DNA of 64,000 nucleotides from Xylanibacter ruminicola (GTDB taxonomy: Bacteria; Bacteroidota; Bacteroidia; Bacteroidales; Bacteroidaceae), in contig NZ_FRBD01000018.1 in the NCBI RefSeq assembly GCF_900142525.1, positions 1-64,000 of the forward strand, read 5' to 3'. A program made the position numbers and the translations under genes. Numbering within the stretch: position 1 is the first letter of the stretch; each line of letters begins with the position of its first letter. The notes under the pieces are model-generated. The model worked only from the letters and a program-made list of their open reading frames with translations, ran no database searches and had not been told where the DNA came from. This document shows positions 1 to 64,000 of the stretch, one piece after another.

Positions 1-174
1 CGCTTCGTAAAACTCAGTCCCTTCCAGCTTCTTTACGAACTTCAAGTTAACCACTTGTTGAGTTTTGATAATCAACTCTACGTAGTCATACTTTTCTTTA
101 ATCTTTTCGTCCAAAGTGGCGTAATACTCATCGTATTCCTCCGAATGGAACGTTTCTCTTACATCCTGATTCAT
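1..174 (-). CDS. RelE/ParE (HigB/Gp49-like) toxin, N-terminal part
   Basis: The reading frame runs off the left edge, so only the first 58 codons are seen. The segment VNLKFVKKLEGTEFYEA resembles the core of HigB/Gp49-like (DUF891) mRNA-cleaving toxins, in which a conserved KKLEG-x-x-FYE stretch precedes the catalytic strand. The start is the ATG at 174. A -7 box (TACTTTTGC, complement of 178-186) ends only 3 nt before it, so the mRNA is probably leaderless. A HigA-like gene lies on the other strand 307 bp away. In most HigBA pairs the antitoxin follows the toxin on the same strand, and such a gene could lie beyond the window edge. The catalytic part is not visible, so the family call is tentative. 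Confidence 0.6.
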   Translation of the reverse strand, partial: MNQDVRETFHSEEYDEYYATLDEKIKEKYDYVELIIKTQQVVNLKFVKKLEGTEFYEA

Positions 175-340
175 GCCGCAAAAGTAATAAATAACTTCCA
201 TATCTCCAAGAAAAATGGAAGAAAATTGTTAATAATTAATTAAATTCTACATTTCTCATCCCCCTCTCTACTTATATAGTATAGAAAACGCAAAATTGTT
301 ACACCCCAAAAGTGTTAAATAGAACAAATTAGCGCCTACA

Positions 341-416
341 AACTTAATTTTTAAGTTAATTTCTTGTTTGTTCCAAAATAACATTGTATATTTGCAGCCA
401 GATAACTTAAAAGTTA
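341..416 (+). promoter_or_regulatory. Promoter flanked by two palindromes (likely autoregulatory operator)
   Basis: A Bacteroidetes -7 box TATATTTGC (387-395) has a TTG -33 element about 20 bp upstream (364-366). Two related palindromes bracket it: AACTTAA-TTT-TTAAGTT (341-357) upstream, and TAACTT-AA-AAGTTA (403-416) at about the transcription start. Repressing antitoxins of the HTH type bind such paired sites, so this is the likely operator for the gene at 482. The remainder of the 175-481 gap holds only the toxin promoter and AT-rich sequence. Confidence 0.6.
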
Positions 417-481
417 AGTAACAAGATGTACGTTGGTTCTGGTAGATAAAGAAATTGTTGGCAATTTGCACTTTACCCGAA

Positions 482-766
482 ATGAGGAGAAGTAGTATTT
501 TAGAAAATCGTCGCAAGCAGGTGAATCCAGAGATTCGCGAGGCTGTCGACTTGTCGTTTCAGATTGTTGACCGAATCCACGAGATTCTGACAGAGAAAGG
601 TCTGAAACAAAAAGATTTGGCTATGCTTTTAGGAAAGAAAGAAGCCGAGATTAGTAAATGGATGCGAGGCACCCATAACTTCACTATTGATACACTTGTA
701 GCTATAGAACATGCGCTTCAGGCCCCTATTCTTCAAGTGATTCATCAAGAAGAAGTCGTTGCATAA
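482..766 (+). CDS. XRE-family HTH protein, HigA-like antitoxin/repressor
   Basis: The 94-residue protein has a Cro/C1-type helix-turn-helix at about residues 35-75 (KGLKQKDLAMLLGKKEAEIS, then W-M-R-G-T-H-N-F-T). This is the form typical of Bacteroidetes antitoxins paired with RelE/HigB toxins. The start is ATG 482; an upstream in-frame TTG at 455 has no support. It has its own promoter at 364-395 with palindromes likely to be its own binding sites. It is divergent from the toxin fragment at 1-174, an unusual arrangement if the two are partners. Alternatively it is a solitary repressor next to an unrelated toxin gene. The HTH call is firm; the partnership is inferred. Confidence 0.75.
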   Translation: MRRSSILENRRKQVNPEIREAVDLSFQIVDRIHEILTEKGLKQKDLAMLLGKKEAEISKWMRGTHNFTIDTLVAIEHALQAPILQVIHQEEVVA

Positions 767-870
767 TCACCCTGTGTCAAAACTGAGACATCAAAATTGG
801 GGCGGAATATCACAGATTTGAGCGACAAGAGAATAAAACAGTAAGTTTAACAATTAAAAATTCTTAGATT

Positions 871-987
871 ATGGTAAAGAAGAATGAAAAAGAGAGTAAA
901 CGCGCTCTGAACGAGGAAGAGTTGGAGTCTGTAAACGGCGGTAGTGGTGGTGGTGGCAACCGTAAAAGAAAAAAGCATGAAAGCTAA
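871..987 (+). CDS. Double-glycine leader peptide (38 aa), cationic core
   Basis: The small gene reads MVKKNEKESKRALNEEELES, then VNGG, then SGGGGNRKRKKHES. The L-x-x-E-E-L-x-x-V-x-G-G pattern is the classic leader of peptides cleaved and exported by C39-peptidase ABC transporters. The predicted 14-residue core is Gly- and Lys/Arg-rich, so strongly basic. The 5' flank (AATTAAAAATT before the start) resembles that of the minus-strand peptide genes at 1080-1910, supporting a common regulation. It faces them, with an inverted repeat between. No transporter or modification enzyme is present in the window. Bacteriocin, signal or modified natural product are all possible. Confidence 0.7.
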   Translation: MVKKNEKESKRALNEEELESVNGGSGGGGNRKRKKHES

Positions 988-1021
988 TCAACGCACAGAA
1001 CTTCAGTCTTTTTCAAATAGA

Positions 1022-1047
1022 AACTCACGGGAGTTTTCCCGTGAGTT
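1022..1047. terminator. Hairpin terminator between convergent peptide genes
   Basis: A perfect 10-bp stem (AACTCACGGG / CCCGTGAGTT) with a 6-nt loop lies between the plus-strand peptide gene ending at 987 and the minus-strand gene ending at 1080. The U-rich tail is better on the minus-strand reading, so it probably ends the minus-strand transcript and may act on both. Confidence 0.65.
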
Positions 1048-1079
1048 CATACTAGAGGGTGTGTCCCTTGGCAGCTTAA

Positions 1080-1307
1080 TCAGTATAAACTCAAGTTACC
1101 AGTATCCGTGGTTTCTTTGGCAGCTTTTTTCGCTCGTTCCTTTACCTTGTCCCAGTAAGATCCACCATTGATTTCATTGAGTTGCTCATCGGAGAGCTCA
1201 ATGGCGCCAACGGCTACGAGTTCGTCGTAGATAGCCTTCATCTCTCTAGTTTTCTCTATGAGCAATTGCTTCTTCTGCTCAATTTGCGCCGCTGTAAGTG
1301 TTGCCAT
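1080..1307 (-). CDS. Double-glycine leader peptide (75 aa)
   Basis: The protein has a 49-residue leader beginning MATLTAAQIEQKKQ and ending in ELSDEQLNEINGG, then a 26-residue core starting SYWDKVKERAKKAAKE. The core looks like a basic amphipathic helix. The leader is closely similar to that of the neighbouring gene at 1389-1601, while the cores share nothing, the pattern expected of a duplicated precursor with a diversifying product. Upstream sequence (1350-1358) matches the promoter of the first gene of the array except that the -7 box reads CGCTTTTGC instead of TACTTTTGC, so this copy is probably transcribed by read-through. It resembles GG-Bacteroidales natural-product or class II bacteriocin precursors. 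Confidence 0.75.
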   Translation of the reverse strand: MATLTAAQIEQKKQLLIEKTREMKAIYDELVAVGAIELSDEQLNEINGGSYWDKVKERAKKAAKETTDTGNLSLY

Positions 1308-1360
1308 AATTGTAATGCTTAAAAATTAATGATCGAACTTATTTCTGCTGCAAAAGCGAA

Positions 1361-1383
1361 TGCCAGGAACCAGACACTTGGCA
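1361..1383. repeat. TGCCA...TGGCA hairpin repeat, copy 1
   Basis: This is a 23-bp element with TGCCA and TGGCA ends and the inner sequence CCAGACACT, directly after the stop of the peptide gene at 1389-1601. It is nearly identical to the copy at 1628-1650 and shares its ends with 2738-2761 and 2812-2834. A 3' half (CCTTGGCAGC-like) lies at 1059-1079. Confidence 0.6.
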
Positions 1384-1388
1384 GGTCA

Positions 1389-1601
1389 TTAACCACCTGC
1401 ACCAGAGAAGTCATCAGGCCAGTCCATAAAAAGACTAAAAAACACTCCTCCCGCTCCTCCCGACACATTGTCGAGTTCACCGTCGCTTAGTGGCCATGCA
1501 CCGGCTTCCACGAGTTCGTCCCTCAACTTTTTTGCTTCTGCATCCAGTTTCTTCAACTGCTGCTTCTTCTGCTTAATCTGTTCTGCTGTAAGCGTTGCCA
1601 T
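1389..1601 (-). CDS. Double-glycine leader peptide (70 aa)
   Basis: The leader of 49 residues (MATLTAEQIKQKKQQ to LSDGELDNVSGG) is a close relative of the 1080-1307 leader. The 21-residue core begins AGGVFFSLFMDWPDD and ends GAGG. It is hydrophobic and acidic, in contrast to the basic cores of the neighbours. The start is ATG 1601, preceded by the conserved AATTTTTAAACATTA leader that also precedes 1773 and 1910. It probably belongs to one minus-strand transcript starting near 1950. There is no immunity protein or processing enzyme nearby that I can recognise. Confidence 0.72.
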   Translation of the reverse strand: MATLTAEQIKQKKQQLKKLDAEAKKLRDELVEAGAWPLSDGELDNVSGGAGGVFFSLFMDWPDDFSGAGG

Positions 1602-1627
1602 AATTATAATGTTTAAAAATTAAAGTA

Positions 1628-1650
1628 TGCCACGAACCAGACACTTGGCA
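1628..1650. repeat. TGCCA...TGGCA hairpin repeat, copy 2
   Basis: A 23-bp element 3' of the peptide gene 1663-1773, differing from copy 1 (1361-1383) at one position. It can form a 5-bp stem with a 13-nt loop. Confidence 0.6.
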
Positions 1651-1662
1651 GGCGTAGTTCCT

Positions 1663-1773
1663 TCACCTCGGGCGATCAGATTCATCGTATTTTGTAAACT
1701 CTCCACCTCCCGACACGTTGTCAAGCTGCTCGTCGGTGAGCTCCTGTTGCTTCTTATTCTCTTCTGTTTTCAT
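1663..1773 (-). CDS. Double-glycine leader micropeptide (36 aa)
   Basis: The 36-codon frame encodes a short leader, MKTEENKKQQ-ELTDEQLDNVSGG, and a 13-residue acidic core GEFTKYDESDRPR. The start at 1773 is set by the shared 5' leader and by near-identity with the gene at 1803-1910. The first 20 codons are identical at the DNA level to that neighbour apart from the last base, within a 78-bp duplicated block, while the cores are unrelated. Too short for routine gene calling. Function unknown; the leader type implies export with cleavage after GG. Confidence 0.68.
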   Translation of the reverse strand: MKTEENKKQQELTDEQLDNVSGGGEFTKYDESDRPR

Positions 1774-1929
1774 AATCGTAATGTTTAAAAATAATTCTAC
1801 ATCTACTTTATAACTTTTTTGCTTACTTTGCCTGCTTTGCCTCCACCTGCTACGTTGTCAAGCTGCTCGTCGGTGAGCTCCTGTTGCTTCTTATTCTCTT
1901 CTGTTTTCATAATCGTAATGTTTAAAAAT
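1715..1929. repeat. 78-bp direct duplication (1715-1792 and 1852-1929)
   Basis: The two blocks are identical base for base at an offset of 137 bp. Each contains the 5' untranslated leader, start codon and leader-peptide codons of a double-glycine micropeptide gene. The identity stops at the GG cleavage region, beyond which the two cores differ completely. This is a recent duplication or a conversion restricted to the leader half. Confidence 0.85.
1803..1910 (-). CDS. Double-glycine leader micropeptide (35 aa), basic core
   Basis: The frame encodes MKTEENKKQQ-ELTDEQLDNVAGG followed by the basic 12-residue core GKAGKVSKKVIK. It is the promoter-proximal gene of the minus-strand peptide array: a -7 box (TACTTTTGC, complement of 1953-1961) lies about 45 bp upstream of ATG 1910. 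The leader is the same as that of 1663-1773. Charge of the core is opposite to its twin, which suggests a set of peptides acting together or diversifying. No modification residues (Cys, Ser/Thr clusters) are present in the core, so an unmodified bacteriocin or signal is as likely as a RiPP. Confidence 0.68.
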   Translation of the reverse strand: MKTEENKKQQELTDEQLDNVAGGGKAGKVSKKVIK

Positions 1930-1952
1930 TAATGATTGAATTGATTTCTGCT

Positions 1953-1961
1953 GCAAAAGTA
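1953..1961 (-). promoter_or_regulatory. -7 box of the peptide array
   Basis: On the minus strand TACTTTTGC is followed by GCAGAAAT and the AT-rich conserved leader before ATG 1910. A decayed copy of the same promoter-leader block lies upstream of the gene at 1307, which supports that it is functional sequence carried along in duplication. Confidence 0.55.
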
Positions 1962-2035
1962 GGAAAAAAAATCGAAATAGATGTATCACTGCTGGAAAAA
2001 GTTGTATCAAATCAGGAAAAAATAATTAAAAATCT

Positions 2036-2066
2036 TGCAATTATCATATATTCTTTTTATCTTTGC
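2036..2066 (+). promoter_or_regulatory. Promoter of the lipoprotein gene
   Basis: TTG at 2036-2038 and TATCTTTGC at 2058-2066 have the 19-bp spacing of Bacteroidetes sigma-ABfr promoters. The ATG follows about 30 nt after the expected start. Confidence 0.7.
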
Positions 2067-2100
2067 CCTCAAAATTAATCATTATCAACAAACTATCATT

Positions 2101-2727
2101 ATGAAACAAAAAGAATTTATGAATGTGAAGCAGCACGTTGCTACGCTGGCTATAGCCATCTGCTGCGTAATGACTTCAACAGTGTTTACGGCTTGTTCAA
2201 ACGATGACGATCCTGTGACGTATCAACTTCAGACGGATCTAGTACTCCATTTTGGCGATATCACTGTTCAGCCATACCTCGCTTTCGGCACGTCGCTTGC
2301 TCAAGCAGAGAACTATTTTAAGGCCGAGTTCAGCGATTATTCACAGTGGGAAACTGACGGCGTGGAGCGTCATGATATTAGTGATGGATTTTACTACTCT
2401 AAAGATTTTTACAACGACGAATGCGCAATAAGTTTCGACTTCAGCGATGCCGACTGTAAATACTTATGCCTAGTGGGGTATAACTTCTACTCACCTATGT
2501 CGCCAGAGACTGTAATGGACGAGCTAGAGCGCAATGGATTCAAGAATATGGGCTTAATAAGTTTTCCCGAAGACGATGAAGGCGACATTACCTATCTCTA
2601 TCTTTCGGCCGACGGCACGCTAGAGGTGCAGATCGTATTCTGGAAGTCAGACGAGAGTAATGAAGACTGCTGGGCTATCAGTTTCCAACCGCTAGACGAG
2701 AACGACTTTAAATACCTTGTAAAATAG
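2101..2727 (+). CDS. Putative lipoprotein, unknown function
   Basis: The 208-residue protein starts MKQKEFMNVKQHVATLAIAI and has a lipobox FTAC at about residue 36 followed by SNDDD, a typical Bacteroidetes surface-lipoprotein start. ATG 2101 is chosen because it follows the promoter at 2036-2066; ATG 2119 would also leave a complete signal peptide. The mature part is acidic and rich in Tyr, Asp and Phe, with no catalytic motif I recognise. A bidirectional terminator follows. It lies between the peptide cluster and the unknown operon at 2840-4225, without evidence for a link. Confidence 0.75.
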   Translation: MKQKEFMNVKQHVATLAIAICCVMTSTVFTACSNDDDPVTYQLQTDLVLHFGDITVQPYLAFGTSLAQAENYFKAEFSDYSQWETDGVERHDISDGFYYSKDFYNDECAISFDFSDADCKYLCLVGYNFYSPMSPETVMDELERNGFKNMGLISFPEDDEGDITYLYLSADGTLEVQIVFWKSDESNEDCWAISFQPLDENDFKYLVK

Positions 2728-2737
2728 TAATATGAGA

Positions 2738-2761
2738 TGCCAGATGTCAGTCCACATGGCA
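2738..2761. repeat. TGCCA...TGGCA hairpin repeat, copy 3
   Basis: A 24-bp copy 3' of the lipoprotein gene (TGCCAGATGT ... ACATGGCA), with a longer imperfect stem than copies 1 and 2. Confidence 0.5.
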
Positions 2762-2768
2762 GGTACCA

Positions 2769-2804
2769 AGAAAAAGGCCAGCAGTGAATGCTAGCCTCTT
2801 TTCT
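2769..2804. terminator. Bidirectional terminator
   Basis: The stem AAAAAGGCCAGCA / TGCTAGCCTCTTTT (one mismatch, short loop) has A-rich and T-rich flanks, so it can end both the plus-strand lipoprotein gene and the minus-strand gene ending at 2840. Confidence 0.8.
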
Positions 2805-2811
2805 TATTGTA

Positions 2812-2834
2812 TGCCAGGACCCTGTCCCTTGGCA
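2812..2834. repeat. TGCCA...TGGCA hairpin repeat, copy 4
   Basis: A 23-bp copy 5 bp after the stop of the minus-strand gene 2840-3925. The stem is UGCCAGG/CUUGGCA with one G-U pair. Confidence 0.55.
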
Positions 2835-2839
2835 GCCTT

Positions 2840-3925
2840 TTATTGAAACAGCCTCTTCATGGCATCTGTAGCCTCGGAGTCGCTAAGTTTAAAAGAATCA
2901 ACCAACAATATGTGGGCGAACTCACGCCAGGCAAAATTCTTGATGCCTAAACGAGCGGCTATCTGACGAGCTGTAGAAACAAGTTCATTGATACTTACGG
3001 AATTCCTACCATCTTCTATGCAAAGATCAAGTAAATAGCCAATAGCCTCGTGACTAACCTTGTGGTATCTCTCCCAAAACTCAATATCGAAAAGGGTGGC
3101 GATGCCCATCTTCATAAAGGTAGTACTTATAATTAAACTATAATTCAAGCCATTTTCTTGACGAAATGTATCGAGACCCAAAGCATGCATCTTGTCCATC
3201 TTGTCGTTAAAAGCCTGAATAGGATTGGCACAACACGCCAACTTGCGTTGTACTATTTCTTCGGGTTCATACTCCATCACTTCGCGCAAATTACGAACGC
3301 GCTCAGTCCGGGCTGTTTGAGCCTTAGACAGTTGAGCATCCGTGAGGATGGTGCGGACTTCATAGACGTTTTTATCGCCCGAGCGACGAATGCCATGACC
3401 GGTCCAATCATTTGACGTACGGACTACTATCTTTTCCAGTCCGTTATCATCGGTATCCAAAGGACTGATGGTATACGAACAGGATGAGGTGACAAACTTA
3501 AGCAGAAGTTGCATCTTGTCGCCCTCAATACCCATTCGTTCAGCATAACGCTGAAAGAAATGCGGGGTAATAATCAACACACAATTCATTTCGCTCTGAG
3601 CATTAAAGCCAGGCATAAATATGCCCAAAGAACTGGCTGTTTCGTAGAAGCAGAAACAGGTAGGCATAGAGTTGGATGCGAAAGTATCTGGATAAAAAGT
3701 GACATTTTCGAAACATATCCAGCGATTACCTGAGCGAGAGGTGTAATAAACGACATCGGAGGTCAAAGAACACTGTTTATAAACACAACGACTCAACAAT
3801 TTGTCGCGCATAGCCTCGTAACGTTTTTCGCCACCAAACTGTTTTATCATCCAATACTTTGCCTTTTCGTGTTCCTCGGAGAGTGTATTCCACAACTCGT
3901 CGGATGGTGTATTCAAATTGATCAT
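2840..3925 (-). CDS. Hypothetical protein with HxxxRYxER motif
   Basis: The 361-residue soluble protein matches no family I can name. Visible features are an N-terminal acidic/aromatic region, a central segment TPHFFQRYAERMG (about residues 120-132), and a following strand-rich stretch with NDWTGHGIRR and VYEVRTILTD. An H-x-x-x-R-Y-x-E-R element followed by beta strands and a V-R-T end is seen in some nuclease-like and toxin-like folds, but this is only a resemblance. The C-terminal 90 residues are helical. It is the second gene of a two-gene operon, 18 bp after a small exported protein, and is followed by a hairpin repeat and terminator. Confidence 0.6.
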   Translation of the reverse strand: MINLNTPSDELWNTLSEEHEKAKYWMIKQFGGEKRYEAMRDKLLSRCVYKQCSLTSDVVYYTSRSGNRWICFENVTFYPDTFASNSMPTCFCFYETASSLGIFMPGFNAQSEMNCVLIITPHFFQRYAERMGIEGDKMQLLLKFVTSSCSYTISPLDTDDNGLEKIVVRTSNDWTGHGIRRSGDKNVYEVRTILTDAQLSKAQTARTERVRNLREVMEYEPEEIVQRKLACCANPIQAFNDKMDKMHALGLDTFRQENGLNYSLIISTTFMKMGIATLFDIEFWERYHKVSHEAIGYLLDLCIEDGRNSVSINELVSTARQIAARLGIKNFAWREFAHILLVDSFKLSDSEATDAMKRLFQ

Positions 3926-3943
3926 ATCTATTATCCTGTTATT

Positions 3944-4225
3944 TTAATGAGCACGCAAATTATGCGTTTGCGAGTAGTTGTAGATATTTGATTCGATCTC
4001 GGGATAGAGCGGATCGAGTTTTGCGCGGGGATTGAGCATGGTGTAGCCCAGAAAATCGACAATGAAACGACTGGCACTATCGGCAGGCATGGCTCCAAGA
4101 CCTACTGACTCCTGATAGTACGTTTGCATCTGTGAACTTGAGGGTTGCTCTAGCAGGGGCTTCCAACCGTAGAAAGCCAGACACGTCAACAAGACGGCGG
4201 AAATAGTCAGAATAGTTTTCTTCAT
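3944..4225 (-). CDS. Small exported or membrane-anchored protein, unknown
   Basis: The 93-residue protein begins MKKTILTISAVLLTCLAFYG, a signal peptide or single membrane anchor, and has a short polar C-terminal part with no recognised domain. The start at 4225 is preferred over the in-frame ATG at 4252, because the -7 box (TATCTTTGC, complement of 4257-4265) would place 4252 at or upstream of the transcription start. It is the first gene of an operon with 2840-3925, so the two may work together. No homologue comes to mind. Confidence 0.6.
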   Translation of the reverse strand: MKKTILTISAVLLTCLAFYGWKPLLEQPSSSQMQTYYQESVGLGAMPADSASRFIVDFLGYTMLNPRAKLDPLYPEIESNIYNYSQTHNLRAH

Positions 4226-4256
4226 CTTTTTATTGGTTACGTTTATGATCACCGGT

Positions 4257-4317
4257 GCAAAGATAAGACATTTTTTGGAAAAACATCATGTTTTTGAAAC
4301 TTTTTTTGTAATTTTGC
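4257..4317. promoter_or_regulatory. Divergent promoters
   Basis: The minus-strand -7 box TATCTTTGC (complement of 4257-4265) serves the 4225 gene. The plus-strand TAATTTTGC (4309-4317) serves the symporter gene starting at 4345. The two are about 50 bp apart. Confidence 0.7.
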
Positions 4318-4344
4318 ACGCAAAGTGTCAAATTTAAGGCGAAA

Positions 4345-5724
4345 ATGGAACCAATTAACGACTTTTTCTCACTTCTAAGTTCCTTTTTGTGGGGATGGCC
4401 CATGATCATACTACTGCTGGGTACACACGTGTTTCTGACATTCAGACTGCGCATACCACAGCGAAAGCTGATTACGGGCATACGACTATCCATTAAAAAG
4501 GATGCTAAGGCCGATGGTGACGTGAGTCAGTTTGGAGCACTGGCCACCGCACTGGCTGCCACCATAGGTACAGGAAACATAGTGGGCGTGGCAACGGCTG
4601 TGGCCCTGGGTGGTCCAGGCGCCGTGCTGTGGTGCTGGCTGACGGGACTATTCGGCATGTCGACCAAGTATGCCGAGGGACTGCTGGCGGTGAAATATCG
4701 CGTAAAATCGGATGATGGCAAGTGGTACGGAGGCCCCATGTACGCCCTGGAGCGCGGACTGAACATGCGATGGCTGGGCATACTGTTTGCCGTGTTTACC
4801 GCCCTGGCATCGTTCGGCATAGGATGCACCGTGCAGGCCAACTCGATAGCTCTGCTGGCCAAAGAGACCTTTGGCATACCCACATGGATAATAGGTGTGA
4901 TGATATGTGTGCTGACAGCGCTGGTGATACTGGGCGGCGTGAAGGCCATAGCCAAGGTGTGCACCGTGCTGGTGCCCTTTATGGCGGCACTCTACGTGGT
5001 GGGATGCGTGGTGATACTGTGCTTCAACAGCAGCTACGTGTGGCCTGCCATAGAGCTGATAGCAGACTCGGCATTCAACCCCTCGGCAGCTGGAGGCGGA
5101 TTTGTGGGGGCCACGGTGATGATGGCAGCCAGATATGGTATCGCCCGCGGACTGTTTAGCAACGAGAGTGGTATGGGTAGCGCCCCGATAGTGGCAGCTG
5201 CGGCCCAGACGCGCAACCCCGTGCGACAGGCTCTGGTATCGAGCACCGGCACATTCTGGGATACGGTAATTATCTGCGCGCTGACAGGACTGGTGCTGGT
5301 GAGCAGTATCCTGGCCTACCCCGACATTACCTATGCCGACGGGGCTGCACTGACCAAGGTGGCCTTCTCGAAGATACCATACGTAGGTGCGCCACTGCTT
5401 ACATTCGGCATTCTGACGTTTGCATTCAGCACGATTATAGGCTGGAGCTACTATGGCGAGAGTGCCGTGAACTACTTAGAGGGCCGACGCGCTAACAGAT
5501 TCTACAGGATCATGTACATCGTGCTGCTGTTCTTCGGATCGATCATCAACCTTGACATCATCTGGAACATAGCCGACTGTATGAATGCGCTGATGGCGAT
5601 ACCAAACCTGATAGCGCTACTGTTGTTAAGCGGCGTAGCGGCGAGGGAGACAAAGAAGTATCTGTGGAGCAATCGTCTTGACGACGATATGGAAAGGAAT
5701 GGAAAGGAATGGAAAGCCCTTTAA
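4345..5724 (+). CDS. Sodium:amino-acid (alanine/glycine) symporter, AGCS family
   Basis: The 459-residue integral membrane protein carries the AGCS signature region GTGNIVGVATAVALGGPGA (about residues 75-93) and the family's GGPMYAL and SNESGMGSAPIVAAAA motifs, with ten or more hydrophobic segments. AGCS proteins import alanine or glycine with Na+ across the inner membrane. The length is normal. The last codons are made of a 10-bp tandem repeat (ATGGAAAGGA, 5689-5718), giving an odd DMERNGKEWKAL tail. It has its own promoter at 4309-4317; the GH5 gene follows after 32 bp and could be co-transcribed. Confidence 0.93.
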   Translation: MEPINDFFSLLSSFLWGWPMIILLLGTHVFLTFRLRIPQRKLITGIRLSIKKDAKADGDVSQFGALATALAATIGTGNIVGVATAVALGGPGAVLWCWLTGLFGMSTKYAEGLLAVKYRVKSDDGKWYGGPMYALERGLNMRWLGILFAVFTALASFGIGCTVQANSIALLAKETFGIPTWIIGVMICVLTALVILGGVKAIAKVCTVLVPFMAALYVVGCVVILCFNSSYVWPAIELIADSAFNPSAAGGGFVGATVMMAARYGIARGLFSNESGMGSAPIVAAAAQTRNPVRQALVSSTGTFWDTVIICALTGLVLVSSILAYPDITYADGAALTKVAFSKIPYVGAPLLTFGILTFAFSTIIGWSYYGESAVNYLEGRRANRFYRIMYIVLLFFGSIINLDIIWNIADCMNALMAIPNLIALLLLSGVAARETKKYLWSNRLDDDMERNGKEWKAL

Positions 5725-5756
5725 CTTCATAATATATAACCAATAATAAAAAAGGT

Positions 5757-6926
5757 ATGAGAAAAAACATTTTGGCAATGGCCGTGATGATGGCGGCATT
5801 GGTGGTAGGAACAACATCGTGTGGCAACAAAGCCCAGAAACAGGAGCAAGAGCAGGCTCAAAGCGGAGTGAACGACTTCCGCATTAAGCGTGGCACCAAC
5901 GTAAGCCACTGGCTCTCGCAGAGCGAGCAGAGGGGTGAGGCCAGACGCCTGCACATTCAGGAGGACGACTTTGCACGCCTGGAGGAACTGGGATTCGACT
6001 TTGTACGCATTCCCATCGATGAGGTACAGTTCTGGGACGAGCAGGGCAAGCAACTGCCAGAGGCGTGGCGACTGCTGAACAACGCTCTGGACTGGGCACG
6101 CAAGCACAACCTGCGCGCCATAGTTGACCTGCACATCATTCGCAGCCACTACTTTAATGCAGTAAACGAGAATGAGAAAAATGCCAACACACTGTTTACA
6201 TCGGAAGAAGCACAAGAGGGATTGCTGAACCTGTGGCGCCAGCTGTCGGACACACTAAAAAACCGCAGCAACGACTGGGTGGCCTACGAGTTTATGAACG
6301 AACCTGTGGCTCCTGAGCATGAGCAGTGGAACCAGCTAGTGGCAAAGGTGCACAAGGCACTGCGCGAACTGGAACCACAGCGCACACTGGTCATCGGATC
6401 GAACATGTGGCAGGGACACGAAACCATCAAGTATCTGAAGGTGCCCGAGGGCGACAAGAACATCATTCTGAGTTTCCACTATTACAACCCAATGATTTTG
6501 ACACACTACGGTGCATGGTGGACACCTCTGGGCAAGTATAAGGGCAAGGTGAACTATCCTGGCGTGCTGGTATCGAAGGAGGACTACGAAGCTGCTCCTG
6601 CCGAGATTAAAGACCAGCTGAAGCAGTATACCGAAGAGGTGTGGGACATCAACAAGATTCGCGAGCAGTTTAAGGATGCCATCGAGGCTGCCAAGAAGTA
6701 CGACCTGCAGCTGTTCTGCGGCGAGTGGGGCGTGTATGAGCCAGTTGACCGTGAGCTGGCCTACAACTGGACACGCGACATGCTGACCGTGTTCGACGAG
6801 TTTAACATCGCCTGGACCACCTGGTGCTACGATGCCGACTTCGGATTCTGGGATCAGCAGCGCCATACATATAAGGACCGACCACTGGTAGAACTGCTGA
6901 TGAGTGGTAAAAAATTAGGAGAATAG
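5757..6926 (+). CDS. GH5-type glycoside hydrolase, lipoprotein
   Basis: The 389-residue protein has a signal peptide with lipobox at Cys22 (GTTSC) and a GH5 (cellulase-like) TIM barrel. The likely acid/base Glu182 sits in YEFMNEP and the nucleophile Glu323 in FCGEWGVY. Other fold markers are RGTNVSHW near residue 45, RIPIDE near 84 and DLH near 124. GH5 enzymes cleave beta-linked glucans or mannans; the exact substrate cannot be read from the sequence. The lipid anchor places it at the periplasmic or outer face of a membrane. It is followed after 3 nt by a small coiled-coil lipoprotein, so the pair is an operon. Confidence 0.88.
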   Translation: MRKNILAMAVMMAALVVGTTSCGNKAQKQEQEQAQSGVNDFRIKRGTNVSHWLSQSEQRGEARRLHIQEDDFARLEELGFDFVRIPIDEVQFWDEQGKQLPEAWRLLNNALDWARKHNLRAIVDLHIIRSHYFNAVNENEKNANTLFTSEEAQEGLLNLWRQLSDTLKNRSNDWVAYEFMNEPVAPEHEQWNQLVAKVHKALRELEPQRTLVIGSNMWQGHETIKYLKVPEGDKNIILSFHYYNPMILTHYGAWWTPLGKYKGKVNYPGVLVSKEDYEAAPAEIKDQLKQYTEEVWDINKIREQFKDAIEAAKKYDLQLFCGEWGVYEPVDRELAYNWTRDMLTVFDEFNIAWTTWCYDADFGFWDQQRHTYKDRPLVELLMSGKKLGE

Positions 6927-6929
6927 AGC

Positions 6930-7286
6930 ATGAAGAAAATGACACTGGCCACAATGATGATGGCCTTACTGATAACGGCTTGCGGCGAGACTAAGACCCA
7001 AAAGGAGATTAGCAGCCGCAAGGCCGCTCTTGCGGAGCATCAGAAAACAGAGCTGAAAAAGGCTCAGGATGAGTTGTGGAAAACCGACAGTATGCTACAG
7101 CTAGCCAACAAGCAGCTGGAAGCCATGACGCAGGAGGTAGAAGCGCACAAAAAGGAGCTGAAAGCCACCCCCGAAGAGTTGACGGCACTAACCAAACTCC
7201 GCGTAAAACGCGATTCGATACGTACACAGTACGAAGCCTTAGGGCTTAAGATACGTTATATCCACAAGAAACAGAGTGAAGAGTAA
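6930..7286 (+). CDS. Small coiled-coil lipoprotein
   Basis: The 118-residue protein has a lipobox (LLITAC, Cys18) and an almost entirely Lys/Glu-rich helical body with heptad-like Leu/Ala spacing, so it is probably a periplasmic coiled coil. It begins 3 nt after the GH5 stop and is surely co-transcribed with it. No enzymatic motif is seen. The gap 7287-7411 holds a short heptamer array and the next promoter. Confidence 0.75.
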   Translation: MKKMTLATMMMALLITACGETKTQKEISSRKAALAEHQKTELKKAQDELWKTDSMLQLANKQLEAMTQEVEAHKKELKATPEELTALTKLRVKRDSIRTQYEALGLKIRYIHKKQSEE

Positions 7287-7359
7287 TATGCTCTTCGTGT
7301 TCAATTACATCAATCGAACAACACCACATTGTTAATAAATGTAGAAGAAAGGGTAACTT

Positions 7360-7387
7360 TTCACTATTCACTATTCGTTATTCACTA
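7360..7387. repeat. Heptamer array TTCACTA x4
   Basis: Four 7-bp units (TTCACTA, TTCACTA, TTCGTTA, TTCACTA) lie just upstream of the promoter TACCTTTGC (7396-7404). The unit is the complement of the AATAGTG unit found inside the GH31 gene at 15301-15335. Confidence 0.85.
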
Positions 7388-7411
7388 AAAATTAGTACCT
7401 TTGCACCCGAT

Positions 7412-7960
7412 ATGACGCAATTTGAAAAGACAAACGCTCAGTTTGAGCAGGCTCTGGCCGAATGCAGGGCACTGTTTGAGAAGAAGCTTCACGATTATAA
7501 AGCCTCTTGGCGCATTCTGCGACCAACAGCACTTACCGACCAGTTGTTTATTAAAGCCAAGCGCATTCGCAGCCTGGAAATCAAGAAGGAATCGCTGGTG
7601 GGCGAAGGCATACGTCCGGAGTTTGTGGCACTGATCAACTACGGCATCGTAGGACTGATTCAGCTCAGCAAGGGATTTGCCGACACCGTTGACATCAGCA
7701 ACGAGGAGGCCATGGCGCTCTATGATGAGCATGCCAAAGAGGCACTGGAGCTGATGAAGCGTAAGAACCACGACTACGACGAAGCGTGGAGAGGAATGAG
7801 GGTGAGTAGCTATACCGACCTGATTCTGACAAAAATAGAACGTATCAAGGAAATCGAGAACCTGCAGGGCGAGACACTCGTATCAGAGGGGATCGATGCC
7901 AACTATATGGATATCATCAACTACGCGATCTTTGGAGTGATTAAGTTATCCGAGGAGTGA
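7412..7960 (+). CDS. DUF1599 (nucleotide modification associated domain) protein
   Basis: The 182-residue protein contains two copies of the same domain. The first is at about residues 20-85 (HDYKASWRILRPTALTDQLF, IKAKRIRSLE) and the second at about 115-180 (HDYDEAWRGMRVSSYTDL, KIERIKEIE). This duplicated DUF1599 is characteristic of Bacteroidetes. The molecular role is not established; the family name comes from phage nucleotide-modification contexts. The -7 box TACCTTTGC (7396-7404) lies 7 nt before the ATG, so the leader is only a few nt. It is followed by the DoxX-like gene, tpiA, a SPOR protein and folE, an order common in this phylum. Confidence 0.88.
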   Translation: MTQFEKTNAQFEQALAECRALFEKKLHDYKASWRILRPTALTDQLFIKAKRIRSLEIKKESLVGEGIRPEFVALINYGIVGLIQLSKGFADTVDISNEEAMALYDEHAKEALELMKRKNHDYDEAWRGMRVSSYTDLILTKIERIKEIENLQGETLVSEGIDANYMDIINYAIFGVIKLSEE

Positions 7961-7986
7961 GGAGTGAGAAGTGAGGAGTGAGGAAG
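7952..7986. repeat. Heptamer array GAGGAGT x5 across a gene junction
   Basis: Five 7-bp units (one GAGAAGT, last GAGGAAG) run through the stop codon of the DUF1599 gene (7958-7960) and contain the GTG start of the next gene (7978). Confidence 0.85.
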
Positions 7987-9111
7987 GTTGCTGTAAACAT
8001 CTGTAGACTGCTGCTGGCACTGACATTTATCTTTTCAGGATTTGTCAAGGCCGTTGACCCACTGGGGACGCAGTATAAGATACACGACTACCTGACGGCT
8101 TGGGGCATAGGAAAGATGGTGCCCGACTTCACAACACTGGCCTCATCGGTACTGCTGGCTGCCACAGAGTTCTTTCTGGGCATCTGTCTGCTGTTTGCCA
8201 TCAGGCGACGCATTGTATCGAAGCTGGTACTGGCCATCATGATGGTGATGACACCACTCACACTGTGGCTGGCCTTGAGCGACCCCATCAGCGACTGCGG
8301 ATGCTTTGGCGACGCACTGGTGCTGAGCAACTGGCAGACCTTCTGGAAAAACATGATCCTACTGGGTGCTGCCATCGTGGTGTGGAAGTGGGCGCTGGAC
8401 ATGCCCAGACTGATAAGCAGGGCCAACCAATGGATAGTGATGAACTACTCGCTGGTGTTTATACTGCTGTTCATCTCGGTGAAGAGTCTGTACACCCTAC
8501 CCCAGTTCGACTTCCGTCCCTACCACATCGGGGCCGACATTCGCACCGGATGGCAGAAGATGATGGAAGGTGAGGAATCGCCCTACCAAGAGCTGTTTAT
8601 AGAGCAGCTGGAGGATGGGGAGGATCTGACCGAACAGATACTGACAGACAAGGGATACACCTTCTTGCTGATAGCCCCACATCTGGAACAGGCCGACGAC
8701 TCACGACTGGACGAGATTAACCAGATGTATGAGTACAGTTTGGACAACGGATACCCCTTCTACTGTCTGACAGCCAGCGGCGAGAAAGCCATTGCCAAAT
8801 GGCGCGACCTGACGGGAGCTGAATATCCCTTCTGCCAGACAGACGACATCACACTGAAGACCATCATACGGTCGAACCCAGGACTGGTGCTGATGAAAGA
8901 CGGAAAGGTGATACGCAAGTGGAGCCACAACAACCTGCCCGAAGAGGAAGAGCTGAACACCAAACTGGAAGACAGTGAGCTGGGACAGCTGCCCACCGAG
9001 ACAGTGACCACCAAGATACTATGGGTGCTGACGTGGTTTGTGCTGCCACTGGTGCTGCTTACCATCGCCGACAGGCTCTGGGCTTGGACGAAGTGGGTGA
9101 GGAAACATTGA
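7978..9111 (+). CDS. DoxX-like membrane protein (BT_3928-like)
   Basis: The 377-residue protein has an N-terminal DoxX/MauE-type four-helix membrane domain (residues about 8-150) with the motif SDCGCFGDAL near residue 103. A soluble stretch and a C-terminal membrane helix follow. The CxC-F-G-D motif is shared with thiol-related MauE-like proteins. Function is not established. The GTG start at 7978 gives MRKVAVNICRLLLALTF, the expected first helix of the family, and lies inside a heptamer array. It sits in the conserved block with DUF1599 and tpiA. The C-terminal codons and stop run into the heptamer array at 9105-9172. Confidence 0.82.
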   Translation: MRKVAVNICRLLLALTFIFSGFVKAVDPLGTQYKIHDYLTAWGIGKMVPDFTTLASSVLLAATEFFLGICLLFAIRRRIVSKLVLAIMMVMTPLTLWLALSDPISDCGCFGDALVLSNWQTFWKNMILLGAAIVVWKWALDMPRLISRANQWIVMNYSLVFILLFISVKSLYTLPQFDFRPYHIGADIRTGWQKMMEGEESPYQELFIEQLEDGEDLTEQILTDKGYTFLLIAPHLEQADDSRLDEINQMYEYSLDNGYPFYCLTASGEKAIAKWRDLTGAEYPFCQTDDITLKTIIRSNPGLVLMKDGKVIRKWSHNNLPEEEELNTKLEDSELGQLPTETVTTKILWVLTWFVLPLVLLTIADRLWAWTKWVRKH

Positions 9112-9172
9112 ACATTGAACATTGAACATTGAACATTGAACATTGAACATTGAACATTGAACATTGAACATT
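9105..9172. repeat. Heptamer array ACATTGA x9.7
   Basis: Nine perfect copies plus five bases of ACATTGA, beginning in the last codons of the DoxX-like gene (stop TGA 9109-9111 is part of the first unit) and ending 28 bp before tpiA. The unit recurs at 33498-33530 and, slightly altered, at 32401-32428. Confidence 0.95.
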
Positions 9173-9200
9173 TTACAATATATAAATTATTTTTAGAATT

Positions 9201-9959
9201 ATGAGAAAGAAAATTGTAGCAGGAAACTGGAAGATGAACATGAATCTCCAGGACGGTATTGCTCTTGCAAAGGAGCTGAACGAGACTTTGAAGGCTGAAA
9301 AGCCAAACTGTGGTGTAGTTATCTGCACTCCATTCATCCACCTTGCATCTATCGCACAGTTCCTCGACCAGGACATCATCGGTCTGGGTGCTGAGAACTG
9401 CGCCGACAAGGAGAAGGGTGCCTTCACTGGTGAGGTATCTGCCGAGATGGTAAAGAGCACTGGTGCTCAGTACGTAATCCTGGGTCACTCAGAGCGTCGT
9501 GAGTACTACAAGGAGACTCCAGAGATCCTGAAGGAGAAGGTGCTGCTGGCTCAGAAGAACGATCTGAAGGTTATCTTCTGTATCGGTGAGAGCCTGGAGG
9601 AGCGTGAGGCTGGCAAGCAGAACGAGGTAGTAAAGGCCGAGCTCGAGGGTTCAGTATTCAACCTCGCCGAGGAGGACTTCCGCAAGATCGTTATCGCCTA
9701 TGAGCCAATCTGGGCTATCGGTACTGGTAAGACTGCAACTGCAGAGCAGGCTGAGGAGATTCACGCTTACATCCGTTCAATCATTGCTGAGAAGTACGGT
9801 CAGGCAGTAGCCGACGACACTACTATCCTCTACGGTGGTAGCTGCAAGGCTAGCAACGCTCCTGAGCTGTTTGCTAAGCCCGACATCGACGGTGGTCTGA
9901 TTGGTGGTGCATCACTGAAGGCTGCTGACTTCAAGGGTATTATCGACGCATTCAAATAA
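9201..9959 (+). CDS. tpiA: Triosephosphate isomerase
   Basis: The 252-residue enzyme interconverts dihydroxyacetone phosphate and glyceraldehyde 3-phosphate in glycolysis. Catalytic residues are visible: Lys11 in AGNWKMN, His96 in ILGHSERR, and Glu168 in [14 protein letters not shown] with the mobile loop after it. GGS and GGA phosphate-binding motifs are near the end. Length is normal. Codon choice (GGT, GCT, CGT, AAG) is visibly more biased than in flanking genes, as expected for a highly expressed enzyme. The following gene starts 4 bp after the stop. Confidence 0.98.
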
Positions 9960-9963
9960 GAAC

Positions 9964-10587
9964 GTGAAACGATTTATCATCATAATGACGCTTTGCATCG
10001 GCTGCATTACGGCAGCTGATGCTCAGTCGTCGTTTACACAAAGGCTCCAACAGAGCAAAAACGGTGAAGGAAAGATTACCGTAACACAAGACAAGGCCAT
10101 AGAAGAGCTGGTGAACGGACCAGCCGTAACAGCCCCCACACGACAGAAAACAACCGCAACACAGCAGAAACCTGCTGAAAAGAAAAAAGAAAAAGAAAAC
10201 AATACTGCTACAAATACAAATCAAGAAAAACATCAGGAGCCCAAGACTGTTGTTGTAGAACATCAGGATACTACCACCATCGATAGCCCAGAGGAAATTC
10301 AGAAGAAGATCATGAAGGGCGTAAAGGTGCCTGGATACAGAGTACAGGTGTTTGCCGGAGGCAATACCCGCAACGACCGATTGAAGGCTGAGCGCATAGG
10401 CAGCGAAATAAAGAGTCTGTTCCCTGGAGTACCTGTCTACGTGCATTTCTACTCACCACGATGGATATGTCGCATTGGTAACTACCGTACTTACGAAGAA
10501 GCACACGCCGTGCTGGAACGCGTAAAAAACAACGGATACCAAAGCGCCATCATCGTAAAAGGAAAAGTTACCGTGCAATATCAATGA
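9964..10587 (+). CDS. SPOR-domain protein, secreted
   Basis: The 207-residue protein has a signal peptide ([20 protein letters not shown]), a Lys/Thr/Gln-rich linker and a C-terminal SPOR domain (about residues 122-205; [15 protein letters not shown] to [10 protein letters not shown]). SPOR domains bind denuded septal peptidoglycan, so a division or cell-wall role is likely. The GTG start at 9964 is chosen because it completes the signal peptide. The stop overlaps the folE start by 4 bp (ATGA), indicating translational coupling. Confidence 0.88.
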
Positions 10588-11189
10588 ACATAGAAATCAA
10601 GGAATACGACAACGAGCGATATCGCGAAGGAATAGAAGAACTGGCGGATCACTACAAGGAGGTACTCAAGCTGCTGGGTGAAGACCCTGAGCGCGAGGGA
10701 CTGCAGAAGACACCTATGCGAGTGGCCAAGGCCATGCAGACGCTGACCAAGGGCTACCAGATGGATGCCCACAAGATTCTGACAGACGCCCTGTTCAAGG
10801 AAGACTACAACCAGATGGTTATCGTCAAGGATATCGACTTCTTCTCGTTGTGCGAACATCATATGCTGCCATTCTACGGCAAGGCACATGTGGCTTACAT
10901 ACCCAACGGCTACATCACTGGTCTGTCGAAGATTGCCCGTGTAGTCGACATCTTCTCTCACCGCCTGCAGGTACAGGAGCGAATGACACAGCAAATCAAG
11001 GACTGTATCGAGGAGACACTGCATCCACTCGGCGTGATGGTGGTAATAGAGGCCAAGCACATGTGCATGCAGATGAGAGGCGTAGAGAAACAAAACAGCG
11101 TAACTACTACCAGCGACTTCAGTGGCGCCTTTAATCAGGCCAAAACCCGTCAGGAGTTTATGAACCTCATACACAATAATCAAATCTAA
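10584..11189 (+). CDS. folE: GTP cyclohydrolase I
   Basis: The 201-residue enzyme converts GTP to dihydroneopterin triphosphate, the first step of folate synthesis. The zinc ligands are visible as Cys90 and His93 in SLCEHH and Cys161 in KHMCMQMRG. The substrate-binding stretch [20 protein letters not shown] is complete. It overlaps the SPOR gene by 4 bp and lies in the tpiA operon. Length and motifs are normal for the type I enzyme. Confidence 0.97.
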
Positions 11190-11201
11190 AACTACTTTAA
11201 T

Positions 11202-11777
11202 ATGTATCAAGCAGACAACACTAATTACAGAACCAATGAGTCGTTCATTCAGGAGTTTACACGCAGCTGTCTGGGACGAATCATCATTGCAACCGTTATC
11301 ATCCTGGCAGCATTGCTGATGGCTTACTTCACGGCTCCAAAAGAGAGTGATATGGACGCAGAGATGAACGACAACCTCATGCAGTGCCTGGAGGTGAACG
11401 ATGGCGTTAAAGGCGATGTGGTGGACGACTATGTACACAATCTCACCTTTATCTTCACGACTGCTGATACAACCGTGATTGATAGAGACAAACTGGAGAC
11501 ATACGAAAAGCATAACCGACTGGAGTCGTATCGCCATACGTTCTATTCGACTTCGTATATCTACAACAATATGCATCCAGAGGGAACACGAGTGGGTGTT
11601 GGCATCTTCGGTATTATCATACCAACAGTGTTCTATGAGGATATTCTGCTGGATGTAGGCCCTGTGCACAAAGGCTACGAGCAGAAGCTGAACCAGGCAC
11701 CCATAATGGATGATACTGACCTGGGTGAGACTCCGAACATCACGGAGTTCCACTACAAGGGCGACCTAGAGAACTAA
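11202..11777 (+). CDS. Membrane-anchored protein of unknown function
   Basis: The 191-residue protein has one membrane helix (about residues 26-45, IIIATVIILAALLMAYF) after a short polar N-terminus, so most of it is probably periplasmic. The rest is Asp/Tyr-rich with no recognised motif. It lies 12 bp after folE and 15 bp before the GH43 gene, suggesting it is part of a longer transcript. Function unknown. Confidence 0.7.
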   Translation: MYQADNTNYRTNESFIQEFTRSCLGRIIIATVIILAALLMAYFTAPKESDMDAEMNDNLMQCLEVNDGVKGDVVDDYVHNLTFIFTTADTTVIDRDKLETYEKHNRLESYRHTFYSTSYIYNNMHPEGTRVGVGIFGIIIPTVFYEDILLDVGPVHKGYEQKLNQAPIMDDTDLGETPNITEFHYKGDLEN

Positions 11778-11792
11778 TTGTCTATCAACTAT

Positions 11793-13427
11793 ATGAAAGC
11801 AAAAACAATTCTAAGCATCGCACTGATGCTTTGTGTCTCAGCAGGTGTGCAGGCACAGAACAAAAACGAGAACATGATTGACAACCCCATGTTGTGGGCT
11901 GATGTACCCGACCCCGACATCATTCGCGTGGGCGACACTTTCTATCTGGTATCTACCACCATGCACCTGATGCCTGGAGCACCTGTCATGGCGTCGAAGG
12001 ACCTGAAGAACTGGGAAACGGTGGGATACATCTTCGACAAACTGACCGACTCGCCCAAGTACGACCTCTCAGCTACTGAAGGTACGGTATACGGACGCGG
12101 ACAGTGGGCTACATCGCTCAAGTATCATAAAGGAAAATTCTATGCGCTGCTGGCCCCCAACGAGCAGGGAGCCATGGGCGACACCTATATCTTTACGGCC
12201 GACAAGGCTGAAGGCCCCTGGAAGATTGTATCGCGCATGCAACACTTCCACGACTGCTCACTGTTCTTCGACGACGACGATCGTGTGTACGTGATCTATG
12301 GTACAGGCGAGATGATGGAACTGAAGAAGGACCTGAGCGACGTGATTGAGGGTACACACCAGAAGATTTTTGAGCGTGAGGCCGACGAGACAGGATTGCT
12401 GGAGGGTTCACGCGTGATTAAGCATAACGGCAAGTACTATCTGCTGATGATTTCGCAGGCTTATGGTCCTGGCCGTCATCGTCGTGAGGTATGCTACCGT
12501 GCCGACGACATACACGGACCTTACGAGAAGAACGTGATTCTGGAAAGCGACTTTGGCGGATTCCCCTACGTGGGACAAGGTACCATCGTGGATACTGAGG
12601 ATGGCGACTGGTACGGCATCATCTTCCAGGATCGTGGCGGTGTAGGTCGCGTGCTTACCATCTCGCCATGCCGCTGGATTGACGGATGGCCACAGATAGG
12701 CGATGAGGAAGGCAAAGTGCCTACCCGCGTACGTGCGCTGAAGAGCGGACAGCCAGAGACAGCCATCGTGAAGGCTGATGATTTCGGCAGCGAGAAACTG
12801 GGTCTGCACTGGCAGTGGAACCACAATCCCGTTGACAAGGCTTGGAGCCTGACCGAACGCCCAGGTTATCTGCGCCTTAAGACCAGTCGTGTAGTACCCA
12901 ACCTGTATCTGGCGCCTAACACACTGACTCAGCGTATGGAGGGTCCTGGCTGCAGTGGCTACATCGTGATGGATCTATCGAAGATGAAAGATGGCGACTG
13001 CGCAGGATTGGCTGCATTCAACAGCGACTCAGGTGTGCTGACCATCAAGAAGAAGGGCAAGAAGCTGACCCTCGAGATGAGTGAGCAGAAGATTGCACTG
13101 ACCGATAAGGACAAGGTGGCACAGAACTACGAAGAGAAGGTGATTGAAAGCATCGAACTGAAGCAGAACAAGATATGGCTGCGACTGGACGGTGACTTCC
13201 GTGCAGCAGAAGGCAACAAGAAGGGCTTTATGCCTGGAAAAGATATGGCCACCTTCTACTACAGTCTTGATGGAAAGGACTGGAAGAAGATTGGTAGCGA
13301 CTATCGCATGGGATTCGACTGGCGTCGTTTCTTCATGGGACAGAAATTCGGTATCTTTAACTATGCCACCAAGAAGGTTGGCGGATATGTAGATGTTGAT
13401 GAGTTTGCATACAACAAAATAAAATAA
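11793..13427 (+). CDS. GH43 glycoside hydrolase with C-terminal beta-sandwich
   Basis: The 544-residue secreted enzyme has a signal peptide (to about residue 22) and a five-bladed GH43 domain. The three expected acids are Asp40 in DVPDPDII (base), Asp154 in HFHDCSLFF (pKa modulator) and Glu204 in LLEGSRV (acid). A concanavalin-like C-terminal domain of the beta-xylosidase type follows from about residue 320. GH43 enzymes act on arabinose- or xylose-containing polysaccharides. ATG 11793 is chosen over a TTG at 11778 because it begins the signal peptide. The GH31 gene starts 2 bp after its stop, so the two act together, probably on xylose-substituted hemicellulose. Confidence 0.88.
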   Translation: MKAKTILSIALMLCVSAGVQAQNKNENMIDNPMLWADVPDPDIIRVGDTFYLVSTTMHLMPGAPVMASKDLKNWETVGYIFDKLTDSPKYDLSATEGTVYGRGQWATSLKYHKGKFYALLAPNEQGAMGDTYIFTADKAEGPWKIVSRMQHFHDCSLFFDDDDRVYVIYGTGEMMELKKDLSDVIEGTHQKIFEREADETGLLEGSRVIKHNGKYYLLMISQAYGPGRHRREVCYRADDIHGPYEKNVILESDFGGFPYVGQGTIVDTEDGDWYGIIFQDRGGVGRVLTISPCRWIDGWPQIGDEEGKVPTRVRALKSGQPETAIVKADDFGSEKLGLHWQWNHNPVDKAWSLTERPGYLRLKTSRVVPNLYLAPNTLTQRMEGPGCSGYIVMDLSKMKDGDCAGLAAFNSDSGVLTIKKKGKKLTLEMSEQKIALTDKDKVAQNYEEKVIESIELKQNKIWLRLDGDFRAAEGNKKGFMPGKDMATFYYSLDGKDWKKIGSDYRMGFDWRRFFMGQKFGIFNYATKKVGGYVDVDEFAYNKIK

Positions 13428-13429
13428 TT

Positions 13430-15796
13430 ATGAACAGAACGTCAATAGCCATTCTTGCCTTGCTGGCACCAATAGCTATATGGGCACAAGGTGTTAAGAT
13501 TGAGTTCTTTACACCTTCTGTAGTCCATGTGGTGAAGTATCAGGGACAAGCAGTAAACCCAGAGAGCAAGGTAATCATTGCCAAACCACAGGAGGTGGCA
13601 CTTACCACAAAAGGTAACACCACATCGAGCGAAGAACTGAGTGTGAAACTCGACCAAAAGACTGGTTGCATCACCTTTATGGATGCTAAGGGTAAGGTAC
13701 TGCTGCGTGAGAAGAAGCACAGTTTCTCGCCACTGAACCAGACCTTTACGCTCGATAAGGGCGAAGCTATCTACGGACTGGGCACCATCCAGAACGGCAA
13801 GATGAATCGCCGCGGTGAGCACAAGCGCATGGAGCAGTCGAATCTGGAAGACTTTCAGAGTGTGATTCAGAGCATCAAAGGCTGGGGCATCTACTGGGAC
13901 AACTACGCCCCCACCCAGTTCGACGATGACCAGAACGGCATGTCGCTCACATCAGAGGCTGGCGACTATATCGACTACTACTTTATGTATGGCAAGAGTG
14001 CCGACGGCGTGATTGCTCTGATGCGACATCTGAGTGGCGATGTGCCTATGTTCCCACTATGGACATACGGTTTCTGGCAGTCGAAAGAACGTTATAAGAC
14101 AGCTGCTGAGACTGAGAGTATCGTCGACAAGCATCGTGAACTGCAGGTGCCTCTGGATGGTATCATCCAAGACTGGCAGTACTGGGGGTCAAACTACCTG
14201 TGGAATGCCATGGACTTCCTCTCGGAAGACTTCCAGAATGGTGCACAGTTGATTAAGAACGTACACCAGAAGCATGCTCACTTCATGATCAGCATCTGGG
14301 CCAGCTTTGGTCCACAGACACAGCAGTTCCGTGAGTTGAACGAGAAGGGACTACTGCTGCCCATCGAGACCTGGCCACAGAGCGGTATCTCGCACATCTG
14401 GCCTCCTGTGATGGAGTATCCTTCGGGCGTAAAAGTGTACGATGCCTTCAGCCCTGTGGCACGTGACATCTATTGGAAATATCTGAAGAAGCTATACGAC
14501 TATGGCACAGATGCCTGGTGGATGGACTCAACCGACCCCGACTTCTTCAATCCCAAGGAGAGCGACTATGAGCACAAGGTTACTGGTGGCACCTGGCGTT
14601 CATTGCGTAATGCCTTCCCCCTGGAAACAGTTCGCGGCATATATGAGAAGCAACGTGCACTTCAATCGTCAAATAGTGAAAGGGGCAAATCGTCAGATAA
14701 ACGCGTCTTCATCATGACGCGCAGCAGCTTTGCCGGTCAGCAGCACTACGGATCGAACATGTGGAGCGGCGACGTTAACTCGTCGTGGGACATGTTGCGC
14801 AAGCAGGTGCCTGCAGGATTGAGTTTCTCGCTCACAGGTAATCCTAACTTCAATACCGATATAGGCGGTTTCTTCTGTGGTTCTTACAATACCAAGGGCA
14901 GTGGTTCAGCCCCCAAGAATCCACAGTTCCAGGAGCTCTACGTGCGCTGGATGCAGTACGGACTGTTCTGTCCTGTTTTCCGCAGTCATGGTGCTGATGC
15001 CCCACGTGAGATATGGCAATTTGGTAAGAAAGGTGAACCCGTTTATGATGCTATCGAAAAGCAGATTCGCCTGCGCTATCGCCTGATACCTTATTTATAT
15101 AGTACTGCTTGGCAGGTTACCAGCAACAACCAGAGCTACATTCGCCCACTGTTCAGCGACTTTGCAGCTGATAAGAAGGTGTGGGATATGACCGATGAGT
15201 TTATGTTCGGACAGAGCATCCTGGCTGCACCTATCGTTGATCCACAGTACACCGAGGAGAAGATCATCCGCACTGATGCCATGACAGGATGGAACAAGCA
15301 AGAAGTGAATAGTGAAAAGGGAATAGTGAATAGTGATTGGACGGAGCCCAAAAAAGCCACTAAGTACCTGCCTAAGGGGGCTAACTGGTACGACTTCTGG
15401 ACTGGTAAGCTGTACAAGGGCGGACAGAACGTGGTGCTCACCACATCGTTTGACAAGGTGCCTATGTTTGTTCGCGCTGGTAGCATCGTGCCACTGGGCC
15501 CAGAGATGCAGTACGTTGGCGAGAAGAAGTGGGACAATCTGGAAATCCGCATCTATCCTGGTGCCAATGGTGAGTTTACCCTTTATGAAGATGAGGGCGA
15601 CAACTACAACTATGAGAAGGGCGTCTACTCTACTATCAAGTTTGAGTGGAACGATCGCACCCGCACCCTCACCATCAACAATCGCCAAGGCCAATACCCA
15701 GGTATGTTGCTGAATCGCAAGTTTACCATCGCCCTCCCCGATGGCACATCAAGAACCATCGATTACAACGGCAATCAAATAGAAGTAAAACTCTAA
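13430..15796 (+). CDS. GH31 alpha-glycosidase (alpha-xylosidase-like)
   Basis: The 788-residue secreted enzyme has a signal peptide, an N-terminal GH31 beta-sandwich and a TIM barrel with the nucleophile Asp366 in AWWMDSTDPD and probable acid/base Asp448 in WSGDVNSSW. The DSTDPD form is typical of GH31 enzymes of the alpha-xylosidase type, which suits its pairing with GH43. Two low-complexity segments look inserted. One is SSNSERGKSSD just before KRVFIMTRSSFAGQQ; the other is KQEVNSEKGIVNSD, encoded by a 7-bp tandem array (15301-15335). Both keep the frame. The stop is followed by a GC-rich inverted repeat (15809-15828) and a terminator. Confidence 0.9.
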   Translation: MNRTSIAILALLAPIAIWAQGVKIEFFTPSVVHVVKYQGQAVNPESKVIIAKPQEVALTTKGNTTSSEELSVKLDQKTGCITFMDAKGKVLLREKKHSFSPLNQTFTLDKGEAIYGLGTIQNGKMNRRGEHKRMEQSNLEDFQSVIQSIKGWGIYWDNYAPTQFDDDQNGMSLTSEAGDYIDYYFMYGKSADGVIALMRHLSGDVPMFPLWTYGFWQSKERYKTAAETESIVDKHRELQVPLDGIIQDWQYWGSNYLWNAMDFLSEDFQNGAQLIKNVHQKHAHFMISIWASFGPQTQQFRELNEKGLLLPIETWPQSGISHIWPPVMEYPSGVKVYDAFSPVARDIYWKYLKKLYDYGTDAWWMDSTDPDFFNPKESDYEHKVTGGTWRSLRNAFPLETVRGIYEKQRALQSSNSERGKSSDKRVFIMTRSSFAGQQHYGSNMWSGDVNSSWDMLRKQVPAGLSFSLTGNPNFNTDIGGFFCGSYNTKGSGSAPKNPQFQELYVRWMQYGLFCPVFRSHGADAPREIWQFGKKGEPVYDAIEKQIRLRYRLIPYLYSTAWQVTSNNQSYIRPLFSDFAADKKVWDMTDEFMFGQSILAAPIVDPQYTEEKIIRTDAMTGWNKQEVNSEKGIVNSDWTEPKKATKYLPKGANWYDFWTGKLYKGGQNVVLTTSFDKVPMFVRAGSIVPLGPEMQYVGEKKWDNLEIRIYPGANGEFTLYEDEGDNYNYEKGVYSTIKFEWNDRTRTLTINNRQGQYPGMLLNRKFTIALPDGTSRTIDYNGNQIEVKL
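15301..15335 (+). repeat. Heptamer array AATAGTG inside the GH31 gene
   Basis: Five 7-bp units (AGAAGTG, AATAGTG, AAAAGGG, AATAGTG, AATAGTG) lie in frame in the C-terminal part of the GH31 coding region. The unit equals the complement of the intergenic array at 7360-7387. Confidence 0.8.
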
Positions 15797-15831
15797 CCCC
15801 CACGTACTCCCCTCCTCTGGAGGAGGGGAAC

Positions 15832-15863
15832 AAAAAAAAAGAGGCTAAATTAGCCTCTTTTTT
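15832..15863. terminator. Bidirectional terminator
   Basis: The stem GAGGCTAA/TTAGCCTC is flanked by nine A on the left and six T on the right. It ends the GH43-GH31 operon and, in the other direction, the tRNA-Lys transcript. Confidence 0.92.
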
Positions 15864-15865
15864 CG

Positions 15866-15938
15866 TGATCCGTTTGGGGCTCGAACCCAAGACCCCAACA
15901 TTAAAAGTGTTGTGCTCTACCGACTGAGCTAACGGATC
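15866..15938 (-). tRNA. tRNA-Lys (anticodon TTT)
   Basis: A 73-nt cloverleaf on the minus strand: acceptor GATCCGT/ACGGATC, D arm GCTC/GAGC, anticodon stem CAACA/TGTTG with loop CTTTTAA, T-loop TTCGAGC, discriminator A. CCA is not encoded. Confidence 0.96.
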
Positions 15939-16005
15939 AACCTTAATTCGCATTCTATTCTGAAAGCGGCTGCAAAGGTACGCACTTTTTTTGAAACTGC
16001 CAAAT

Positions 16006-17106
16006 TTATTCGGAAGAATTTTCTTCTAACCCCTCAATTTCCTTCTCTTTTGTCACATATTGCTGGTAATATGCTATCAAAAGGGTGGTTAAAGGCAGTG
16101 CAATGATCAGTCCGATGAACCCAAGCAGTGCACCCCAAACAGACAGTGATAACAGCAGGATGGCAGGGTTCAGACCCATGGCCTTACCCATCACCTTAGG
16201 CGTCACTATCATGTCACAAATCAACTGTACTATGATAAACACGGCCATGGCCATCGCCAATATCACCCAGAAGTTCTGTCCTGTATCAGCCGACTTGAGC
16301 AGAGCCAGCAGCACAGTTGGTATCAGGGCAAAGGTATGCAGATAAGGCACCAGGTCCATAATACCAATCATGATACCCAGACCAATGGCCATGGGGAAAT
16401 CGATAATAGTAAATCCTATGCAGAACAGGATACCCATAATCAGCGCCACCAATCCCTGTCCACGCACATAATTGTTCAAGGCATTCTCTACATCCTTGGC
16501 CAACGAATGCCAGAACGGACGACTCTTCTTGGGGAAGACGCGGATCCAGTTGTCAGTAAGATACTCGTAATCCAGCAGAATGAAGAACATATATAATAAG
16601 GTGATAAACGATGCAATGACACTGATAATAACCTTGGTAGTCTCGTTAAGTACATTAAACAGGCCTGGCATCACCGTCTTCAGACTCTCGGTAAAGGTGT
16701 CGCTCTTAAAGAACTTCTCTATCTCCCTATTGTTGCTCTCAATCCATAGCTGTATGGCACCAGGAATATCCCTGATGTGGGCCGACTTCTGGATATAATC
16801 GGTGGCCAGGCTGCCCAGTTTTTCAAACTGTTCGAGCATAGGCGGGATAATAAGATAGATGATGCCAGCCAAGATGCTCACCACCACAATCAAGGTAATC
16901 AGAATGCTCAATGCCCTACTCTTAACATGCAGCTTATACTGCACAAACTTCACCATGGGGTAAAGCAGATAGGCAAAGAACCATGCAATGACGAATGGCA
17001 GCAGCACACTGCTCAGGTAATTAATCAGGCCCAGAATGGCAATCACCAGCAGGCCTGCGCCAACCCAACGAACCAGTTGGTCAAGTGTTATTGTCTTTTC
17101 TTTCAT
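16006..17106 (-). CDS. AI-2E family transporter (PerM-like)
   Basis: The 366-residue inner-membrane protein has the AI-2E/PerM layout: two N-terminal membrane helices, a soluble amphipathic middle region (about 95-150), then five to six helices with the conserved [16 protein letters not shown] segment near residue 245. Members export small molecules or ions; the original AI-2 export claim does not define this one. The start overlaps the end of tdk by 26 bp, so the two genes are co-transcribed. A short tail of charged residues follows the last helix. Confidence 0.88.
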
Positions 17107-17683
17107 TTTCTTCCTTTATTGCTTTTTGATAACACTCACGGCATAACGGTTCATACTCAGTAGTCTCGCCCAGCAGCACACGCTGATCTGATGCCACCTT
17201 ACGATGACTCACATAAGCCAGATTACCACACTTTACACAGATGGCATGAACTTTAGTCACATCGTCGGCAATAGCACACAAGGCAGGCATGGGGCCAAAG
17301 GGTATCCCCTTAAAGTCCATATCCAGACCTGCTACTATCACCCGCACACCACGGTTGGCCAGCTGGTTACACACGTCGACAATCCCAGCATCAAAGAACT
17401 GGGCCTCATCGATACCCACCACATCAATGTCGCTCGCCAACAGCAGGATGCTTGCCGACGAGTCGATGGGGGTAGACTGGATGTGCTTCTGGTCGTGACT
17501 CACCACATCCTCCTCAGAGTATCGCACGTCGATGGCTGGCTTGAATATCTCCACCTTCTGGCGCGCAAACTGAGCACGGCGCATTCGTCTGATCAGCTCC
17601 TCAGTCTTGCCCGAAAACATCGAACCGCACACTACTTCTATTCTTCCAGGTCTGTGTGCCTCACCTGTTAAATTCTCTGTCAT
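17081..17683 (-). CDS. tdk: Thymidine kinase
   Basis: The 200-residue type II thymidine kinase phosphorylates thymidine in the salvage pathway. Motifs: Walker [12 protein letters not shown] near residue 20, DEAQFF (Walker B) near 92, and a structural zinc site CVKC ... CREC near the C-terminus. The start at 17683 is preferred to an upstream in-frame start because the -7 box (TACCTTTGC, complement of 17692-17700) lies 8 nt before it. The tail overlaps the AI-2E transporter start by 26 bp. Confidence 0.96.
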
Positions 17684-17779
17684 ATCTAGGTGCAAAGGTA
17701 CGAATACTTTTAATAATTGCAAAGATTTTGCCGATTTTTTTGTCTATTCTGATAATTTGCTTTATATTTGCCACTTGTA

Positions 17780-18478
17780 ATGGGTATATTATATATAGTA
17801 CCGACTCCAGTTGGGAATATGGAAGACATGACATTCCGTGCCATCCGCATTCTGAAAGAAGTGGATCTGGTGCTGGCAGAAGACACTCGAACATCGAGCA
17901 AACTGCTAAAGCACTACGACATCCACAATCAACTCATGTCGCACCACAAGTTCAACGAACACGGAACATCGGCATCCGTAGTAAACCGAATACTGGCAGG
18001 CGAAAACGTAGCATTGATCAGCGATGCAGGAACACCAGGCATCAGCGACCCAGGATTCTTTCTGGTTCGCGAAGCCGTTCGTGCAGGTATCGAAGTGCAG
18101 TGCCTGCCAGGCGCCACAGCATTTGTACCAGCACTCGTATCGAGCGCATTGCCCTGCGACCGCTTTGCTTTCGAGGGTTTTCTGCCTCAGAAGAAGGGGC
18201 GCCAGACCAAACTCGAATCGCTGCGCGACGAACAACGTACCATGATATTCTATGAGTCGCCCTATCGCGTAGTAAAGACACTACAGCAGTTTGCCGATAC
18301 CTACGGCCCCGAGCGCCAGGTAAGCGTATGTCGCGAAATCAGCAAGATTCATGAAGAGAGCGTTCGTGGTACACTGGCCGAGGTTATAGCCCACTTCAAG
18401 GAACATGAGCCCAAGGGTGAAATAGTAATCATCCTGGCTGGGAACGACAATAAAGAACAAATTAATAAACAAAAGTAA
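17780..18478 (+). CDS. rsmI: 16S rRNA 2'-O-ribose C1402 methyltransferase
   Basis: The 232-residue SAM-dependent enzyme methylates the ribose of C1402 in the decoding site of 16S rRNA. The N-terminal ILYIVPTPVGNMEDMTFRA, LAEDTRTSSKLL, SDAGTPGISDPG and PGATAFVPAL segments are the family hallmarks. ATG 17780 is chosen over TTG 17768, which lies inside the -7 box (TATATTTGC, 17763-17771). The leader is at most a few nt. The next gene starts 2 bp after the stop. Confidence 0.95.
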   Translation: MGILYIVPTPVGNMEDMTFRAIRILKEVDLVLAEDTRTSSKLLKHYDIHNQLMSHHKFNEHGTSASVVNRILAGENVALISDAGTPGISDPGFFLVREAVRAGIEVQCLPGATAFVPALVSSALPCDRFAFEGFLPQKKGRQTKLESLRDEQRTMIFYESPYRVVKTLQQFADTYGPERQVSVCREISKIHEESVRGTLAEVIAHFKEHEPKGEIVIILAGNDNKEQINKQK

Positions 18479-18480
18479 TT

Positions 18481-19347
18481 ATGAAAAAGTTATTTATCTT
18501 TGCAATGTGTGCCATAGCTATGGCAAGTTGTAATGAGGGTGCCAAGAAGGCCGAGAATCAGGCACGTGCAGAACGTGACTCACTGAACCAGGTAATCGCC
18601 CAGAAAGATGACGAGATTAATGACATGATGACTACTCTGATTGACATCGAGGATGGATTCCGCGAGATTACAGAGGCACAGAATCGTGTAACCTTAGCCA
18701 AAGCAGGTGAAGGCACCAACACCAAGCAGCGCATCGAAGAGAACTTCCAGTTCATCCAGTCGATGATGCAGCAGAACAAAGACCTGATTAACAAACTGAA
18801 GCAGCAGGTTCGCGAGAGTTCAATCAAGGGCGACAAGCTGAAGAAGATAATTGCCAGCCTCCAGGAGACCATGGAGAAGAAGGATCAGCAGATTGCCGAC
18901 CTCACCGAGCAGCTGGAGCTTAAGAATATCCATATCGGCGAACTGAAGTATGCCGTTAACAGTCTGAGAGAAGATGCACGCTCACTTCAGGACGAGAACG
19001 AAGCACAGTCTAAGCGCATCAAGGCTCAAGAGAAGGAGCTTAACAGTGCCTGGTTTGCCTATGGCACCAAAGACGAGTTGAAGAAGCAGCAGATTATGAC
19101 CAAGGATGGCATGTTCAGCAAGAACAAGATTCTGCAGGGCGACTTCAACAAGGAGTACTTCACCAAGATCGACATCCGTGTTGACAAGGAGATCAAGCTC
19201 TACAGCAAGTCGGCCAAGCTGCTCACCACCCACCCTGCCAACTCTTACACTCTGCAGCAGGATGCCAACAAGCAGTATGTGCTCCGCATTACCGACCCAC
19301 AGACATTCTGGTCAACCAGCAAATATCTGGTAGTTCTGGTAAAGTAA
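18481..19347 (+). CDS. Coiled-coil lipoprotein (Cbp1-like)
   Basis: The 288-residue lipoprotein (lipobox MASC, Cys17) has a long helical coiled coil (about residues 25-190, rich in Glu, Lys, Gln and Asp) and a C-terminal globular part of about 95 residues ending TFWSTSKYLVVLVK. This layout matches a conserved Bacteroidetes lipoprotein family that includes the Bacteroides collagen-binding adhesin Cbp1; adhesion here is only inferred. It is co-transcribed with rsmI and ends at a strong terminator. Confidence 0.75.
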   Translation: MKKLFIFAMCAIAMASCNEGAKKAENQARAERDSLNQVIAQKDDEINDMMTTLIDIEDGFREITEAQNRVTLAKAGEGTNTKQRIEENFQFIQSMMQQNKDLINKLKQQVRESSIKGDKLKKIIASLQETMEKKDQQIADLTEQLELKNIHIGELKYAVNSLREDARSLQDENEAQSKRIKAQEKELNSAWFAYGTKDELKKQQIMTKDGMFSKNKILQGDFNKEYFTKIDIRVDKEIKLYSKSAKLLTTHPANSYTLQQDANKQYVLRITDPQTFWSTSKYLVVLVK

Positions 19348-19379
19348 AAACACAGAAAAATATACTAAACCTCATCAAT

Positions 19380-19407
19380 AAGGTGCTCAGTTTTGAGCAC
19401 CTTTTTT
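19380..19407 (+). terminator. Rho-independent terminator
   Basis: The stem AAGGTGCTCA/TGAGCACCTT followed by a T run ends the rsmI-lipoprotein operon. The same GGTGCTCA core forms the terminator at 25279-25319. Confidence 0.95.
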
Positions 19408-19490
19408 GTTGTATTGTCAAGTTTCAATTTTTCACCAAAAGTGTAGGTTTAACATCAAACTGTAAGTTAATCAAATCATCTGCTTTCACA

Positions 19491-19594
19491 TTGATTTTTA
19501 TCAATTATAAAGGTCAATTTGTTAAAAAATGACGCCGAATTGTGTTTTTTTTATAATTTTATTCGTTTTTTAGAATAATATACGCTATTTTTGC
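19491..19594 (+). promoter_or_regulatory. susC1 operator-like palindrome and promoter
   Basis: TTGAT-TTTT-ATCAA (19491-19504) lies 95 bp upstream of the -7 box TATTTTTGC (19586-19594). The same TTGAT-N4-ATCAA element occurs 96 bp upstream of the -7 box of the second susC. The mRNA leader is about 115 nt. The rest of the 19348-19714 gap is AT-rich with no gene. Confidence 0.6.
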
Positions 19595-19714
19595 AACCTG
19601 AAAGTGACAAAAGGGCGCAATATGTGATATATCAGCCCTTATTATATATATAAATATGTACGCGAACAATACAGTTTTAAACATTTAATAATTTACAAAA
19701 AGAGAGAGAATTTT

Positions 19715-22700
19715 ATGAAAAAAAGACTAACGTTGTTTTTTGTCAGCCTTTTCCTTTGTGTAGGAACAGCGCTGGCTCAGACGAAAGTTTCCGGTACAGT
19801 ACTCTCACAAGAAGACGGCCAGCCCATTATTGGTGCTGCTGTTAAGGTGGTAGGTACAAGCACTGGTATGTTAACTGACGTAAATGGCCGTTTCTCTGTA
19901 GCCCTTCCTGCTGGCAAGGATCAGCTGGAGATTACTTATCTGGGCTTTGAGGGCAAGACTGTTAAGGCCAAGAATGGTATGAGAATTTTCCTGAAGGCTG
20001 ACGCACAGTTGGTTGACGAGGTTGTAGTTGTAGCTTATGGTACAGCCAAGAAGTCGTCATTCACAGGTTCGGCCCAGAGCGTAAACAGTGAGGCACTGGA
20101 GTTGCGCCCTGTATCTTCAGCTACAAAGGCTCTTGAGGGTCATGTATCTGGTATTCAGATGACTTCTTCATCTGGTCAGCCTGGTTCATCACCTTCTATC
20201 CGCATTCGTGGTTTCGGATCTATCAATGCATCTAACGACCCTCTTTACGTAGTTGACGGTATTCCTTACGCTGGTTCGCTGGCTTCTATCAACCCTGCAG
20301 ATATCGAGTCGATGACTATCCTGAAGGATGCATCAGCTGGTGCCCTGTATGGTGCACGTGGAGCTAACGGTGTAGTAATGATTACTACCAAGAAGGGTAA
20401 GGAAGGTAAGGCAAACGTATCTTGGCGTTCAAACATTGGTTGGTCTAACCGTGCTACCAAGCGCTACAGCCACGTAAGTCAGAAGGAGTACGTACAGCTG
20501 GTATATGAGGCTTTGCGTAACGAGGCATATGTTAAGGACGGTATGTCGTGGACTGATGCAGAGGCTGCAGGTAGAGCTGGTTTGAGCAGCAACCTGGGTG
20601 GTGAGCTGTACAACCCATTCAAGAACTATACTTGGGACACTATCATCGATCCTACTACTGGTCAGGTACAGGCTGATGCAGAGGCTGCATGGAATGAGGA
20701 CTGGCTGGATGCTGTTACTCGCAAGAATGCCATCCGTCATGAGCACCAGTTCTCTGTAAACGGTGGTACCGAGAAGACAAAGTATGCCCTTTCACTGGGT
20801 TACCTGAACGAGGATGGTACACTGAAGACTACTGCTTATCAGCGTTACAATGCACGTGTAAATGTTGACACTAAGATTAACGAGTGGTTCAAGGCAAACG
20901 TTGGTTTGAACGTAGCACACTCTATCTCTAACTTCAGTAACTATAGCGGAAGTTCTACTTCAAACGTATGGTACACTGCACAGTTCATCAACCCTCTGTT
21001 CCCTGTTTACCTGAAGGATGAGAACGGACAGAGCATCTACAAGAACGGACAGATTGAGTACGACTGGGGTGAGCAGCGTGAAAACGGCGACAAGCGTCCT
21101 GGTTCTATGAGCGACCACAGCTCACTGGGTATGCTGATGCTCGATAAGGCTGAGACACTGCGCGACGTAGCTGGTATGCGCTCTGGATTGGTATTCGGTA
21201 GCGACAATGACAACATGGGTTGGGCCAAGGGTATTAAGCTGGCTATCAACTTCGGTTTCGACTACGATAACGCTAACCAGATGAACTACATGAATATGGA
21301 GCACGGTAACCAGGCTGCTCAGGGTGGTTATCTCACCAAGGACAACTACCGCACTCAGAGCTACACCTTCAACCAGCTGCTTACATGGAACCGCGGCTTT
21401 GGCAAGCACGAGTTTGACGTACTGGCTGGTCATGAGTTCTATGCTTACAAGTACAACTATCTGGAGGCCGGTCGCTCTGGTTTGATGAGTGGTCTGCTTG
21501 AGCTCCGTCCAGGTGCAACTCTGAAAGATGCCGACTCTTACAGCATCGACTATCGTATCAATTCATGGTTGAGCCGATTCAACTATACATTCGATAACAA
21601 GTACTATCTTTCTGCTTCACTCCGTGCTGATGCTTCTTCACGTTTCAAGAAGGGCAACCGCACAGGTACATTCTGGTCGCTGGGTGCCAACTGGCGAATC
21701 AGCAACGAAAAGTTCATGAAGGATATTAAGTGGATTGACAACCTGTCGTTCAAGGCCAGCTATGGTGAGCAGGGTAACGATAACGTTGGTTCTTACTATG
21801 CTTGGCAGGGACTTTCGAGCGTTGCTTATCCAAATGCTAACACTGTAGGTGCAGTACTTTCAACTCTTGAGAATGCCGACCTGTCGTGGGAGAAGAACGG
21901 CAACCTGAACATTGGTCTCGAGGGTTCTGCACTTAACCGTCGCATCCGCTTCAGCGCAGAGTACTACCATCGTAAGACTACCGACATGTTGCTTGATTAC
22001 CCAATGGCTGTTTCTACTGGTTTCAGCGGCTACTCTGCAAACGTTGGTAACATGAAGAACTACGGTTTCGAATTCGAAGTATCAGGTACTCCTGTTCGCA
22101 CTAAGGACTTTGAGTGGAATCTGACTTGGATGGGATCTACCGTTAAGAACGAGGTAACCAAGCTGACCAACGAGTCGCCTGAAATCCTCTCAGGTAACTA
22201 CATCATCAAGGAAGGTCTGCCTATCAATACATTCTATCTGCGCAAGAGCGCTGGTGTTGATCCTGCTACAGGTTCACAGCTCTACTGGATCTATGATACC
22301 GATGAAAACGGCAACAAGATCAATGAGCGCATCACAGACAGCTATAACGAAGCTGCATCAAGCCGCTACGAGATGGGTTCACGTATACCCGACCTCTATG
22401 GTAGCATCAGTACCGACCTGAGCTACAAAGGATTCAGTCTCTCAGTGCTGACAACCTACTCTATCGGTGGTAAGATTCTCGACGGTAACTACTACAGCGA
22501 TATGAATCTGACTTATCTGAACGGAACATGGAACACTAACGTACTGCGTCGTTGGCAGAAGCCTGGTGACGTGACCGACGTTCCACGTATGGGAATCAAG
22601 GAGGATGTTTATATTACAGACCGTTATCTGATTGACGCTTCTTACTTCGCAATTAAGAACATCACTCTGTCGTACACTCTGCCTAAGAACCTGGTTAACA

Positions 22701-22861
22701 AGTGTGGTCTGAATGGCGTTAAGGTTTACGGTTCATATGATAACGTAGCTTTGTTCAGCCATCTCGATGGTATGGATCCTCAGTACAGCTTCAGTGGTGG
22801 TACCTCTACCTCTTATGCTCCAAACAAGACTCTTACTGTAGGTCTTGAAGTTAATTTCTAA
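19715..22861 (+). CDS. SusC/RagA TonB-dependent outer-membrane transporter (first)
   Basis: The 1048-residue protein has a signal peptide (residues 1-21), a carboxypeptidase-regulatory-like domain (about 23-100), a TonB box (DEVVVVAYG), a plug (PSIRIRGFGS, PLYVVDGIPY, LYGARGANGVVMITTKKG) and a 22-strand barrel ending VGLEVNF. With its SusD partner it imports a glycan or oligomer using TonB energy. The first about 100 residues are nearly the same as in the second SusC at 25606, while the plugs and barrels differ. There is no N-terminal STN domain, so an anti-sigma relay is not expected. The substrate cannot be inferred. Confidence 0.96.
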   Translation: MKKRLTLFFVSLFLCVGTALAQTKVSGTVLSQEDGQPIIGAAVKVVGTSTGMLTDVNGRFSVALPAGKDQLEITYLGFEGKTVKAKNGMRIFLKADAQLVDEVVVVAYGTAKKSSFTGSAQSVNSEALELRPVSSATKALEGHVSGIQMTSSSGQPGSSPSIRIRGFGSINASNDPLYVVDGIPYAGSLASINPADIESMTILKDASAGALYGARGANGVVMITTKKGKEGKANVSWRSNIGWSNRATKRYSHVSQKEYVQLVYEALRNEAYVKDGMSWTDAEAAGRAGLSSNLGGELYNPFKNYTWDTIIDPTTGQVQADAEAAWNEDWLDAVTRKNAIRHEHQFSVNGGTEKTKYALSLGYLNEDGTLKTTAYQRYNARVNVDTKINEWFKANVGLNVAHSISNFSNYSGSSTSNVWYTAQFINPLFPVYLKDENGQSIYKNGQIEYDWGEQRENGDKRPGSMSDHSSLGMLMLDKAETLRDVAGMRSGLVFGSDNDNMGWAKGIKLAINFGFDYDNANQMNYMNMEHGNQAAQGGYLTKDNYRTQSYTFNQLLTWNRGFGKHEFDVLAGHEFYAYKYNYLEAGRSGLMSGLLELRPGATLKDADSYSIDYRINSWLSRFNYTFDNKYYLSASLRADASSRFKKGNRTGTFWSLGANWRISNEKFMKDIKWIDNLSFKASYGEQGNDNVGSYYAWQGLSSVAYPNANTVGAVLSTLENADLSWEKNGNLNIGLEGSALNRRIRFSAEYYHRKTTDMLLDYPMAVSTGFSGYSANVGNMKNYGFEFEVSGTPVRTKDFEWNLTWMGSTVKNEVTKLTNESPEILSGNYIIKEGLPINTFYLRKSAGVDPATGSQLYWIYDTDENGNKINERITDSYNEAASSRYEMGSRIPDLYGSISTDLSYKGFSLSVLTTYSIGGKILDGNYYSDMNLTYLNGTWNTNVLRRWQKPGDVTDVPRMGIKEDVYITDRYLIDASYFAIKNITLSYTLPKNLVNKCGLNGVKVYGSYDNVALFSHLDGMDPQYSFSGGTSTSYAPNKTLTVGLEVNF

Positions 22862-22884
22862 TCATAAAGAAAGAACAATAAAAT

Positions 22885-24423
22885 ATGAAAGCAATTTTTA
22901 AATATACACTCATAAGTCTTCTTGGAGCAGCAACATTCACTTCTTGCTCAGAAGATCTCCTTGAGACAAGCCCTTCAACCGCTGTTGCTACTGGCGAGAT
23001 GACTGCTTCTGCTAGCAGTGCTATTGCAGCCGTCGATGGTATCTACCGTATGATGTATACCACTGGTTGTACCACAGCATGGCAACATGAGGAGTTTGGT
23101 CTTCAGGCATTTACCTTGGCAGCCGACCTGATGGGTGAGGATCATATCCAGGCTAAGTCAGGTAGTGGTTGGTTCTACTACGATTATCTGTATCAGGTAA
23201 AAGGTGACTATACAAATACAGCAGGTCGCCCTTACGGTGTATGGAACTTCTTCTATACAAACATTGCCAATGCTAACTATGTAATTGCTGCCGAGAGCAC
23301 CATGGAAGGTGATCCTTCGGATGTAAAATACGTAGTTGGTCAGGCTTATGCTCTCCGTGCATTCAGCTACTTCATGCTGGCTCAGTGGTATGCCCGTACT
23401 TATGTAGGCCACGAGGATGAGCCTTGTGTTCCTCTCTATACAGAGCCTACAACTAAGGAGACTCAGGGTAAGCCACGTGAGACTGTAGCCGCAGTTTACA
23501 AGCTGATTGACAGTGATATTGCTAAGGCAGAGGAACTGCTCGATGCTACTGAGCACAGCCGCAACAGCATTTCTCATATCGACGCCTCTGTTGCATACGG
23601 TATCCATGCTCGTATTGCATCGGTTGAGGAGAACTGGACTCTGGCTAAGGAGTGTGCTGATAAGGCAATCAAGCTCTCTACAGCTAAGATTGCAGAAGTT
23701 AATCAGTTTGCAGGCGTTAACAACGTTAATGCTGCAAACGTAATGTGGGGTGCAAAGATTATTGCCGACCAGGTTACTTCGTATGCCAGCTTCTTCTGTC
23801 ACATGGATGCCGACATGGGTAAATATGGTCAGAGTGCACCTCAGCAGATTACTCGCGACCTCTATGCCAAGATGGGAGCTAATGACGCACGTCGCGCATG
23901 GTGGAACCCAAGCGATAAAGCCAATGGTTCTAATGGTTATCAGCAGGAAAAGTTCAAGTTCTTGAACTATGCTACTTGGGAAGGTGATTACATCTACATG
24001 CGAATTGAGGAGATGTACCTTACAAAGGCCGAGGCTGAATGCATGCTGGGCGACGATGCTGCTGCACAGCAGACACTAGCCACACTCATGAAGTATCGTG
24101 ACTCTGACTACACCTGCGCTAAGACAGGTAAGGAGTTGGGTACAACCTCTGAGGCTATTAACGAAACAGGATCACTGCGTGAGGAAATTATCCTTCAGCG
24201 TCGTATCGAGTTGTGGGGTGAGTTCGGACGCATCTACGACTTGCGCCGTCTGCATCAGGGCTTTACACGTTCTACCGACCAGGGACATCCTTCGGCTGCT
24301 ACACGTACAAACAAAGCTACTGTTAATCCAGAAAGCTACAAGTGGGTGATGGTTATCCCTCAGTCTGAGTTTGATGGAAATGCTAGCATGGATGCTGAGA
24401 AAGATCAGAATTCATTTGAGTAA
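22885..24423 (+). CDS. SusD/RagB-family glycan-binding lipoprotein (first)
   Basis: The 512-residue lipoprotein (lipobox FTSC) has the SusD fold: N-terminal TPR-like helices (YALRAFSYFMLAQWYAR near residue 160), and the C-terminal REEIILQRRIELWGEFGRIYDLRR block. It acts as the lid over the SusC barrel and binds substrate at the surface. It lies 23 bp after susC1 and 26 bp before the accessory lipoprotein, so all three form one operon. Confidence 0.95.
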   Translation: MKAIFKYTLISLLGAATFTSCSEDLLETSPSTAVATGEMTASASSAIAAVDGIYRMMYTTGCTTAWQHEEFGLQAFTLAADLMGEDHIQAKSGSGWFYYDYLYQVKGDYTNTAGRPYGVWNFFYTNIANANYVIAAESTMEGDPSDVKYVVGQAYALRAFSYFMLAQWYARTYVGHEDEPCVPLYTEPTTKETQGKPRETVAAVYKLIDSDIAKAEELLDATEHSRNSISHIDASVAYGIHARIASVEENWTLAKECADKAIKLSTAKIAEVNQFAGVNNVNAANVMWGAKIIADQVTSYASFFCHMDADMGKYGQSAPQQITRDLYAKMGANDARRAWWNPSDKANGSNGYQQEKFKFLNYATWEGDYIYMRIEEMYLTKAEAECMLGDDAAAQQTLATLMKYRDSDYTCAKTGKELGTTSEAINETGSLREEIILQRRIELWGEFGRIYDLRRLHQGFTRSTDQGHPSAATRTNKATVNPESYKWVMVIPQSEFDGNASMDAEKDQNSFE

Positions 24424-24449
24424 TATTAATATAAAAAATGATATTGAAT

Positions 24450-25244
24450 ATGAAGAAATATATTTTAGGTCTGGCCGTACTTGCAGGAATGATGTTTACT
24501 GCCTGTGATACAGACAACGTGGGTACCATCTACACCACGACAGCCCAGAACATCTCGTTCGAGAATGCTAAGCCAGCTAAGATTGTGACAAAGGCTTCAA
24601 GCATAACAGTTCCAGTCAGTATCGTTCGCACAAATACCAATGGCGAATATACAGTTCATTATACACTGTCTTCTGAAGAGGATGGCATATTTTCTGATAG
24701 CAACAATGGAGCTGTTACATTCGCAGCTGGCGAATGGTCAAAGACTTTCAACATTGATGTAACTAACATGAAGGGTGGTACACTATATACCGCCACACTG
24801 ACTCTCAGTGAAGAAGACGCTCAGTCTGCAGACGCTGTTCTGAACACACAAACAAACACTACGACAACCATCAGCGTAATGTGTGACTATAACTGGGTGG
24901 CAGTAGGTACTGGATTCTATAGTTCACCTGACTGGTGGGAAGCTGAGTATGAGGTTGATATTGAAAAGGCAGAGGGAACCAACCTCTACCGTATCAAGAA
25001 CCTCTTCGCAGATGGCTATGACATCGAGTTCACTATTGGCGACGACAATGTTGTAACCGTTCTGCCTCAGGAGTCTTGGATTTACACAGGTTATGGTGCG
25101 GTAGTACTGGAAGGAGCTTACGAAAACTATGTGGCTGGTACATATGATCCAGCAACTAAGCAGATTTCACTAGCTCTTAATCAAACACTTCCTGCTATTA
25201 GCTATGTCTTCGGTGTCTTCGTCGATACACTGACCATGCCCTAA
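24450..25244 (+). CDS. Surface lipoprotein of the SusCD operon (glycan-binding type)
   Basis: The 264-residue lipoprotein (MKKYILGLAVLAGMMFTAC) has an N-terminal immunoglobulin-like/Calx-beta-like domain (about 30-135; PVSIVRTNTNGEYTVHYTLS) and a C-terminal beta-rich domain with many aromatics (YNWVAVGTGFYSSPDWWEAE). Such third genes of SusCD operons usually encode surface glycan-binding proteins. ATG 24450 is chosen over 24438 because it starts the signal peptide. The operon ends at the terminator 25279-25319. Confidence 0.75.
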   Translation: MKKYILGLAVLAGMMFTACDTDNVGTIYTTTAQNISFENAKPAKIVTKASSITVPVSIVRTNTNGEYTVHYTLSSEEDGIFSDSNNGAVTFAAGEWSKTFNIDVTNMKGGTLYTATLTLSEEDAQSADAVLNTQTNTTTTISVMCDYNWVAVGTGFYSSPDWWEAEYEVDIEKAEGTNLYRIKNLFADGYDIEFTIGDDNVVTVLPQESWIYTGYGAVVLEGAYENYVAGTYDPATKQISLALNQTLPAISYVFGVFVDTLTMP

Positions 25245-25278
25245 TAGGAATATTTCGTAAGAATAGACTAATAACATC

Positions 25279-25319
25279 AAAAAAGATAGGGTGCTCAATG
25301 GTGAGCACCCTATCTTTTT
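25279..25319 (+). terminator. Rho-independent terminator
   Basis: A perfect 18-bp arm pair (AGATAGGGTGCTCA / TGAGCACCCTATCT with A/T extensions) around a 4-nt loop. It separates the first SusCD operon from the second. Confidence 0.96.
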
Positions 25320-25446
25320 GTTTAGTAGTATGCTCATCTGCCGCTATGAAAATAACACGCCAACAAGAAATACAAAATAAACAAAAGAAAGCAAAACAGA
25401 AGTTTAAGTATCAAAGTGAAAGCAAAGGTTAATATTTACTATCTAA

Positions 25447-25551
25447 TTGATACATATCAAGGCCATATGAGTAAAAATGCAAAAAATGCAGCAAAAACAC
25501 CATTTTCTTTTAAAAATATTTTTTAAATAGGAAAATATACACTAATTTTGC
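25447..25551 (+). promoter_or_regulatory. susC2 operator-like palindrome and promoter
   Basis: TTGAT-ACAT-ATCAA (25447-25460) stands 96 bp upstream of the -7 box TAATTTTGC (25543-25551), matching the first susC promoter in sequence and spacing. The leader is about 50 nt. The remainder of the 25320-25605 gap is A-rich without a gene. Confidence 0.6.
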
Positions 25552-25605
25552 AGTGATTAAAATCTTTAATAACACAACTATAATTAAACAAAAGAGAGTG
25601 AATTT

Positions 25606-28600
25606 ATGAAAAAAGGACTAACGTTGTTTATGATGAGTCTCTTCCTTTGTGTAGGAAGTGCTCTTGCACAAACGAAAGTTTCTGGTACTGTACTCTCACA
25701 AGAAGACGGCCAGCCAATTATTGGAGCAGCCGTTAAGGTAGTGGGAACCAGTACTGGTATGTTGACAAACGTAAATGGTCGATTCGACCTGACTATTCCA
25801 GCAGGCAAAACCGATCTAGAGATTAGTTATTTGGGATACGAAAGCAAGACTGTTAAGGCCAAGAACGGCATGAAGGTTTTCCTGAAGGCTGATGCCCAAG
25901 CCCTCGACGAGGTGGTAGTTACTGCCATGGGTATCTCGCGTGAGAAGAAGGCGCTGGGATATGCCGTATCTGAGGTGAATGGCGATGAGCTTATTAAGAG
26001 CCGTGGTGGACTGAGCAACCCTGTTAATGCTCTACAGGGAAAGGTTGCAGGTCTGCAAATCAGTTCTGGTGCCGGTTCTATGGGTGGATCATCAAAGGTA
26101 CTTATCCGTGGTAACAACTCACTGAGCGGATCAAACCAGCCTCTGTTTGTGGTTGACGGTGTACCCTTGGAAGGTAAGGACTTCAACTCTACCGACACCC
26201 AGCGTGGTGGTGGTGGTTACGACTATGGTAACCTGATTCAGGACCTGAACCCCGACGATATTGAGAGCGTTTCAGTACTTAAAGGTGCTGCTGCATCGGC
26301 TCTGTATGGTAGTCGTGCCTCAAATGGTGTGATTATGATTACAACCAAGAAGGCTAAGAAGCAGCAGGGGCTGGGTGTTGAGTTCAGCTCTACTCTAGGC
26401 ATTGAGCGCGTTAGCAAGCTGCCTAAGCTGCAGAAGGAATACGGCGGTGGCTATGGCTACATGGCTCTTGACGGATATGATGACTTTGCAGAGGTAGAAA
26501 TCAATGGTATCACCTATACTGTACCTGATTACGGTATGGACGAGAGTTGGGGTCCAAAGCTTGACGGACGTCAGGTTCTGTCATGGTACGACCTGGCTAA
26601 GTGGGAGGCTAACGGAAAAGTAGGCAACCCAACCACATCGGCATGGAGCGCTCCAAAGCACGATTACGACGACTTCTTTGAGACGGGCGTATCTTACACC
26701 AACAACGTTGCCATCTCGCAGGTTTACGACAATAGCGCTTTCCGTATCAGCTATACAAACACCAGCCTTGACGGATATCTGCCCAACAGTTCGATGTATA
26801 AGAACATCTTCAATGTAAATGGCAACATTATGAGCCCCGACAAGAAGCTGAACGTGTTTACAAGCGTCAACTTCTTCAACAGCCGTGCCAAGGGACGTCA
26901 GGATACTGGTTATGGCGACAACAACATCATGGTGAAGTTTGTACAGTGGGGTCAGCGCCAGCTGGATATGAACGAACTGAAGGATATGTATAAATATCCC
27001 GATGGAACACAGGCAACTTGGAACCGTAACGCTGTTGACGATCCAACACCTGCATACCACAACAACCAGTACTGGAGCCGCTATATGAACTACGAGAATG
27101 ATACTCGTAACCGTATCTATGGTAACGCAGGCTTCAGCTATCAAATTCTGCCTCAGTTGAAGGCTCAGTACAAGGTAAACCTCGACTTCTTTGTTGACAA
27201 GCAGTACGAGCGCAATGCAGTAGGTTCGCAGGAGGAGTCACGCTATAAGGAGATTTCACGTCAGCAGTACGAAATCAACCATGAGTTTATGCTGATGTAC
27301 AACCAGACATTCAACGACTTTACACTGAATGCAAACTTCGGTGCAAACATCATGATGAACCACTATGAGTATGTGTATGGTGAGACACAGGGCGGACTGG
27401 CTATCCCTGAGTTCTACGACCTGTCAAACTCACTGACACAGGCTGCTGGTTACAACTACCGTCGCGAAAAGTCGATCAACTCACTCTTTGGCGACGTAAC
27501 CCTGGGCTGGAAGAACATGCTCTATCTGGAAGGAACCATCCGTGGTGATAGATCATCTACCCTGCCAAAGGGTAACAACACCTACGTATATCCTTCAATC
27601 ACTGGTAGCTGGATTTTCTCTGAGCTGCTGAAGGAGAAGACACCTTGGCTGAGTTTCGGTAAGGTTCGTCTCGGCTTTGCAAAGGTAGGTAACGACACTG
27701 ACCCATATCAACTGTACAACACCTTCTCGCAGTACACCAATATCGACTCAACTACTCCTGGTTACCGTCTGCCTAACACCATGCAGAACCCTGACCTGAA
27801 GCCTGAGTCAACATCATCGTTCGAGGCTGGTTTGGAGATGAGCTTCTTCAACAACCGTCTGGGATTCGACGTCACATACTATCGTACCAATACCAAGGAC
27901 GAGATTCTGCCTCTGTCGGTATCTGGAACAACAGGTTATATATATAAATATGTGAACTCTGGTGAGATTGAGAACAAGGGTATCGAGGTAGGTATCCACG
28001 CTACTCCTGTTAAGACTCACGACTTTGAGTGGACTACCAACCTGACTCTGGCTTCGAACAAGAACAAGGTTAAGTCGCTGGCCGACGGTGTAGACTACTA
28101 TCGTATCTCAAGCGCTCCATTCCTTGTTGAAATCGGAGCTATGGTAGGTGAGGAATACGGCGTTATCATGGGTACCGACTTTGTTTACGACGAGAATGGC
28201 AACAAGCTTGTTGACGAAGATGGTCTCTATATGGCTACCGATGGCAACAAGGTTATCGGACATATCTTCCCAGACTTTACCGGTGGTTGGACCAACTCAT
28301 TCCGTTACAAGAATCTCGACCTGAGCTTCCAGCTCGACTTCTCAAAGGGTGGTCAGTACTTCTCTACCACATATCTGTGGGGTATGTACTGCGGTATGTT
28401 CGAGGAGACAGCTGCCAACAATGTACGTGAAACAGGTATCATCTCTGAGGGATATACTATAGACGGCAAGCCTAACACTACTGTTGTTGCCGCTCGCGAC
28501 TACTATGAGAACTTCTACTCTGGCCCTGCTGCTCAGAGCCTGTTGAAGAGCGATTACATCAAACTGCGTGAGGTGAGCGTTGGCTACACATTCAAACTGA

Positions 28601-28788
28601 ATCCAGCTTGGTTTGTAAAGAGTCTGCGACTCTCTGCCTATGGCCGTAACCTGGGTGTATGGGGTCCTGACACTAAACACTTCGACCCAGAAATGATTGT
28701 AACCGGTTCTGGTAACATTCAGGGTGTTGAAGGTGGTGCTACTCCAATGGTTTCTACCTATGGTTTCACAGTTAATATGAAATTCTAA
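25606..28788 (+). CDS. SusC/RagA TonB-dependent outer-membrane transporter (second)
   Basis: The 1060-residue protein has a signal peptide, regulatory-like domain, TonB box (DEVVVTAMG), plug (SKVLIRGNNSLSGSNQPLFV) and barrel. Residues 23-53 are identical to the first SusC (TKVSGTVLSQEDGQPIIGAA and beyond) and the region to about 100 is close, but the rest is diverged, with an IESVSVLKGAAASALYGSRA-type plug. It therefore imports a different ligand. It is coupled to a SusD of a different subfamily 20 bp downstream. It has its own promoter and shares the TTGAT-N4-ATCAA element. Confidence 0.96.
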   Translation: MKKGLTLFMMSLFLCVGSALAQTKVSGTVLSQEDGQPIIGAAVKVVGTSTGMLTNVNGRFDLTIPAGKTDLEISYLGYESKTVKAKNGMKVFLKADAQALDEVVVTAMGISREKKALGYAVSEVNGDELIKSRGGLSNPVNALQGKVAGLQISSGAGSMGGSSKVLIRGNNSLSGSNQPLFVVDGVPLEGKDFNSTDTQRGGGGYDYGNLIQDLNPDDIESVSVLKGAAASALYGSRASNGVIMITTKKAKKQQGLGVEFSSTLGIERVSKLPKLQKEYGGGYGYMALDGYDDFAEVEINGITYTVPDYGMDESWGPKLDGRQVLSWYDLAKWEANGKVGNPTTSAWSAPKHDYDDFFETGVSYTNNVAISQVYDNSAFRISYTNTSLDGYLPNSSMYKNIFNVNGNIMSPDKKLNVFTSVNFFNSRAKGRQDTGYGDNNIMVKFVQWGQRQLDMNELKDMYKYPDGTQATWNRNAVDDPTPAYHNNQYWSRYMNYENDTRNRIYGNAGFSYQILPQLKAQYKVNLDFFVDKQYERNAVGSQEESRYKEISRQQYEINHEFMLMYNQTFNDFTLNANFGANIMMNHYEYVYGETQGGLAIPEFYDLSNSLTQAAGYNYRREKSINSLFGDVTLGWKNMLYLEGTIRGDRSSTLPKGNNTYVYPSITGSWIFSELLKEKTPWLSFGKVRLGFAKVGNDTDPYQLYNTFSQYTNIDSTTPGYRLPNTMQNPDLKPESTSSFEAGLEMSFFNNRLGFDVTYYRTNTKDEILPLSVSGTTGYIYKYVNSGEIENKGIEVGIHATPVKTHDFEWTTNLTLASNKNKVKSLADGVDYYRISSAPFLVEIGAMVGEEYGVIMGTDFVYDENGNKLVDEDGLYMATDGNKVIGHIFPDFTGGWTNSFRYKNLDLSFQLDFSKGGQYFSTTYLWGMYCGMFEETAANNVRETGIISEGYTIDGKPNTTVVAARDYYENFYSGPAAQSLLKSDYIKLREVSVGYTFKLNPAWFVKSLRLSAYGRNLGVWGPDTKHFDPEMIVTGSGNIQGVEGGATPMVSTYGFTVNMKF

Positions 28789-28808
28789 AACGAAGGAGGA
28801 AACAAAAT

Positions 28809-30401
28809 ATGAAAAATATAATCAAATATACACTGGTAGGTTCACTTTGCTTCACAGCCGCAGCTTGCTCTGACCAAGAGGCATTGAACGTTAATCCCAA
28901 TGTTGCTTCGAACGTTCCATCAAACATGATCATGAACGCTGCTGAGAAGTGGACAGTGGACAATATCTACGACAACTGGTTCAGCGGACGTCAGTGTCTG
29001 GTTTACTCACAGCAGTGGAGCCAGCGCAACTATACTGAAGAAGACCGATACCAGATTCGTGAGTCGGTAAACAACAGCTACTTCAAGTACATGTACATGG
29101 GTCTGAACAACTTCCAGAAAGTGATCAGCATGAATACCGACGAGGCAACCAAGAACGCCAGTTCGGCCTATGGCGCAAACGCCAACCAGATAGCAGCAGC
29201 AATGATCATGAAGGTATGGCTGGCTGACTTGATGACCGACACATGGGGAAGCATCCCATATTCTGAGGCTCTGAAACTGGAGAGCGACAACGTGCTCTAT
29301 GCAAAGTATGACGACCAGAAGGATCTGTATGCCCAGCTGATGAAGGAACTGACAGAAGCTGTTGAAATGATCGACGAGTCGGAGGTTGCCTTCACCAGTG
29401 GTGATGTAATCTACGATGGCGACGCCTCAAAGTGGAAGAAATTCGGCAACTCACTAAAGTGCCGTCTGGCAGTACACATGTCGAAGGTAGACAGCAACTG
29501 GAAGAGCTACATCCAGCAGGCTCTGCAGAGCGGTGTGTTCGAGAGCAACGACGATGCAGCCAAGTTCCAGTACAGCGCATCTGGTACTGAGTACTGTAAG
29601 TTCTACGAAGGTTTCTTTGTTGACCGTCGTAACGACTTTGCTATCAACAAGACACTTGCCGACCTGCTGAAGGGTCAGCGTGATACGCTGAATGCAAAGA
29701 GTCATCCTTGGGAGGGTGTTATCGACCCACGTATCCATGTCTACACTGTTGACGATGGTAAGTGGAACGGTATGGCTGTAGCTACTCAGACAGGTATCCA
29801 GGCGCGTCTGTTCACACAGGATGGTGTAAAGAGTTGGTATGCTGATCAGCCACCAGTACTGAGCAAGACTTATGCAGTGCCCCTGATGACATACGCTGAG
29901 TTGAAGTTCATTATCGGTGAGTATAATGATTTCAGCGTTGACGACTACAAAGAAGGCGTTGAGGCAAGTATCGATTACTGGTATAACGTAATGGGTGCTA
30001 CACCTGATGCTGATGAGGTAGCTGCATACGTTGAGGCAGTTTGCAAGAACGTGAATGCTGAGGCCTATGCCATCCAAAAGTATATCGACCTCTACACCAA
30101 CGGTACTGAGGCTTGGACAGAGATTCGTCGTACTGGTTATCCTGAGCAGATAGTACGTCCTGGAGAAATCTGTGCAGTATACAAAACAGACAGTGGTCAG
30201 GTTCCTTATGAATTTACGCCACTATCTGAAGTTAAGGGCGACATCATTTCACGTGTAAAATATCCTACTGACGAGAGTACACTGAACAGCGAGAGTTGGA
30301 AAGCTGCTGTAGCCAAGCTGCAGGACGGTACCAACAACTACTATTCAAAGATGTTCTGGGATGTACGTACATCAACATACGATCACCCTGCAAATAAGTA
30401 A
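28809..30401 (+). CDS. SusD/RagB-family lipoprotein (second, SusD-like_2 type)
   Basis: The 530-residue lipoprotein (lipobox AAAC, Cys20) belongs to the SusD group with the NVNPNVASNVPSNMIMNAAE start and YILxT-type core (WKKFGNSLKCRLAVHMSKV, YAVPLMTYAELKFIIGE, GTEAWTEIRRTGYPE). It differs clearly from the first SusD in this locus. It pairs with the second SusC and is the last gene of its operon, ending at the terminator 30424-30456. An AGGAGG-like sequence precedes its start. Confidence 0.93.
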   Translation: MKNIIKYTLVGSLCFTAAACSDQEALNVNPNVASNVPSNMIMNAAEKWTVDNIYDNWFSGRQCLVYSQQWSQRNYTEEDRYQIRESVNNSYFKYMYMGLNNFQKVISMNTDEATKNASSAYGANANQIAAAMIMKVWLADLMTDTWGSIPYSEALKLESDNVLYAKYDDQKDLYAQLMKELTEAVEMIDESEVAFTSGDVIYDGDASKWKKFGNSLKCRLAVHMSKVDSNWKSYIQQALQSGVFESNDDAAKFQYSASGTEYCKFYEGFFVDRRNDFAINKTLADLLKGQRDTLNAKSHPWEGVIDPRIHVYTVDDGKWNGMAVATQTGIQARLFTQDGVKSWYADQPPVLSKTYAVPLMTYAELKFIIGEYNDFSVDDYKEGVEASIDYWYNVMGATPDADEVAAYVEAVCKNVNAEAYAIQKYIDLYTNGTEAWTEIRRTGYPEQIVRPGEICAVYKTDSGQVPYEFTPLSEVKGDIISRVKYPTDESTLNSESWKAAVAKLQDGTNNYYSKMFWDVRTSTYDHPANK

Positions 30402-30423
30402 ATTTGCAATCATCTATTATAAT

Positions 30424-30456
30424 AATAGGAGAACTCAAAAGGGTTCTCCTATTTTT
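30424..30456. terminator. Bidirectional terminator
   Basis: AATAGGAGAAC and GTTCTCCTATT form a perfect 11-bp stem followed by TTTT, between the susD2 stop and the convergent tadA stop at 30460. Confidence 0.93.
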
Positions 30457-30459
30457 ATT

Positions 30460-30912
30460 TCAGCGCTTGGATTTGAAGAAGTCCTGCATCAGTTGACGAC
30501 ATTCTTCTTCAAGTACACCTGTGGTAACAGTGGCTTTTGGGTGGAAGGCACGAGGAGCCAGTAGATGGTAACCACGTTTATCGTCAGGGGTACCATAGAC
30601 AATACGTGGAATCTGAGCCCACCCTATCGCTCCTGCACACATAGTACAGGGTTCTACCGTTACGTAGAGGGTACAGTCAGTGAGGTACTTGCCGCCAAGG
30701 GTGTTGGCAGCAGCAGTAATGGCTTGCATCTCGGCATGAGCAGTTACATCGCAGAGAGTCTCAGTAAGGTTGTGAGCGCGGGATATAACACGGTCTTTAC
30801 AAACCACAACTGCCCCTATGGGAATCTCACCCGCCTTCATCGCTTCATGGGCCTCTTCAAGGGCCATTTGCATAAAGCGCTCATCTTTTTTTTGTTGTTC
30901 TTCGCTAATCAT
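30460..30912 (-). CDS. tadA: tRNA-specific adenosine deaminase
   Basis: The 150-residue enzyme makes inosine at the wobble position of tRNA-Arg(ACG). The zinc site is visible: His59-Ala-Glu61 and Pro88-Cys89-x-x-Cys92 (VEPCTMC). The C-terminal helix (ECRQLMQDFFKSKR) is as in the bacterial family. The -7 box TAACTTTGC (complement of 30916-30924) is 3 nt from the ATG, so the mRNA is probably leaderless. It is divergent from birA with a mirror-image promoter. Confidence 0.94.
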   Translation of the reverse strand: MISEEQQKKDERFMQMALEEAHEAMKAGEIPIGAVVVCKDRVISRAHNLTETLCDVTAHAEMQAITAAANTLGGKYLTDCTLYVTVEPCTMCAGAIGWAQIPRIVYGTPDDKRGYHLLAPRAFHPKATVTTGVLEEECRQLMQDFFKSKR

Positions 30913-30915
30913 GTT

Positions 30916-30945
30916 GCAAAGTTAAGAAAAAAATCGTAACTTTGC
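30916..30945. promoter_or_regulatory. Mirror-image divergent promoters of tadA and birA
   Basis: GCAAAGTTA (30916-30924) and TAACTTTGC (30937-30945) are exact inverted copies of the -7 box separated by 12 bp. Each lies within 8 nt of the start codon it serves. Confidence 0.75.
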
Positions 30946-30952
30946 ACTCAGA

Positions 30953-31666
30953 ATGATGAAATTTGAGGTTGTACATATCGAAGAAACGGATTCTACCAAC
31001 CTTTGGATGAAGGAAAACGGGGTAGGCGACCAAGTGGTAGTGGCTGATTACCAGACTGCTGGCAAGGGTTGCGGTTCGAACTCATGGGAGGCCGAACGTG
31101 GACAGAATCTGTTGTTCTCGGTAATGATACATCCTAAGAGTCTTCAGGCTAAAAATCAGTTTATCATTACGCAGGTGGTATCTGTGGCTTTATGCAAGAC
31201 ACTAGATAGTTATTTGCAAAAACCAATATCAATCAAGTGGCCTAATGATATTTATGTGGGTGATAAGAAAATATGTGGAGTGCTGATAGAGAACCGACTG
31301 CAAGGTCGCATGATAAAAGACACAATCATAGGCATTGGACTGAATGTCAACCAGACTGTGTTTAAAAGTGATGCGCCAAACCCAGTATCCATCAAACAAC
31401 TGACAGGAAAGGATACTGATCGCGAGGAGTTGCTTACAGCATTTCTGAAACAACTGAACAAGACGGCCAAAAGTGCCACCATCATAGCCGACTACAAAGC
31501 AAGGCTGTACAGACGCGAAGGCAAGCATCTGTTCATGACAAACAATACCACCTTCGAAGCCAGTATCGTGGACGTGAAGGATGATGGACGGCTGATGCTG
31601 GAAGACGAAAAGGGCGTAGCGCACTTGTTTAGATTTAAGGAGGTGCAATTTGTAATTCACAATTGA
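30953..31666 (+). CDS. birA: Biotin--[acetyl-CoA-carboxylase] ligase
   Basis: The 237-residue protein attaches biotin to carboxylase carrier domains. It has the biotin-ligase core (TDSTNLWMKE, the AGKG loop, KWPNDIYVGDKKICGVLIE, IIGIGLNVNQ) and a C-terminal SH3-like part. It lacks an N-terminal HTH domain, so it is an enzyme only and not a repressor. A second in-frame ATG at 30956 is equally possible. The stop lies inside the heptamer array leading to pyrH. Confidence 0.94.
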   Translation: MMKFEVVHIEETDSTNLWMKENGVGDQVVVADYQTAGKGCGSNSWEAERGQNLLFSVMIHPKSLQAKNQFIITQVVSVALCKTLDSYLQKPISIKWPNDIYVGDKKICGVLIENRLQGRMIKDTIIGIGLNVNQTVFKSDAPNPVSIKQLTGKDTDREELLTAFLKQLNKTAKSATIIADYKARLYRREGKHLFMTNNTTFEASIVDVKDDGRLMLEDEKGVAHLFRFKEVQFVIHN

Positions 31667-31695
31667 CAATTCATAATTGATAATTTACAATTATA
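31654..31695. repeat. Heptamer array AATTNAC/T x6 across the birA-pyrH junction
   Basis: Six 7-bp units (AATTCAC, AATTGAC, AATTCAT, AATTGAT, AATTTAC, AATTATA) run from the last birA codons to the pyrH ATG. Confidence 0.8.
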
Positions 31696-32405
31696 TGGCA
31701 AGATTTAAGAGAATTCTGTTGAAACTCTCGGGTGAGAGTTTGATGGGTAAGCAGGGCTACGGCATCGACCCTGAGAGACTGAGCGACTATGCTAACCAGA
31801 TTAAGGAGATAGCAGGAATGGGCGTTCAGATTGGTATCGTAATTGGTGGTGGAAACATTTTCCGTGGTCTGTCGGGCTCACAGAAAGGTTTCGATCGTGT
31901 AAAGGGCGACCAGATGGGTATGTGCGCCACAGTCATCAACTCGCTGGCACTGAGCTCAGCTCTTGGTGCAGTTGGTGTAAAGAACAAGGTACTGACTGCC
32001 ATCCGCATGGAGCCTATTGGCGAGTTCTACACCAAGTGGAAGGCTATCGAGGCTATGGAGGCAGGATATGTGTGCATCTTCTCAGCAGGTACAGGTTCAC
32101 CCTACTTCACTACTGATACAGGTTCAAGTCTGCGTGGCATAGAGATTGAGGCCGACGTAATGCTGAAGGGCACTCGCGTTGACGGCATCTATACCGCTGA
32201 CCCAGAAAAGGATCCAACAGCCACCAAGTTTGATGACATTACTTATAAAGAGGTATTGGCACGTGGATTGAAGGTAATGGACCTGACGGCTATCTGCATG
32301 TGTCAGGACAACAATCTGCCTATCTACGTATTCAATATGGACGTAGTGGGAAATCTGAAGAAAGTAATGGACGGCGAACAGATAGGAACGCTAGTGCACA
32401 ATTGA
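31695..32405 (+). CDS. pyrH: UMP kinase
   Basis: The 236-residue amino-acid-kinase-fold enzyme phosphorylates UMP. Motifs: LLKLSGESLMG near the start, IGIVIGGGNIFRG near residue 53, GTGSPYFTTDTGSSLRGIEIEA in the middle, and DVVGNLKKVM near the end. ATG 31695 is chosen over an in-frame TTG at 31677, which lies in the heptamer array. The gene ends in another heptamer array and converges on the DUF4834 gene. Confidence 0.97.
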   Translation: MARFKRILLKLSGESLMGKQGYGIDPERLSDYANQIKEIAGMGVQIGIVIGGGNIFRGLSGSQKGFDRVKGDQMGMCATVINSLALSSALGAVGVKNKVLTAIRMEPIGEFYTKWKAIEAMEAGYVCIFSAGTGSPYFTTDTGSSLRGIEIEADVMLKGTRVDGIYTADPEKDPTATKFDDITYKEVLARGLKVMDLTAICMCQDNNLPIYVFNMDVVGNLKKVMDGEQIGTLVHN

Positions 32406-32428
32406 ACATTGAAGATTGAAGATTCAAA
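32401..32428. repeat. Heptamer array ATTGAAC/G x4 between convergent genes
   Basis: ATTGAAC, ATTGAAG, ATTGAAG and ATTCAAA contain the pyrH stop (32403-32405) and reach the stop of the convergent DUF4834 gene (32424). Confidence 0.8.
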
Positions 32429-32801
32429 CCTCTTCAAACTCAACGTATTCATCGTCGCCCTTCTCGAAGATTTTCTTCTCTTCTTCCTGGCGTTGATCGA
32501 TGATAGTTACACCACCGCTTGTAGTTGTTCTACGAGCGGTTTTTCGTTCTGCAGACTCAGATGAAGTGCGCGAACCACTAGACTTAGTACCTTGAGCACC
32601 AGGTTTGCGACTACTCTTGAAGTAATCCTCACCAAAGGGATTACGATCTTTCTGTTCACGGCGTTTTCCCTGGCGATAAAGAAATTCCTCGGCGTCTTCA
32701 CGTAAGCGCTTTACATTGTGATACATGAAATTAATCACTATCATCACGATAATAGCAATGGCTATAACCCCAAACACAATAATGCCCAAAATAACCTGCA
32801 T
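32424..32801 (-). CDS. DUF4834 family membrane protein
   Basis: The 125-residue protein has one N-terminal membrane helix (residues about 3-25) and a basic, Ser/Arg-rich cytoplasmic region with NPFGEDYFK and an acidic end. This matches the Bacteroidetes DUF4834 family. Function is unknown. It lies downstream of pssA on the same strand after 13 bp and is likely co-transcribed with psd-pssA. Confidence 0.75.
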   Translation of the reverse strand: MQVILGIIVFGVIAIAIIVMIVINFMYHNVKRLREDAEEFLYRQGKRREQKDRNPFGEDYFKSSRKPGAQGTKSSGSRTSSESAERKTARRTTTSGGVTIIDQRQEEEKKIFEKGDDEYVEFEEV

Positions 32802-32814
32802 AGGCTACAGATTT

Positions 32815-33498
32815 TTACTTATTAGATTTGTTAGTAATTACAGACAGTAATACATACCATGCAATGATGGCCGCAAAGCCACTTACCCCCAAAAGGAGTA
32901 ACAATGGGATGCACGACAAGACGAAGATATACTTCACCTCGTTACCCTTCCACCCCCAATGCTTAAATTTGAGTGCAAACATGGGTATCTCAGCTATCAG
33001 CAGATAACAGCTGATGAAAACGCCAGTAATAATAACCAGCGAAAGGTTAGAACCGATGAATGGCGCCGTCTTCATCCAATCGCCAGCACCAGCAATCAAC
33101 GCCCCCCAGAACAGCGCATTAGCAGGAGTTGGGAGACCTATGAAACCCAAAGCCTGACGCTCGTCGAGGTTAAACTTTGCCAAGCGCAAAGCAGAAAAAG
33201 CCGCCATCACAAAAACAAGGAAAGGCAGCAGTTCTGTCTCTGGTCTGAGATATTCGAATACAATAGCCGATGGTGCGAAGCCAAAGGTAACATCATCAGC
33301 CAACGAGTCAAGCTCCTTGCCTATGGGCGATGAAACGCCCAGCAGACGAGCGCTCATGCCATCGAAGAAGTCGAACACGGCTCCGATGATGATAAAGAGC
33401 AATGCCATCTCGAAATCGCCCAAGAAGGCGAAGTAAGTAGCGATACAACCAGAAACAAGGTTGCAGCATGTTATCGTATTGGGAATATGCTTTTTAAA
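32815..33498 (-). CDS. pssA: CDP-diacylglycerol--serine O-phosphatidyltransferase
   Basis: The 227-residue membrane enzyme makes phosphatidylserine. The CDP-alcohol phosphotransferase motif is complete: D-F-F-D-G-M-S-A-R, then G, then D-S-L-A-D (about residues 46-70), followed by several membrane helices. ATG 33498 begins the family's MFKKHIPNTITCCNLVSG sequence; this ATG is itself the last bases of a heptamer array, and an upstream in-frame ATG (33522) would add MFNVQWS from the repeat. It follows psd in one operon, so both steps to phosphatidylethanolamine are together. Confidence 0.93.
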   Translation of the reverse strand, partial: FKKHIPNTITCCNLVSGCIATYFAFLGDFEMALLFIIIGAVFDFFDGMSARLLGVSSPIGKELDSLADDVTFGFAPSAIVFEYLRPETELLPFLVFVMAAFSALRLAKFNLDERQALGFIGLPTPANALFWGALIAGAGDWMKTAPFIGSNLSLVIITGVFISCYLLIAEIPMFALKFKHWGWKGNEVKYIFVLSCIPLLLLLGVSGFAAIIAWYVLLSVITNKSNK

Positions 33499-33530
33499 CA
33501 TTGACCATTGAACATTGAACATTGAACATT
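33498..33530. repeat. Heptamer array ACATTGA x4.7 between psd and pssA
   Basis: Units ACATTGA, CCATTGA, ACATTGA, ACATTGA, ACATT fill the whole psd-pssA gap and supply the pssA start codon on the minus strand. Confidence 0.9.
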
Positions 33531-34218
33531 ACGCCAGCTTGGCGATGACCGTCTGGTCGCCTGTGGTAGGCTGATTCATAGTAACACAAGCCTTAGCGCT
33601 AAGAGGAAGGAATACGTCTACGCGCGAACCTAACTTAATAAAGCCCAGGTGCTCATCGATATAGCACTCCTCTCCATCCTTGGCGTAGGTAACGATGCGA
33701 CGAGCCAATGCACCAGCTATCTGACGAACCAGGATATCTTCACCTTCTGGAGTGGTAATCATAATGTCTGCATGCTCGTTCTCTTCGCTGGCCTTAGGCA
33801 ACCAAGCCTTGTGGTAGTTTCCGTTAAAGTGCTTCACAAACTTAACTTTACCATCAACGGGATACCAGTTGGCATGCACGTTGAGCGGACTCATAAAGAT
33901 GGATATCATCAATCGCTTGTCGTGGAAATAGGTATTTTCCTCGGTCTCTTCTACCACAACAATTTTACCATCAGCTGGTGCTACCACCAACTTATCGGTA
34001 TCGCCATTAAAATAGCGAATAGGGCAACGATAGAAGTTGAGTGCGATGAACCATGCAGTAACGAAAATGGCCACAAATATCCAGAAAGGGATAGTTGTTT
34101 CAAGTCCGTACCACAATAATGAGCCTATACCAACGATAGCCATGGCACTGAGTGTCAACTCGTTAGTACCTTCACGATGAATTCTGATTTTCTTGAGTTT
34201 CTTTATTCTTTCTCCCAT
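33529..34218 (-). CDS. psd: Phosphatidylserine decarboxylase
   Basis: The 229-residue protein is a short-form, membrane-anchored decarboxylase that makes phosphatidylethanolamine. It has two N-terminal membrane helices, then [21 protein letters not shown] and the self-cleavage site Gly-Ser in [11 protein letters not shown], where the serine becomes the pyruvoyl group. It is first in an operon with pssA and the DUF4834 gene. A -7 box (TACCTTTGC, minus strand near 34247-34255) lies about 30 nt upstream of the start. Confidence 0.92.
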
Positions 34219-34362
34219 TAGTTACATTCCGATTGTTTCATTCTGGGTGCAAAGGTACATCTTTTTTTTGAGTATTACAAACTTTTCACTTTTTTCTTTT
34301 GGTTATCTCGAAAAATCAGCGTATCTTTGACGCTCCAAAATTAGCATTTTATACAATAAAAG

Positions 34363-37300
34363 ATGGAAGATTTCGTACATCTGCACGTACATACATATTA
34401 CTCGATACTCGATGGACAGTCGAGTATCAAAAAGCTTGTGGATAAGGCGCTGGCCGACGGCATGAAGGGCATGGCGATTACCGACCACGGCGACATGTTC
34501 GGTATTAAGGAATTTCACGACATCTGCAACGGTGTGAACAAACAACGTAAGAAAGACGGACTTGAACCATTCAAGCCAATCTTTGGTTGCGAGATGTATG
34601 TGGCACGTCGTGGCGACATGAGGTTGAAGGACACAAAAGAGGACCTTGGAGGATACCACCTGATAGTGTTGGCCAAGAATGCCCACGGCTACAAGAACCT
34701 GATTAAACTGGTTAGTAACTCGTGGGTGGATGGTTTCTACAACCGTCCACGTACCGACCACAAGGAGTTGGAGAAATATCATGAGGATCTGATAGTCTGC
34801 TCGGCCTGTATTGCAGGTGAGGTGCCAGCCAAGATTCTGAAAGGCGACATCGAGGGAGCACGCAAAGCCATCGAGTGGCACAAGAACCTGTGGGGCGACG
34901 ACTACTATCTGGAACTGCAGCGCCACGAGGTTAAGAATCCCGACCCTAGCTACAGGGCCAATCGCGAGACCTTCCCCCTACAGCAGCAAGCCAACAAGGT
35001 ACTAATAGAGCTGGCCAAGGAATACGGTGTAAAACTGGTTTGTACTAACGACTCGCACTTTGTTGACGAAGATAATGCCGAGGCGCACGACCACTTGTTG
35101 TGTTTGGCCACAGGTAAGGATCTGGACGACCCCACCCGCATGCTCTACTCAAAGCAGGAGTGGTTTAAGACTCAGCAGGAGATGAACGATATCTTCAGTG
35201 ATGTGCCTGAGGCTATGGCCAACACCGTAGAGATATTAAATAAGGTGGAGACCTACAGTCTGGATGCCGACCCCATCATGCCCTTCTTCCCCATCCCAGA
35301 GAGTTTTGGTACTGAGGAGGAATGGCGACAGAAGTTCACAGAGCAGCAACTCTACGACGAGTTTACCAGCGATGAGAACGGCGAAAACCAACTGCCACCC
35401 GAAGATGGCGAAAAGAAAATCAAGAAACTGGGCGGATACGACAAGATATACCGTATTAAGTTCGAGGCCGACTATCTGGCCAAGCTGGCATACGAAGGAG
35501 CTACAAAACGCTATGGCGACCCACTATCGAAAGAGGTTGACGACCGCATACGATTTGAGCTACACATCATGAAGACGATGGGTTTCCCTGGTTACTTCTT
35601 GATTGTGCAGGACTTTATCAACTCGGCTCGCGATGAGCTAGGTGTGATGGTTGGTCCTGGTCGTGGATCGGCTGCTGGTAGTGTAGTAGCCTATTGCTTA
35701 GGTATTACTAAAATCGACCCATTGAAGTACGACCTGCTGTTTGAGCGTTTCCTTAATCCAGACCGTATCTCGCTGCCTGATATCGATACCGACTTTGATG
35801 ATGACGGACGAGGCAAGGTGCTGAAATGGGTTATGGATAAGTATGGCCACGAGAATTGTGCACATATCATTACCTACGCATCGATGGCCACTAAGAACTC
35901 CATCAAGGACGTAGCACGAGTAGAGAATGTGCCCCTAGCTATATCGAACGCTCTGTGTAAGGCTATCCCTGACCGCCTGCCTGATGTAGATGGCAAGACA
36001 CCAAAGATGAATCTGGTGAACGCCATCAAGGCTGTACCTGAACTACAGGAGGCCGAGACATCAACAGATATACATCTGGCAAACACCATTAAATATGCCA
36101 AGATGCTTGAGGGTACCGTTCGCGGAACGGGTATCCACGCTTGCGGATTTATTATCTGCCGCGACCCAATTAGCGACCACGTGCCTGTGTCGACAGCCGA
36201 TGACCCTGACTTTAAGGGCACCAAGACCAACTGTACACAGTACGACGGACACGTGATTGAGTCGACAGGACTTATCAAGATGGACTTCCTGGGTCTGAAA
36301 ACCCTGTCAGAGTTGAAGGAGGCCTGTGCCAACATCAAGCGTACACGCGGTATTGATGTTGACCTGGACACCATTCCTATCGACGATCCCAAGACCTACG
36401 AACTATACCAGCAGGGACGCACCATCGGTACGTTCCAGTTCGAGTCGGCCGGTATGCAGAAATACCTGCGCGAGCTGCACCCAACAGTGTTCGAAGACCT
36501 GATTGCGATGAATGCCCTTTATCGTCCAGGCCCTATGGACTACATCCCCGACTTTATTAAGCGTAAGAACGGACTGGAGCCCATTACCTACCCCATCGAC
36601 TGCATGGAGAAGTACCTGAAGGACACCTACGGCATTACGGTTTATCAGGAGCAGGTGATGCTACTGAGCCGACAGCTGGCCGACTTCACCCGTGGTGAGA
36701 GTGACGCCCTGCGTAAAGCCATGGGTAAGAAGAAAAAAGATATTGTTGACGCCATGAAGCCTAAGTTCATCGAAGGCGGAAAGAAGAATGGTCACAATCC
36801 TGATATTCTTGAGAAGATATGGGCCGACTGGGAGAAGTTTGCATCGTATGCGTTCAACAAGTCGCATGCAGCCTGCTACTCATGGGTAGCATATCAGACA
36901 GCCTATCTGAAGGCGAACTACCCTGCTGAATACATGGCTGCCATCATGAGCCGACGTCGCGACCAGATAACAGAAATCACCAAGCTGATGGACGAGTGCA
37001 AGCAGATGGGCATTGCCACACTGGGCCCAGATGTTAACGAGTCGTACGAGAAGTTTGGTGTGAACCATCATGGTGAAATCCGATTCGGTCTGGGTGCCAT
37101 CAAGGGTATGGGCGACTCAGCAGCACTATCGATTATCGAAGAGCGCGAGAAGAACGGACCCTATAAGGATATCTACGATTTTGCACAGCGTGTGAACTTC
37201 TCGTCAGTAAACCGTAAGGCTTTCGAATCGCTGGCGCTGAGTGGTGGTTTCGACTCGTTTGGCATCCGTCGCGAAGATTTCTTTGCCACCAATCAGAAAG

Positions 37301-38100
37301 GCGAGACATTTATCGAGACACTTTGTCGCTACGGACAGCTGTACCAGCAGGAGAAGGCCGAGATGCAGAACTCGCTGTTCGGCATGTTTGGCGAGGGTGT
37401 AGAGATAGCCCAGCCACAAGTGCCCAAGAACGATATCCGTTGGAGCGATATCGAGCGACTGAACAAGGAGCGCGAGCTGGTAGGTATCTATCTTTCGGCC
37501 CATCCTTTGGACGAATACAAGATTATTCTCGACAACCTCTGCAACACCAGATGTGTCGAATTGGCAGATATTGCTAAGTTGGCAGATCGCGAGGATGTCA
37601 TACTCGGCGGCATCGTAACTGCCACCAAGACAGGCTTTACCAAGACAGGAAAGCCTTATGGTGTGGTAACCATCGAAGACTTCGACGGCTCAGGCGAGAT
37701 CTTCATGATGGGCGAGGAATGGGGACAGCGTGCTGGTATGTTCTCAATAGGCGCTTCGGTGTATATCACAGGTAAGGTAAAGTCGCGATTCCAATATAAC
37801 GAAAATGGTCCTAAAGACCTGAAGATTGGCGGTGTCGAGTTCCTACAGACCATCAAGGAGAGAGCTATCGATCGCATCACCATCTCTATGCTTACAGATA
37901 AGGTAGACGATGCATTGGTAAACGATCTGACAGAGATTATTAACGACAATCCTGGTAAGACCAAGCTCTTCTTCCAATTACGCGATTCAAGCGGCAGCTA
38001 TCACGTATTACTGCGAAGCAAACGCGAAGGAATAGACGTTAAAAACCAGTTGATTAACTACATCGAGACTCACGACGGATTGGCATACTCAATAAATTGA
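34363..38100 (+). CDS. dnaE: DNA polymerase III alpha subunit
   Basis: The 1245-residue replicative polymerase has an N-terminal PHP domain (HLHVHTYYSILDGQSSIKKL, TDHGDMFG), the C-family catalytic centre (GPGRGSAAGSVVAYCLGIT and the Asp triad region LPDIDTDFDDDGRGK), the thumb-fingers region with PGPMDYIPDFIKRK, and a C-terminal OB-fold (about 1030-1130). The length is normal for DnaE1. A TATCTTTGA box (34321-34330) lies about 30 nt upstream of the ATG. Confidence 0.98.
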   Translation: MEDFVHLHVHTYYSILDGQSSIKKLVDKALADGMKGMAITDHGDMFGIKEFHDICNGVNKQRKKDGLEPFKPIFGCEMYVARRGDMRLKDTKEDLGGYHLIVLAKNAHGYKNLIKLVSNSWVDGFYNRPRTDHKELEKYHEDLIVCSACIAGEVPAKILKGDIEGARKAIEWHKNLWGDDYYLELQRHEVKNPDPSYRANRETFPLQQQANKVLIELAKEYGVKLVCTNDSHFVDEDNAEAHDHLLCLATGKDLDDPTRMLYSKQEWFKTQQEMNDIFSDVPEAMANTVEILNKVETYSLDADPIMPFFPIPESFGTEEEWRQKFTEQQLYDEFTSDENGENQLPPEDGEKKIKKLGGYDKIYRIKFEADYLAKLAYEGATKRYGDPLSKEVDDRIRFELHIMKTMGFPGYFLIVQDFINSARDELGVMVGPGRGSAAGSVVAYCLGITKIDPLKYDLLFERFLNPDRISLPDIDTDFDDDGRGKVLKWVMDKYGHENCAHIITYASMATKNSIKDVARVENVPLAISNALCKAIPDRLPDVDGKTPKMNLVNAIKAVPELQEAETSTDIHLANTIKYAKMLEGTVRGTGIHACGFIICRDPISDHVPVSTADDPDFKGTKTNCTQYDGHVIESTGLIKMDFLGLKTLSELKEACANIKRTRGIDVDLDTIPIDDPKTYELYQQGRTIGTFQFESAGMQKYLRELHPTVFEDLIAMNALYRPGPMDYIPDFIKRKNGLEPITYPIDCMEKYLKDTYGITVYQEQVMLLSRQLADFTRGESDALRKAMGKKKKDIVDAMKPKFIEGGKKNGHNPDILEKIWADWEKFASYAFNKSHAACYSWVAYQTAYLKANYPAEYMAAIMSRRRDQITEITKLMDECKQMGIATLGPDVNESYEKFGVNHHGEIRFGLGAIKGMGDSAALSIIEEREKNGPYKDIYDFAQRVNFSSVNRKAFESLALSGGFDSFGIRREDFFATNQKGETFIETLCRYGQLYQQEKAEMQNSLFGMFGEGVEIAQPQVPKNDIRWSDIERLNKERELVGIYLSAHPLDEYKIILDNLCNTRCVELADIAKLADREDVILGGIVTATKTGFTKTGKPYGVVTIEDFDGSGEIFMMGEEWGQRAGMFSIGASVYITGKVKSRFQYNENGPKDLKIGGVEFLQTIKERAIDRITISMLTDKVDDALVNDLTEIINDNPGKTKLFFQLRDSSGSYHVLLRSKREGIDVKNQLINYIETHDGLAYSIN

Positions 38101-38164
38101 TGGCATGCATTTTGCTGGGAGTCAGATAGTTCACATAGTATTCACAATAAAAAAGGAAAAAACA

Positions 38165-38479
38165 ATGGAAGTAACAATCACAAAAGAGAACTTTGCAAGT
38201 CTGAAGGCTGGCAACCTGCCTTTGGTAGTTGATTTCTGGGCCACATGGTGTGGACCATGCCGTATGGTGGCTCCCATTATCGAAGAGTTGGCCAAGCAGT
38301 ACGATGGCAAAATCGTAGTTGGCAAGTGCGATGTTGAGGACAACGAGGATTTGGCTGCAGAGTTTGGTATCCGCAACATTCCTACCATCCTGTTCTTCAA
38401 GAATGGCGAGGTAGTTGATAAGCTTATCGGCGCCCAGTCGAAGGCTAAGTTTGAAGAGAAATTCGAAGCCCTGCTTTAA
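38165..38479 (+). CDS. trxA: Thioredoxin
   Basis: The 104-residue protein has the WCGPC active site (DFWATWCGPCRM), the cis-proline (RNIPTILFF) and the usual thioredoxin length. It reduces disulfides in cytosolic proteins. ATG 38165 is chosen over an in-frame upstream start at 38105, which would add a non-conserved stretch. It lies 64 bp after dnaE. The 174-bp gap to tsaE is filled by a REP-like element. Confidence 0.95.
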   Translation: MEVTITKENFASLKAGNLPLVVDFWATWCGPCRMVAPIIEELAKQYDGKIVVGKCDVEDNEDLAAEFGIRNIPTILFFKNGEVVDKLIGAQSKAKFEEKFEALL

Positions 38480-38494
38480 GTAAGCAGTAACTAT

Positions 38495-38638
38495 TTCCCC
38501 TCCTAAGGTAGGAGGGGTTAGGGGTGGTCTGAACAAGGGGAAATTACAAGCCTATGATTCTTTCCTTTGTTCAGACCCCTTTGGTTTCTTGCGCCCCTTC
38601 GGTAGCAAGCGGCAGAGCCGAGCGCCCCCTACTTAGGG
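38495..38638. repeat. REP-like GC-rich element
   Basis: The block starts with CCCCTCCTAAGGTAGGAGGG (a hairpin) and TTAGGGGTGGTCTGA. After about 70 bp it has a GCAAGCGGCAGAGCCGAGCG segment and ends with a CCCCCTACTTAGGGGG hairpin. Two of its parts recur in inverted order and orientation inside the gene at 50231-52570 (50896-50962), and the CCCCTCCTC/GAGGAGGGG hairpin recurs at 15809-15828. Confidence 0.75.
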
Positions 38639-38653
38639 GGAATAATTGTATGC

Positions 38654-39073
38654 TTATGCTTTACCTAACGAGATTACTCTTTCTCCTTCTGGAGTTACAT
38701 CAATCTTAACCTTTACGGCATCTTCAGGCAATACTTCTTCTATCAGTTCTGGCCATTCTATCAGACAGAGACATCCGCTATAGAAGTAGTCCTCATAGCC
38801 CATATCGTAAACCTCTTCCAGCTTTTTGATGCGGTAGAAATCAAAATGATAGATGCTCTCGCCCTCACCTGATGTGTACTCATTGATAATAGCGAATGTG
38901 GGTGATGTGATGACATCGTCTACACCCAAGGCCTCACAGATAGCCTTGATAAATGTGGTTTTTCCGGCTCCCATCTTTCCGTAGAAAGCAAACACACGAC
39001 TCTCGCCCATATTGGCGATAAACTCTCGGGCTGCATCCCCGATTTGTTCCAAACTGCTAATACGTATTTCCAT
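38654..39073 (-). CDS. tsaE: tRNA threonylcarbamoyladenosine biosynthesis ATPase
   Basis: The 139-residue P-loop ATPase drives the TsaBDE complex that makes t6A37 in tRNAs. Walker A GKMGAGKTTFIKAICEALG (about residues 32-50), SPTFAIINEY, HFDFYRI and IEWPELIE are all typical. It follows porX by 7 bp on the same strand, so the two genes share a transcript. Confidence 0.95.
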   Translation of the reverse strand: MEIRISSLEQIGDAAREFIANMGESRVFAFYGKMGAGKTTFIKAICEALGVDDVITSPTFAIINEYTSGEGESIYHFDFYRIKKLEEVYDMGYEDYFYSGCLCLIEWPELIEEVLPEDAVKVKIDVTPEGERVISLGKA

Positions 39074-39080
39074 ATCTATT

Positions 39081-40676
39081 TTATCTTTTCTTTCCTGTTA
39101 ATGTAATGAGCGGCACTATCATCTCCTCCATCGAGATGCCTCCGTGCTGGAAGGTGTCACGATAATACGACACATAGTAATTGTAGTTGTTCGGATAGGC
39201 GAAGAACGAGTCGCCTGTGGCAAACACATAGCTTGTAGAGAGGTTGGGCGATGGCAGCAAGGCCTTGCGTGGATCCTTGATCACAAACAGGCTCTTATTC
39301 TCATCGTAGCCTAAGTTCTTGCCCAACTTATAGCGCAGATTGGTGTTAGTATTCCTATCGCCTACAATCTTCACGGGTTGGGTACAGCGGATACTACCAT
39401 GATCGGTAGTCACTATGACCTTACAATCCATCTGGGCCAGCTGACGGAAGAAGTCGCTGATAACCGAATGACGGAACCACGACAAGGTGATGCTGCGATA
39501 GGCACTCTCATTATTGGCCAACTCACGCACCATCTTTGATTCTGTACGGGCGTGACTCAGCATATCGATAAAGTTGAACACCACCACGTTGAGTGGATTC
39601 TTGCTGATTTGCTGCATCTGTTGCATCAGCTTGTCGGCATCGGCCTGGGTGTTTATCTTGTGGTAAGTAAACGTCTCTTTACGGCGATAGCGCTCCAGCT
39701 GGGTGCGGATGAGGGGCTCTTCGTTCAGGTTCTTACCCTCTTCCTCGTCTTCATCTACCCAAAGATCTGGGAACATCTCCTGAATCTTATTGGGCATCAG
39801 TCCGCTGAAGATGGCATTGCGGGCATACTGGGTAGCGGTGGGCAGAATGCTGTAATACAGGTCTTCGTCGATATCGAAACTCGAACTCAACTCCTGCGAT
39901 AGCACACGCCATTGATCGTAGCGGAAGTTATCGAGCACCACGAGGAATACCTTTTTGCCCTCGTTGAGCAGAGGGTAAACCTTGGTTTTAAAAATATCGG
40001 GCGAGAGCATCGGCTTGCTAGCAGGGCTAGCATTTCTTGCCTGGCTAGCAGAACTAGTACTGCTAGCATTATCTAGCCAATCCAAATAATTTTGCTTAAT
40101 AAACTTCGCAAAGCCGTTATTGGCCTCTTCTTTCTGCATATGCAGCATCTCCATCATGCTGCTATCGGTGCTGCTCAGCTCCAGCTCCCAATGCACCAGG
40201 CGCTTGTATACATCCACCCAGTCTTGCCACGTGCGGCAATCCATAATCTGCATGGCTATCTGCTGGAAGTTCTGCTGATACTGACTTTGGGTAATCTCTG
40301 TTTCGATGGCCTTGCGATGAATGTTCTTCTTGAGCGTCAGGAGAATCTGGTTAGGGTTGACGGGCTTGATAAGATAGTCGGCTATCTTCTGTCCGATGGC
40401 CTGCTCCATAATGTTCTCCTCCTCGCTCTTAGTCACCATCACCACGGGTAGCGACGGATTGATTTCTTTGAGTACGCGCAAGGTTTCCAGACCACTTATT
40501 CCAGGCATCTGCTCATCGAGCAGCACGAGGTCGAAGTTACGCTGACGGCATTGGTCTATGGCATCGGTACCGTTGCTAACGGTCACGATTTCATAGCCTT
40601 TCTTCTCGAGGAACATGATGTGTGCCCTCAGTTGCTCAATCTCGTCGTCTACCCAGAGTAGTAATCCGTTTGTCAT
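39081..40676 (-). CDS. porX: PorX: response regulator with PglZ domain, type IX secretion regulator
   Basis: The 531-residue protein has an N-terminal receiver domain with Asp10/Asp11, phospho-acceptor Asp54 (VLLDEQMPG) and Lys in YLIKPVNP. A helical linker and a C-terminal PglZ (alkaline-phosphatase-like) domain follow (VVLDNFRYDQW, TTDHGS). This is the architecture of PorX, which controls type IX secretion genes. ATG 40676 begins MTNGLLLWVDDE. The linker near residues 212-232 (DNASSTSSASQARNASPASK) is encoded by CTAG-rich repeated DNA (40016-40077) and looks expanded. Confidence 0.92.
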   Translation of the reverse strand: MTNGLLLWVDDEIEQLRAHIMFLEKKGYEIVTVSNGTDAIDQCRQRNFDLVLLDEQMPGISGLETLRVLKEINPSLPVVMVTKSEEENIMEQAIGQKIADYLIKPVNPNQILLTLKKNIHRKAIETEITQSQYQQNFQQIAMQIMDCRTWQDWVDVYKRLVHWELELSSTDSSMMEMLHMQKEEANNGFAKFIKQNYLDWLDNASSTSSASQARNASPASKPMLSPDIFKTKVYPLLNEGKKVFLVVLDNFRYDQWRVLSQELSSSFDIDEDLYYSILPTATQYARNAIFSGLMPNKIQEMFPDLWVDEDEEEGKNLNEEPLIRTQLERYRRKETFTYHKINTQADADKLMQQMQQISKNPLNVVVFNFIDMLSHARTESKMVRELANNESAYRSITLSWFRHSVISDFFRQLAQMDCKVIVTTDHGSIRCTQPVKIVGDRNTNTNLRYKLGKNLGYDENKSLFVIKDPRKALLPSPNLSTSYVFATGDSFFAYPNNYNYYVSYYRDTFQHGGISMEEMIVPLITLTGKKR

Positions 40677-40693
40677 ATATATCGTAGCATTAA

Positions 40694-43552
40694 TTACCAA
40701 AAATCATCATCAAAGTCAAACTGCTTCTGCTGCTTTTTCGTCGTGGCAGGTGTCTGTGGCTCTGCAGGTTTTGCAGGAGCGATATCCTCGATATCAGGTG
40801 CATCGATAGTCTCTGGATTGATCAGCAGATTCTCGTTGCTCACCTTCATTGGAGCCAGCTCGCGCTCGTAGAACAGCTGATAGTCGTCGTAGCTCAAGCG
40901 GGTGCCCAAGCTTGGCAGATTCTTCTCGCTGATAATGAGGCGCATGGTGCCAGCGATGTGGGCGCGAAGCGTTTCGTTATCATAGAGCATACGGGCATAT
41001 TGCAAGGCCTCGTCGTAGCTCTGGAAACCGCTTACCATCATGCGATTCAACTCGTGATCCTGATCTATCTGTATCTCAAAATTGCGCACCAGGAAGTTGG
41101 TAAAGTTGTAGCGAGCCAACTCGAACAGCATCTGATTCTGGTTCACCGAATCGGGGTTGTAGACCAGCATAAACAGATAGTGGTCGTCGCGCTCTATGCT
41201 CAGGGTATCGATGACGGTCGAATCGCCCGATAGCTCCACATCACGACGCGTCCATACGTCGCCTATATCAAACTTGCCTCCATGCAGTCGTCTGCCATCC
41301 TGCACACCCTTGATAATCATGCCGGCCAACTTGCTTACTTCGCTCTCAGGATACTTTTCTACCACTTGCTGCAGTTGCTCCATACAGCCATCGCCATCAC
41401 CTTCGTTCAGCAGGTTCAAGCCGTTGATAAATAAGAATTTATCGCGATTAGCGCCTTGGGGAAAACGCGTGGCCGATAGCTCGGCATTCTGCTTCACCAT
41501 CTCATACTGATTGGCCTTGAAAGCGTCGTAGGTAGCGCCATAGAGCGAATCCTCTATCTGCTCGCCAAAGCGGGCGTTCTCAGCATAAAGCGGGTCGGAT
41601 ATCAATATGGTCCACTCGCTCTCTGCGTAATTTTCCTGCATGTGGGCGAGGCATTCGACAGCCTTGGCTGTGAGGCCTTGGCGCGAATAGAGCAACCACA
41701 GGTGATACCACGCCTCGTCGTTATGCTCGTAATCAGGATAATCATTGGTGAGGCGACACAGATAACGCTCGCTGAGCGCCAAGCGCTCCATCTTATCCTT
41801 GAGGATGATGCCTGCATGTAACAAGCCATCCTTGATAATGTCATGACTGGCGGCTTGCTGCTCATCTGTAAATGGAATCTGTGCCAGATAGTACTCACGC
41901 TTATGCGGGTCGAAGACGGCTGAGTCTACAGGTTCTGCTGCGATGGAATCATTGGCGATGGAATCGCCCATAGCCAACTGATCAGAGGCGATGCTATCAT
42001 TCGTATCTTCTTCCGCCCCTGGCATGCGAATCACCGTTTGGTTGCTGCGCCGCCAGTTGTCTATGTTCTCTCGCTTGCCCCACTCACGCTGGAAGGTGGT
42101 TTTACCCTGACTTACTGCCGTGGGATTATAGAAGTACCATGTGCCAGCATCCCCATTCTTAGCTGTAGGTACTTGGGGCGTTGAGGGGCGCATGGCAGTG
42201 GGCATATTGGCTTGATTGCGTGCCTGTTGGGCATTGGCCTCAGACTCCTGTTGGGCATCGCGCTCTTCTTTTTCTTTTTTCTTCAGGGCGTCAATCACAC
42301 GGTCGATGGTCTGATTTCGCTCTGCCTCAGGCATCTGCGCCAAAGCCAGAAGCGAGTCTTGCAGATGGATGCCCTCAGTATAAGGCACCAGTTCGTCGAG
42401 TATCTTCGAACGCTGCGATAGCTGCTCGTAATCCTTGCGCTCCTTATCCAGCAGTCCGATGGCCTCACCATAACAGCGCTTGGCATCCGAGAACTGCTCG
42501 CGCTCCCAATAGATATTGCCCAAGGTGAGCAAGAGCACACCCTTTTCGATGCCGTTACGGGTGGCTTTCTTATTACCTTTCTCGTAGGCGTTGATGGCCT
42601 CTAGGGTGTCGCCTTGAGCCAGATAGATATTGCCGATGGCGTAGTACACCTGGTCGAGATATTCGGCATTGTTATCATCAGCGGCCATGCGTTTCAGCTT
42701 GCTTATCATCTGGCGGCCGTTGTTCTTAGCCAGCACCTCAGTCTGAGCGATGCGGGCATTAAACTCGAGCTCGTAAGGCGGACTGCATCGTATCACGTGC
42801 TTAAAGGCATCGTAAGCTTCCTGCTGATGGCCCAACTGATTTTCTATCTGCCCTAACAGAAACCACTCGCGCGCCCGTTGCACCTTGCGGCGCTCGTGCT
42901 TGATAGTCTTCTTCAAGTAGGGTATCGCCTTCTGGTAGTCGGCCTCGCGAATGTAGTAGTTGGCATAGGTATAATCCCAATCCTTCACAGCACGGAAATC
43001 CATCGAATCGCGACTCATATTGCGAATCACGTCCTCAGCATCGTATCGCCAACCCAATTCTGTGTAGCACTTGGCCAGCCAAGCACGAGCCAGTCCGCTC
43101 ATCAAGGGCTCACCCTGATAGAGTTTAGCCATGTACGAGAAGGTGGCGGCGGCCTCTTCAAACTGGCCCATCTGGAACTGCGCTTTACCCATCATCAACC
43201 AAGCCTTCCAAAGGAAGGGATTCTGCTCCCTACCCTTTTCTTTGATGCTATGACGCTGGATGGCTTTCTCCATCTTTTCGATGGTTCGCTGGTAGTGCGA
43301 CTTGCCTATGTCGCGGCTCTGCTTATTACCAACGGTATAAAGCGGAATCAGCTCGGTGTAGTTATCCTTGTTACCCTTTTCCTTCTCCAGATTGCCGTCG
43401 ATAAAGGCCATCTGACCATTATAATAGGTATTATAACGGGCGTTGAAAGCATGCCAGAACCGTGAACTTGGGGTATTCTTTTGCGTAGAACAACTAACTA
43501 TCGCACCCGCGATAGCCACAATCATCAATATGTTCTTCGCCTTGAATATCAT
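40694..43552 (-). CDS. TPR lipoprotein, PorW/SprE-like type IX secretion component
   Basis: The 952-residue lipoprotein (lipobox VSC, Cys21) starts STQKNTPSSRFWHAFNARYN-type, typical of PorW/SprE. It contains many TPR units (about residues 110-420 and 580-720), a low-complexity Gln/Ala/Pro middle (about 445-510) and a C-terminal part with FLVRNFEIQIDQ. PorW bridges the cytoplasmic-membrane motor and outer-membrane parts of the type IX system. It lies upstream of porX in the same operon, which supports the call. Confidence 0.78.
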   Translation of the reverse strand: MIFKAKNILMIVAIAGAIVSCSTQKNTPSSRFWHAFNARYNTYYNGQMAFIDGNLEKEKGNKDNYTELIPLYTVGNKQSRDIGKSHYQRTIEKMEKAIQRHSIKEKGREQNPFLWKAWLMMGKAQFQMGQFEEAAATFSYMAKLYQGEPLMSGLARAWLAKCYTELGWRYDAEDVIRNMSRDSMDFRAVKDWDYTYANYYIREADYQKAIPYLKKTIKHERRKVQRAREWFLLGQIENQLGHQQEAYDAFKHVIRCSPPYELEFNARIAQTEVLAKNNGRQMISKLKRMAADDNNAEYLDQVYYAIGNIYLAQGDTLEAINAYEKGNKKATRNGIEKGVLLLTLGNIYWEREQFSDAKRCYGEAIGLLDKERKDYEQLSQRSKILDELVPYTEGIHLQDSLLALAQMPEAERNQTIDRVIDALKKKEKEERDAQQESEANAQQARNQANMPTAMRPSTPQVPTAKNGDAGTWYFYNPTAVSQGKTTFQREWGKRENIDNWRRSNQTVIRMPGAEEDTNDSIASDQLAMGDSIANDSIAAEPVDSAVFDPHKREYYLAQIPFTDEQQAASHDIIKDGLLHAGIILKDKMERLALSERYLCRLTNDYPDYEHNDEAWYHLWLLYSRQGLTAKAVECLAHMQENYAESEWTILISDPLYAENARFGEQIEDSLYGATYDAFKANQYEMVKQNAELSATRFPQGANRDKFLFINGLNLLNEGDGDGCMEQLQQVVEKYPESEVSKLAGMIIKGVQDGRRLHGGKFDIGDVWTRRDVELSGDSTVIDTLSIERDDHYLFMLVYNPDSVNQNQMLFELARYNFTNFLVRNFEIQIDQDHELNRMMVSGFQSYDEALQYARMLYDNETLRAHIAGTMRLIISEKNLPSLGTRLSYDDYQLFYERELAPMKVSNENLLINPETIDAPDIEDIAPAKPAEPQTPATTKKQQKQFDFDDDFW

Positions 43553-43800
43553 ATTTGTGTATCCTCGTCGGGATCATATAGCTCGTCGTAGGATTTTATG
43601 CGACTGCCTTCTTTCTTCTTCCGTTCTTCAAGTTCCTTTTTCAAACATTGAATCTTGCATTCGCCCTCGATATCAGCTGTACAGGTAGAGCAATCGTGCC
43701 CCTCCTGTATCACGTCTTCACCTTTGTCGAACCAGTTGGCTATCAGCGCCACAACTGCAAGACCCACTATCAACAATATGCAAACTATTACAAACTGCAT
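43549..43800 (-). CDS. Small Cys-containing membrane protein upstream of porW-like gene
   Basis: The 83-residue protein has one N-terminal membrane helix (residues about 3-24) and a short charged tail with CSTCTADIEGECKIQCLKKE, i.e. four cysteines in a C-x-x-C-x8-C-x3-C arrangement that could bind metal. Its stop overlaps the porW-like start by 4 bp (ATGA), so the two are translationally coupled. ATG 43800 is chosen over an upstream ATG in the heptamer array. No named family is recognised. Confidence 0.7.
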   Translation of the reverse strand: MQFVIVCILLIVGLAVVALIANWFDKGEDVIQEGHDCSTCTADIEGECKIQCLKKELEERKKKEGSRIKSYDELYDPDEDTQI

Positions 43801-43849
43801 AATTATCAAATCATAATTATCAATTATCAACTATCAATTATCAACTATA
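43801..43849. repeat. Heptamer array AATTATC x7 across the aroA junction
   Basis: Seven units (AATTATC with variants AAATCAT, AACTATC, AACTATA) contain the aroA stop (43834-43836) and end directly at the start codon of the next minus-strand gene (43800). Confidence 0.88.
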
Positions 43850-45087
43850 GTAAATCCTACGGATTCTAGGTCGTTCCAGTAGTTTGGATACGACTTGGTT
43901 ACCACCTGTGGATTGTTGATGATAAGCCCGTCGTGCTTCAGCGCATATGGTGCGAAGGCCAGCGCCATACGATGGTCCTCGTAGGTATCGATGCCTAGCT
44001 CCATCTGTGGTTCGCAGCGCTCGCCATCCCAGTAGAGTTCACTGTCGTTGGCATCGTGAATCACATAGCCCAGCTTCTTCATCTCGCGCTTCAAGGCTTC
44101 TATGCGGTCAGTCTCCTTGATTTTCAGGGTGGCCAAACCTTTAAAGTGGAACGGGATATCGAGGGCGGCACAAGTCACCACGAATGTCTGAGCCAGATCG
44201 GGCGCATTCACAAAGTCGTACTCCAGTTTCGATACGCCGCGTCCGTTCTTCTTCAGCGTTACCATCTGCGGCACACCTTTCTGCTGAGTCTCGAAGCAGG
44301 TCTTCACGCCCAGCAGACTGAAGATGTAGCGGGTGGTCGAGTCGCCCTGCATCGAGCCGTCCATCAGGCCCGTCAATCGCACTTCGGCATCAGGATCGTT
44401 ACTCAGCGCCACCATCTCGTACCAGTAGCTGGCTCCACTCCAGTCGCTCTCGATGTAATAATCGCGGCCCTTATAGGGCTTGTGAGCCACGGTGATGGTA
44501 TCGGCCGAGCTCCATTTGGCATCAGCACCAAACTCGCCCATCATCCACAGAGTGAGGTCGATGTAGGGCCGACTGATAATCTCGCCCGTGAGTTGCAGGG
44601 TGAGCCCCTCCTTCAGCATCGGACCAATCATAAGCAGGGCCGAGATGTACTGCGAACTCACGTTGCCTGGTATCTCCAGTTGTCCGCCCTCCAGCTTCTT
44701 ACCTGTAATCTTGAGCGGGGGGAATCCCTCTTCGCCCACGTATTCTATCTGTGCTCCAAGGCGGCGCAAGGCGTCGACCAGTATGGCTATGGGGCGATGC
44801 TTCATGCGGTCGGTACCTGTAATGATGTGGGTGCCACGCATCACGCTCAGGTAGGCGCTCATAAATCGCATGGCGGTACCTGCGGCCTTGATGTTTATCT
44901 CGTCGGGCAAGTATTTCAGTGCCTCGATTATTACCTCAGTATCATCGCAATCGCTCAGGTTTTCAGGCAGATTCCGCCCACCGCTAAGCGCATAGATGAT
45001 TAACGCACGGTTTGATATGCTTTTTGATGCAGGCAGCTGAATGGTCTGGTTCAATCGCTCAGGTGCCGCTAGTCTATATTGCTTCAT
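43834..45087 (-). CDS. aroA: 3-phosphoshikimate 1-carboxyvinyltransferase (EPSP synthase)
   Basis: The 417-residue enzyme joins PEP to shikimate 3-phosphate in aromatic amino-acid synthesis. LPASKSISNRALI near residue 19, AAGTAMRFMSA near 80, the QGDSTTRY segment and KIKETDRIEALKREMKKLG are visible. The length is slightly short, as usual in Bacteroidetes. ATG 45087 starts MKQYRLAAPERLNQ; the in-frame ATG at 45150 lies upstream of the -7 box (TATCTTTGC on the minus strand, about 45116-45124). The C-terminal codons lie in a heptamer array. Confidence 0.95.
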   Translation of the reverse strand: MKQYRLAAPERLNQTIQLPASKSISNRALIIYALSGGRNLPENLSDCDDTEVIIEALKYLPDEINIKAAGTAMRFMSAYLSVMRGTHIITGTDRMKHRPIAILVDALRRLGAQIEYVGEEGFPPLKITGKKLEGGQLEIPGNVSSQYISALLMIGPMLKEGLTLQLTGEIISRPYIDLTLWMMGEFGADAKWSSADTITVAHKPYKGRDYYIESDWSGASYWYEMVALSNDPDAEVRLTGLMDGSMQGDSTTRYIFSLLGVKTCFETQQKGVPQMVTLKKNGRGVSKLEYDFVNAPDLAQTFVVTCAALDIPFHFKGLATLKIKETDRIEALKREMKKLGYVIHDANDSELYWDGERCEPQMELGIDTYEDHRMALAFAPYALKHDGLIINNPQVVTKSYPNYWNDLESVGFTIVDN

Positions 45088-45219
45088 TTCTTGTAATTTC
45101 ACGTTATATTTGCATGCAAAGATACGCATTTTCGGCCACAGAGCGCTCATTTTTACACATTTTATTACTTATTTCCTATTAATGTGTGTTAATCCGTGTG
45201 TTAGTTAGCAAAGTTTTTA

Positions 45220-45228
45220 TACTTTTGC
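45220..45228 (+). promoter_or_regulatory. -7 box of the pectate lyase gene
   Basis: TACTTTTGC, 23 bp before ATG 45252, divergent from the aroA promoter. Confidence 0.6.
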
Positions 45229-45251
45229 AGCCATAACATATAATTAGAACA

Positions 45252-46331
45252 ATGATGAACTACATTAAGACTACTCTACTATCGGCCCTGTTCCTTGGGC
45301 TCCTGCCACTGGCACAAGCCAACGCGCAGGTAGATAAGGTATTACGCGAAAAAGATCCTGAGTTTTTCAAAACTGCCGAAGCACGCCGTATTGGCGACCA
45401 GCTATTGGTGTGGCAGCGCAACACGGGCGGATGGCCTAAGAATGTGGATATGGTAACACCGCTTACCAACCAGCAGCGCGAGGTTATTATGAAAGACAAG
45501 CACGTTACCGACGATTCTACCATCGATAACGGCGCCACAACTACACAGATGAATTTCCTGGCCCGACTGTATCAGCAGACCAAAGACGAGCACTATCGTG
45601 AGGCTTTCAAGAAGGGTGTGCACTACATTCTGGACGGACAGTATGAAAACGGCGGATGGCCTCAGTTCTGGCCCACCAAGCGCGACTATCAGGTGCAGAT
45701 AACCTATAACGACGATGCGATGGTGAACATACTGAACATGATGCGCGACATACTGAATGGTAAGGAGCAGTATGCCGGATTGAGCGACGAGAAGCTGAAC
45801 GCGCAGATCGATAAGTCGTTTAAGAAAGGTATAGAGTGCATCTTGAACACGCAGATTAGGGTTGACGACACGCTCACCGTATGGTGCCAGCAGCACGACC
45901 GCAAGACACTCTACCCTACTTATGCCCGCGCCTACGAACTGCCCTCATACTGCTCGCAGGAGAGTGCCGCCATCGTGCGATTTCTGATGACGCTGCCTAA
46001 CCCCGACGAGCGCATACGCCGCTCTATCAACAGCGCTATGACGTGGTTCGAGAAGACCAAGATTACAGGCTATCGCTTGGAGAAGATTGGCAAGAAGGGC
46101 GAGCCAGGAGCCGACACCCGACTGGTGGCCGATCCTAACGCCGGACCACTGTGGGCCCGATTCTACGACCTACTGAACTGCGAGCCGTTTGTGTGCGACC
46201 GCGATGGCATGCCACGCAAGCACCTTTCGGATATTGGTCCTGAGCGCCGAAACGGCTACAGCTGGTACAACGACCGCCCTGCTACGCTGTATAAAAACTA
46301 CGAGAAGTGGAAAAATAAGTGGGATAAATAG
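45252..46331 (+). CDS. pelA: Pectate lyase, PelA/PL10 family
   Basis: The 359-residue secreted enzyme has a signal peptide (to about residue 26) and the PL10 core: QRNTGGWPKN, STIDNGATTTQMNFLARLY, YENGGWPQFWP, ITYNDDAMVNIL and GPLWARFYDL. PL10 enzymes cleave polygalacturonate by beta-elimination. ATG 45252 is followed by a second in-frame ATG. The gene stands alone, downstream of its own promoter and upstream of tRNA-Pro. Confidence 0.92.
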   Translation: MMNYIKTTLLSALFLGLLPLAQANAQVDKVLREKDPEFFKTAEARRIGDQLLVWQRNTGGWPKNVDMVTPLTNQQREVIMKDKHVTDDSTIDNGATTTQMNFLARLYQQTKDEHYREAFKKGVHYILDGQYENGGWPQFWPTKRDYQVQITYNDDAMVNILNMMRDILNGKEQYAGLSDEKLNAQIDKSFKKGIECILNTQIRVDDTLTVWCQQHDRKTLYPTYARAYELPSYCSQESAAIVRFLMTLPNPDERIRRSINSAMTWFEKTKITGYRLEKIGKKGEPGADTRLVADPNAGPLWARFYDLLNCEPFVCDRDGMPRKHLSDIGPERRNGYSWYNDRPATLYKNYEKWKNKWDK

Positions 46332-46424
46332 AAAAAACGCCCCGAAAATTTGGTTGTTTCAAAAAAACTCCGTACCTTTGCACCCGCATTCGACAAACAG
46401 GTCGGTGCTAAGCACTTAATTGAT

Positions 46425-46497
46425 CGGGATTTAGCGCAGTTGGTAGCGCACACGTCTGGGGGGCGCGAGGTCGCTGGTTCGAGTCCAGTAATCCCGA
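46425..46497 (+). tRNA. tRNA-Pro (anticodon GGG)
   Basis: A 73-nt cloverleaf: acceptor CGGGATT/AATCCCG, D arm GCGC/GCGC, anticodon loop CTGGGGG, T-loop TTCGAGT, discriminator A. The anticodon stem CACGT/GCGCG has an A28-C42 mismatch and a T31-G39 wobble. A TACCTTTGC box (46372-46380) lies 45 bp upstream. Confidence 0.92.
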
Positions 46498-46503
46498 CAG
46501 AAG

Positions 46504-46540
46504 AGCGAGAGAATCGAAAGATTCCCTCGCTTTTTCTTTT
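46504..46540 (+). terminator. Terminator after tRNA-Pro
   Basis: AGCGAG-A-GAATC, GAAA loop, GATTC-C-CTCGCT, then a T-rich run. Confidence 0.85.
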
Positions 46541-46566
46541 TTGGCTGTTTGAAGTTGGCGGGCGGA

Positions 46567-47292
46567 TTAATAATGCTTGTTGTTATCTATTAAGAAGTGG
46601 AAGTTCTCGCCGCCAACGGGTATGTCGAGAATGATGTACTGCGACTTGATGGGTTTGATGGCGATGAAACCCTCATGCTCCTCACCATCAAATATCGTGT
46701 TGGCACGCCAATACTGCTCCTTTATCCGCTTGATTTCCTGCTGGTGCTCGTTCGACATCTCCTGATACAGACGGTCGTCGTATTTGTCTTCAATCAAACG
46801 GTCGGCGGCACGTTCTTCGGGCGAGCGATTGTCATCGCCACGAAGAGCATTAGCCCCTACTTTCACAGCACCATTTACCACACCAACCAACAGCGTGGAC
46901 CAAAAATTGGCTTTATTCTCAACCTTGATATATTTCTCGGGAGTATAGATTTTCAGTTGGTCTTTATCAAAGCCGAGCGTATCACCCTTAGCCAAGAAAC
47001 GCTCCACCCGATAGCGGGCAGACTTCGAAGAGACGCCAGGAATGGCGAAGGCGCTGGCGGTTATCTTCTGAGGCTCGAAGATGAACTCACGACCACTCTC
47101 GTTGATGATGGAGATGTGAGGTTCGAAGATACCACCTTGCGTAGGATCAACAACAACGGTTACGCCGTTGTGCGAACAATAGAACACGTGATGATCGTTC
47201 TTCACGAAAACGCCATACTCTTTCGCGTCGATCTCGGCCATAGCCGTAGCGCATACAAATGCCATTAACAGGCTTGATATCAGTTTCTTCAT
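46567..47292 (-). CDS. Secreted protein of unknown function
   Basis: The 241-residue protein has a signal peptide (MKKLISSLLMAFVCATAMA) and beta-rich sequence (GVTVVVDPTQGGIFEPHISI, GREFIFEPQKITASAFAI). A helical, charged stretch (SPEERAADRLIEDKYDDRLY) and a final strand region follow. No family is recognised. ATG 47292 is chosen over an upstream in-frame start because the -7 box TAACTTTGC (complement of 47322-47330) lies 30 nt upstream of it. Confidence 0.7.
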   Translation of the reverse strand: MKKLISSLLMAFVCATAMAEIDAKEYGVFVKNDHHVFYCSHNGVTVVVDPTQGGIFEPHISIINESGREFIFEPQKITASAFAIPGVSSKSARYRVERFLAKGDTLGFDKDQLKIYTPEKYIKVENKANFWSTLLVGVVNGAVKVGANALRGDDNRSPEERAADRLIEDKYDDRLYQEMSNEHQQEIKRIKEQYWRANTIFDGEEHEGFIAIKPIKSQYIILDIPVGGENFHFLIDNNKHY

Positions 47293-47424
47293 AATCAATG
47301 TTAGTTTTTTAATTTTCTGGTGCAAAGTTAAGCCATTTATGGCAACAAGATACAAGAATTCCCCTACGCGATGGTAGGGGAATCCCTAAAGTTTTTCTAT
47401 CTTTTGATGTGACGATACTATCTG

Positions 47425-47586
47425 CTACAAGAAATTCTTAGCAGGAATATGACGTATTACGTTGTCATCACCACAAACAATAACATTCTCATTGTTTCTG
47501 GCTTTTTCCTCCAACATCTCACGCTCAGCTATTTCTAAGCCGCGCGTAATCTTTTCTACCATTTGATTATGCTCTGCGCTTGACAT
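47425..47586 (-). CDS. 53-residue protein overlapping the zeta-toxin gene (putative antitoxin or partner)
   Basis: The frame begins MSSAEHNQMVEKITRGLEIA and ends NVIRHIPAKNFL. Its start lies 20 bp inside the 3' end of the zeta-type toxin gene on the same strand, so the two are translationally coupled. Small proteins with a KI-x-x-GLE helix followed by a strand like VIVCGDDNVIRHI are often encoded next to zeta-family kinases in Gram-negative genomes; antitoxin function is inferred from position only. The remaining gap to 47292 contains the promoter of the neighbouring gene. Confidence 0.65.
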   Translation of the reverse strand: MSSAEHNQMVEKITRGLEIAEREMLEEKARNNENVIVCGDDNVIRHIPAKNFL

Positions 47587-48154
47587 ATTCTTCTATCTTT
47601 TTAAATAAAACACTATTTCTAACTATTGTTTCCTGATTGTTTCCGCCAGAAGCAATTATACTTCTTGGGGTCTCACTATTATTGACCAAAAGCCAAGTAT
47701 CAACAATTGGCATATAAATGTTGAAAAGATTGTCGATACCTTCATAGTATCTTCTTTCTATGATGTCTTTTGGAATATTATGTCCGCCTTTACTTACCCT
47801 TTCTGCAACACGTTCCATTGCCTGCTCTGGTGATTTCAGCCAGAAATAGAGTAAGGTTACCTCATATCCCTGCTTATGGGCATTCTCTATTAAGCGAAAA
47901 TAAGAGCGAGTAGCAAGTGTGGTTTCAATAGAGAAACTCTCATTTCTTGATAAAAGGTCCTTTATTCGGCCAAGCATCAATCTGCCAGCTTCAATAGCCA
48001 CCCCTTCAGGGTTAAAAGGAGAGAGACCACGTGCTATTTCGTCTGCATTTACAAACTCTTTACAATGCAGGATTTTAGGCAAGACACTGTATGAAGCAGT
48101 AGTCTTACCAGCACCATTAGGGCCACTAATTATATAGAGATGTTTGTCTGCCAT
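47567..48154 (-). CDS. Zeta-toxin family P-loop kinase
   Basis: The 195-residue protein has Walker A GPNGAGKTTASYSV at residues 10-23, FVNADEIARGLSPFNPE (the substrate-side Asp), ETTLATRSY and a lid with Arg/Lys (ERVAERVSKGGHNIP, IIERRYYEGIDNLF). Zeta toxins phosphorylate UDP-N-acetylglucosamine and block wall synthesis; the chromosomal short form seen here is less studied. The -7 box TATCTTTGC (complement of 48162-48170) ends 7 nt before ATG 48154. The partner gene overlaps its 3' end. Confidence 0.85.
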   Translation of the reverse strand: MADKHLYIISGPNGAGKTTASYSVLPKILHCKEFVNADEIARGLSPFNPEGVAIEAGRLMLGRIKDLLSRNESFSIETTLATRSYFRLIENAHKQGYEVTLLYFWLKSPEQAMERVAERVSKGGHNIPKDIIERRYYEGIDNLFNIYMPIVDTWLLVNNSETPRSIIASGGNNQETIVRNSVLFKKIEEYVKRRA

Positions 48155-48229
48155 ATCGCCTGCAAAGATACGAACTTAATCCCTAAGTTCCAAACTTTTT
48201 ATCTTTTTATTTGCTTCTTCACGCAAAAT

Positions 48230-48266
48230 ATGACACTGTCATTTGTCACTTTGTCACGTGTCATGA
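48230..48266 (-). repeat. Iteron-like repeat, site 1
   Basis: ATGACACTGTCATTTGTCAC and onward match the complement of sites 2 and 4 with one base missing. It contains several GTCA/TGAC half-sites. See sites at 48521, 48670 and 52606. Confidence 0.7.
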
Positions 48267-48302
48267 TAGAGAGGGGGGCGCGAATCGCGACGGCCTTTGC
48301 GA

Positions 48303-48329
48303 GCTGACCCGACGAATCGTCGGGTCAGC
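48303..48329 (+). other. Strong GC-rich hairpin in the 48.15-48.78 kb gap
   Basis: GCTGACCCGACG and CGTCGGGTCAGC form a perfect 12-bp stem with an AAT loop, followed by CTTTTCG, terminator-like on the plus strand. The surrounding 48270-48480 region is GC-rich with further small inverted repeats and no reading frame, so a structured RNA or a protein-binding region is possible. Confidence 0.55.
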
Positions 48330-48520
48330 CTTTTCGATTTTAGGCCCCAAATTGAGAAAAAGGCAGCTCAGGATGAACGAAACGTACTTCGCGAGGCACG
48401 AAACATAGCTTATCGGCCCGATATCCGTAATCTCGTTTTAGGCGTGCTGGCGAGCGGTTTTTGCGGCTACACGTAGAAAAAATTTTTCCCTAGTAGGGTA
48501 GCAAATTCTACATTTAGAAC

Positions 48521-48549
48521 ATGACAAATATGACAAATGACAGCGTCAT
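48521..48549 (+). repeat. Iteron-like repeat, site 2
   Basis: A 29-bp element built of two ATGACAAA-type direct units and the inverted pair ATGAC-AGC-GTCAT. It differs from site 4 (52606-52634) at one base. Confidence 0.85.
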
Positions 48550-48590
48550 AATCGGCATGAGAGAATCAAGGAAAAATTCTAGAATAACAT

Positions 48591-48628
48591 CACTTATTAT
48601 ATAATATTATAATATTATATAATAAGTG
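48591..48628. repeat. Perfect 38-bp AT-rich palindrome
   Basis: The sequence from CACTTATTATAT to ATATAATAAGTG reads the same on both strands over 38 bp; the inner 34 bp are only A and T. It lies between iteron-like sites 2 and 3 and could melt easily or extrude a cruciform, as expected of a replication-origin unwinding region or a dimeric-protein site. Confidence 0.92.
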
Positions 48629-48669
48629 GTTTATTTATCGACTAATCCAGTTTACGCTCTGTATAAAAC

Positions 48670-48698
48670 ATGACATTGTCATTTGTCATGTTTGTCAC
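48670..48698 (-). repeat. Iteron-like repeat, site 3
   Basis: ATGACATTGTCATTTGTCAT and onward match the complement of site 2 at 25 of 29 positions. It is inverted relative to sites 2 and 4 and lies 42 bp upstream of the -7 box (TATCTTTGC, 48740-48748) of the following gene. Confidence 0.8.
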
Positions 48699-48777
48699 GA
48701 TTGGTCGCAGCGATGTTTGGTGGTATCGAAAATAATGCGTATCTTTGCACCTAGAAAAGATTAAAACCAAGATAACG

Positions 48778-49440
48778 ATGAACAATAATATTCTGAAACT
48801 AAAAGCGCCCTACAACATTATATATGCCGGGGGCCGCATAGGCAAGCACATTGCCACACTTACGGTATGGGATGACGACGACATGGACGTGTTTGGTGCA
48901 CGTCAGTATCCGATGATAGACGAGGGCGGCGAACTGCCTGCTGGAGCGCTGGCTTGCGAAGCCGAACTGCAGGACTGCCGAGTGATTTGCAACGAGCGCG
49001 ACCCACGCGTTACGCTACGCTGGCTGGCCAAGATCGTGGAGTACGACATGAAGCAGGAAGAGCCCGTAGAGTTTGGATACATGTGGGAGCGATTAGAGTT
49101 GCTCGGTGTTAAGCCCATTTGGGACAAAGCCAAGGACGAAGACGGCGAAGAATACAACCAGAACGTTTACAAGATAAGCCTATCGTTCGACGGAACTCAC
49201 GACCATATGATCGCCCAAAGCTACACCATATCTGGATTCTATTTCTATGCTCGCGGCACGGTCGAGGAGGTTTATAAGGAGCTGCACTATCAGCACGGCA
49301 TCTACGAATCGTGCTTTTATAACGACAACCTGGTGATAGAATTCAAAACTCCCGATGGATGGGAGCAGCGCATCGTTGACTTACTGAACAAGCGCAAAGA
49401 GAGCTACACGCCTGCCGAGAACGAAGAAGAACTAATATAA
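48778..49440 (+). CDS. Hypothetical protein, first gene of the replicon-like module
   Basis: The 220-residue soluble, acidic protein is rich in Tyr, Trp and Asp (TLTVWDDDDMDVFGARQYPM, YMWERLELLGVKPIWD) and matches no family I know. ATG 48778 is chosen because it follows the promoter box at 48740-48748; the upstream codons in frame lie inside that box. It is followed after 22 bp by the 190-residue gene, so they form an operon. Its position next to iteron-like repeats makes a DNA-processing or regulatory role plausible, but nothing in the sequence shows it. Confidence 0.65.
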   Translation: MNNNILKLKAPYNIIYAGGRIGKHIATLTVWDDDDMDVFGARQYPMIDEGGELPAGALACEAELQDCRVICNERDPRVTLRWLAKIVEYDMKQEEPVEFGYMWERLELLGVKPIWDKAKDEDGEEYNQNVYKISLSFDGTHDHMIAQSYTISGFYFYARGTVEEVYKELHYQHGIYESCFYNDNLVIEFKTPDGWEQRIVDLLNKRKESYTPAENEEELI

Positions 49441-49462
49441 ATAAGGAACGCGCGCGTACATT

Positions 49463-50035
49463 ATGAATATTAAAGACATACAACTACCGGCTATACCCGT
49501 AGACTTTGTGTTGCAGCAGGGCGAGAAAGAGCACACCGAAGCCAAACGCCGTCCCTACTCCACACTTATACGCACATGGGCCGAGCACGAGGGCAAAGCA
49601 GAAGTGGGCGACATGATAGCCAACAAGCTGAACCTGGGCAAGGAGAGCGACAAGCTTAAGAACCTTCAGGACCTGCCAAACTCGGTTGCACCCAAATACC
49701 GCAAAGGCGCCAAGGCAGAAAAGCTGGTAAACACAGTGCGACTGATAAACGACCGAATACAGAACGACAGCAACTGGACTTGGGCACTTGTAATGAAGGT
49801 GATGCTGGACGAGGGATTGCTGATGGTTAACATTCCCAACAAATTCGACCGCCTGATATGCTCGATGATTCCAGACAAGAACAGAGATACGGTAAGAAAG
49901 AACGGCGACTATTCTGTTATAGACGACAGCCGCTCGTGGCACAACTGGATAACAAACCCGCACGACAACTGGCGAGAGGCCACAAACTACGAGGTTTGCC
50001 AGGAGATTTATAGTTATCTGGAGTCGATATTCTGA
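49463..50035 (+). CDS. Hypothetical protein, second gene of the replicon-like module
   Basis: The 190-residue protein is hydrophilic and helical, with a Lys-rich centre (APKYRKGAKAEKLVNTVRLI) and a Trp/Asn-rich C-terminus (SWHNWITNPHDNWREATNYE). No family is recognised. It ends just before the phased TTCC array and a terminator, so transcription from the 48740 promoter probably stops at 50134-50176. Confidence 0.62.
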   Translation: MNIKDIQLPAIPVDFVLQQGEKEHTEAKRRPYSTLIRTWAEHEGKAEVGDMIANKLNLGKESDKLKNLQDLPNSVAPKYRKGAKAEKLVNTVRLINDRIQNDSNWTWALVMKVMLDEGLLMVNIPNKFDRLICSMIPDKNRDTVRKNGDYSVIDDSRSWHNWITNPHDNWREATNYEVCQEIYSYLESIF

Positions 50036-50044
50036 CTGATTTTA

Positions 50045-50120
50045 TCCGAAATTTTCCGAAGCCTTCCTAAACTTTCCAAGATTTTTCCAAAACCTTTCCG
50101 AAGTCTTTCCGAAATTTTCC
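50045..50120 (+). promoter_or_regulatory. Eight TTTCC motifs phased at 10-11 bp
   Basis: CC dinucleotides of TTTCCRAA-like motifs occur at 50046, 50056, 50066, 50076, 50087, 50098, 50109 and 50119, i.e. one per helical turn. Such phasing gives either intrinsic curvature (T-tracts on one face) or an array of sites on one face of the helix. It directly precedes the 779-residue gene and its promoter. Confidence 0.75.
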
Positions 50121-50133
50121 AAAACCACAAATG

Positions 50134-50176
50134 TGTACAATAACCCAAGTAAAAAAGGGCTATTGTACATTTTTTA
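50134..50176 (+). terminator. Terminator overlapping the next promoter
   Basis: TGTACAATAACCC / GGGCTATTGTACA (one mismatch) with a 10-nt loop and a run of T. The 3' arm contains the TTG that would serve as -33 element for the TATCTTTGC box at 50181-50189, so folding and initiation overlap. Confidence 0.85.
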
Positions 50177-50230
50177 TTTGTATCTTTGCATCGTTAAAAT
50201 AATGTTTCACCAGAAAAAAAAGCAAAAAGC

Positions 50231-52570
50231 ATGGAAAAGAGTATTGTAAAGAAAGTTGCAAAGACAACAATTTGTATGAATCAGACCCTGAACGCACCAA
50301 AGGCAAAGGGTCTGGTGATGGAACAGCCACTCGAAAATTACTTCGAGCTGACTAAGAGCGAAGAGCTGGCTAAGCTGATTGCAGCCATCCGCTTTGAGCA
50401 AGACCACGATGAGCGCCGCAATCTGAAGAGCAACCTGCCATTTCGCTGTCCTCACTACTTCCGCTTCAACGGCAATCGCCGTTCGCAGGCCAACATCATC
50501 CCTGAGGCATTTACATTCCAGACCTGCGTCGACATCGACAACAAGGAGCAGGTTGAGGGAGCACTAACTCGCGCGTACCTTATTAATAGCGAGGAGGGCC
50601 TGTGGAAAGACCATCTGCTACACGCCGAGTATTCAGCATCAGGCAAGCTGCATCTCGACATCCGCATCCCTGTGGGAATGACCATCAAGGAGGCACAAAC
50701 GGCCTACTGCAAAGAGCTGGGCATAGATTTTGATGAAGACTGCTGTTCGCCCGAGCGCATGATCTACATCACCGACGAAAGTTCGCAGCTATTCACCGCC
50801 CCCGATTGGTATGCCGAGTTGCCCGAGGAAGAAGTGACCGAGCGTCGCAAAGCTTATCTCGACCGCGGATTGAGCATCGATGGACAATCGCTCGATCAGA
50901 CCACCCCTAACCCCTCCCGCTCGGCTTTGCCGCTTGGCTTGTCCAAGAACTCAGGAGGGGAATACGCCAGCGACTACATGGGCATCCCTTACGAGTACAT
51001 CACCGACGAATTGGCCGATCAGCTTGGAGGCATACCCGTTCACGGCTCTCGCAACTCGTTCATCTACACCATGGCTTGCCATCTGCGCCACATCTGCAAC
51101 GACGACCCAGCGTGGATTAAGCAGGTGCTGCCAAACTACGGCGAAGACCAGCAGCGCGTTAACCAGACCATCGAGAGTGCATGCCATCGCCAGCAAACCA
51201 AGACTACACCGCAGAAGCTTCAGGCAGCCCTGCAGTTGGCCCGCAATCGCGTGAACATTGAGAAAGGCAACGACCCCGACTCGCTGATGCGTCAGCCCGA
51301 GATGCCATCTCGCCTGCCTGCCCCCATCCGCCTGTGCATATCGAAGGCACCCAAGGGTTATCAGCCATGTATTGCCAACTCCGTATTCCCAGCCTTTGCC
51401 ACCTACACTGGCGGCGTGAAGGCCGAATACTGGAACAACACCCAGATGGAGCTCACTCTGATTTCAGGTCTTGTGGCAGGCATGTCAATAGGTAAATCGT
51501 GCATCAAGGAGCCTATCGACCACATCTTGAAGCCAATAGAAGAGCGCGACAAGCTGGCGCGTGCCAAAGAGAAGGATTGGGCCGAGGAAACCAACACTAC
51601 AGGCGCTAACAACGACAAGCCTGAGCGCCCCAAAGACATCTGCGTGCAGATAGTGGATGCCGACATGACCAACGCCGCATTCTGTCAGCGAATGGAGGAT
51701 GCCGAGCGTGCTGGCGACAAGGCCCTCTTCACCCGAATGGACGAGGTAGAGCAGCTGAGGAAGGTGGCTGGAGGCTCAACATCGGAGGTCACCCAGATTA
51801 TCCGCCGCGACTTCGACAGCGATGTCTACGGTCAGGAGCGAGTAGGTTCGCAATCGGTGAAAGCCCGTTCTGTAATGCGCTGGAATCTGGTGTTCTCAAC
51901 CACACCCGCCACGGCCGTCAAGACCTTCGGTGGCAACATCGACAACGGTACTTTTTCGCGACTCAACCTCTGCACCATCGTGAAGGAAGATGTGGAGCGT
52001 CGCCCCAAATTCGGGCATTACGATGGAACGTTCGACAAGAAACTGTCGCAGTATCTGGCGCGTCTCGAATCGGCCAAAGGTGTCATCGTGTGTCCTCAGG
52101 CCAAGAAACTAGCCGAAGCGCTGCTGGATCGTGCCGAAGAGCGTGCGCTGATGATGGGCAATGAGTCGTACACACAGCTGTCGTACCGTGCCACAGCCAT
52201 CGCCTTTCGTAAGAGCATACTCCTCTACATCATGTGCGGCATGAAGTGGAGCAAGGAGATCGAGGATTTTATAACCTGGACATTCGATTACGACATGTGG
52301 TGCAAGATGTGCCTGATGGGCGACACCATCAAGCAGAAGCTGGAGCACGACAGCAAGATCATGAAGCCCGGTCTACCCTGCATGCTCGAACAGCTTGGCG
52401 ACACATTCACCCGCGAGGAGTACAATGTGCTGGAGCGTGTAGAGTGCCCCAACGCCAAGCAGCGCGGCAATCTTCTGTCTCAGTGGAAACGTCGCGGCTG
52501 GGTAGAGCAGAACACCGAGCTGAACATCTTCGTGAAAACCCAAGAGTACTACCAAAAGCATGCGGCATAG
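50231..52570 (+). CDS. VirE-N/DUF3987-type protein (primase/helicase-like)
   Basis: The 779-residue protein has an N-terminal region like the BT4734/VirE-N domain (about residues 40-200; PHYFRFNGNRRSQANIIPEA, FTFQTCVDIDNKEQVEGALT, HLDIRIPVGMTIKEAQTAYC). A C-terminal DUF3987-like part follows (from about 400; MSIGKSCIKEPIDHIL, WNLVFSTTPATAVKTFGGNI-D-N-G-T-F-S-R-L-N). Related proteins accompany mobile islands in Bacteroides and are thought to be replication-associated. An obvious Walker A is degenerate (AGMSIGKS). Residues about 222-244 (QTTPNPSRSALPLGLSKNSG) are encoded by an inserted REP-like element without breaking the frame. It has its own promoter (50181-50189). Confidence 0.75.
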   Translation: MEKSIVKKVAKTTICMNQTLNAPKAKGLVMEQPLENYFELTKSEELAKLIAAIRFEQDHDERRNLKSNLPFRCPHYFRFNGNRRSQANIIPEAFTFQTCVDIDNKEQVEGALTRAYLINSEEGLWKDHLLHAEYSASGKLHLDIRIPVGMTIKEAQTAYCKELGIDFDEDCCSPERMIYITDESSQLFTAPDWYAELPEEEVTERRKAYLDRGLSIDGQSLDQTTPNPSRSALPLGLSKNSGGEYASDYMGIPYEYITDELADQLGGIPVHGSRNSFIYTMACHLRHICNDDPAWIKQVLPNYGEDQQRVNQTIESACHRQQTKTTPQKLQAALQLARNRVNIEKGNDPDSLMRQPEMPSRLPAPIRLCISKAPKGYQPCIANSVFPAFATYTGGVKAEYWNNTQMELTLISGLVAGMSIGKSCIKEPIDHILKPIEERDKLARAKEKDWAEETNTTGANNDKPERPKDICVQIVDADMTNAAFCQRMEDAERAGDKALFTRMDEVEQLRKVAGGSTSEVTQIIRRDFDSDVYGQERVGSQSVKARSVMRWNLVFSTTPATAVKTFGGNIDNGTFSRLNLCTIVKEDVERRPKFGHYDGTFDKKLSQYLARLESAKGVIVCPQAKKLAEALLDRAEERALMMGNESYTQLSYRATAIAFRKSILLYIMCGMKWSKEIEDFITWTFDYDMWCKMCLMGDTIKQKLEHDSKIMKPGLPCMLEQLGDTFTREEYNVLERVECPNAKQRGNLLSQWKRRGWVEQNTELNIFVKTQEYYQKHAA
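50896..50962 (-). repeat. REP-like element inside the DUF3987-type gene
   Basis: TCAGACCACCCCTAACCCCT and the following CC match exactly the complement of 38510-38531. CGCTCGGCTTTGCCGCTTGG matches the complement of 38605-38624 at 18 of 20 positions. GGAGGGGAA closes it as in the intergenic copy. Confidence 0.82.
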
Positions 52571-52605
52571 CCCGCATGTTTTTTTTATGCCCGAATCATG
52601 ACACC

Positions 52606-52634
52606 ATGACAAACATGACAAATGACAGCGTCAT
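52606..52634 (+). repeat. Iteron-like repeat, site 4
   Basis: It matches site 2 (48521-48549) at 28 of 29 positions in the same orientation and lies 35 bp after the stop of the 779-residue gene, so sites 2 and 4 flank the three-gene module as direct repeats. An extra ATGACACC half-unit precedes it. Confidence 0.85.
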
Positions 52635-52705
52635 AATTAGTGATGGCTTGGGGGTTTTTATTGAAGAAATCTTGATTATTATTTGGAGGCTATTGCTTTT
52701 TTGCT

Positions 52706-52714
52706 TATATTTGC
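52706..52714 (+). promoter_or_regulatory. -7 box of the Sel1-repeat gene
   Basis: TATATTTGC, with TTTG about 20 bp upstream (52682-52685); ATG 52750 follows about 35 nt later. Confidence 0.65.
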
Positions 52715-52749
52715 AAGCGTATTACCAATAACATAAAAGAAGAGGCGAC

Positions 52750-53760
52750 ATGAAAAAGAATCTGTTTCTATTACTATTACTGATGATGCCTGTGCTGGCT
52801 CTGGCGCAAGATGATTACAAGAAAAATATCGAGGCGGCGATGAATGGCGATGCCAAGGCTCAAAACACTATCGGTATGTGTTATATTAATGGTGATGGTG
52901 TAGCTAAGGACTATACTCAGGCTGTATCTTGGTTCCGCAAAGCGGCTGAACAGGGCGATATGTACGGAATGTTCAATCTGGGCTGTTGCTATGATAACGG
53001 TCAAGGCGTTAACAAAGATGCGACTCAAGCTGTATTCTGGTATCGCAAGGCTGCTGATAAGGGACATATTACTGCCCAGTACAATCTTGGCTGTTACTAT
53101 GAATCCGGAAATGGTGTAGAGAAAGATCTCTCTCAGGCGGTTTCTTGGTATCGCAAAGCTGCGGAACAGGGATATGCCAGTGCTCAAAACAACCTGGGAA
53201 TATGCTATATCAATGGAAAAGGGGTTACTAAAGACTACGATCAGGCTGTTTTCTGGTTCCGCAAGGCTACCGAAAAGGGACATGCAAATTCGCAATATCT
53301 GTTAGGTCTGTGTTATATAGACGGCTTTGGTGTAGAAAAAGATTTTGCTAAAGCAGCCTCTTGGATTATGAAGGCAGCAGAACGAGGATATGCAAATGCG
53401 CAATTCAAAATGGGCGATTGCTACTATTATGGCCAAGGCGTAGAACAAGACTATGCTCAAGCTGTATTTTGGTATACCAAAGCGGCTGAGAAGGGGCACA
53501 TAGGTGCCCAAACCAGCTTGGGCGTGTGCTATTATGACGGCAAGGGCGTTGCAAAAGATTTGGCGAAAGCCATCTTCTGGTATCGCAAGGCCGCTGATAA
53601 AGGACAGGTTAATGCCCAATACAACTTAGGAATCTGCTATGAATACGCTCAAGGAGTCGAGAAAGACATAGCCCAAGCCATCTTCTGGTATCGCAAGGCT
53701 GCCGCACAGGGACATCAGAAAGCACAAGATGCACTACAAAAACTAGAGGGCCAGCAATAA
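52750..53760 (+). CDS. Secreted Sel1-repeat protein
   Basis: The 336-residue protein has a signal peptide (to about residue 19) and eight Sel1-type repeats of 36 residues, each with the A-Q-x-x-L-G-x-C-Y-x-x-G-x-G-V-x-K-D and A-x-x-W-Y-R-K-A-A pattern. Sel1 repeats form a solenoid for protein-protein contacts. It lies 115 bp after iteron site 4. Its stop codon abuts that of the convergent GH2-like gene with no spacer and no terminator visible. Confidence 0.9.
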   Translation: MKKNLFLLLLLMMPVLALAQDDYKKNIEAAMNGDAKAQNTIGMCYINGDGVAKDYTQAVSWFRKAAEQGDMYGMFNLGCCYDNGQGVNKDATQAVFWYRKAADKGHITAQYNLGCYYESGNGVEKDLSQAVSWYRKAAEQGYASAQNNLGICYINGKGVTKDYDQAVFWFRKATEKGHANSQYLLGLCYIDGFGVEKDFAKAASWIMKAAERGYANAQFKMGDCYYYGQGVEQDYAQAVFWYTKAAEKGHIGAQTSLGVCYYDGKGVAKDLAKAIFWYRKAADKGQVNAQYNLGICYEYAQGVEKDIAQAIFWYRKAAAQGHQKAQDALQKLEGQQ

Positions 53761-55305
53761 TTACCTCACTTCAATCTCCCAGCTGTTGCGAACGGTGTTT
53801 GCACCAACCGTCAGGGTTAAGGTGAGTTTGCAGGGGGCCTTGATGCTGTCTAGGGGGAACACTATCTCGCCCACACGATTGCAAGGAGCCAAGGGGATTT
53901 GGCCCGAGGCAATCAGTCCGCCAGTAACCACCTGATTGCTATCGGTGTGCAGATAGTAATTGGTGCGCACGCCTTGCAGATGGCCATACATGGCATTATA
54001 AACCACCACGGGCACTCGCAGCGTGTCGCTAGTGGTATAGCTAGTTCTATCTAGCTGCACCAGCGGTATGATGGGGCGGCAGAACTGCTGGAAGTCGTCA
54101 GCCACAAAGCCAGCATCCTTATCAGTCCATCGTGCATGCAGCACTCCACTGAAGTCGCCACGGCGATCGCAGATGCCACCAAGCAAGAAGTGGCCACAGC
54201 TATCGGTAAGCAATCGCTGCTCAACACCTAGCTTGTATTGCATCAAATCGTTAGCATATATCACATCGCGATTAAGCTTAATAGGGGCGATATATCCATT
54301 GTTCCACACATAGCACGAATCGCCAACCGACATAAGCACCAGCGAGGGGTGATGGCCATAGACATCGGCTATGCGACCAAGCTCGTAATGACTGGCGGCC
54401 TCGGTCTGAAGATACATTCCAACCTTATCGGCAGCTACAAAAGCAGCCTCGGTAGGACAATAGCCATTAAAGCGCACGTGGTTAAGCCCCATAGACTCAA
54501 GTCGACGGAAAATGCGCTCCCACGTATGCTCATCGGTAGGCATGCGGCCCCATTCTGGGAAATAATCGTCGATTACAGCTCCACGCAGATAAACGGGGTG
54601 ACGATTGATGAACAGCATGCCATCAACAACCGCAGCCTCGCGCATACCAAAGGTCATCTCCCGATAGTCATCAGCTACACTCAGCGCCATACGATACACA
54701 TTTGGGGTAAACTCATCCCAGAAGCGGTCCTGCTCTGGAACAGCCACATCCACCTCCATGCGATTGGCCCATATATCCTCATTAGCAAGGAAGATGGCAG
54801 CAGAATCTTTGTTCTCGTGCTGAACCATAATCTGAATGCCATAGAAGCTGAAATCGGGCGACTGACCACGCAAATCTAAATCGACACCAACCGTAGCGCT
54901 ATAAGGCTTAGGGTTAAGTGTTACCTTATTTATATATAGGTTACGCGGTTGAGCACGTAATTCTACCGAACCAAGAATGCCGCGAGCATCATGACCAGCC
55001 ACCTTAATCTCGATGGTGTTACGTTGTCCGGCCTGGATATACTTGGTAACATTGAGCACATGCGGAACGAACTTAGCTGTATCGCCTCCAGCCTCGGAAC
55101 CATTAACACGAACGCTGGTGGCACCAAGCGGGCGCTCGATGAAAAGCTGAATGTGTTTTTTAGACCACTTCTGAGGTACATAAACACTCTGACGATACAC
55201 TGCAGCACTATCGGCATAGGCTGGTTCAAGCAGTTTCACTACATCCTGCGCCACAACGGGCAAACACGATACCAAGAATATTATGGTAGATATAATCTGT
55301 TTCAT
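53761..55305 (-). CDS. GH2-like protein, probable pseudoenzyme
   Basis: The 514-residue secreted protein has a signal peptide (MKQIISTIIFLVSCLPVVAQ), a GH2-type N-terminal sandwich (ARGILGSVELRAQPRNLYI), a middle immunoglobulin-like domain, and a TIM-barrel part (GMLFINRHPVYLRGAVIDD, GLNHVRFNGYCPTEAAFVAA, MYLQTEA). In GH2 enzymes the next strand ends in G-N-E, the acid/base; here it reads HHPSLVLMSVGDSCY, so both Asn and Glu are lost. It is also shorter than usual. A binding or structural role is more likely than catalysis. The -7 box (complement of 55310-55318) lies 4 nt from the ATG. Confidence 0.75.
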   Translation of the reverse strand: MKQIISTIIFLVSCLPVVAQDVVKLLEPAYADSAAVYRQSVYVPQKWSKKHIQLFIERPLGATSVRVNGSEAGGDTAKFVPHVLNVTKYIQAGQRNTIEIKVAGHDARGILGSVELRAQPRNLYINKVTLNPKPYSATVGVDLDLRGQSPDFSFYGIQIMVQHENKDSAAIFLANEDIWANRMEVDVAVPEQDRFWDEFTPNVYRMALSVADDYREMTFGMREAAVVDGMLFINRHPVYLRGAVIDDYFPEWGRMPTDEHTWERIFRRLESMGLNHVRFNGYCPTEAAFVAADKVGMYLQTEAASHYELGRIADVYGHHPSLVLMSVGDSCYVWNNGYIAPIKLNRDVIYANDLMQYKLGVEQRLLTDSCGHFLLGGICDRRGDFSGVLHARWTDKDAGFVADDFQQFCRPIIPLVQLDRTSYTTSDTLRVPVVVYNAMYGHLQGVRTNYYLHTDSNQVVTGGLIASGQIPLAPCNRVGEIVFPLDSIKAPCKLTLTLTVGANTVRNSWEIEVR

Positions 55306-55447
55306 GGCTGCAAAAATAAGGCTTTTTTCTGTATCAGCAAAGAAAATAATAGAAAAAGACCGCAAACGCCACAGAAAACGTCACAGAAACGCCACAGAAA
55401 AACGCAAAACAAAAGAGACAGCTAGAAGTTTCTAACTGTCTCTGAAG

Positions 55448-55521
55448 TAGCGGGACCCAGGATTGAACTGGGGACCTCATGATTATGAATCATGCGCTCT
55501 AACCAGCTGAGCTATCCCGCC
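55448..55521 (-). tRNA. tRNA-Met (anticodon CAT)
   Basis: A 74-nt cloverleaf: acceptor GGCGGGA/TCCCGCT with a G1-T72 wobble, D arm GCTC/GAGC, anticodon stem CATGA/TCATG with loop TTCATAA, T-loop TTCAATC, discriminator A. It looks like elongator tRNA-Met; the lysidine-modified tRNA-Ile cannot be fully excluded. Confidence 0.9.
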
Positions 55522-55666
55522 ATATTGCTGATTTGCGGGTGCAAAGGTACACATTTTTTTGGAACCACCAAAATTTTTCGGCAAAAAGTTTTGTGTTTCG
55601 AGAAAAATTTGTAATTTTGCCACAGAAATCGTTGATATTAATCAATATAACTAGCCCCTAAAACAT

Positions 55667-56071
55667 ATGGGAAAACAAAAAATAGACATCGAATACCCTT
55701 TGGCAATTAAGTCGCCAGCAATCGTATGGGATCAGATAAGTACCGCTCACGGATTAGAGCGATGGTTTGCCGACCACGTAACCGAAGAAGACGGCATCTT
55801 CAAATTTACATGGGGCGAACCCTGGACTGAACAAGACATCAGGCAAGCCCACGTAGTAGAGGCTGTGAAATTTGACCATATCCGCCTGAAATGGGATTAC
55901 GAAGACGAAGACGATGACGAATCGTACTGGGAAATGCGCATAGAACAGAGTGACCTTACCCACCATCTGAACCTGATGATAACTGATTTTGCTGAAGATG
56001 ATGATGCCGACGGACTGAAGATTCTGTGGGAGAGTTGCCTAGACCGACTGCACAGAGCAAGCGGACTATGA
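55667..56071 (+). CDS. START-like domain protein
   Basis: The 134-residue protein has the compact START/AHSA1-like fold seen in a Bacteroidetes family (YPLAIKSPAIVWDQISTAHG, LERWFADHVTE, FKFTWGEPW, HHLNLMITDFAED, LWESCLDRLHRASG). Such domains bind hydrophobic ligands or co-chaperone partners; its ligand is unknown. The -7 box TAATTTTGC (55612-55620) lies about 45 nt upstream. It precedes the LptF/G-type gene, separated by heptamer arrays and a separate promoter. Confidence 0.82.
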   Translation: MGKQKIDIEYPLAIKSPAIVWDQISTAHGLERWFADHVTEEDGIFKFTWGEPWTEQDIRQAHVVEAVKFDHIRLKWDYEDEDDDESYWEMRIEQSDLTHHLNLMITDFAEDDDADGLKILWESCLDRLHRASGL

Positions 56072-56072
56072 C

Positions 56073-56135
56073 AATTAAGAGTTAAGAGTTAAGAATTAAG
56101 AGTTAAGAGATAATAGTGTAGAGTTAAGAATTAAG
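56073..56135. repeat. Heptamer array AGTTAAG/AATTAAG x9
   Basis: Nine 7-bp units start 2 bp after the stop of the START-like gene. The complementary array at 56159-56186 allows the two to pair in a long stem. Confidence 0.88.
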
Positions 56136-56158
56136 AAAAAAAATCGCAAAGTGATAAT

Positions 56159-56186
56159 TTCTTAATTCTTAATTCTTAATTCTTAA
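56159..56186. repeat. Heptamer array TTCTTAA x4
   Basis: Four perfect units, the complement of the AATTAAG-type units at 56073-56135, directly upstream of the promoter TACCTTTGC (56197-56205) of the next gene. Confidence 0.9.
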
Positions 56187-56214
56187 TTAAAATGTGTACC
56201 TTTGCACGCTGATT

Positions 56215-58203
56215 ATGTTCCGAATTAAGAAATTAGACATTTATATCGCCAAGCAGTTCGGCTTGCTGTTTGCAGGAACGTTCTTCATCTGCCAGTTTGT
56301 GCTGATGATGCAGTTCTTGTGGCGCTACGTCGACGAGCTGATTGGAAAAGGACTCTCGCTCGAGATTATGGCCCAGTTCTTCTGGTATATGGGACTGATG
56401 CTGATGCCTCAGGCATTCCCGCTGGCCATACTGCTGTCATCGCTTATCACATTCGGTAACCTGGGCGAAAACTCGGAGCTTACAGCTATCAAGGCCGCTG
56501 GCATATCGCTGATGCAGGCCTTCCGCTCATTGATAGTCATATCGATTATCATGGCGGGCATATCGTTCTACTTCCAGAATATAGTAGGTCCGCAGGCCAA
56601 TCAGGACTTCTACCGACTGCTACTTGGCATGAAGCAGAAGAGCCCAGAGCTGGAAATACCCGAGGGACAGTTCTACTCAGGCATACCCAGCACCAACATC
56701 TATGTACAGAAGAAGGACCTGAACACCGGTATGCTCTATGGTATCATGATCTATCGCATGACGGGTAGTTATGAAGATCAGGCCATCATCCTGGCCGACT
56801 CGGGCATGATGCAGAGTACGGCCGAGAAAAAGCACCTGCTGCTTACATTATATAATGGTGTGTGGAACGAGAACATGCGCTCACAAGACCTAGCCGGAAC
56901 AGCAGATGTGCCCTATCGCCGCGAGACATTCGTAACCAAGCAGATAGTGATGGACTTTGACGGCGGATTCAGCATGGCCGACATCGAAGACATATCGGGC
57001 GATGCCAGAGCCAAGAGTCTGGGCAAGATTCTGCACGACAAAGACTCGCTGCAAGAATATAACGACAGCGTAGGACGTGCATACTACGAAGAGTCGGCCA
57101 GATTCTTCTTCAAGCGCGCTGAAGTATCAAATCAGGATTCTGTGAAGATAGCATCGCAGCTGGCCAATGGTAACGCCAAGCTCGACTCGATGTTCCTGCA
57201 GCTGAGCGACCTGAAGAAGCAGGCTGCAGTAAGAACGGCAGTAAGCAACGCACAATCGTGCGCCACCGACCTGGAGATGAAGGGCACCTTTACAAAGAAC
57301 ATGCATCGCTATTATCGCACGCACGTCATCCAGGCCATCTACAAGTTTACGCTGGCATTTACCTGCATCATCTTCTTCTTTATCGGAGCTCCTCTGGGTG
57401 CCATCATCCGTAAGGGAGGACTAGGTGTGCCCGTCATCATATCAGTGCTGGTATTCATCGTGTACTACATTCTCGACAATACGGGCATGAAGATGGCGCG
57501 CGACGACCAATGGACTGTTTGGTACGGCATGACCATATCAACCATCGTGCTCACACCGATAGCCGCATTCTTTACCTACAAGTCGAACAACGACTCGGTG
57601 GTATTCAATATCGACATGTACAAGCAGCTGTTTATGCGCGTGCTGGGACTGAGATCGCACCGCCACATCTATCGCAAGGAGGTGATTATCGAGGATCCTA
57701 TCTATGCACTCGACTCATTCTATCTGCTACAGATAAGTAAGGAGATCAAGGAGTACAGCGAAGAGCACAAGCTGCTACATCTGCCCAACCCGATACACGT
57801 ATTCTTCCGCCCAGGCGACGACCAGAAGATAGAACAGATAGTAACCAAACTTGAGGATGTTATCGACGATCTGAGTAACACCAAGGATGCACAGATACTG
57901 GGCAGCTTGAACCACTACCCCATTGTGGCCACCCACGCCCACACACGTCCGTTCCGCCAGAAGTGGCTTAACATCATCACAGGTCTGATTCTGCCATTGG
58001 GCATATTCTTCTATCTGCGAATGTGCCGTTTCCGCCTGCGTCTGCGTAAGGATCTGAACAATATACTGGATACAAACCACGACGTGATAGAGCGTGTGGC
58101 CGTATATGCCGCACCAGCTCCCAGAACGTTCGAAGACCTTGAGAACATGCCATTCGTATACGAATTGGCACGCAACTACGAGGCCCAAAAGCATAAGGAT
58201 TAA
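56215..58203 (+). CDS. LptF/LptG-family (YjgP/YjgQ) permease
   Basis: The 662-residue protein has the LptF/G layout: N-terminal helices (DIYIAKQFGLLFAGTFFICQ), a periplasmic beta-rich domain (about 110-250; FYSGIPSTNIYVQKKDL), and C-terminal helices (FFFIGAPLGAIIRKGGLGVPVII). Partnered with LptB it moves lipopolysaccharide from the inner membrane. It is nearly twice the length of enterobacterial LptF because of a C-terminal cytosolic extension, the normal Bacteroidetes form. ATG 56215 lies 9 nt after the -7 box at 56197-56205, so the leader is very short. Confidence 0.9.
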   Translation: MFRIKKLDIYIAKQFGLLFAGTFFICQFVLMMQFLWRYVDELIGKGLSLEIMAQFFWYMGLMLMPQAFPLAILLSSLITFGNLGENSELTAIKAAGISLMQAFRSLIVISIIMAGISFYFQNIVGPQANQDFYRLLLGMKQKSPELEIPEGQFYSGIPSTNIYVQKKDLNTGMLYGIMIYRMTGSYEDQAIILADSGMMQSTAEKKHLLLTLYNGVWNENMRSQDLAGTADVPYRRETFVTKQIVMDFDGGFSMADIEDISGDARAKSLGKILHDKDSLQEYNDSVGRAYYEESARFFFKRAEVSNQDSVKIASQLANGNAKLDSMFLQLSDLKKQAAVRTAVSNAQSCATDLEMKGTFTKNMHRYYRTHVIQAIYKFTLAFTCIIFFFIGAPLGAIIRKGGLGVPVIISVLVFIVYYILDNTGMKMARDDQWTVWYGMTISTIVLTPIAAFFTYKSNNDSVVFNIDMYKQLFMRVLGLRSHRHIYRKEVIIEDPIYALDSFYLLQISKEIKEYSEEHKLLHLPNPIHVFFRPGDDQKIEQIVTKLEDVIDDLSNTKDAQILGSLNHYPIVATHAHTRPFRQKWLNIITGLILPLGIFFYLRMCRFRLRLRKDLNNILDTNHDVIERVAVYAAPAPRTFEDLENMPFVYELARNYEAQKHKD

Positions 58204-58233
58204 CTACTATATATATTAATAAGGTGTAATAAT

Positions 58234-59445
58234 ATGGAAGAGATGAAGTTGAATAGCATAGAGGAAGCCATTAAGGACTTCGAGCAAGGAGAGTTTGTAA
58301 TCGTAGTTGACGATGAAGACCGCGAGAACGAGGGCGACCTGATTATCGCCGCCGAGAAGATAACAGCAGAGAAAGTAAACTTCATGCTGAAATATGCTCG
58401 TGGCGTGCTTTGCGCCCCTATCACCATCGAGCGATGCAAGGAACTGGACCTGCCGCATCAGGTTCAGGACAACACATCGGTACTCGGCACACCATTCACC
58501 GTAACGGTGGATAAACTGGAGGGATGCGCCACTGGTGTGAGTGCCCACGATCGAGCTGAGACCATCAAGGCCCTAGCCGACCCCAAGTCAACACCAGAGA
58601 CATTCGGACGTCCAGGACACGTAAACCCACTCTACGCACAAGACAACGGTGTGTTGCGCCGTAGCGGACATACCGAAGCCGCCATCGACCTCTGCCATAT
58701 GGCAGGACTCTATCCTGCTGGAGCGCTGATGGAGATCATGAACGAAGACGGCACAATGGCACGACTGCCACAACTCGTAGAATTTGCCAAGCAGTGGAAC
58801 CTGAAGGTTATCAGCATCAAGGACATGATAGCCTACCGCCTGAAGAAGGAATCGCTGATAGAAGTTGGCGAAGAGGTAGATCTACCTACCGACTACGGCC
58901 ACTTCCGCCTGATTCCATTCCGCCAGAAGAGTAACGGACTGGAGCACATGGCTCTTATCAAGGGCGAATGGCAGGAAGACGAACCCATATTGGTTCGCGT
59001 TCATTCATCGTGTATGACGGGCGACATTCTCGGTTCTAAACGTTGCGATTGTGGCGAACAGCTACACAAGGCCATGCAGGCCATCGAGAAGGAAGGCAAG
59101 GGCGTAGTGATCTACATGCAGCAGGAAGGTCGAGGCATCGGTCTGATGAACAAGATTGCGGCCTATAAGCTACAGGAACAAGGACTCGACACCGTAGATG
59201 CCAACGTACATCTAGGATTCAAGCCCGATGAGCGCGACTACGGCTGTGGCGCACAGATGCTGCGACATCTTGGTGTACACAAAATGCGCCTGCTGACCAA
59301 TAATCCTGTAAAGCGTGTTGGTCTGGAGGCTTACGGACTCGAAATCATCGAGAATGTGCCCATCGAGGTCACTCCAAACAAGTATAACCTGCGCTATCTG
59401 GAGACCAAAAAGACTCGCATGGGGCATACGTTGCACCTGAAATAA
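58234..59445 (+). CDS. ribBA: Bifunctional 3,4-dihydroxy-2-butanone 4-phosphate synthase / GTP cyclohydrolase II
   Basis: The 403-residue fusion supplies both precursors of riboflavin. Residues about 1-205 are RibB ([33 protein letters not shown]). Residues about 206-403 are RibA, with zinc cysteines in [20 protein letters not shown] and the catalytic QQEGRGIGL. Length is normal. It begins 30 bp after the permease stop and may be co-transcribed; that gap is too short for an FMN riboswitch and none is visible. Confidence 0.97.
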
Positions 59446-59546
59446 GTCTCAATCTGCCACAAATTCACCACCAAAAGTGAAAAAGTGATATTTTTATTTC
59501 GTTTTCAAAAATAAAATGCGTAATTTTGCACAAAATTTAGAGTAAT

Positions 59547-60740
59547 ATGGCACAACTATCTAATCGTCTGCAGCGTTTGGCTCCATCAGCAACGCTGGCA
59601 ATGTCTCAGAAAAGCTCCGAAATGAAGGCGCAAGGTATCGACGTTATTAACATGAGTGTTGGAGAACCCGACTTCAATACACCTGACGCTATTAAAGAGG
59701 CTGCCAAGAAGGCAATAGACGAAAATTATTCACGCTACTCACCAGTTCCTGGCTATCCCGATTTGCGCAAGGCCATTGTGGCTAAGCTCAAGAACGAAAA
59801 CCAGCTGGACTACACCATCAACGAGATTCTGGTGAGCAACGGTGCCAAGCAGAGTGTGTGCAACACAGTAATGGCGCTGGTTAACGACGGCGAGGAGGTT
59901 ATCATCCCCACCCCATACTGGGTTAGCTACCCACAGATGGCCCTTCTGGCTGGTGGTGTCCCCAAGTTCGTAGAAGCTGGCTTCGACCAGAACTTCAAGA
60001 TGACTCCAGAACAGCTCGAGGCAGCTATCACACCCAAAACACGACTCATTATCCTCTGCTCGCCCAGCAACCCAACAGGAAGCGTGTACAGCAAAGATGA
60101 ACTGAAGGCGCTGGCCGATGTCATCCTGAAGCACGAAGACCTGTTTGTACTGGCCGACGAGATTTACGAGCATATCAACTATATAGGCAAGCACGAGAGT
60201 ATCGCCCAGTTCCCTGGTATGAAGGAACGCGCCATCATCGTAAACGGTGTATCTAAGGCATACGCAATGACTGGCTGGCGTATCGGATATATTGCTGCCC
60301 CAGAGTGGATTGTAAAGGGATGCAACAAGCTGCAGGGTCAGTACACTAGCGGCCCATGCTCAGTAAGCCAGAAGGCTGCCGAGTTTGCCTACGTGGCCGA
60401 CCAGCAGTGTGTAGAGGATATGCGAAAGGCATTTGAGCGCCGTCGCGACCTGATTGTGAAGCTGGCAAAGGACATCCCTGGCCTAGAGGTTAACGTACCA
60501 GAGGGCGCATTCTATCTGTTCCCCAAGTGCAGCAGTTTCTTTGGCAAGAGCGATGGCGAGACCTCCATCAACAACTCTACCGACTTTGCCATGTATCTGC
60601 TCGAGAAGGGACATGTAGCAACCGTTGGTGGCGATGCTTTTGGCGACCCTGAATGCTTCAGAATGAGCTATGCTACAAGCGATGAAAACATCGTAGAAGC
60701 AATGAGACGCATCAAAGAAGTGGTAGCAAAACTAAAATAA
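59547..60740 (+). CDS. Pyridoxal-phosphate aminotransferase (aspartate aminotransferase type)
   Basis: The 397-residue class I aminotransferase has SVGEPDFNTP near residue 37, SNGAKQSVCNTVMAL (cofactor phosphate site), CSPSNPTGSVY, ADEIYEHINY, and the Schiff-base lysine in NGVSKAYAMTGWRIGY near residue 235. Sequences like this usually transaminate aspartate in Bacteroidetes. The promoter TAATTTTGC (59522-59530) lies 17 bp before the ATG. Confidence 0.92.
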   Translation: MAQLSNRLQRLAPSATLAMSQKSSEMKAQGIDVINMSVGEPDFNTPDAIKEAAKKAIDENYSRYSPVPGYPDLRKAIVAKLKNENQLDYTINEILVSNGAKQSVCNTVMALVNDGEEVIIPTPYWVSYPQMALLAGGVPKFVEAGFDQNFKMTPEQLEAAITPKTRLIILCSPSNPTGSVYSKDELKALADVILKHEDLFVLADEIYEHINYIGKHESIAQFPGMKERAIIVNGVSKAYAMTGWRIGYIAAPEWIVKGCNKLQGQYTSGPCSVSQKAAEFAYVADQQCVEDMRKAFERRRDLIVKLAKDIPGLEVNVPEGAFYLFPKCSSFFGKSDGETSINNSTDFAMYLLEKGHVATVGGDAFGDPECFRMSYATSDENIVEAMRRIKEVVAKLK

Positions 60741-60858
60741 TTCGGAAATTCATAGTTAAAATGTCTTAATTAGACTTGTTTTCCGCTTTATTTTGCTACT
60801 TTTGCGAGGTGAAATTAATCTTTTAATATTTATAATAACTAAAAAATTATTTTTAATT

Positions 60859-61689
60859 ATGGCAACAACAACAAAGGCTGCAGCCCCAGCCAAAAAGAAT
60901 TCGGGCTTTCCTGGTATTAAAGCTGCATGGATTATTCTCGTAATTTGTGCTTGTGCTGGTTATGGTGTATGGTACTTCGTAATGGGTAACCCCGACAACT
61001 TCGTTGGTGGCGATCGCGCAGGACATCCTGCAAACCTGCTGGGTACTGTTTATAAGGGAGGTTTCGTTGTAGGTCTTATCCTGACTCTTCTCTTCACCGT
61101 TATCTGCCTCGGTATCGAGCGTTTCTTCGCTATCAAGACTGCTGCAGGTAAGATTAACCTCGCTAAGTTCACTGCTCAGGTAAAGGAGCTCATCAAGGCT
61201 CAGAAGTTCGATGAGGCTGAGAAGCTTTGTGACAAGATGCAGGGTTCAGTAGCTAACGTAGTTAGAGCTTCAATCGCTGCTTATAAGGACGTTGAGGGTA
61301 ACGACACTCTGAAGAAGGCTGCTAAGGTTGCTAAGATCCAGCAGGCTCACGAGGAGGCTACTCAGCTTGAGATGCCTACTCTGCAGATGAACCTCCCAAT
61401 GGTTGCTACAATCGTATCTCTGGGTACTCTGACCGCTCTGTTCGGTACCGTACTTGGTATGATCGGATCATTCCAGGCTCTGTCTGCTGGTGGTGGTGCT
61501 GACTCTATGGCTCTGTCTGCAGGTATTTCTGAGGCTCTGGTTAACACAGCTTCTGGTATCTTGACATCATGGGTAGCTACCGTAGTTTATAACTTCTTCT
61601 CTAACAAGATCGATAAGCTGACATACGCTCTCGACGAGATCGGTTACACAATCGCTGCTACATACGATTCTAACCACAACGAGGCTTAA
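60859..61689 (+). CDS. exbB: ExbB/TolQ-family proton channel
   Basis: The 276-residue inner-membrane protein has three membrane segments and the MotA/TolQ/ExbB signature in the last two (MNLPMVATIVSLGTLTALFG, TVLGMIGSFQAL, then NTASGILTSWVATVVY). With two ExbD proteins and TonB downstream it uses the proton gradient to power SusC-type transporters. ATG 60859 begins MATTTKAAAPAKKNSGFPGI; an upstream in-frame start at 60793 lies before the -7 box (TACTTTTGC, 60797-60805). Codon bias is strong, as for an abundant protein. Confidence 0.94.
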   Translation: MATTTKAAAPAKKNSGFPGIKAAWIILVICACAGYGVWYFVMGNPDNFVGGDRAGHPANLLGTVYKGGFVVGLILTLLFTVICLGIERFFAIKTAAGKINLAKFTAQVKELIKAQKFDEAEKLCDKMQGSVANVVRASIAAYKDVEGNDTLKKAAKVAKIQQAHEEATQLEMPTLQMNLPMVATIVSLGTLTALFGTVLGMIGSFQALSAGGGADSMALSAGISEALVNTASGILTSWVATVVYNFFSNKIDKLTYALDEIGYTIAATYDSNHNEA

Positions 61690-61733
61690 TTCTTTAACCA
61701 TTCAGTTTTTCACGCATAAAAAGCATATAGAGA

Positions 61734-62351
61734 ATGGCTAAAATTAAGATACAGAAAAAAGACATCTGGATTGACATGACGCCTATGTCAGACGTGATGA
61801 CGCTGCTTCTGTGTTTCTTTATGTTGACTTCAACATTCTTGACACCAGAACCAGTTTCAGTCACAGCGCCTAATTCTGTGTCAGAGGTTAAGATACCAGA
61901 GCAGGATGTGCTCAACATTCTGGTTACACCAGAGGGACGCATCTTCTGTGGTACCGAAAACAAGAATCATATGCAGGCTATGATGGAGACCATGACAGAT
62001 AAGTTTGGTGTCCAGCTGAATGCCAACCAGATTAAGCACTTCCGCGAGGATGCTATGGTTGGAGCCCCAATGGCACAGCTTGCAAATTATCTGAACCTCG
62101 ATACAGAAAAAATGGGTGAGGCCATCCAGAAGCTCGGTCTTCCGCTTGATAGTATCAACGGAGGCAAGAGCGAGTTCCAGGAGTGGATTACTGCAGCACG
62201 CGATGCTAATCCTGACATCAAGCTCGCCATCAAGTGCGATTCAAAGACTTCTTATGCAACTATCAAGAAGCTGATGTCTGAACTCCAGGATATGAGCGAG
62301 AACCGTTTCCAGCTGATTACGAATCTCGATGTTAAACGTTTAAACGACTAG
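61734..62351 (+). CDS. exbD: ExbD-type biopolymer transport protein (first)
   Basis: The 205-residue protein has a short cytosolic start, one membrane helix with the essential Asp (DMTPMSDVMTLLLCFFMLTS) and a periplasmic domain. It is one of two unequal ExbD copies, usual in this phylum. It lies 44 bp after exbB and 7 bp before the second exbD. Confidence 0.93.
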   Translation: MAKIKIQKKDIWIDMTPMSDVMTLLLCFFMLTSTFLTPEPVSVTAPNSVSEVKIPEQDVLNILVTPEGRIFCGTENKNHMQAMMETMTDKFGVQLNANQIKHFREDAMVGAPMAQLANYLNLDTEKMGEAIQKLGLPLDSINGGKSEFQEWITAARDANPDIKLAIKCDSKTSYATIKKLMSELQDMSENRFQLITNLDVKRLND

Positions 62352-62358
62352 TAGTATT

Positions 62359-63024
62359 ATGGCAAAAAAGAATCTATCAAAGCAGAAAAAGATGGATACC
62401 CGCGTGAACTTCACGCCAATGGTAGACATGATGATGCTTCTTATCACCTTCTTCATGCTGTGTACTACACTGGCAAAGCCACAGGCTATGCAGTTGACTA
62501 TGCCATCAAACGATGACACATCACAGATGAATGAGCAGGATAAGCAGGTAACAAAGGCATCTCACACTATCACACTCTATCTGGGAGCTAATAATAAGGT
62601 TTGGTATGTAGCTGGTCTGCCCAACTACGACGATCCCTCATGTGTAAAGCCAACTACTTATGGCAAGGACGGTATCGAAAAGGTGCTCAATGAGCATACA
62701 ACCGAAGAAGGTATCAACCCTGTAGCCAAAATCAAGTTGGCCAAGAAAGAGCTCGATGCTAAGAAGAACGAGTACAACTCGAAGATGACTGACGAACAGT
62801 ATCAGGAGGCACTGAAGAAGCTGAAGAAGGGTGAACTGCCCTCAGGTGAGAAGGTTCCTACTATGACTGTCATCATTCGTCCTCTGAACACAGCAACCTA
62901 CGAGAACATGGTAGCTGCGCTCGACGAGATGCTCATTAGCAATATTGATAAGTACGTCATTGACAATGTCGACAAGATGAGTGACGACGATAAGGCACTC
63001 ATTGAGAAGGCAGGTGTTAAATGA
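62359..63024 (+). CDS. exbD: ExbD-type biopolymer transport protein (second)
   Basis: The 221-residue protein shares the layout, with the Asp in NFTPMVDMMMLLITFFMLCT. Its periplasmic part has a longer Lys-rich insertion (KKELDAKKNEYNSKMTDEQY) than the first copy, so the two probably form a heteromer rather than being redundant. Confidence 0.92.
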   Translation: MAKKNLSKQKKMDTRVNFTPMVDMMMLLITFFMLCTTLAKPQAMQLTMPSNDDTSQMNEQDKQVTKASHTITLYLGANNKVWYVAGLPNYDDPSCVKPTTYGKDGIEKVLNEHTTEEGINPVAKIKLAKKELDAKKNEYNSKMTDEQYQEALKKLKKGELPSGEKVPTMTVIIRPLNTATYENMVAALDEMLISNIDKYVIDNVDKMSDDDKALIEKAGVK

Positions 63025-63050
63025 TTAACCCCTAAAATGTAGAATAGACT

Positions 63051-63884
63051 ATGGCAAAAATAGATCTTATTGACAACAGCTGGGTCGACCTCGTATTCGA
63101 AGGTAAGAACCAGGCATATGGAGCTTATCAATTGCGCAAGAACACAGGCGTTCGTAACCTGAAGGCACTGATTACCATGTTCGTTGGTTTTGCAATCATT
63201 GCAGCCATCGTTATTGCAAAGGTGCAAATTGATAACTATATCGCAGCCCGTAACGCTGCCATTGAAACTGACGTTGAGTTGCAGAATCTGGCAGATAAGA
63301 AAGAGGCTAAGGTAGAGCGCAAAGATGAGCCCGAGATTGAGAAAATTGAGGTTGAGAAAGTCAAGAGCTCTGTAGCCTTCACCGTTCCTGAAATTAAGAA
63401 GGACGAGGAGGTTAAAGAAGATCAGGAAATGAAATCTCAGGAAGAACTGCAAGAGACCAACACCGCTATCGGTGCATTCGACGTACAAGGTGACGACGAG
63501 GCAGCTGGTGAGGTGCTCAAGGTTAAGGAAACTATCGCAGAACCCGAGCCACCAAAGGTTGAAGAGACCAAGGTGTTCGACGTGGTAGAGGAAATGCCTC
63601 AGTTCCCTGGTGGTAACTCAGCCCTGTTTGAGTATCTGTCTAAGAATATCAAGTATCCAGTAGTAGCCGAGGAGAACGGTGTACAGGGTCGTGTAGTTGT
63701 AACCTTCGTTGTAGAGCGTGATGGCTCTATCACCGACGTTAAGGTTGTAAAGAGCGTTGACCCATCACTCGACAAGGAGGCACAGCGCGTTGTTAAGTCA
63801 ATGCCTCACTGGATTCCTGGTAAGCAGAACGGTAGCGCAGTACGTGTTAAGTACACTGTTCCTGTAACATTCCGTCTGCAGTAA
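63051..63884 (+). CDS. tonB: TonB family energy transducer
   Basis: The 277-residue protein has an N-terminal cytosolic motif (WVDLVFEGKNQAYGAYQLRK), one membrane helix (about residues 40-58) and a long Glu/Lys-rich periplasm-spanning linker. The C-terminal TonB domain (about 185-277; EMPQFPGGNSALFEYLSKNI, IPGKQNGSAVRVKYTVPVTF) contacts the TonB box of outer-membrane transporters such as the two SusC proteins here. It ends the exbB-exbD-exbD part of the operon. Confidence 0.95.
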   Translation: MAKIDLIDNSWVDLVFEGKNQAYGAYQLRKNTGVRNLKALITMFVGFAIIAAIVIAKVQIDNYIAARNAAIETDVELQNLADKKEAKVERKDEPEIEKIEVEKVKSSVAFTVPEIKKDEEVKEDQEMKSQEELQETNTAIGAFDVQGDDEAAGEVLKVKETIAEPEPPKVEETKVFDVVEEMPQFPGGNSALFEYLSKNIKYPVVAEENGVQGRVVVTFVVERDGSITDVKVVKSVDPSLDKEAQRVVKSMPHWIPGKQNGSAVRVKYTVPVTFRLQ

Positions 63885-63901
63885 AAGCTCAATTATCTGA
63901 A

Positions 63902-64000
63902 ATGAACGCATTCAACAAAATCGTTGGATTAACACTGATATTAGGCTTGTTCTCCGCTTGTGGGAACAAGCCTAATCCTGAAAAGGAACAAGCCTATCAG
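63902..64000 (+). CDS. Lipoprotein downstream of tonB, N-terminal part
   Basis: 33 codons are visible: a signal peptide with lipobox FSAC (Cys21) followed by GNKPNPEKEQAYQ. The reading frame is cut by the window end. In Bacteroidetes a PstS-like substrate-binding lipoprotein often follows tonB, which fits the start, but the diagnostic part lies outside. Confidence 0.65.
   Translation, partial: MNAFNKIVGLTLILGLFSACGNKPNPEKEQAYQ

Follow-up and report, generated by a model that had tools for sequence, protein, structure and literature searches.

A candidate minimal replicon with iterons, an AT palindrome and a primase-helicase gene in the chromosome of Xylanibacter ruminicola

SaPI/PICI and SCCmec elements, as outlined in two accounts (PMC7581432, PMC7145576), combine an initiator helicase with an AEP primase and carry short iterons directly downstream of the helicase gene, where they are read by the helicase. 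RSF1010-type and other iteron plasmids are described as combining iterons and stem-loop priming sites with a plasmid helicase/primase (PMC4234260, PMC4434180), and in pRN1 an AEP primase-helicase gene adjoins a stem-loop required for replication (PMC4234260). AEP/DUF3987 proteins have been tied to mobile-element replication in the main text of PMC5862659, from which the word 'iteron' is absent. In the literature searched, no description of an origin or of iterons was found for the BT4734-like/DUF3987 family.

Here, we describe a module within a 64,000-nucleotide stretch of X. ruminicola DNA (the window), in which blocks of an iteron (R) surround three genes:

48225–48264, minus strand: iteron block R1, with its core at 48230–48248 (repeat comparison)
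48265–48519, no strand: non-coding R1–R2 spacer, resembling the spacers of gene-less elements on contig C16 of the same genome and in genomes G291 and G131
48520–48552, plus strand: iteron block R2 (repeat comparison and core search)
48591–48628, no strand: perfect 38-bp AT palindrome, a candidate origin melting or hairpin site whose symmetry is conserved among loci
48665–48697, minus strand: iteron block R3, upstream of p1 (direct and inverted repeat comparison, core search)
48778–49440, plus strand: p1, 220 aa, belonging to a family with 20 or more members
49463–50035, plus strand: p2, 190 aa, helical, co-varying with p1
50043–50120, plus strand: helically phased TTTCC array upstream of p3
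50231–52570, plus strand: p3, 779 aa, of a primase-helicase family (BT4734-like_N and DUF3987 relatives), with CVDID and GKS motifs retained
52605–52637, plus strand: iteron block R4, a direct copy of R2, downstream of p3

The iterons and the AT-rich melting-type region adjoin the candidate initiator gene p3, which is the layout of an iteron replicon. As in SaPI/PICI-type elements, iterons (R4) adjoin the p3 gene and co-vary with it. In contrast to those elements and SCCmec, primase and helicase are united in one BT4734/DUF3987-family protein, a perfect AT palindrome lies between inverted iteron blocks upstream of the operon, the R copies enclose no integrase or packaging genes, and gene-less and single-R copies are found. 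RSF1010 has three separate Rep proteins, whereas the module encodes one large protein and is chromosomal, with no plasmid copy found; pRN1 differs in being a free plasmid without iterons, with its stem-loop downstream of the gene. The PINSR repeat of Prevotella intermedia, as described in PMC4755523, is likewise a dispersed non-coding Prevotella repeat and differs in its length of 188 bp and its lack of terminal inverted repeats.

Repeat structure and the p3 family

The core TGACAAATGACANNGTCAT occurs in four exact copies, at 48230–48248 (minus), 48531–48549 (plus), 48670–48688 (minus), and 52616–52634 (plus), in agreement with the initial annotation of a 29-bp repeat in four copies, two per orientation. 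With up to three mismatches, six matches were observed against a shuffled mean of 0.30, and none of 100 shuffles reached six, which rules out a chance origin. The same annotation had described copies 2 and 4 as direct repeats around three genes, a perfect 38-bp AT palindrome between copies 2 and 3, and a helically phased TTTCC array before the largest gene. All three were recovered: copies 2 and 4 show 97% agreement across 33 bp, the palindrome lies at 48591–48628, and the array between p2 and p3 holds seven TTCC motifs forming 11 helically spaced pairs (shuffled mean 0.10, p = 0.003).

The p3 protein of the window has no significant match in profile searches of Pfam, PHROGs, PADLOC, or NCBIfam. 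Among the 19 aligned family members, seven match BT4734-like_N (best E 3.4e-8) and nine match DUF3987 (best E 1.6e-9) at E <= 1, and it is by these matches that p3 belongs to the BT4734-like/DUF3987 modules of Bacteroidales. The original label VirE-N/DUF3987 thus fits the family members, if BT4734-like_N is the renamed VirE_N, as we take it to be, and not the window protein by direct match. All 19 sequences retain D101 and D103 of the AEP motif I (TCVDID) and G421, K422, and S423 of the P-loop GKS. Motifs I and II are defined as hhhDhD/E and sxH, respectively, in the main text of PMC5862659; a candidate motif II in the window p3 reads KLH (139–141), with its H outside the invariant or nearly invariant columns of the alignment.

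This genome contains 16 matches to p3, some being pieces of one gene, and the named genomes contain 386 candidate p3 loci. Of the 73 p3 loci from named genomes that were usable, 55 are without the strict palindrome structure, in a test whose control windows (n = 60) overlap one another within one 47.5-kb stretch of the window. In the palindrome and iteron tests of p3 loci, the swapped control is not clean because related loci have iterons in common. No palindrome was found in six other p3-relative stretches of this genome, and the majority of distant p3 relatives did not show the full architecture under strict tests. Distant p3 relatives adjoin genes that are presumably HU-like and DUF5675-like.

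Module family and co-variation of iterons with p3

The initial annotation proposed looking for the three genes bounded by repeats at other loci. Modules with all three genes were found 20 times, in 18 genomes of one genus and mostly in different surroundings; the count excludes L090, which has no p3 match in its stretch, the distant L098, and L102–L106. The conserved order is iteron block R(+), AT palindrome, R(−), p1, p2, phased array, p3, R(+). Both p1 and p2 are open in all 20 modules and p3 is full-length in 19; the broken p3 of L081, of which only the second part was used, was excluded from the alignment and retained in the co-variation test. The phased array is present in 20/20 modules and perfect AT palindromes of 36–42 bp in 8/20, and among loci the palindrome changes in sequence while its symmetry is retained. 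An inverted iteron pair upstream of p1 was detected automatically in 16 modules, 13 of which have matching iterons downstream of p3. The pair was not detected automatically in L084, L089, L093, and L095. The initial annotation had named syntenic genomes with the three genes but no repeats or palindrome as evidence against the module, and these four agree with that in part. In L089, a p3 like that of L084 is combined with a different iteron remnant. When flanks shorter than 500 bp were excluded, right flanks formed 16 clusters among 17 usable and left flanks 14 among 16. One right flank is common to L041 and L079.

The R sequences vary between modules, and their similarity tracks that of p3; neither p1 nor p2 is tracked, not even by the R beside p1. 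Without tree correction, upstream R correlates with p3 residues 245–400 (rho 0.62, p = 0.0005) and not with p1 (−0.03) or p2 (−0.08); downstream R gives 0.775 with p3, 0.11 with p1, and 0.13 with p2, and p1 gives 0.87 with p2 and 0.16 with p3. R was chosen automatically in this test (16 modules for upstream R, 13 for downstream R), which repeated an earlier run with R strings chosen by eye and a doubtful L089. The L087 pair came from the R1/R2 side in the opposite orientation and works against the result. Two modules (L126 and L219) have p3 only. Because R tracks p3 alone among the three proteins, p3 is most likely the reader of the iterons and p1–p2 is, judged by sequence comparison, an exchangeable pair, probably of regulators or accessory factors. 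If p1–p2 and p3 are exchanged independently, the resulting natural hybrids could be used to map which part of p3 reads the iterons.

Taken together, the best reading of these analyses is a family of small integrated replicons without an integrase of its own and with origin-only relatives, which would operate in the manner of SaPI or iteron-plasmid origins. The module in the window is probably a minimal chromosomal replicon in which p3 recognizes its own R and R2(+)/AT palindrome/R3(−) is the origin. This reading draws on the layout and its conservation, on R varying together with p3, on p1–p2 being swapped or missing in some modules, and on R-bounded presence/absence; it would entail p3–R binding, replication, excision, circles, action in trans, and a mode of integration without an encoded integrase. 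The replicon-like interpretation first proposed is supported in part, by the layout, co-variation, and presence/absence; its suggestion that two unknown proteins control replication is not supported, as the iterons show no co-variation with either p1 or p2 and p3-only modules exist.

In the proposed mechanism, p3 would assemble on both inverted iteron blocks, R2(+) and R3(−), and the AT palindrome would melt, possibly with a hairpin on each strand as a priming site, after which p3 would unwind and prime. Recombination between the direct copies R2 and R4 would release or delete the unit together with an entire origin, a single R staying behind; single R copies would be scars. Elements of the form R1-R2-palindrome-R3 that have these iterons but no genes would be origin-only relatives, open to copying in trans. 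A more tentative generalization, possible rather than probable, is an integrase-free class of chromosomal replicons in Bacteroidales, in which the lineage-specific iterons that surround a self-complementary AT origin are recognized by one primase-helicase and double as recombination ends, p1–p2 is freely swapped, and origin-only satellites and single-iteron scars spread in trans. If copying is confirmed, the module would represent a novel type of integrated element in the chromosome of a gut bacterium. A defined origin and matched initiator within about 4 kb would make the role of BT4734-like/DUF3987 genes directly testable, may provide small vectors for Prevotella and relatives, and would reveal how integrated replicons spread and gain gene-less copies without an encoded integrase.

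Gene-less elements and alternative explanations

At the dapA locus, one genome carries the full module, another a p3-only module, and a third a remnant with a single R, and R is absent from 15 of the 18 genomes examined. A second locus holds a 434-bp gene-less R-palindrome-R element in a relative and one degenerate R in this genome; the ends of the element are direct, not inverted, R copies, and no target-site duplication was seen in this one filled/single-R pair. Both loci thus show an att-type pattern, with direct repeats at the ends and a single copy at the unfilled site. This agrees with the att-like ends once suggested as an alternative in that one R replaces the segment between direct copies, and not in that no encoded recombinase was found: p1, p2, and p3 have no profile match to a site-specific recombinase in Pfam, PHROGs, PADLOC, or NCBIfam, and no other gene lies between R1 and R4, where profile searches gave no integrase match. 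Taken literally, the first refuting observation named in the initial annotation, the repeat outside the gene set, was made, but there R is present in gene-less R-palindrome-R elements, in pairs, or singly. One gene-less element (contig C16) adjoins the tmRNA gene of this genome and is 68% identical to the spacer, R2, palindrome, and R3 of the window; the G291 element gives 72%. A search for an empty site of the window insertion found no clean one: G337 and G255 are without the module and have other genes in its place, and G291 has one R(+) with non-homologous neighbors in the matching region. Nor was a clean one found at the C16 tmRNA locus, where G334, G291, and G337 differ in flanking-gene distance and have other sequence between.

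Of the alternatives, the most probable, although we consider it unlikely, is that larger islands or prophages left the modules behind as fossil replication genes, with nothing moving or replicating today and with single R copies and presence/absence produced by ordinary direct-repeat deletion. Such deletion would give identical single-R sites, and distant relatives adjoin genes that we would label HU-like and DUF5675-like. Searches for extrachromosomal copies also fit this explanation. Plasmid records, where the initial annotation had proposed looking for the genes, have no match to p1, p3, or the whole unit; phage and viral-contig searches with p1 and a viral-contig search with p3 gave no match, and a phage search with p3 gave only two remote partial matches (21.7% and 24.9% identity). 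The one viral-contig match to the core (L040) lies inside coding sequence and looks like chance. Circularity was checked at 16 loci, of which some duplicate one contig and L126 is less than a full contig; the single end overlap was in L249, a distant relative with other genes. Against fossils stand the open p1 and p2 in 20 modules, the full-length p3 in 19/20, and the mostly different flanks; moreover, palindrome symmetry retained despite sequence change and iterons co-varying with p3 require selection.

Less probable again is that the R blocks are transposon ends, that p1, with an RNase H-like fold, acts as transposase or recombinase, and that MITE-like derivatives make up the gene-less elements. 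Copies are dispersed with R at their ends, and the AlphaFold model of p1 has a weak C-terminal RNase H-like topology, with weak Foldseek matches to retroviral integrases and IS110-type recombinases (best E 0.032). In VIA-align, the model reached Z 7.3 to a designed protein and at most 4.8 otherwise, the latter to an ISCro4 complex; a fold search with p2 gave no useful match. With fold matches this weak, p1 is an improbable transposase. None of its first-strand acidic residues is conserved in the alignment, R does not track p1, p3-only modules exist, and the gene-less element that was resolved has direct rather than inverted R copies at its ends and no duplication.

The least probable explanation, an operon in which the R blocks are operators for p1, p2, or a host regulator of the p1–p2 and p3 transcripts and the palindrome is regulatory, is suggested by R3 about 80 bp upstream of p1, by R1 preceding a zeta-like gene, by the accessory or regulatory look of p1–p2, and by the similarity of iterons to operators; operator sites were also an early suggestion. 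Operators read by p1 or p2 were rejected as the main reading by co-variation, in which even the R beside p1 tracks p3; R4 lies downstream of p3, and gene-less R-palindrome-R elements occur elsewhere.

Parts of the module and their conservation

The initial annotation described four copies of a TGAC/GTCA element, a 38-bp palindrome, and a TTTCC array, all of which are real and beyond chance. These elements accompany p1 (220 aa) and p2 (190 aa), two genes without assigned function, and p3 (779 aa), which is assigned through its relatives to a primase-helicase family.

Parts of the window module (R, iteron block)
48225-48264, minus strand: R1 iteron block
between R1 and R2: non-coding spacer
48520-48552, plus strand: R2 iteron block
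48591-48628: perfect palindrome, 38 bp
48665-48697, minus strand: R3 iteron block
48778-49440: p1
49463-50035: p2
between p2 and p3: phased TTTCC array
50231-52570: p3
52605-52637, plus strand: R4 iteron block

The spacer also holds a GC-rich inverted repeat with 13-bp arms (48303-48329). For the proteins, p3 relatives match BT4734-like_N and DUF3987, and both the motif I aspartates (D101 and D103) and G421-K422-S423 are kept in 19/19 aligned sequences. The predicted model of p1 (mean pLDDT 76.5) shows a C-terminal topology resembling RNase H, and all of its matches are weak. The model of p2 (pLDDT 86.0) is helical, and structure comparison gave no useful match for it.

The comparison used 20 modules from 18 genomes, each with all three genes. 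Automatic detection found an inverted iteron pair before p1 in 16 of the 20; in 13 of those, the same iterons also occur behind p3. The iteron types vary among modules and include TGACAAATGACA, TGACAGATGACA, CGATGACACCGATGACA, TTCTGACAATTCTGACA, TTCACAATTCACAG, TTGTGACAATTGTGACA, and others. Perfect palindromes of 36-42 bp lie between the inverted blocks in 8/20 modules, and near-perfect ones occur in locus L082 and others. Across 10 palindromes, mean agreement between the two arms is 0.979 within a locus (minimum 0.895) and 0.598 between loci (maximum 1.000), with 18 of 19 columns variable; the symmetry is thus conserved despite changes in sequence. All 20 modules have a helically phased TTCC array (p at most 0.05); for modules that consist of R, palindrome, and p3 only, it is present in L219 and absent in L126. 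Extra DNA separates p2 from p3 in L087 (~1.9 kb) and L088 (~1.0 kb, with a 267-aa frame).

In named genomes, a strict palindrome with inverted arms was found at 18 of 73 usable p3 loci, compared with 0/60 control windows. Likewise, R+ and R- upstream with the same word behind p3 were found at 25/74 p3 loci, compared with 44/733 swapped controls. By these strict-palindrome and iteron-word tests, the layout therefore goes undetected in the majority of more distant p3 relatives.

Co-variation of iterons and proteins

Although upstream R adjoins p1, it varies with p3 (Mantel tests, 16 modules). The correlation is highest for p3 residues 245-400 (rho 0.62, p=0.0005), compared with 0.38-0.59 for the other three p3 parts, -0.03 for p1, and -0.08 for p2. 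For downstream R (13 modules), rho is 0.64-0.78 with p3, 0.11 with p1, and 0.13 with p2. Between the proteins, p1 and p2 co-vary at 0.87, compared with 0.16 for p1 and p3 and 0.14 for p2 and p3.

Individual loci, compared using hand-picked R, illustrate this pattern. L079 and L080 have equal iterons and 91-100% p3 identity beyond residue 240, with p1 at 70%. L041 and L079 differ in their iteron units and have p3 identities of 33-67% past residue 300, with p1 at 90%. L088 and L092 share similar iterons and p3 (72-93%), with p1 at 56%. L089 is an exception, having a p3 like that of L084 and an upstream remnant of another iteron type. Moreover, L126 and L219 have no p1 or p2 match beside R, palindrome, and p3. 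At L221 in S. copri iA622, an AT stretch with GTTAAC iterons on either side precedes a different first gene, presumably HIRAN-like, and a p3 relative; the iterons recur ~950 bp behind p3. Taken together, these findings indicate that p3, R, and the palindrome form the core, and that p1-p2 are exchangeable.

Distribution and alternative states of loci

The exact 19-bp core of R is present in 5/150 same-genus genomes, and the p1 profile matches 43/398 genomes (E <= 1e-4; many weak), both counts including the own genome. Named genomes contributed 386 p3 loci; for the best 80, we take all titles to belong to Bacteroidales. Most of these are assemblies of Prevotella or Prevotellaceae, with many of ruminant origin; Segatella copri, Bacteroides, and others also occur. 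Flanks away from R form 16 clusters among 17 usable on the right and 14 among 16 on the left; the module therefore occupies many places, and some module pairs have a site in common.

In the own genome, the exact core occurs in two places only, on the window contig and on contig C16, where it adjoins a tmRNA gene. The C16 element repeats the order of the window module: R- and R+ come first, then a perfect 38-bp palindrome of different sequence, then another R- that has two mismatches. None of p1, p2, and p3 is present. A second full but divergent module on C19 combines iterons of the GTGAANT type with a 42-bp palindrome (one mismatch), genes resembling p1, p2, and p3 (p2 by position), and iterons behind p3. 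C31 has a single degenerate R. No palindrome was found in own-genome stretches with other p3 relatives (L100, L101, and L013-L016).

Two loci differ in content among genomes. At the first, next to a gene that we take to be dapA, a full module is present in G322 (L082), a p3-only module in G257 (L126), and just R1, spacer, and R in G131 (L044). G131 and G257 align as far as the end of R2 and resume alignment at R4, the overlap being R itself. Of 20 genomes searched, 18 have a match at this locus, and in 15 of those no iteron pair was found within the 900 bp examined; R therefore arrived with the element, and the G131 state is most simply a remnant. At the second locus, G291 has a 434-bp gene-less element (R1-, spacer, R2+, palindrome, and R3-), the own genome a single R whose left and right flanks are those of R1 and R3, respectively, and G334 neither. 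Gains and losses can both produce these patterns. Left of R1, G131 is rearranged, with an inverted tRNA segment (L044 106-275); breakpoints of rearrangements or deletions fall near R here and between G275 and G334 (L121 and L122).

The neighbors of the window module are a zeta-toxin-like gene on the R1 side (47567-48154; Pfam E 5.8e-10) and a Sel1-repeat gene on the R4 side (52750-53760). Since neither turned up around the G136 module, they are not counted as module parts. G109 has a zeta-toxin-like copy with 83% identity (L123 3459-4091), directly preceded by two other AT palindromes with inverted iterons (ATGCATACC type and another; 2879-2922 and 3217-3248), without p1-p3. From tRNA-Pro to the gene ending at 53761 (46425-53766), different genes fill the interval in G337, G255, G291, and G275, and the region resembles an insertion hotspot.

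A candidate replication origin

The Rep helicases of SaPIs bind short iterons located downstream of the helicase gene, with AEP primases accompanying them (PMC7581432, PMC7145576), and in RSF1010 iterons occur together with stem-loops at which priming takes place (PMC4234260, PMC4434180). The module resembles both arrangements and, by analogy, may work like these origins. p3 would bind R2/R3, the palindrome would melt or fold into hairpins, and p3 would unwind and prime. As a single strand, the palindrome folds with z = -7.2 relative to shuffles. If a unit were released between R2 and R4, a complete origin would go with it, and the gene-less elements would act as satellites. In the portions of open-licence literature consulted, no account of this origin type was found for BT4734-like proteins.

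The initial suggestion of an integrated replicon is thus partly supported and refined: the conserved iteron/palindrome layout, the co-variation of R with p3, and the R-bounded presence and absence favor it, but the plasmid search found no copy. The phage search gave two matches only, both remote and partial. These records (MT839699.1, 4086 bp; MT838840.1, 5466 bp) are short, unannotated, and faecal, and contain remote p3 relatives. Finally, a contig with a distant p3 relative and regulator-like genes (L249 1-8886) has an exact 134-bp end overlap, which would fit either a circle or a tandem copy.
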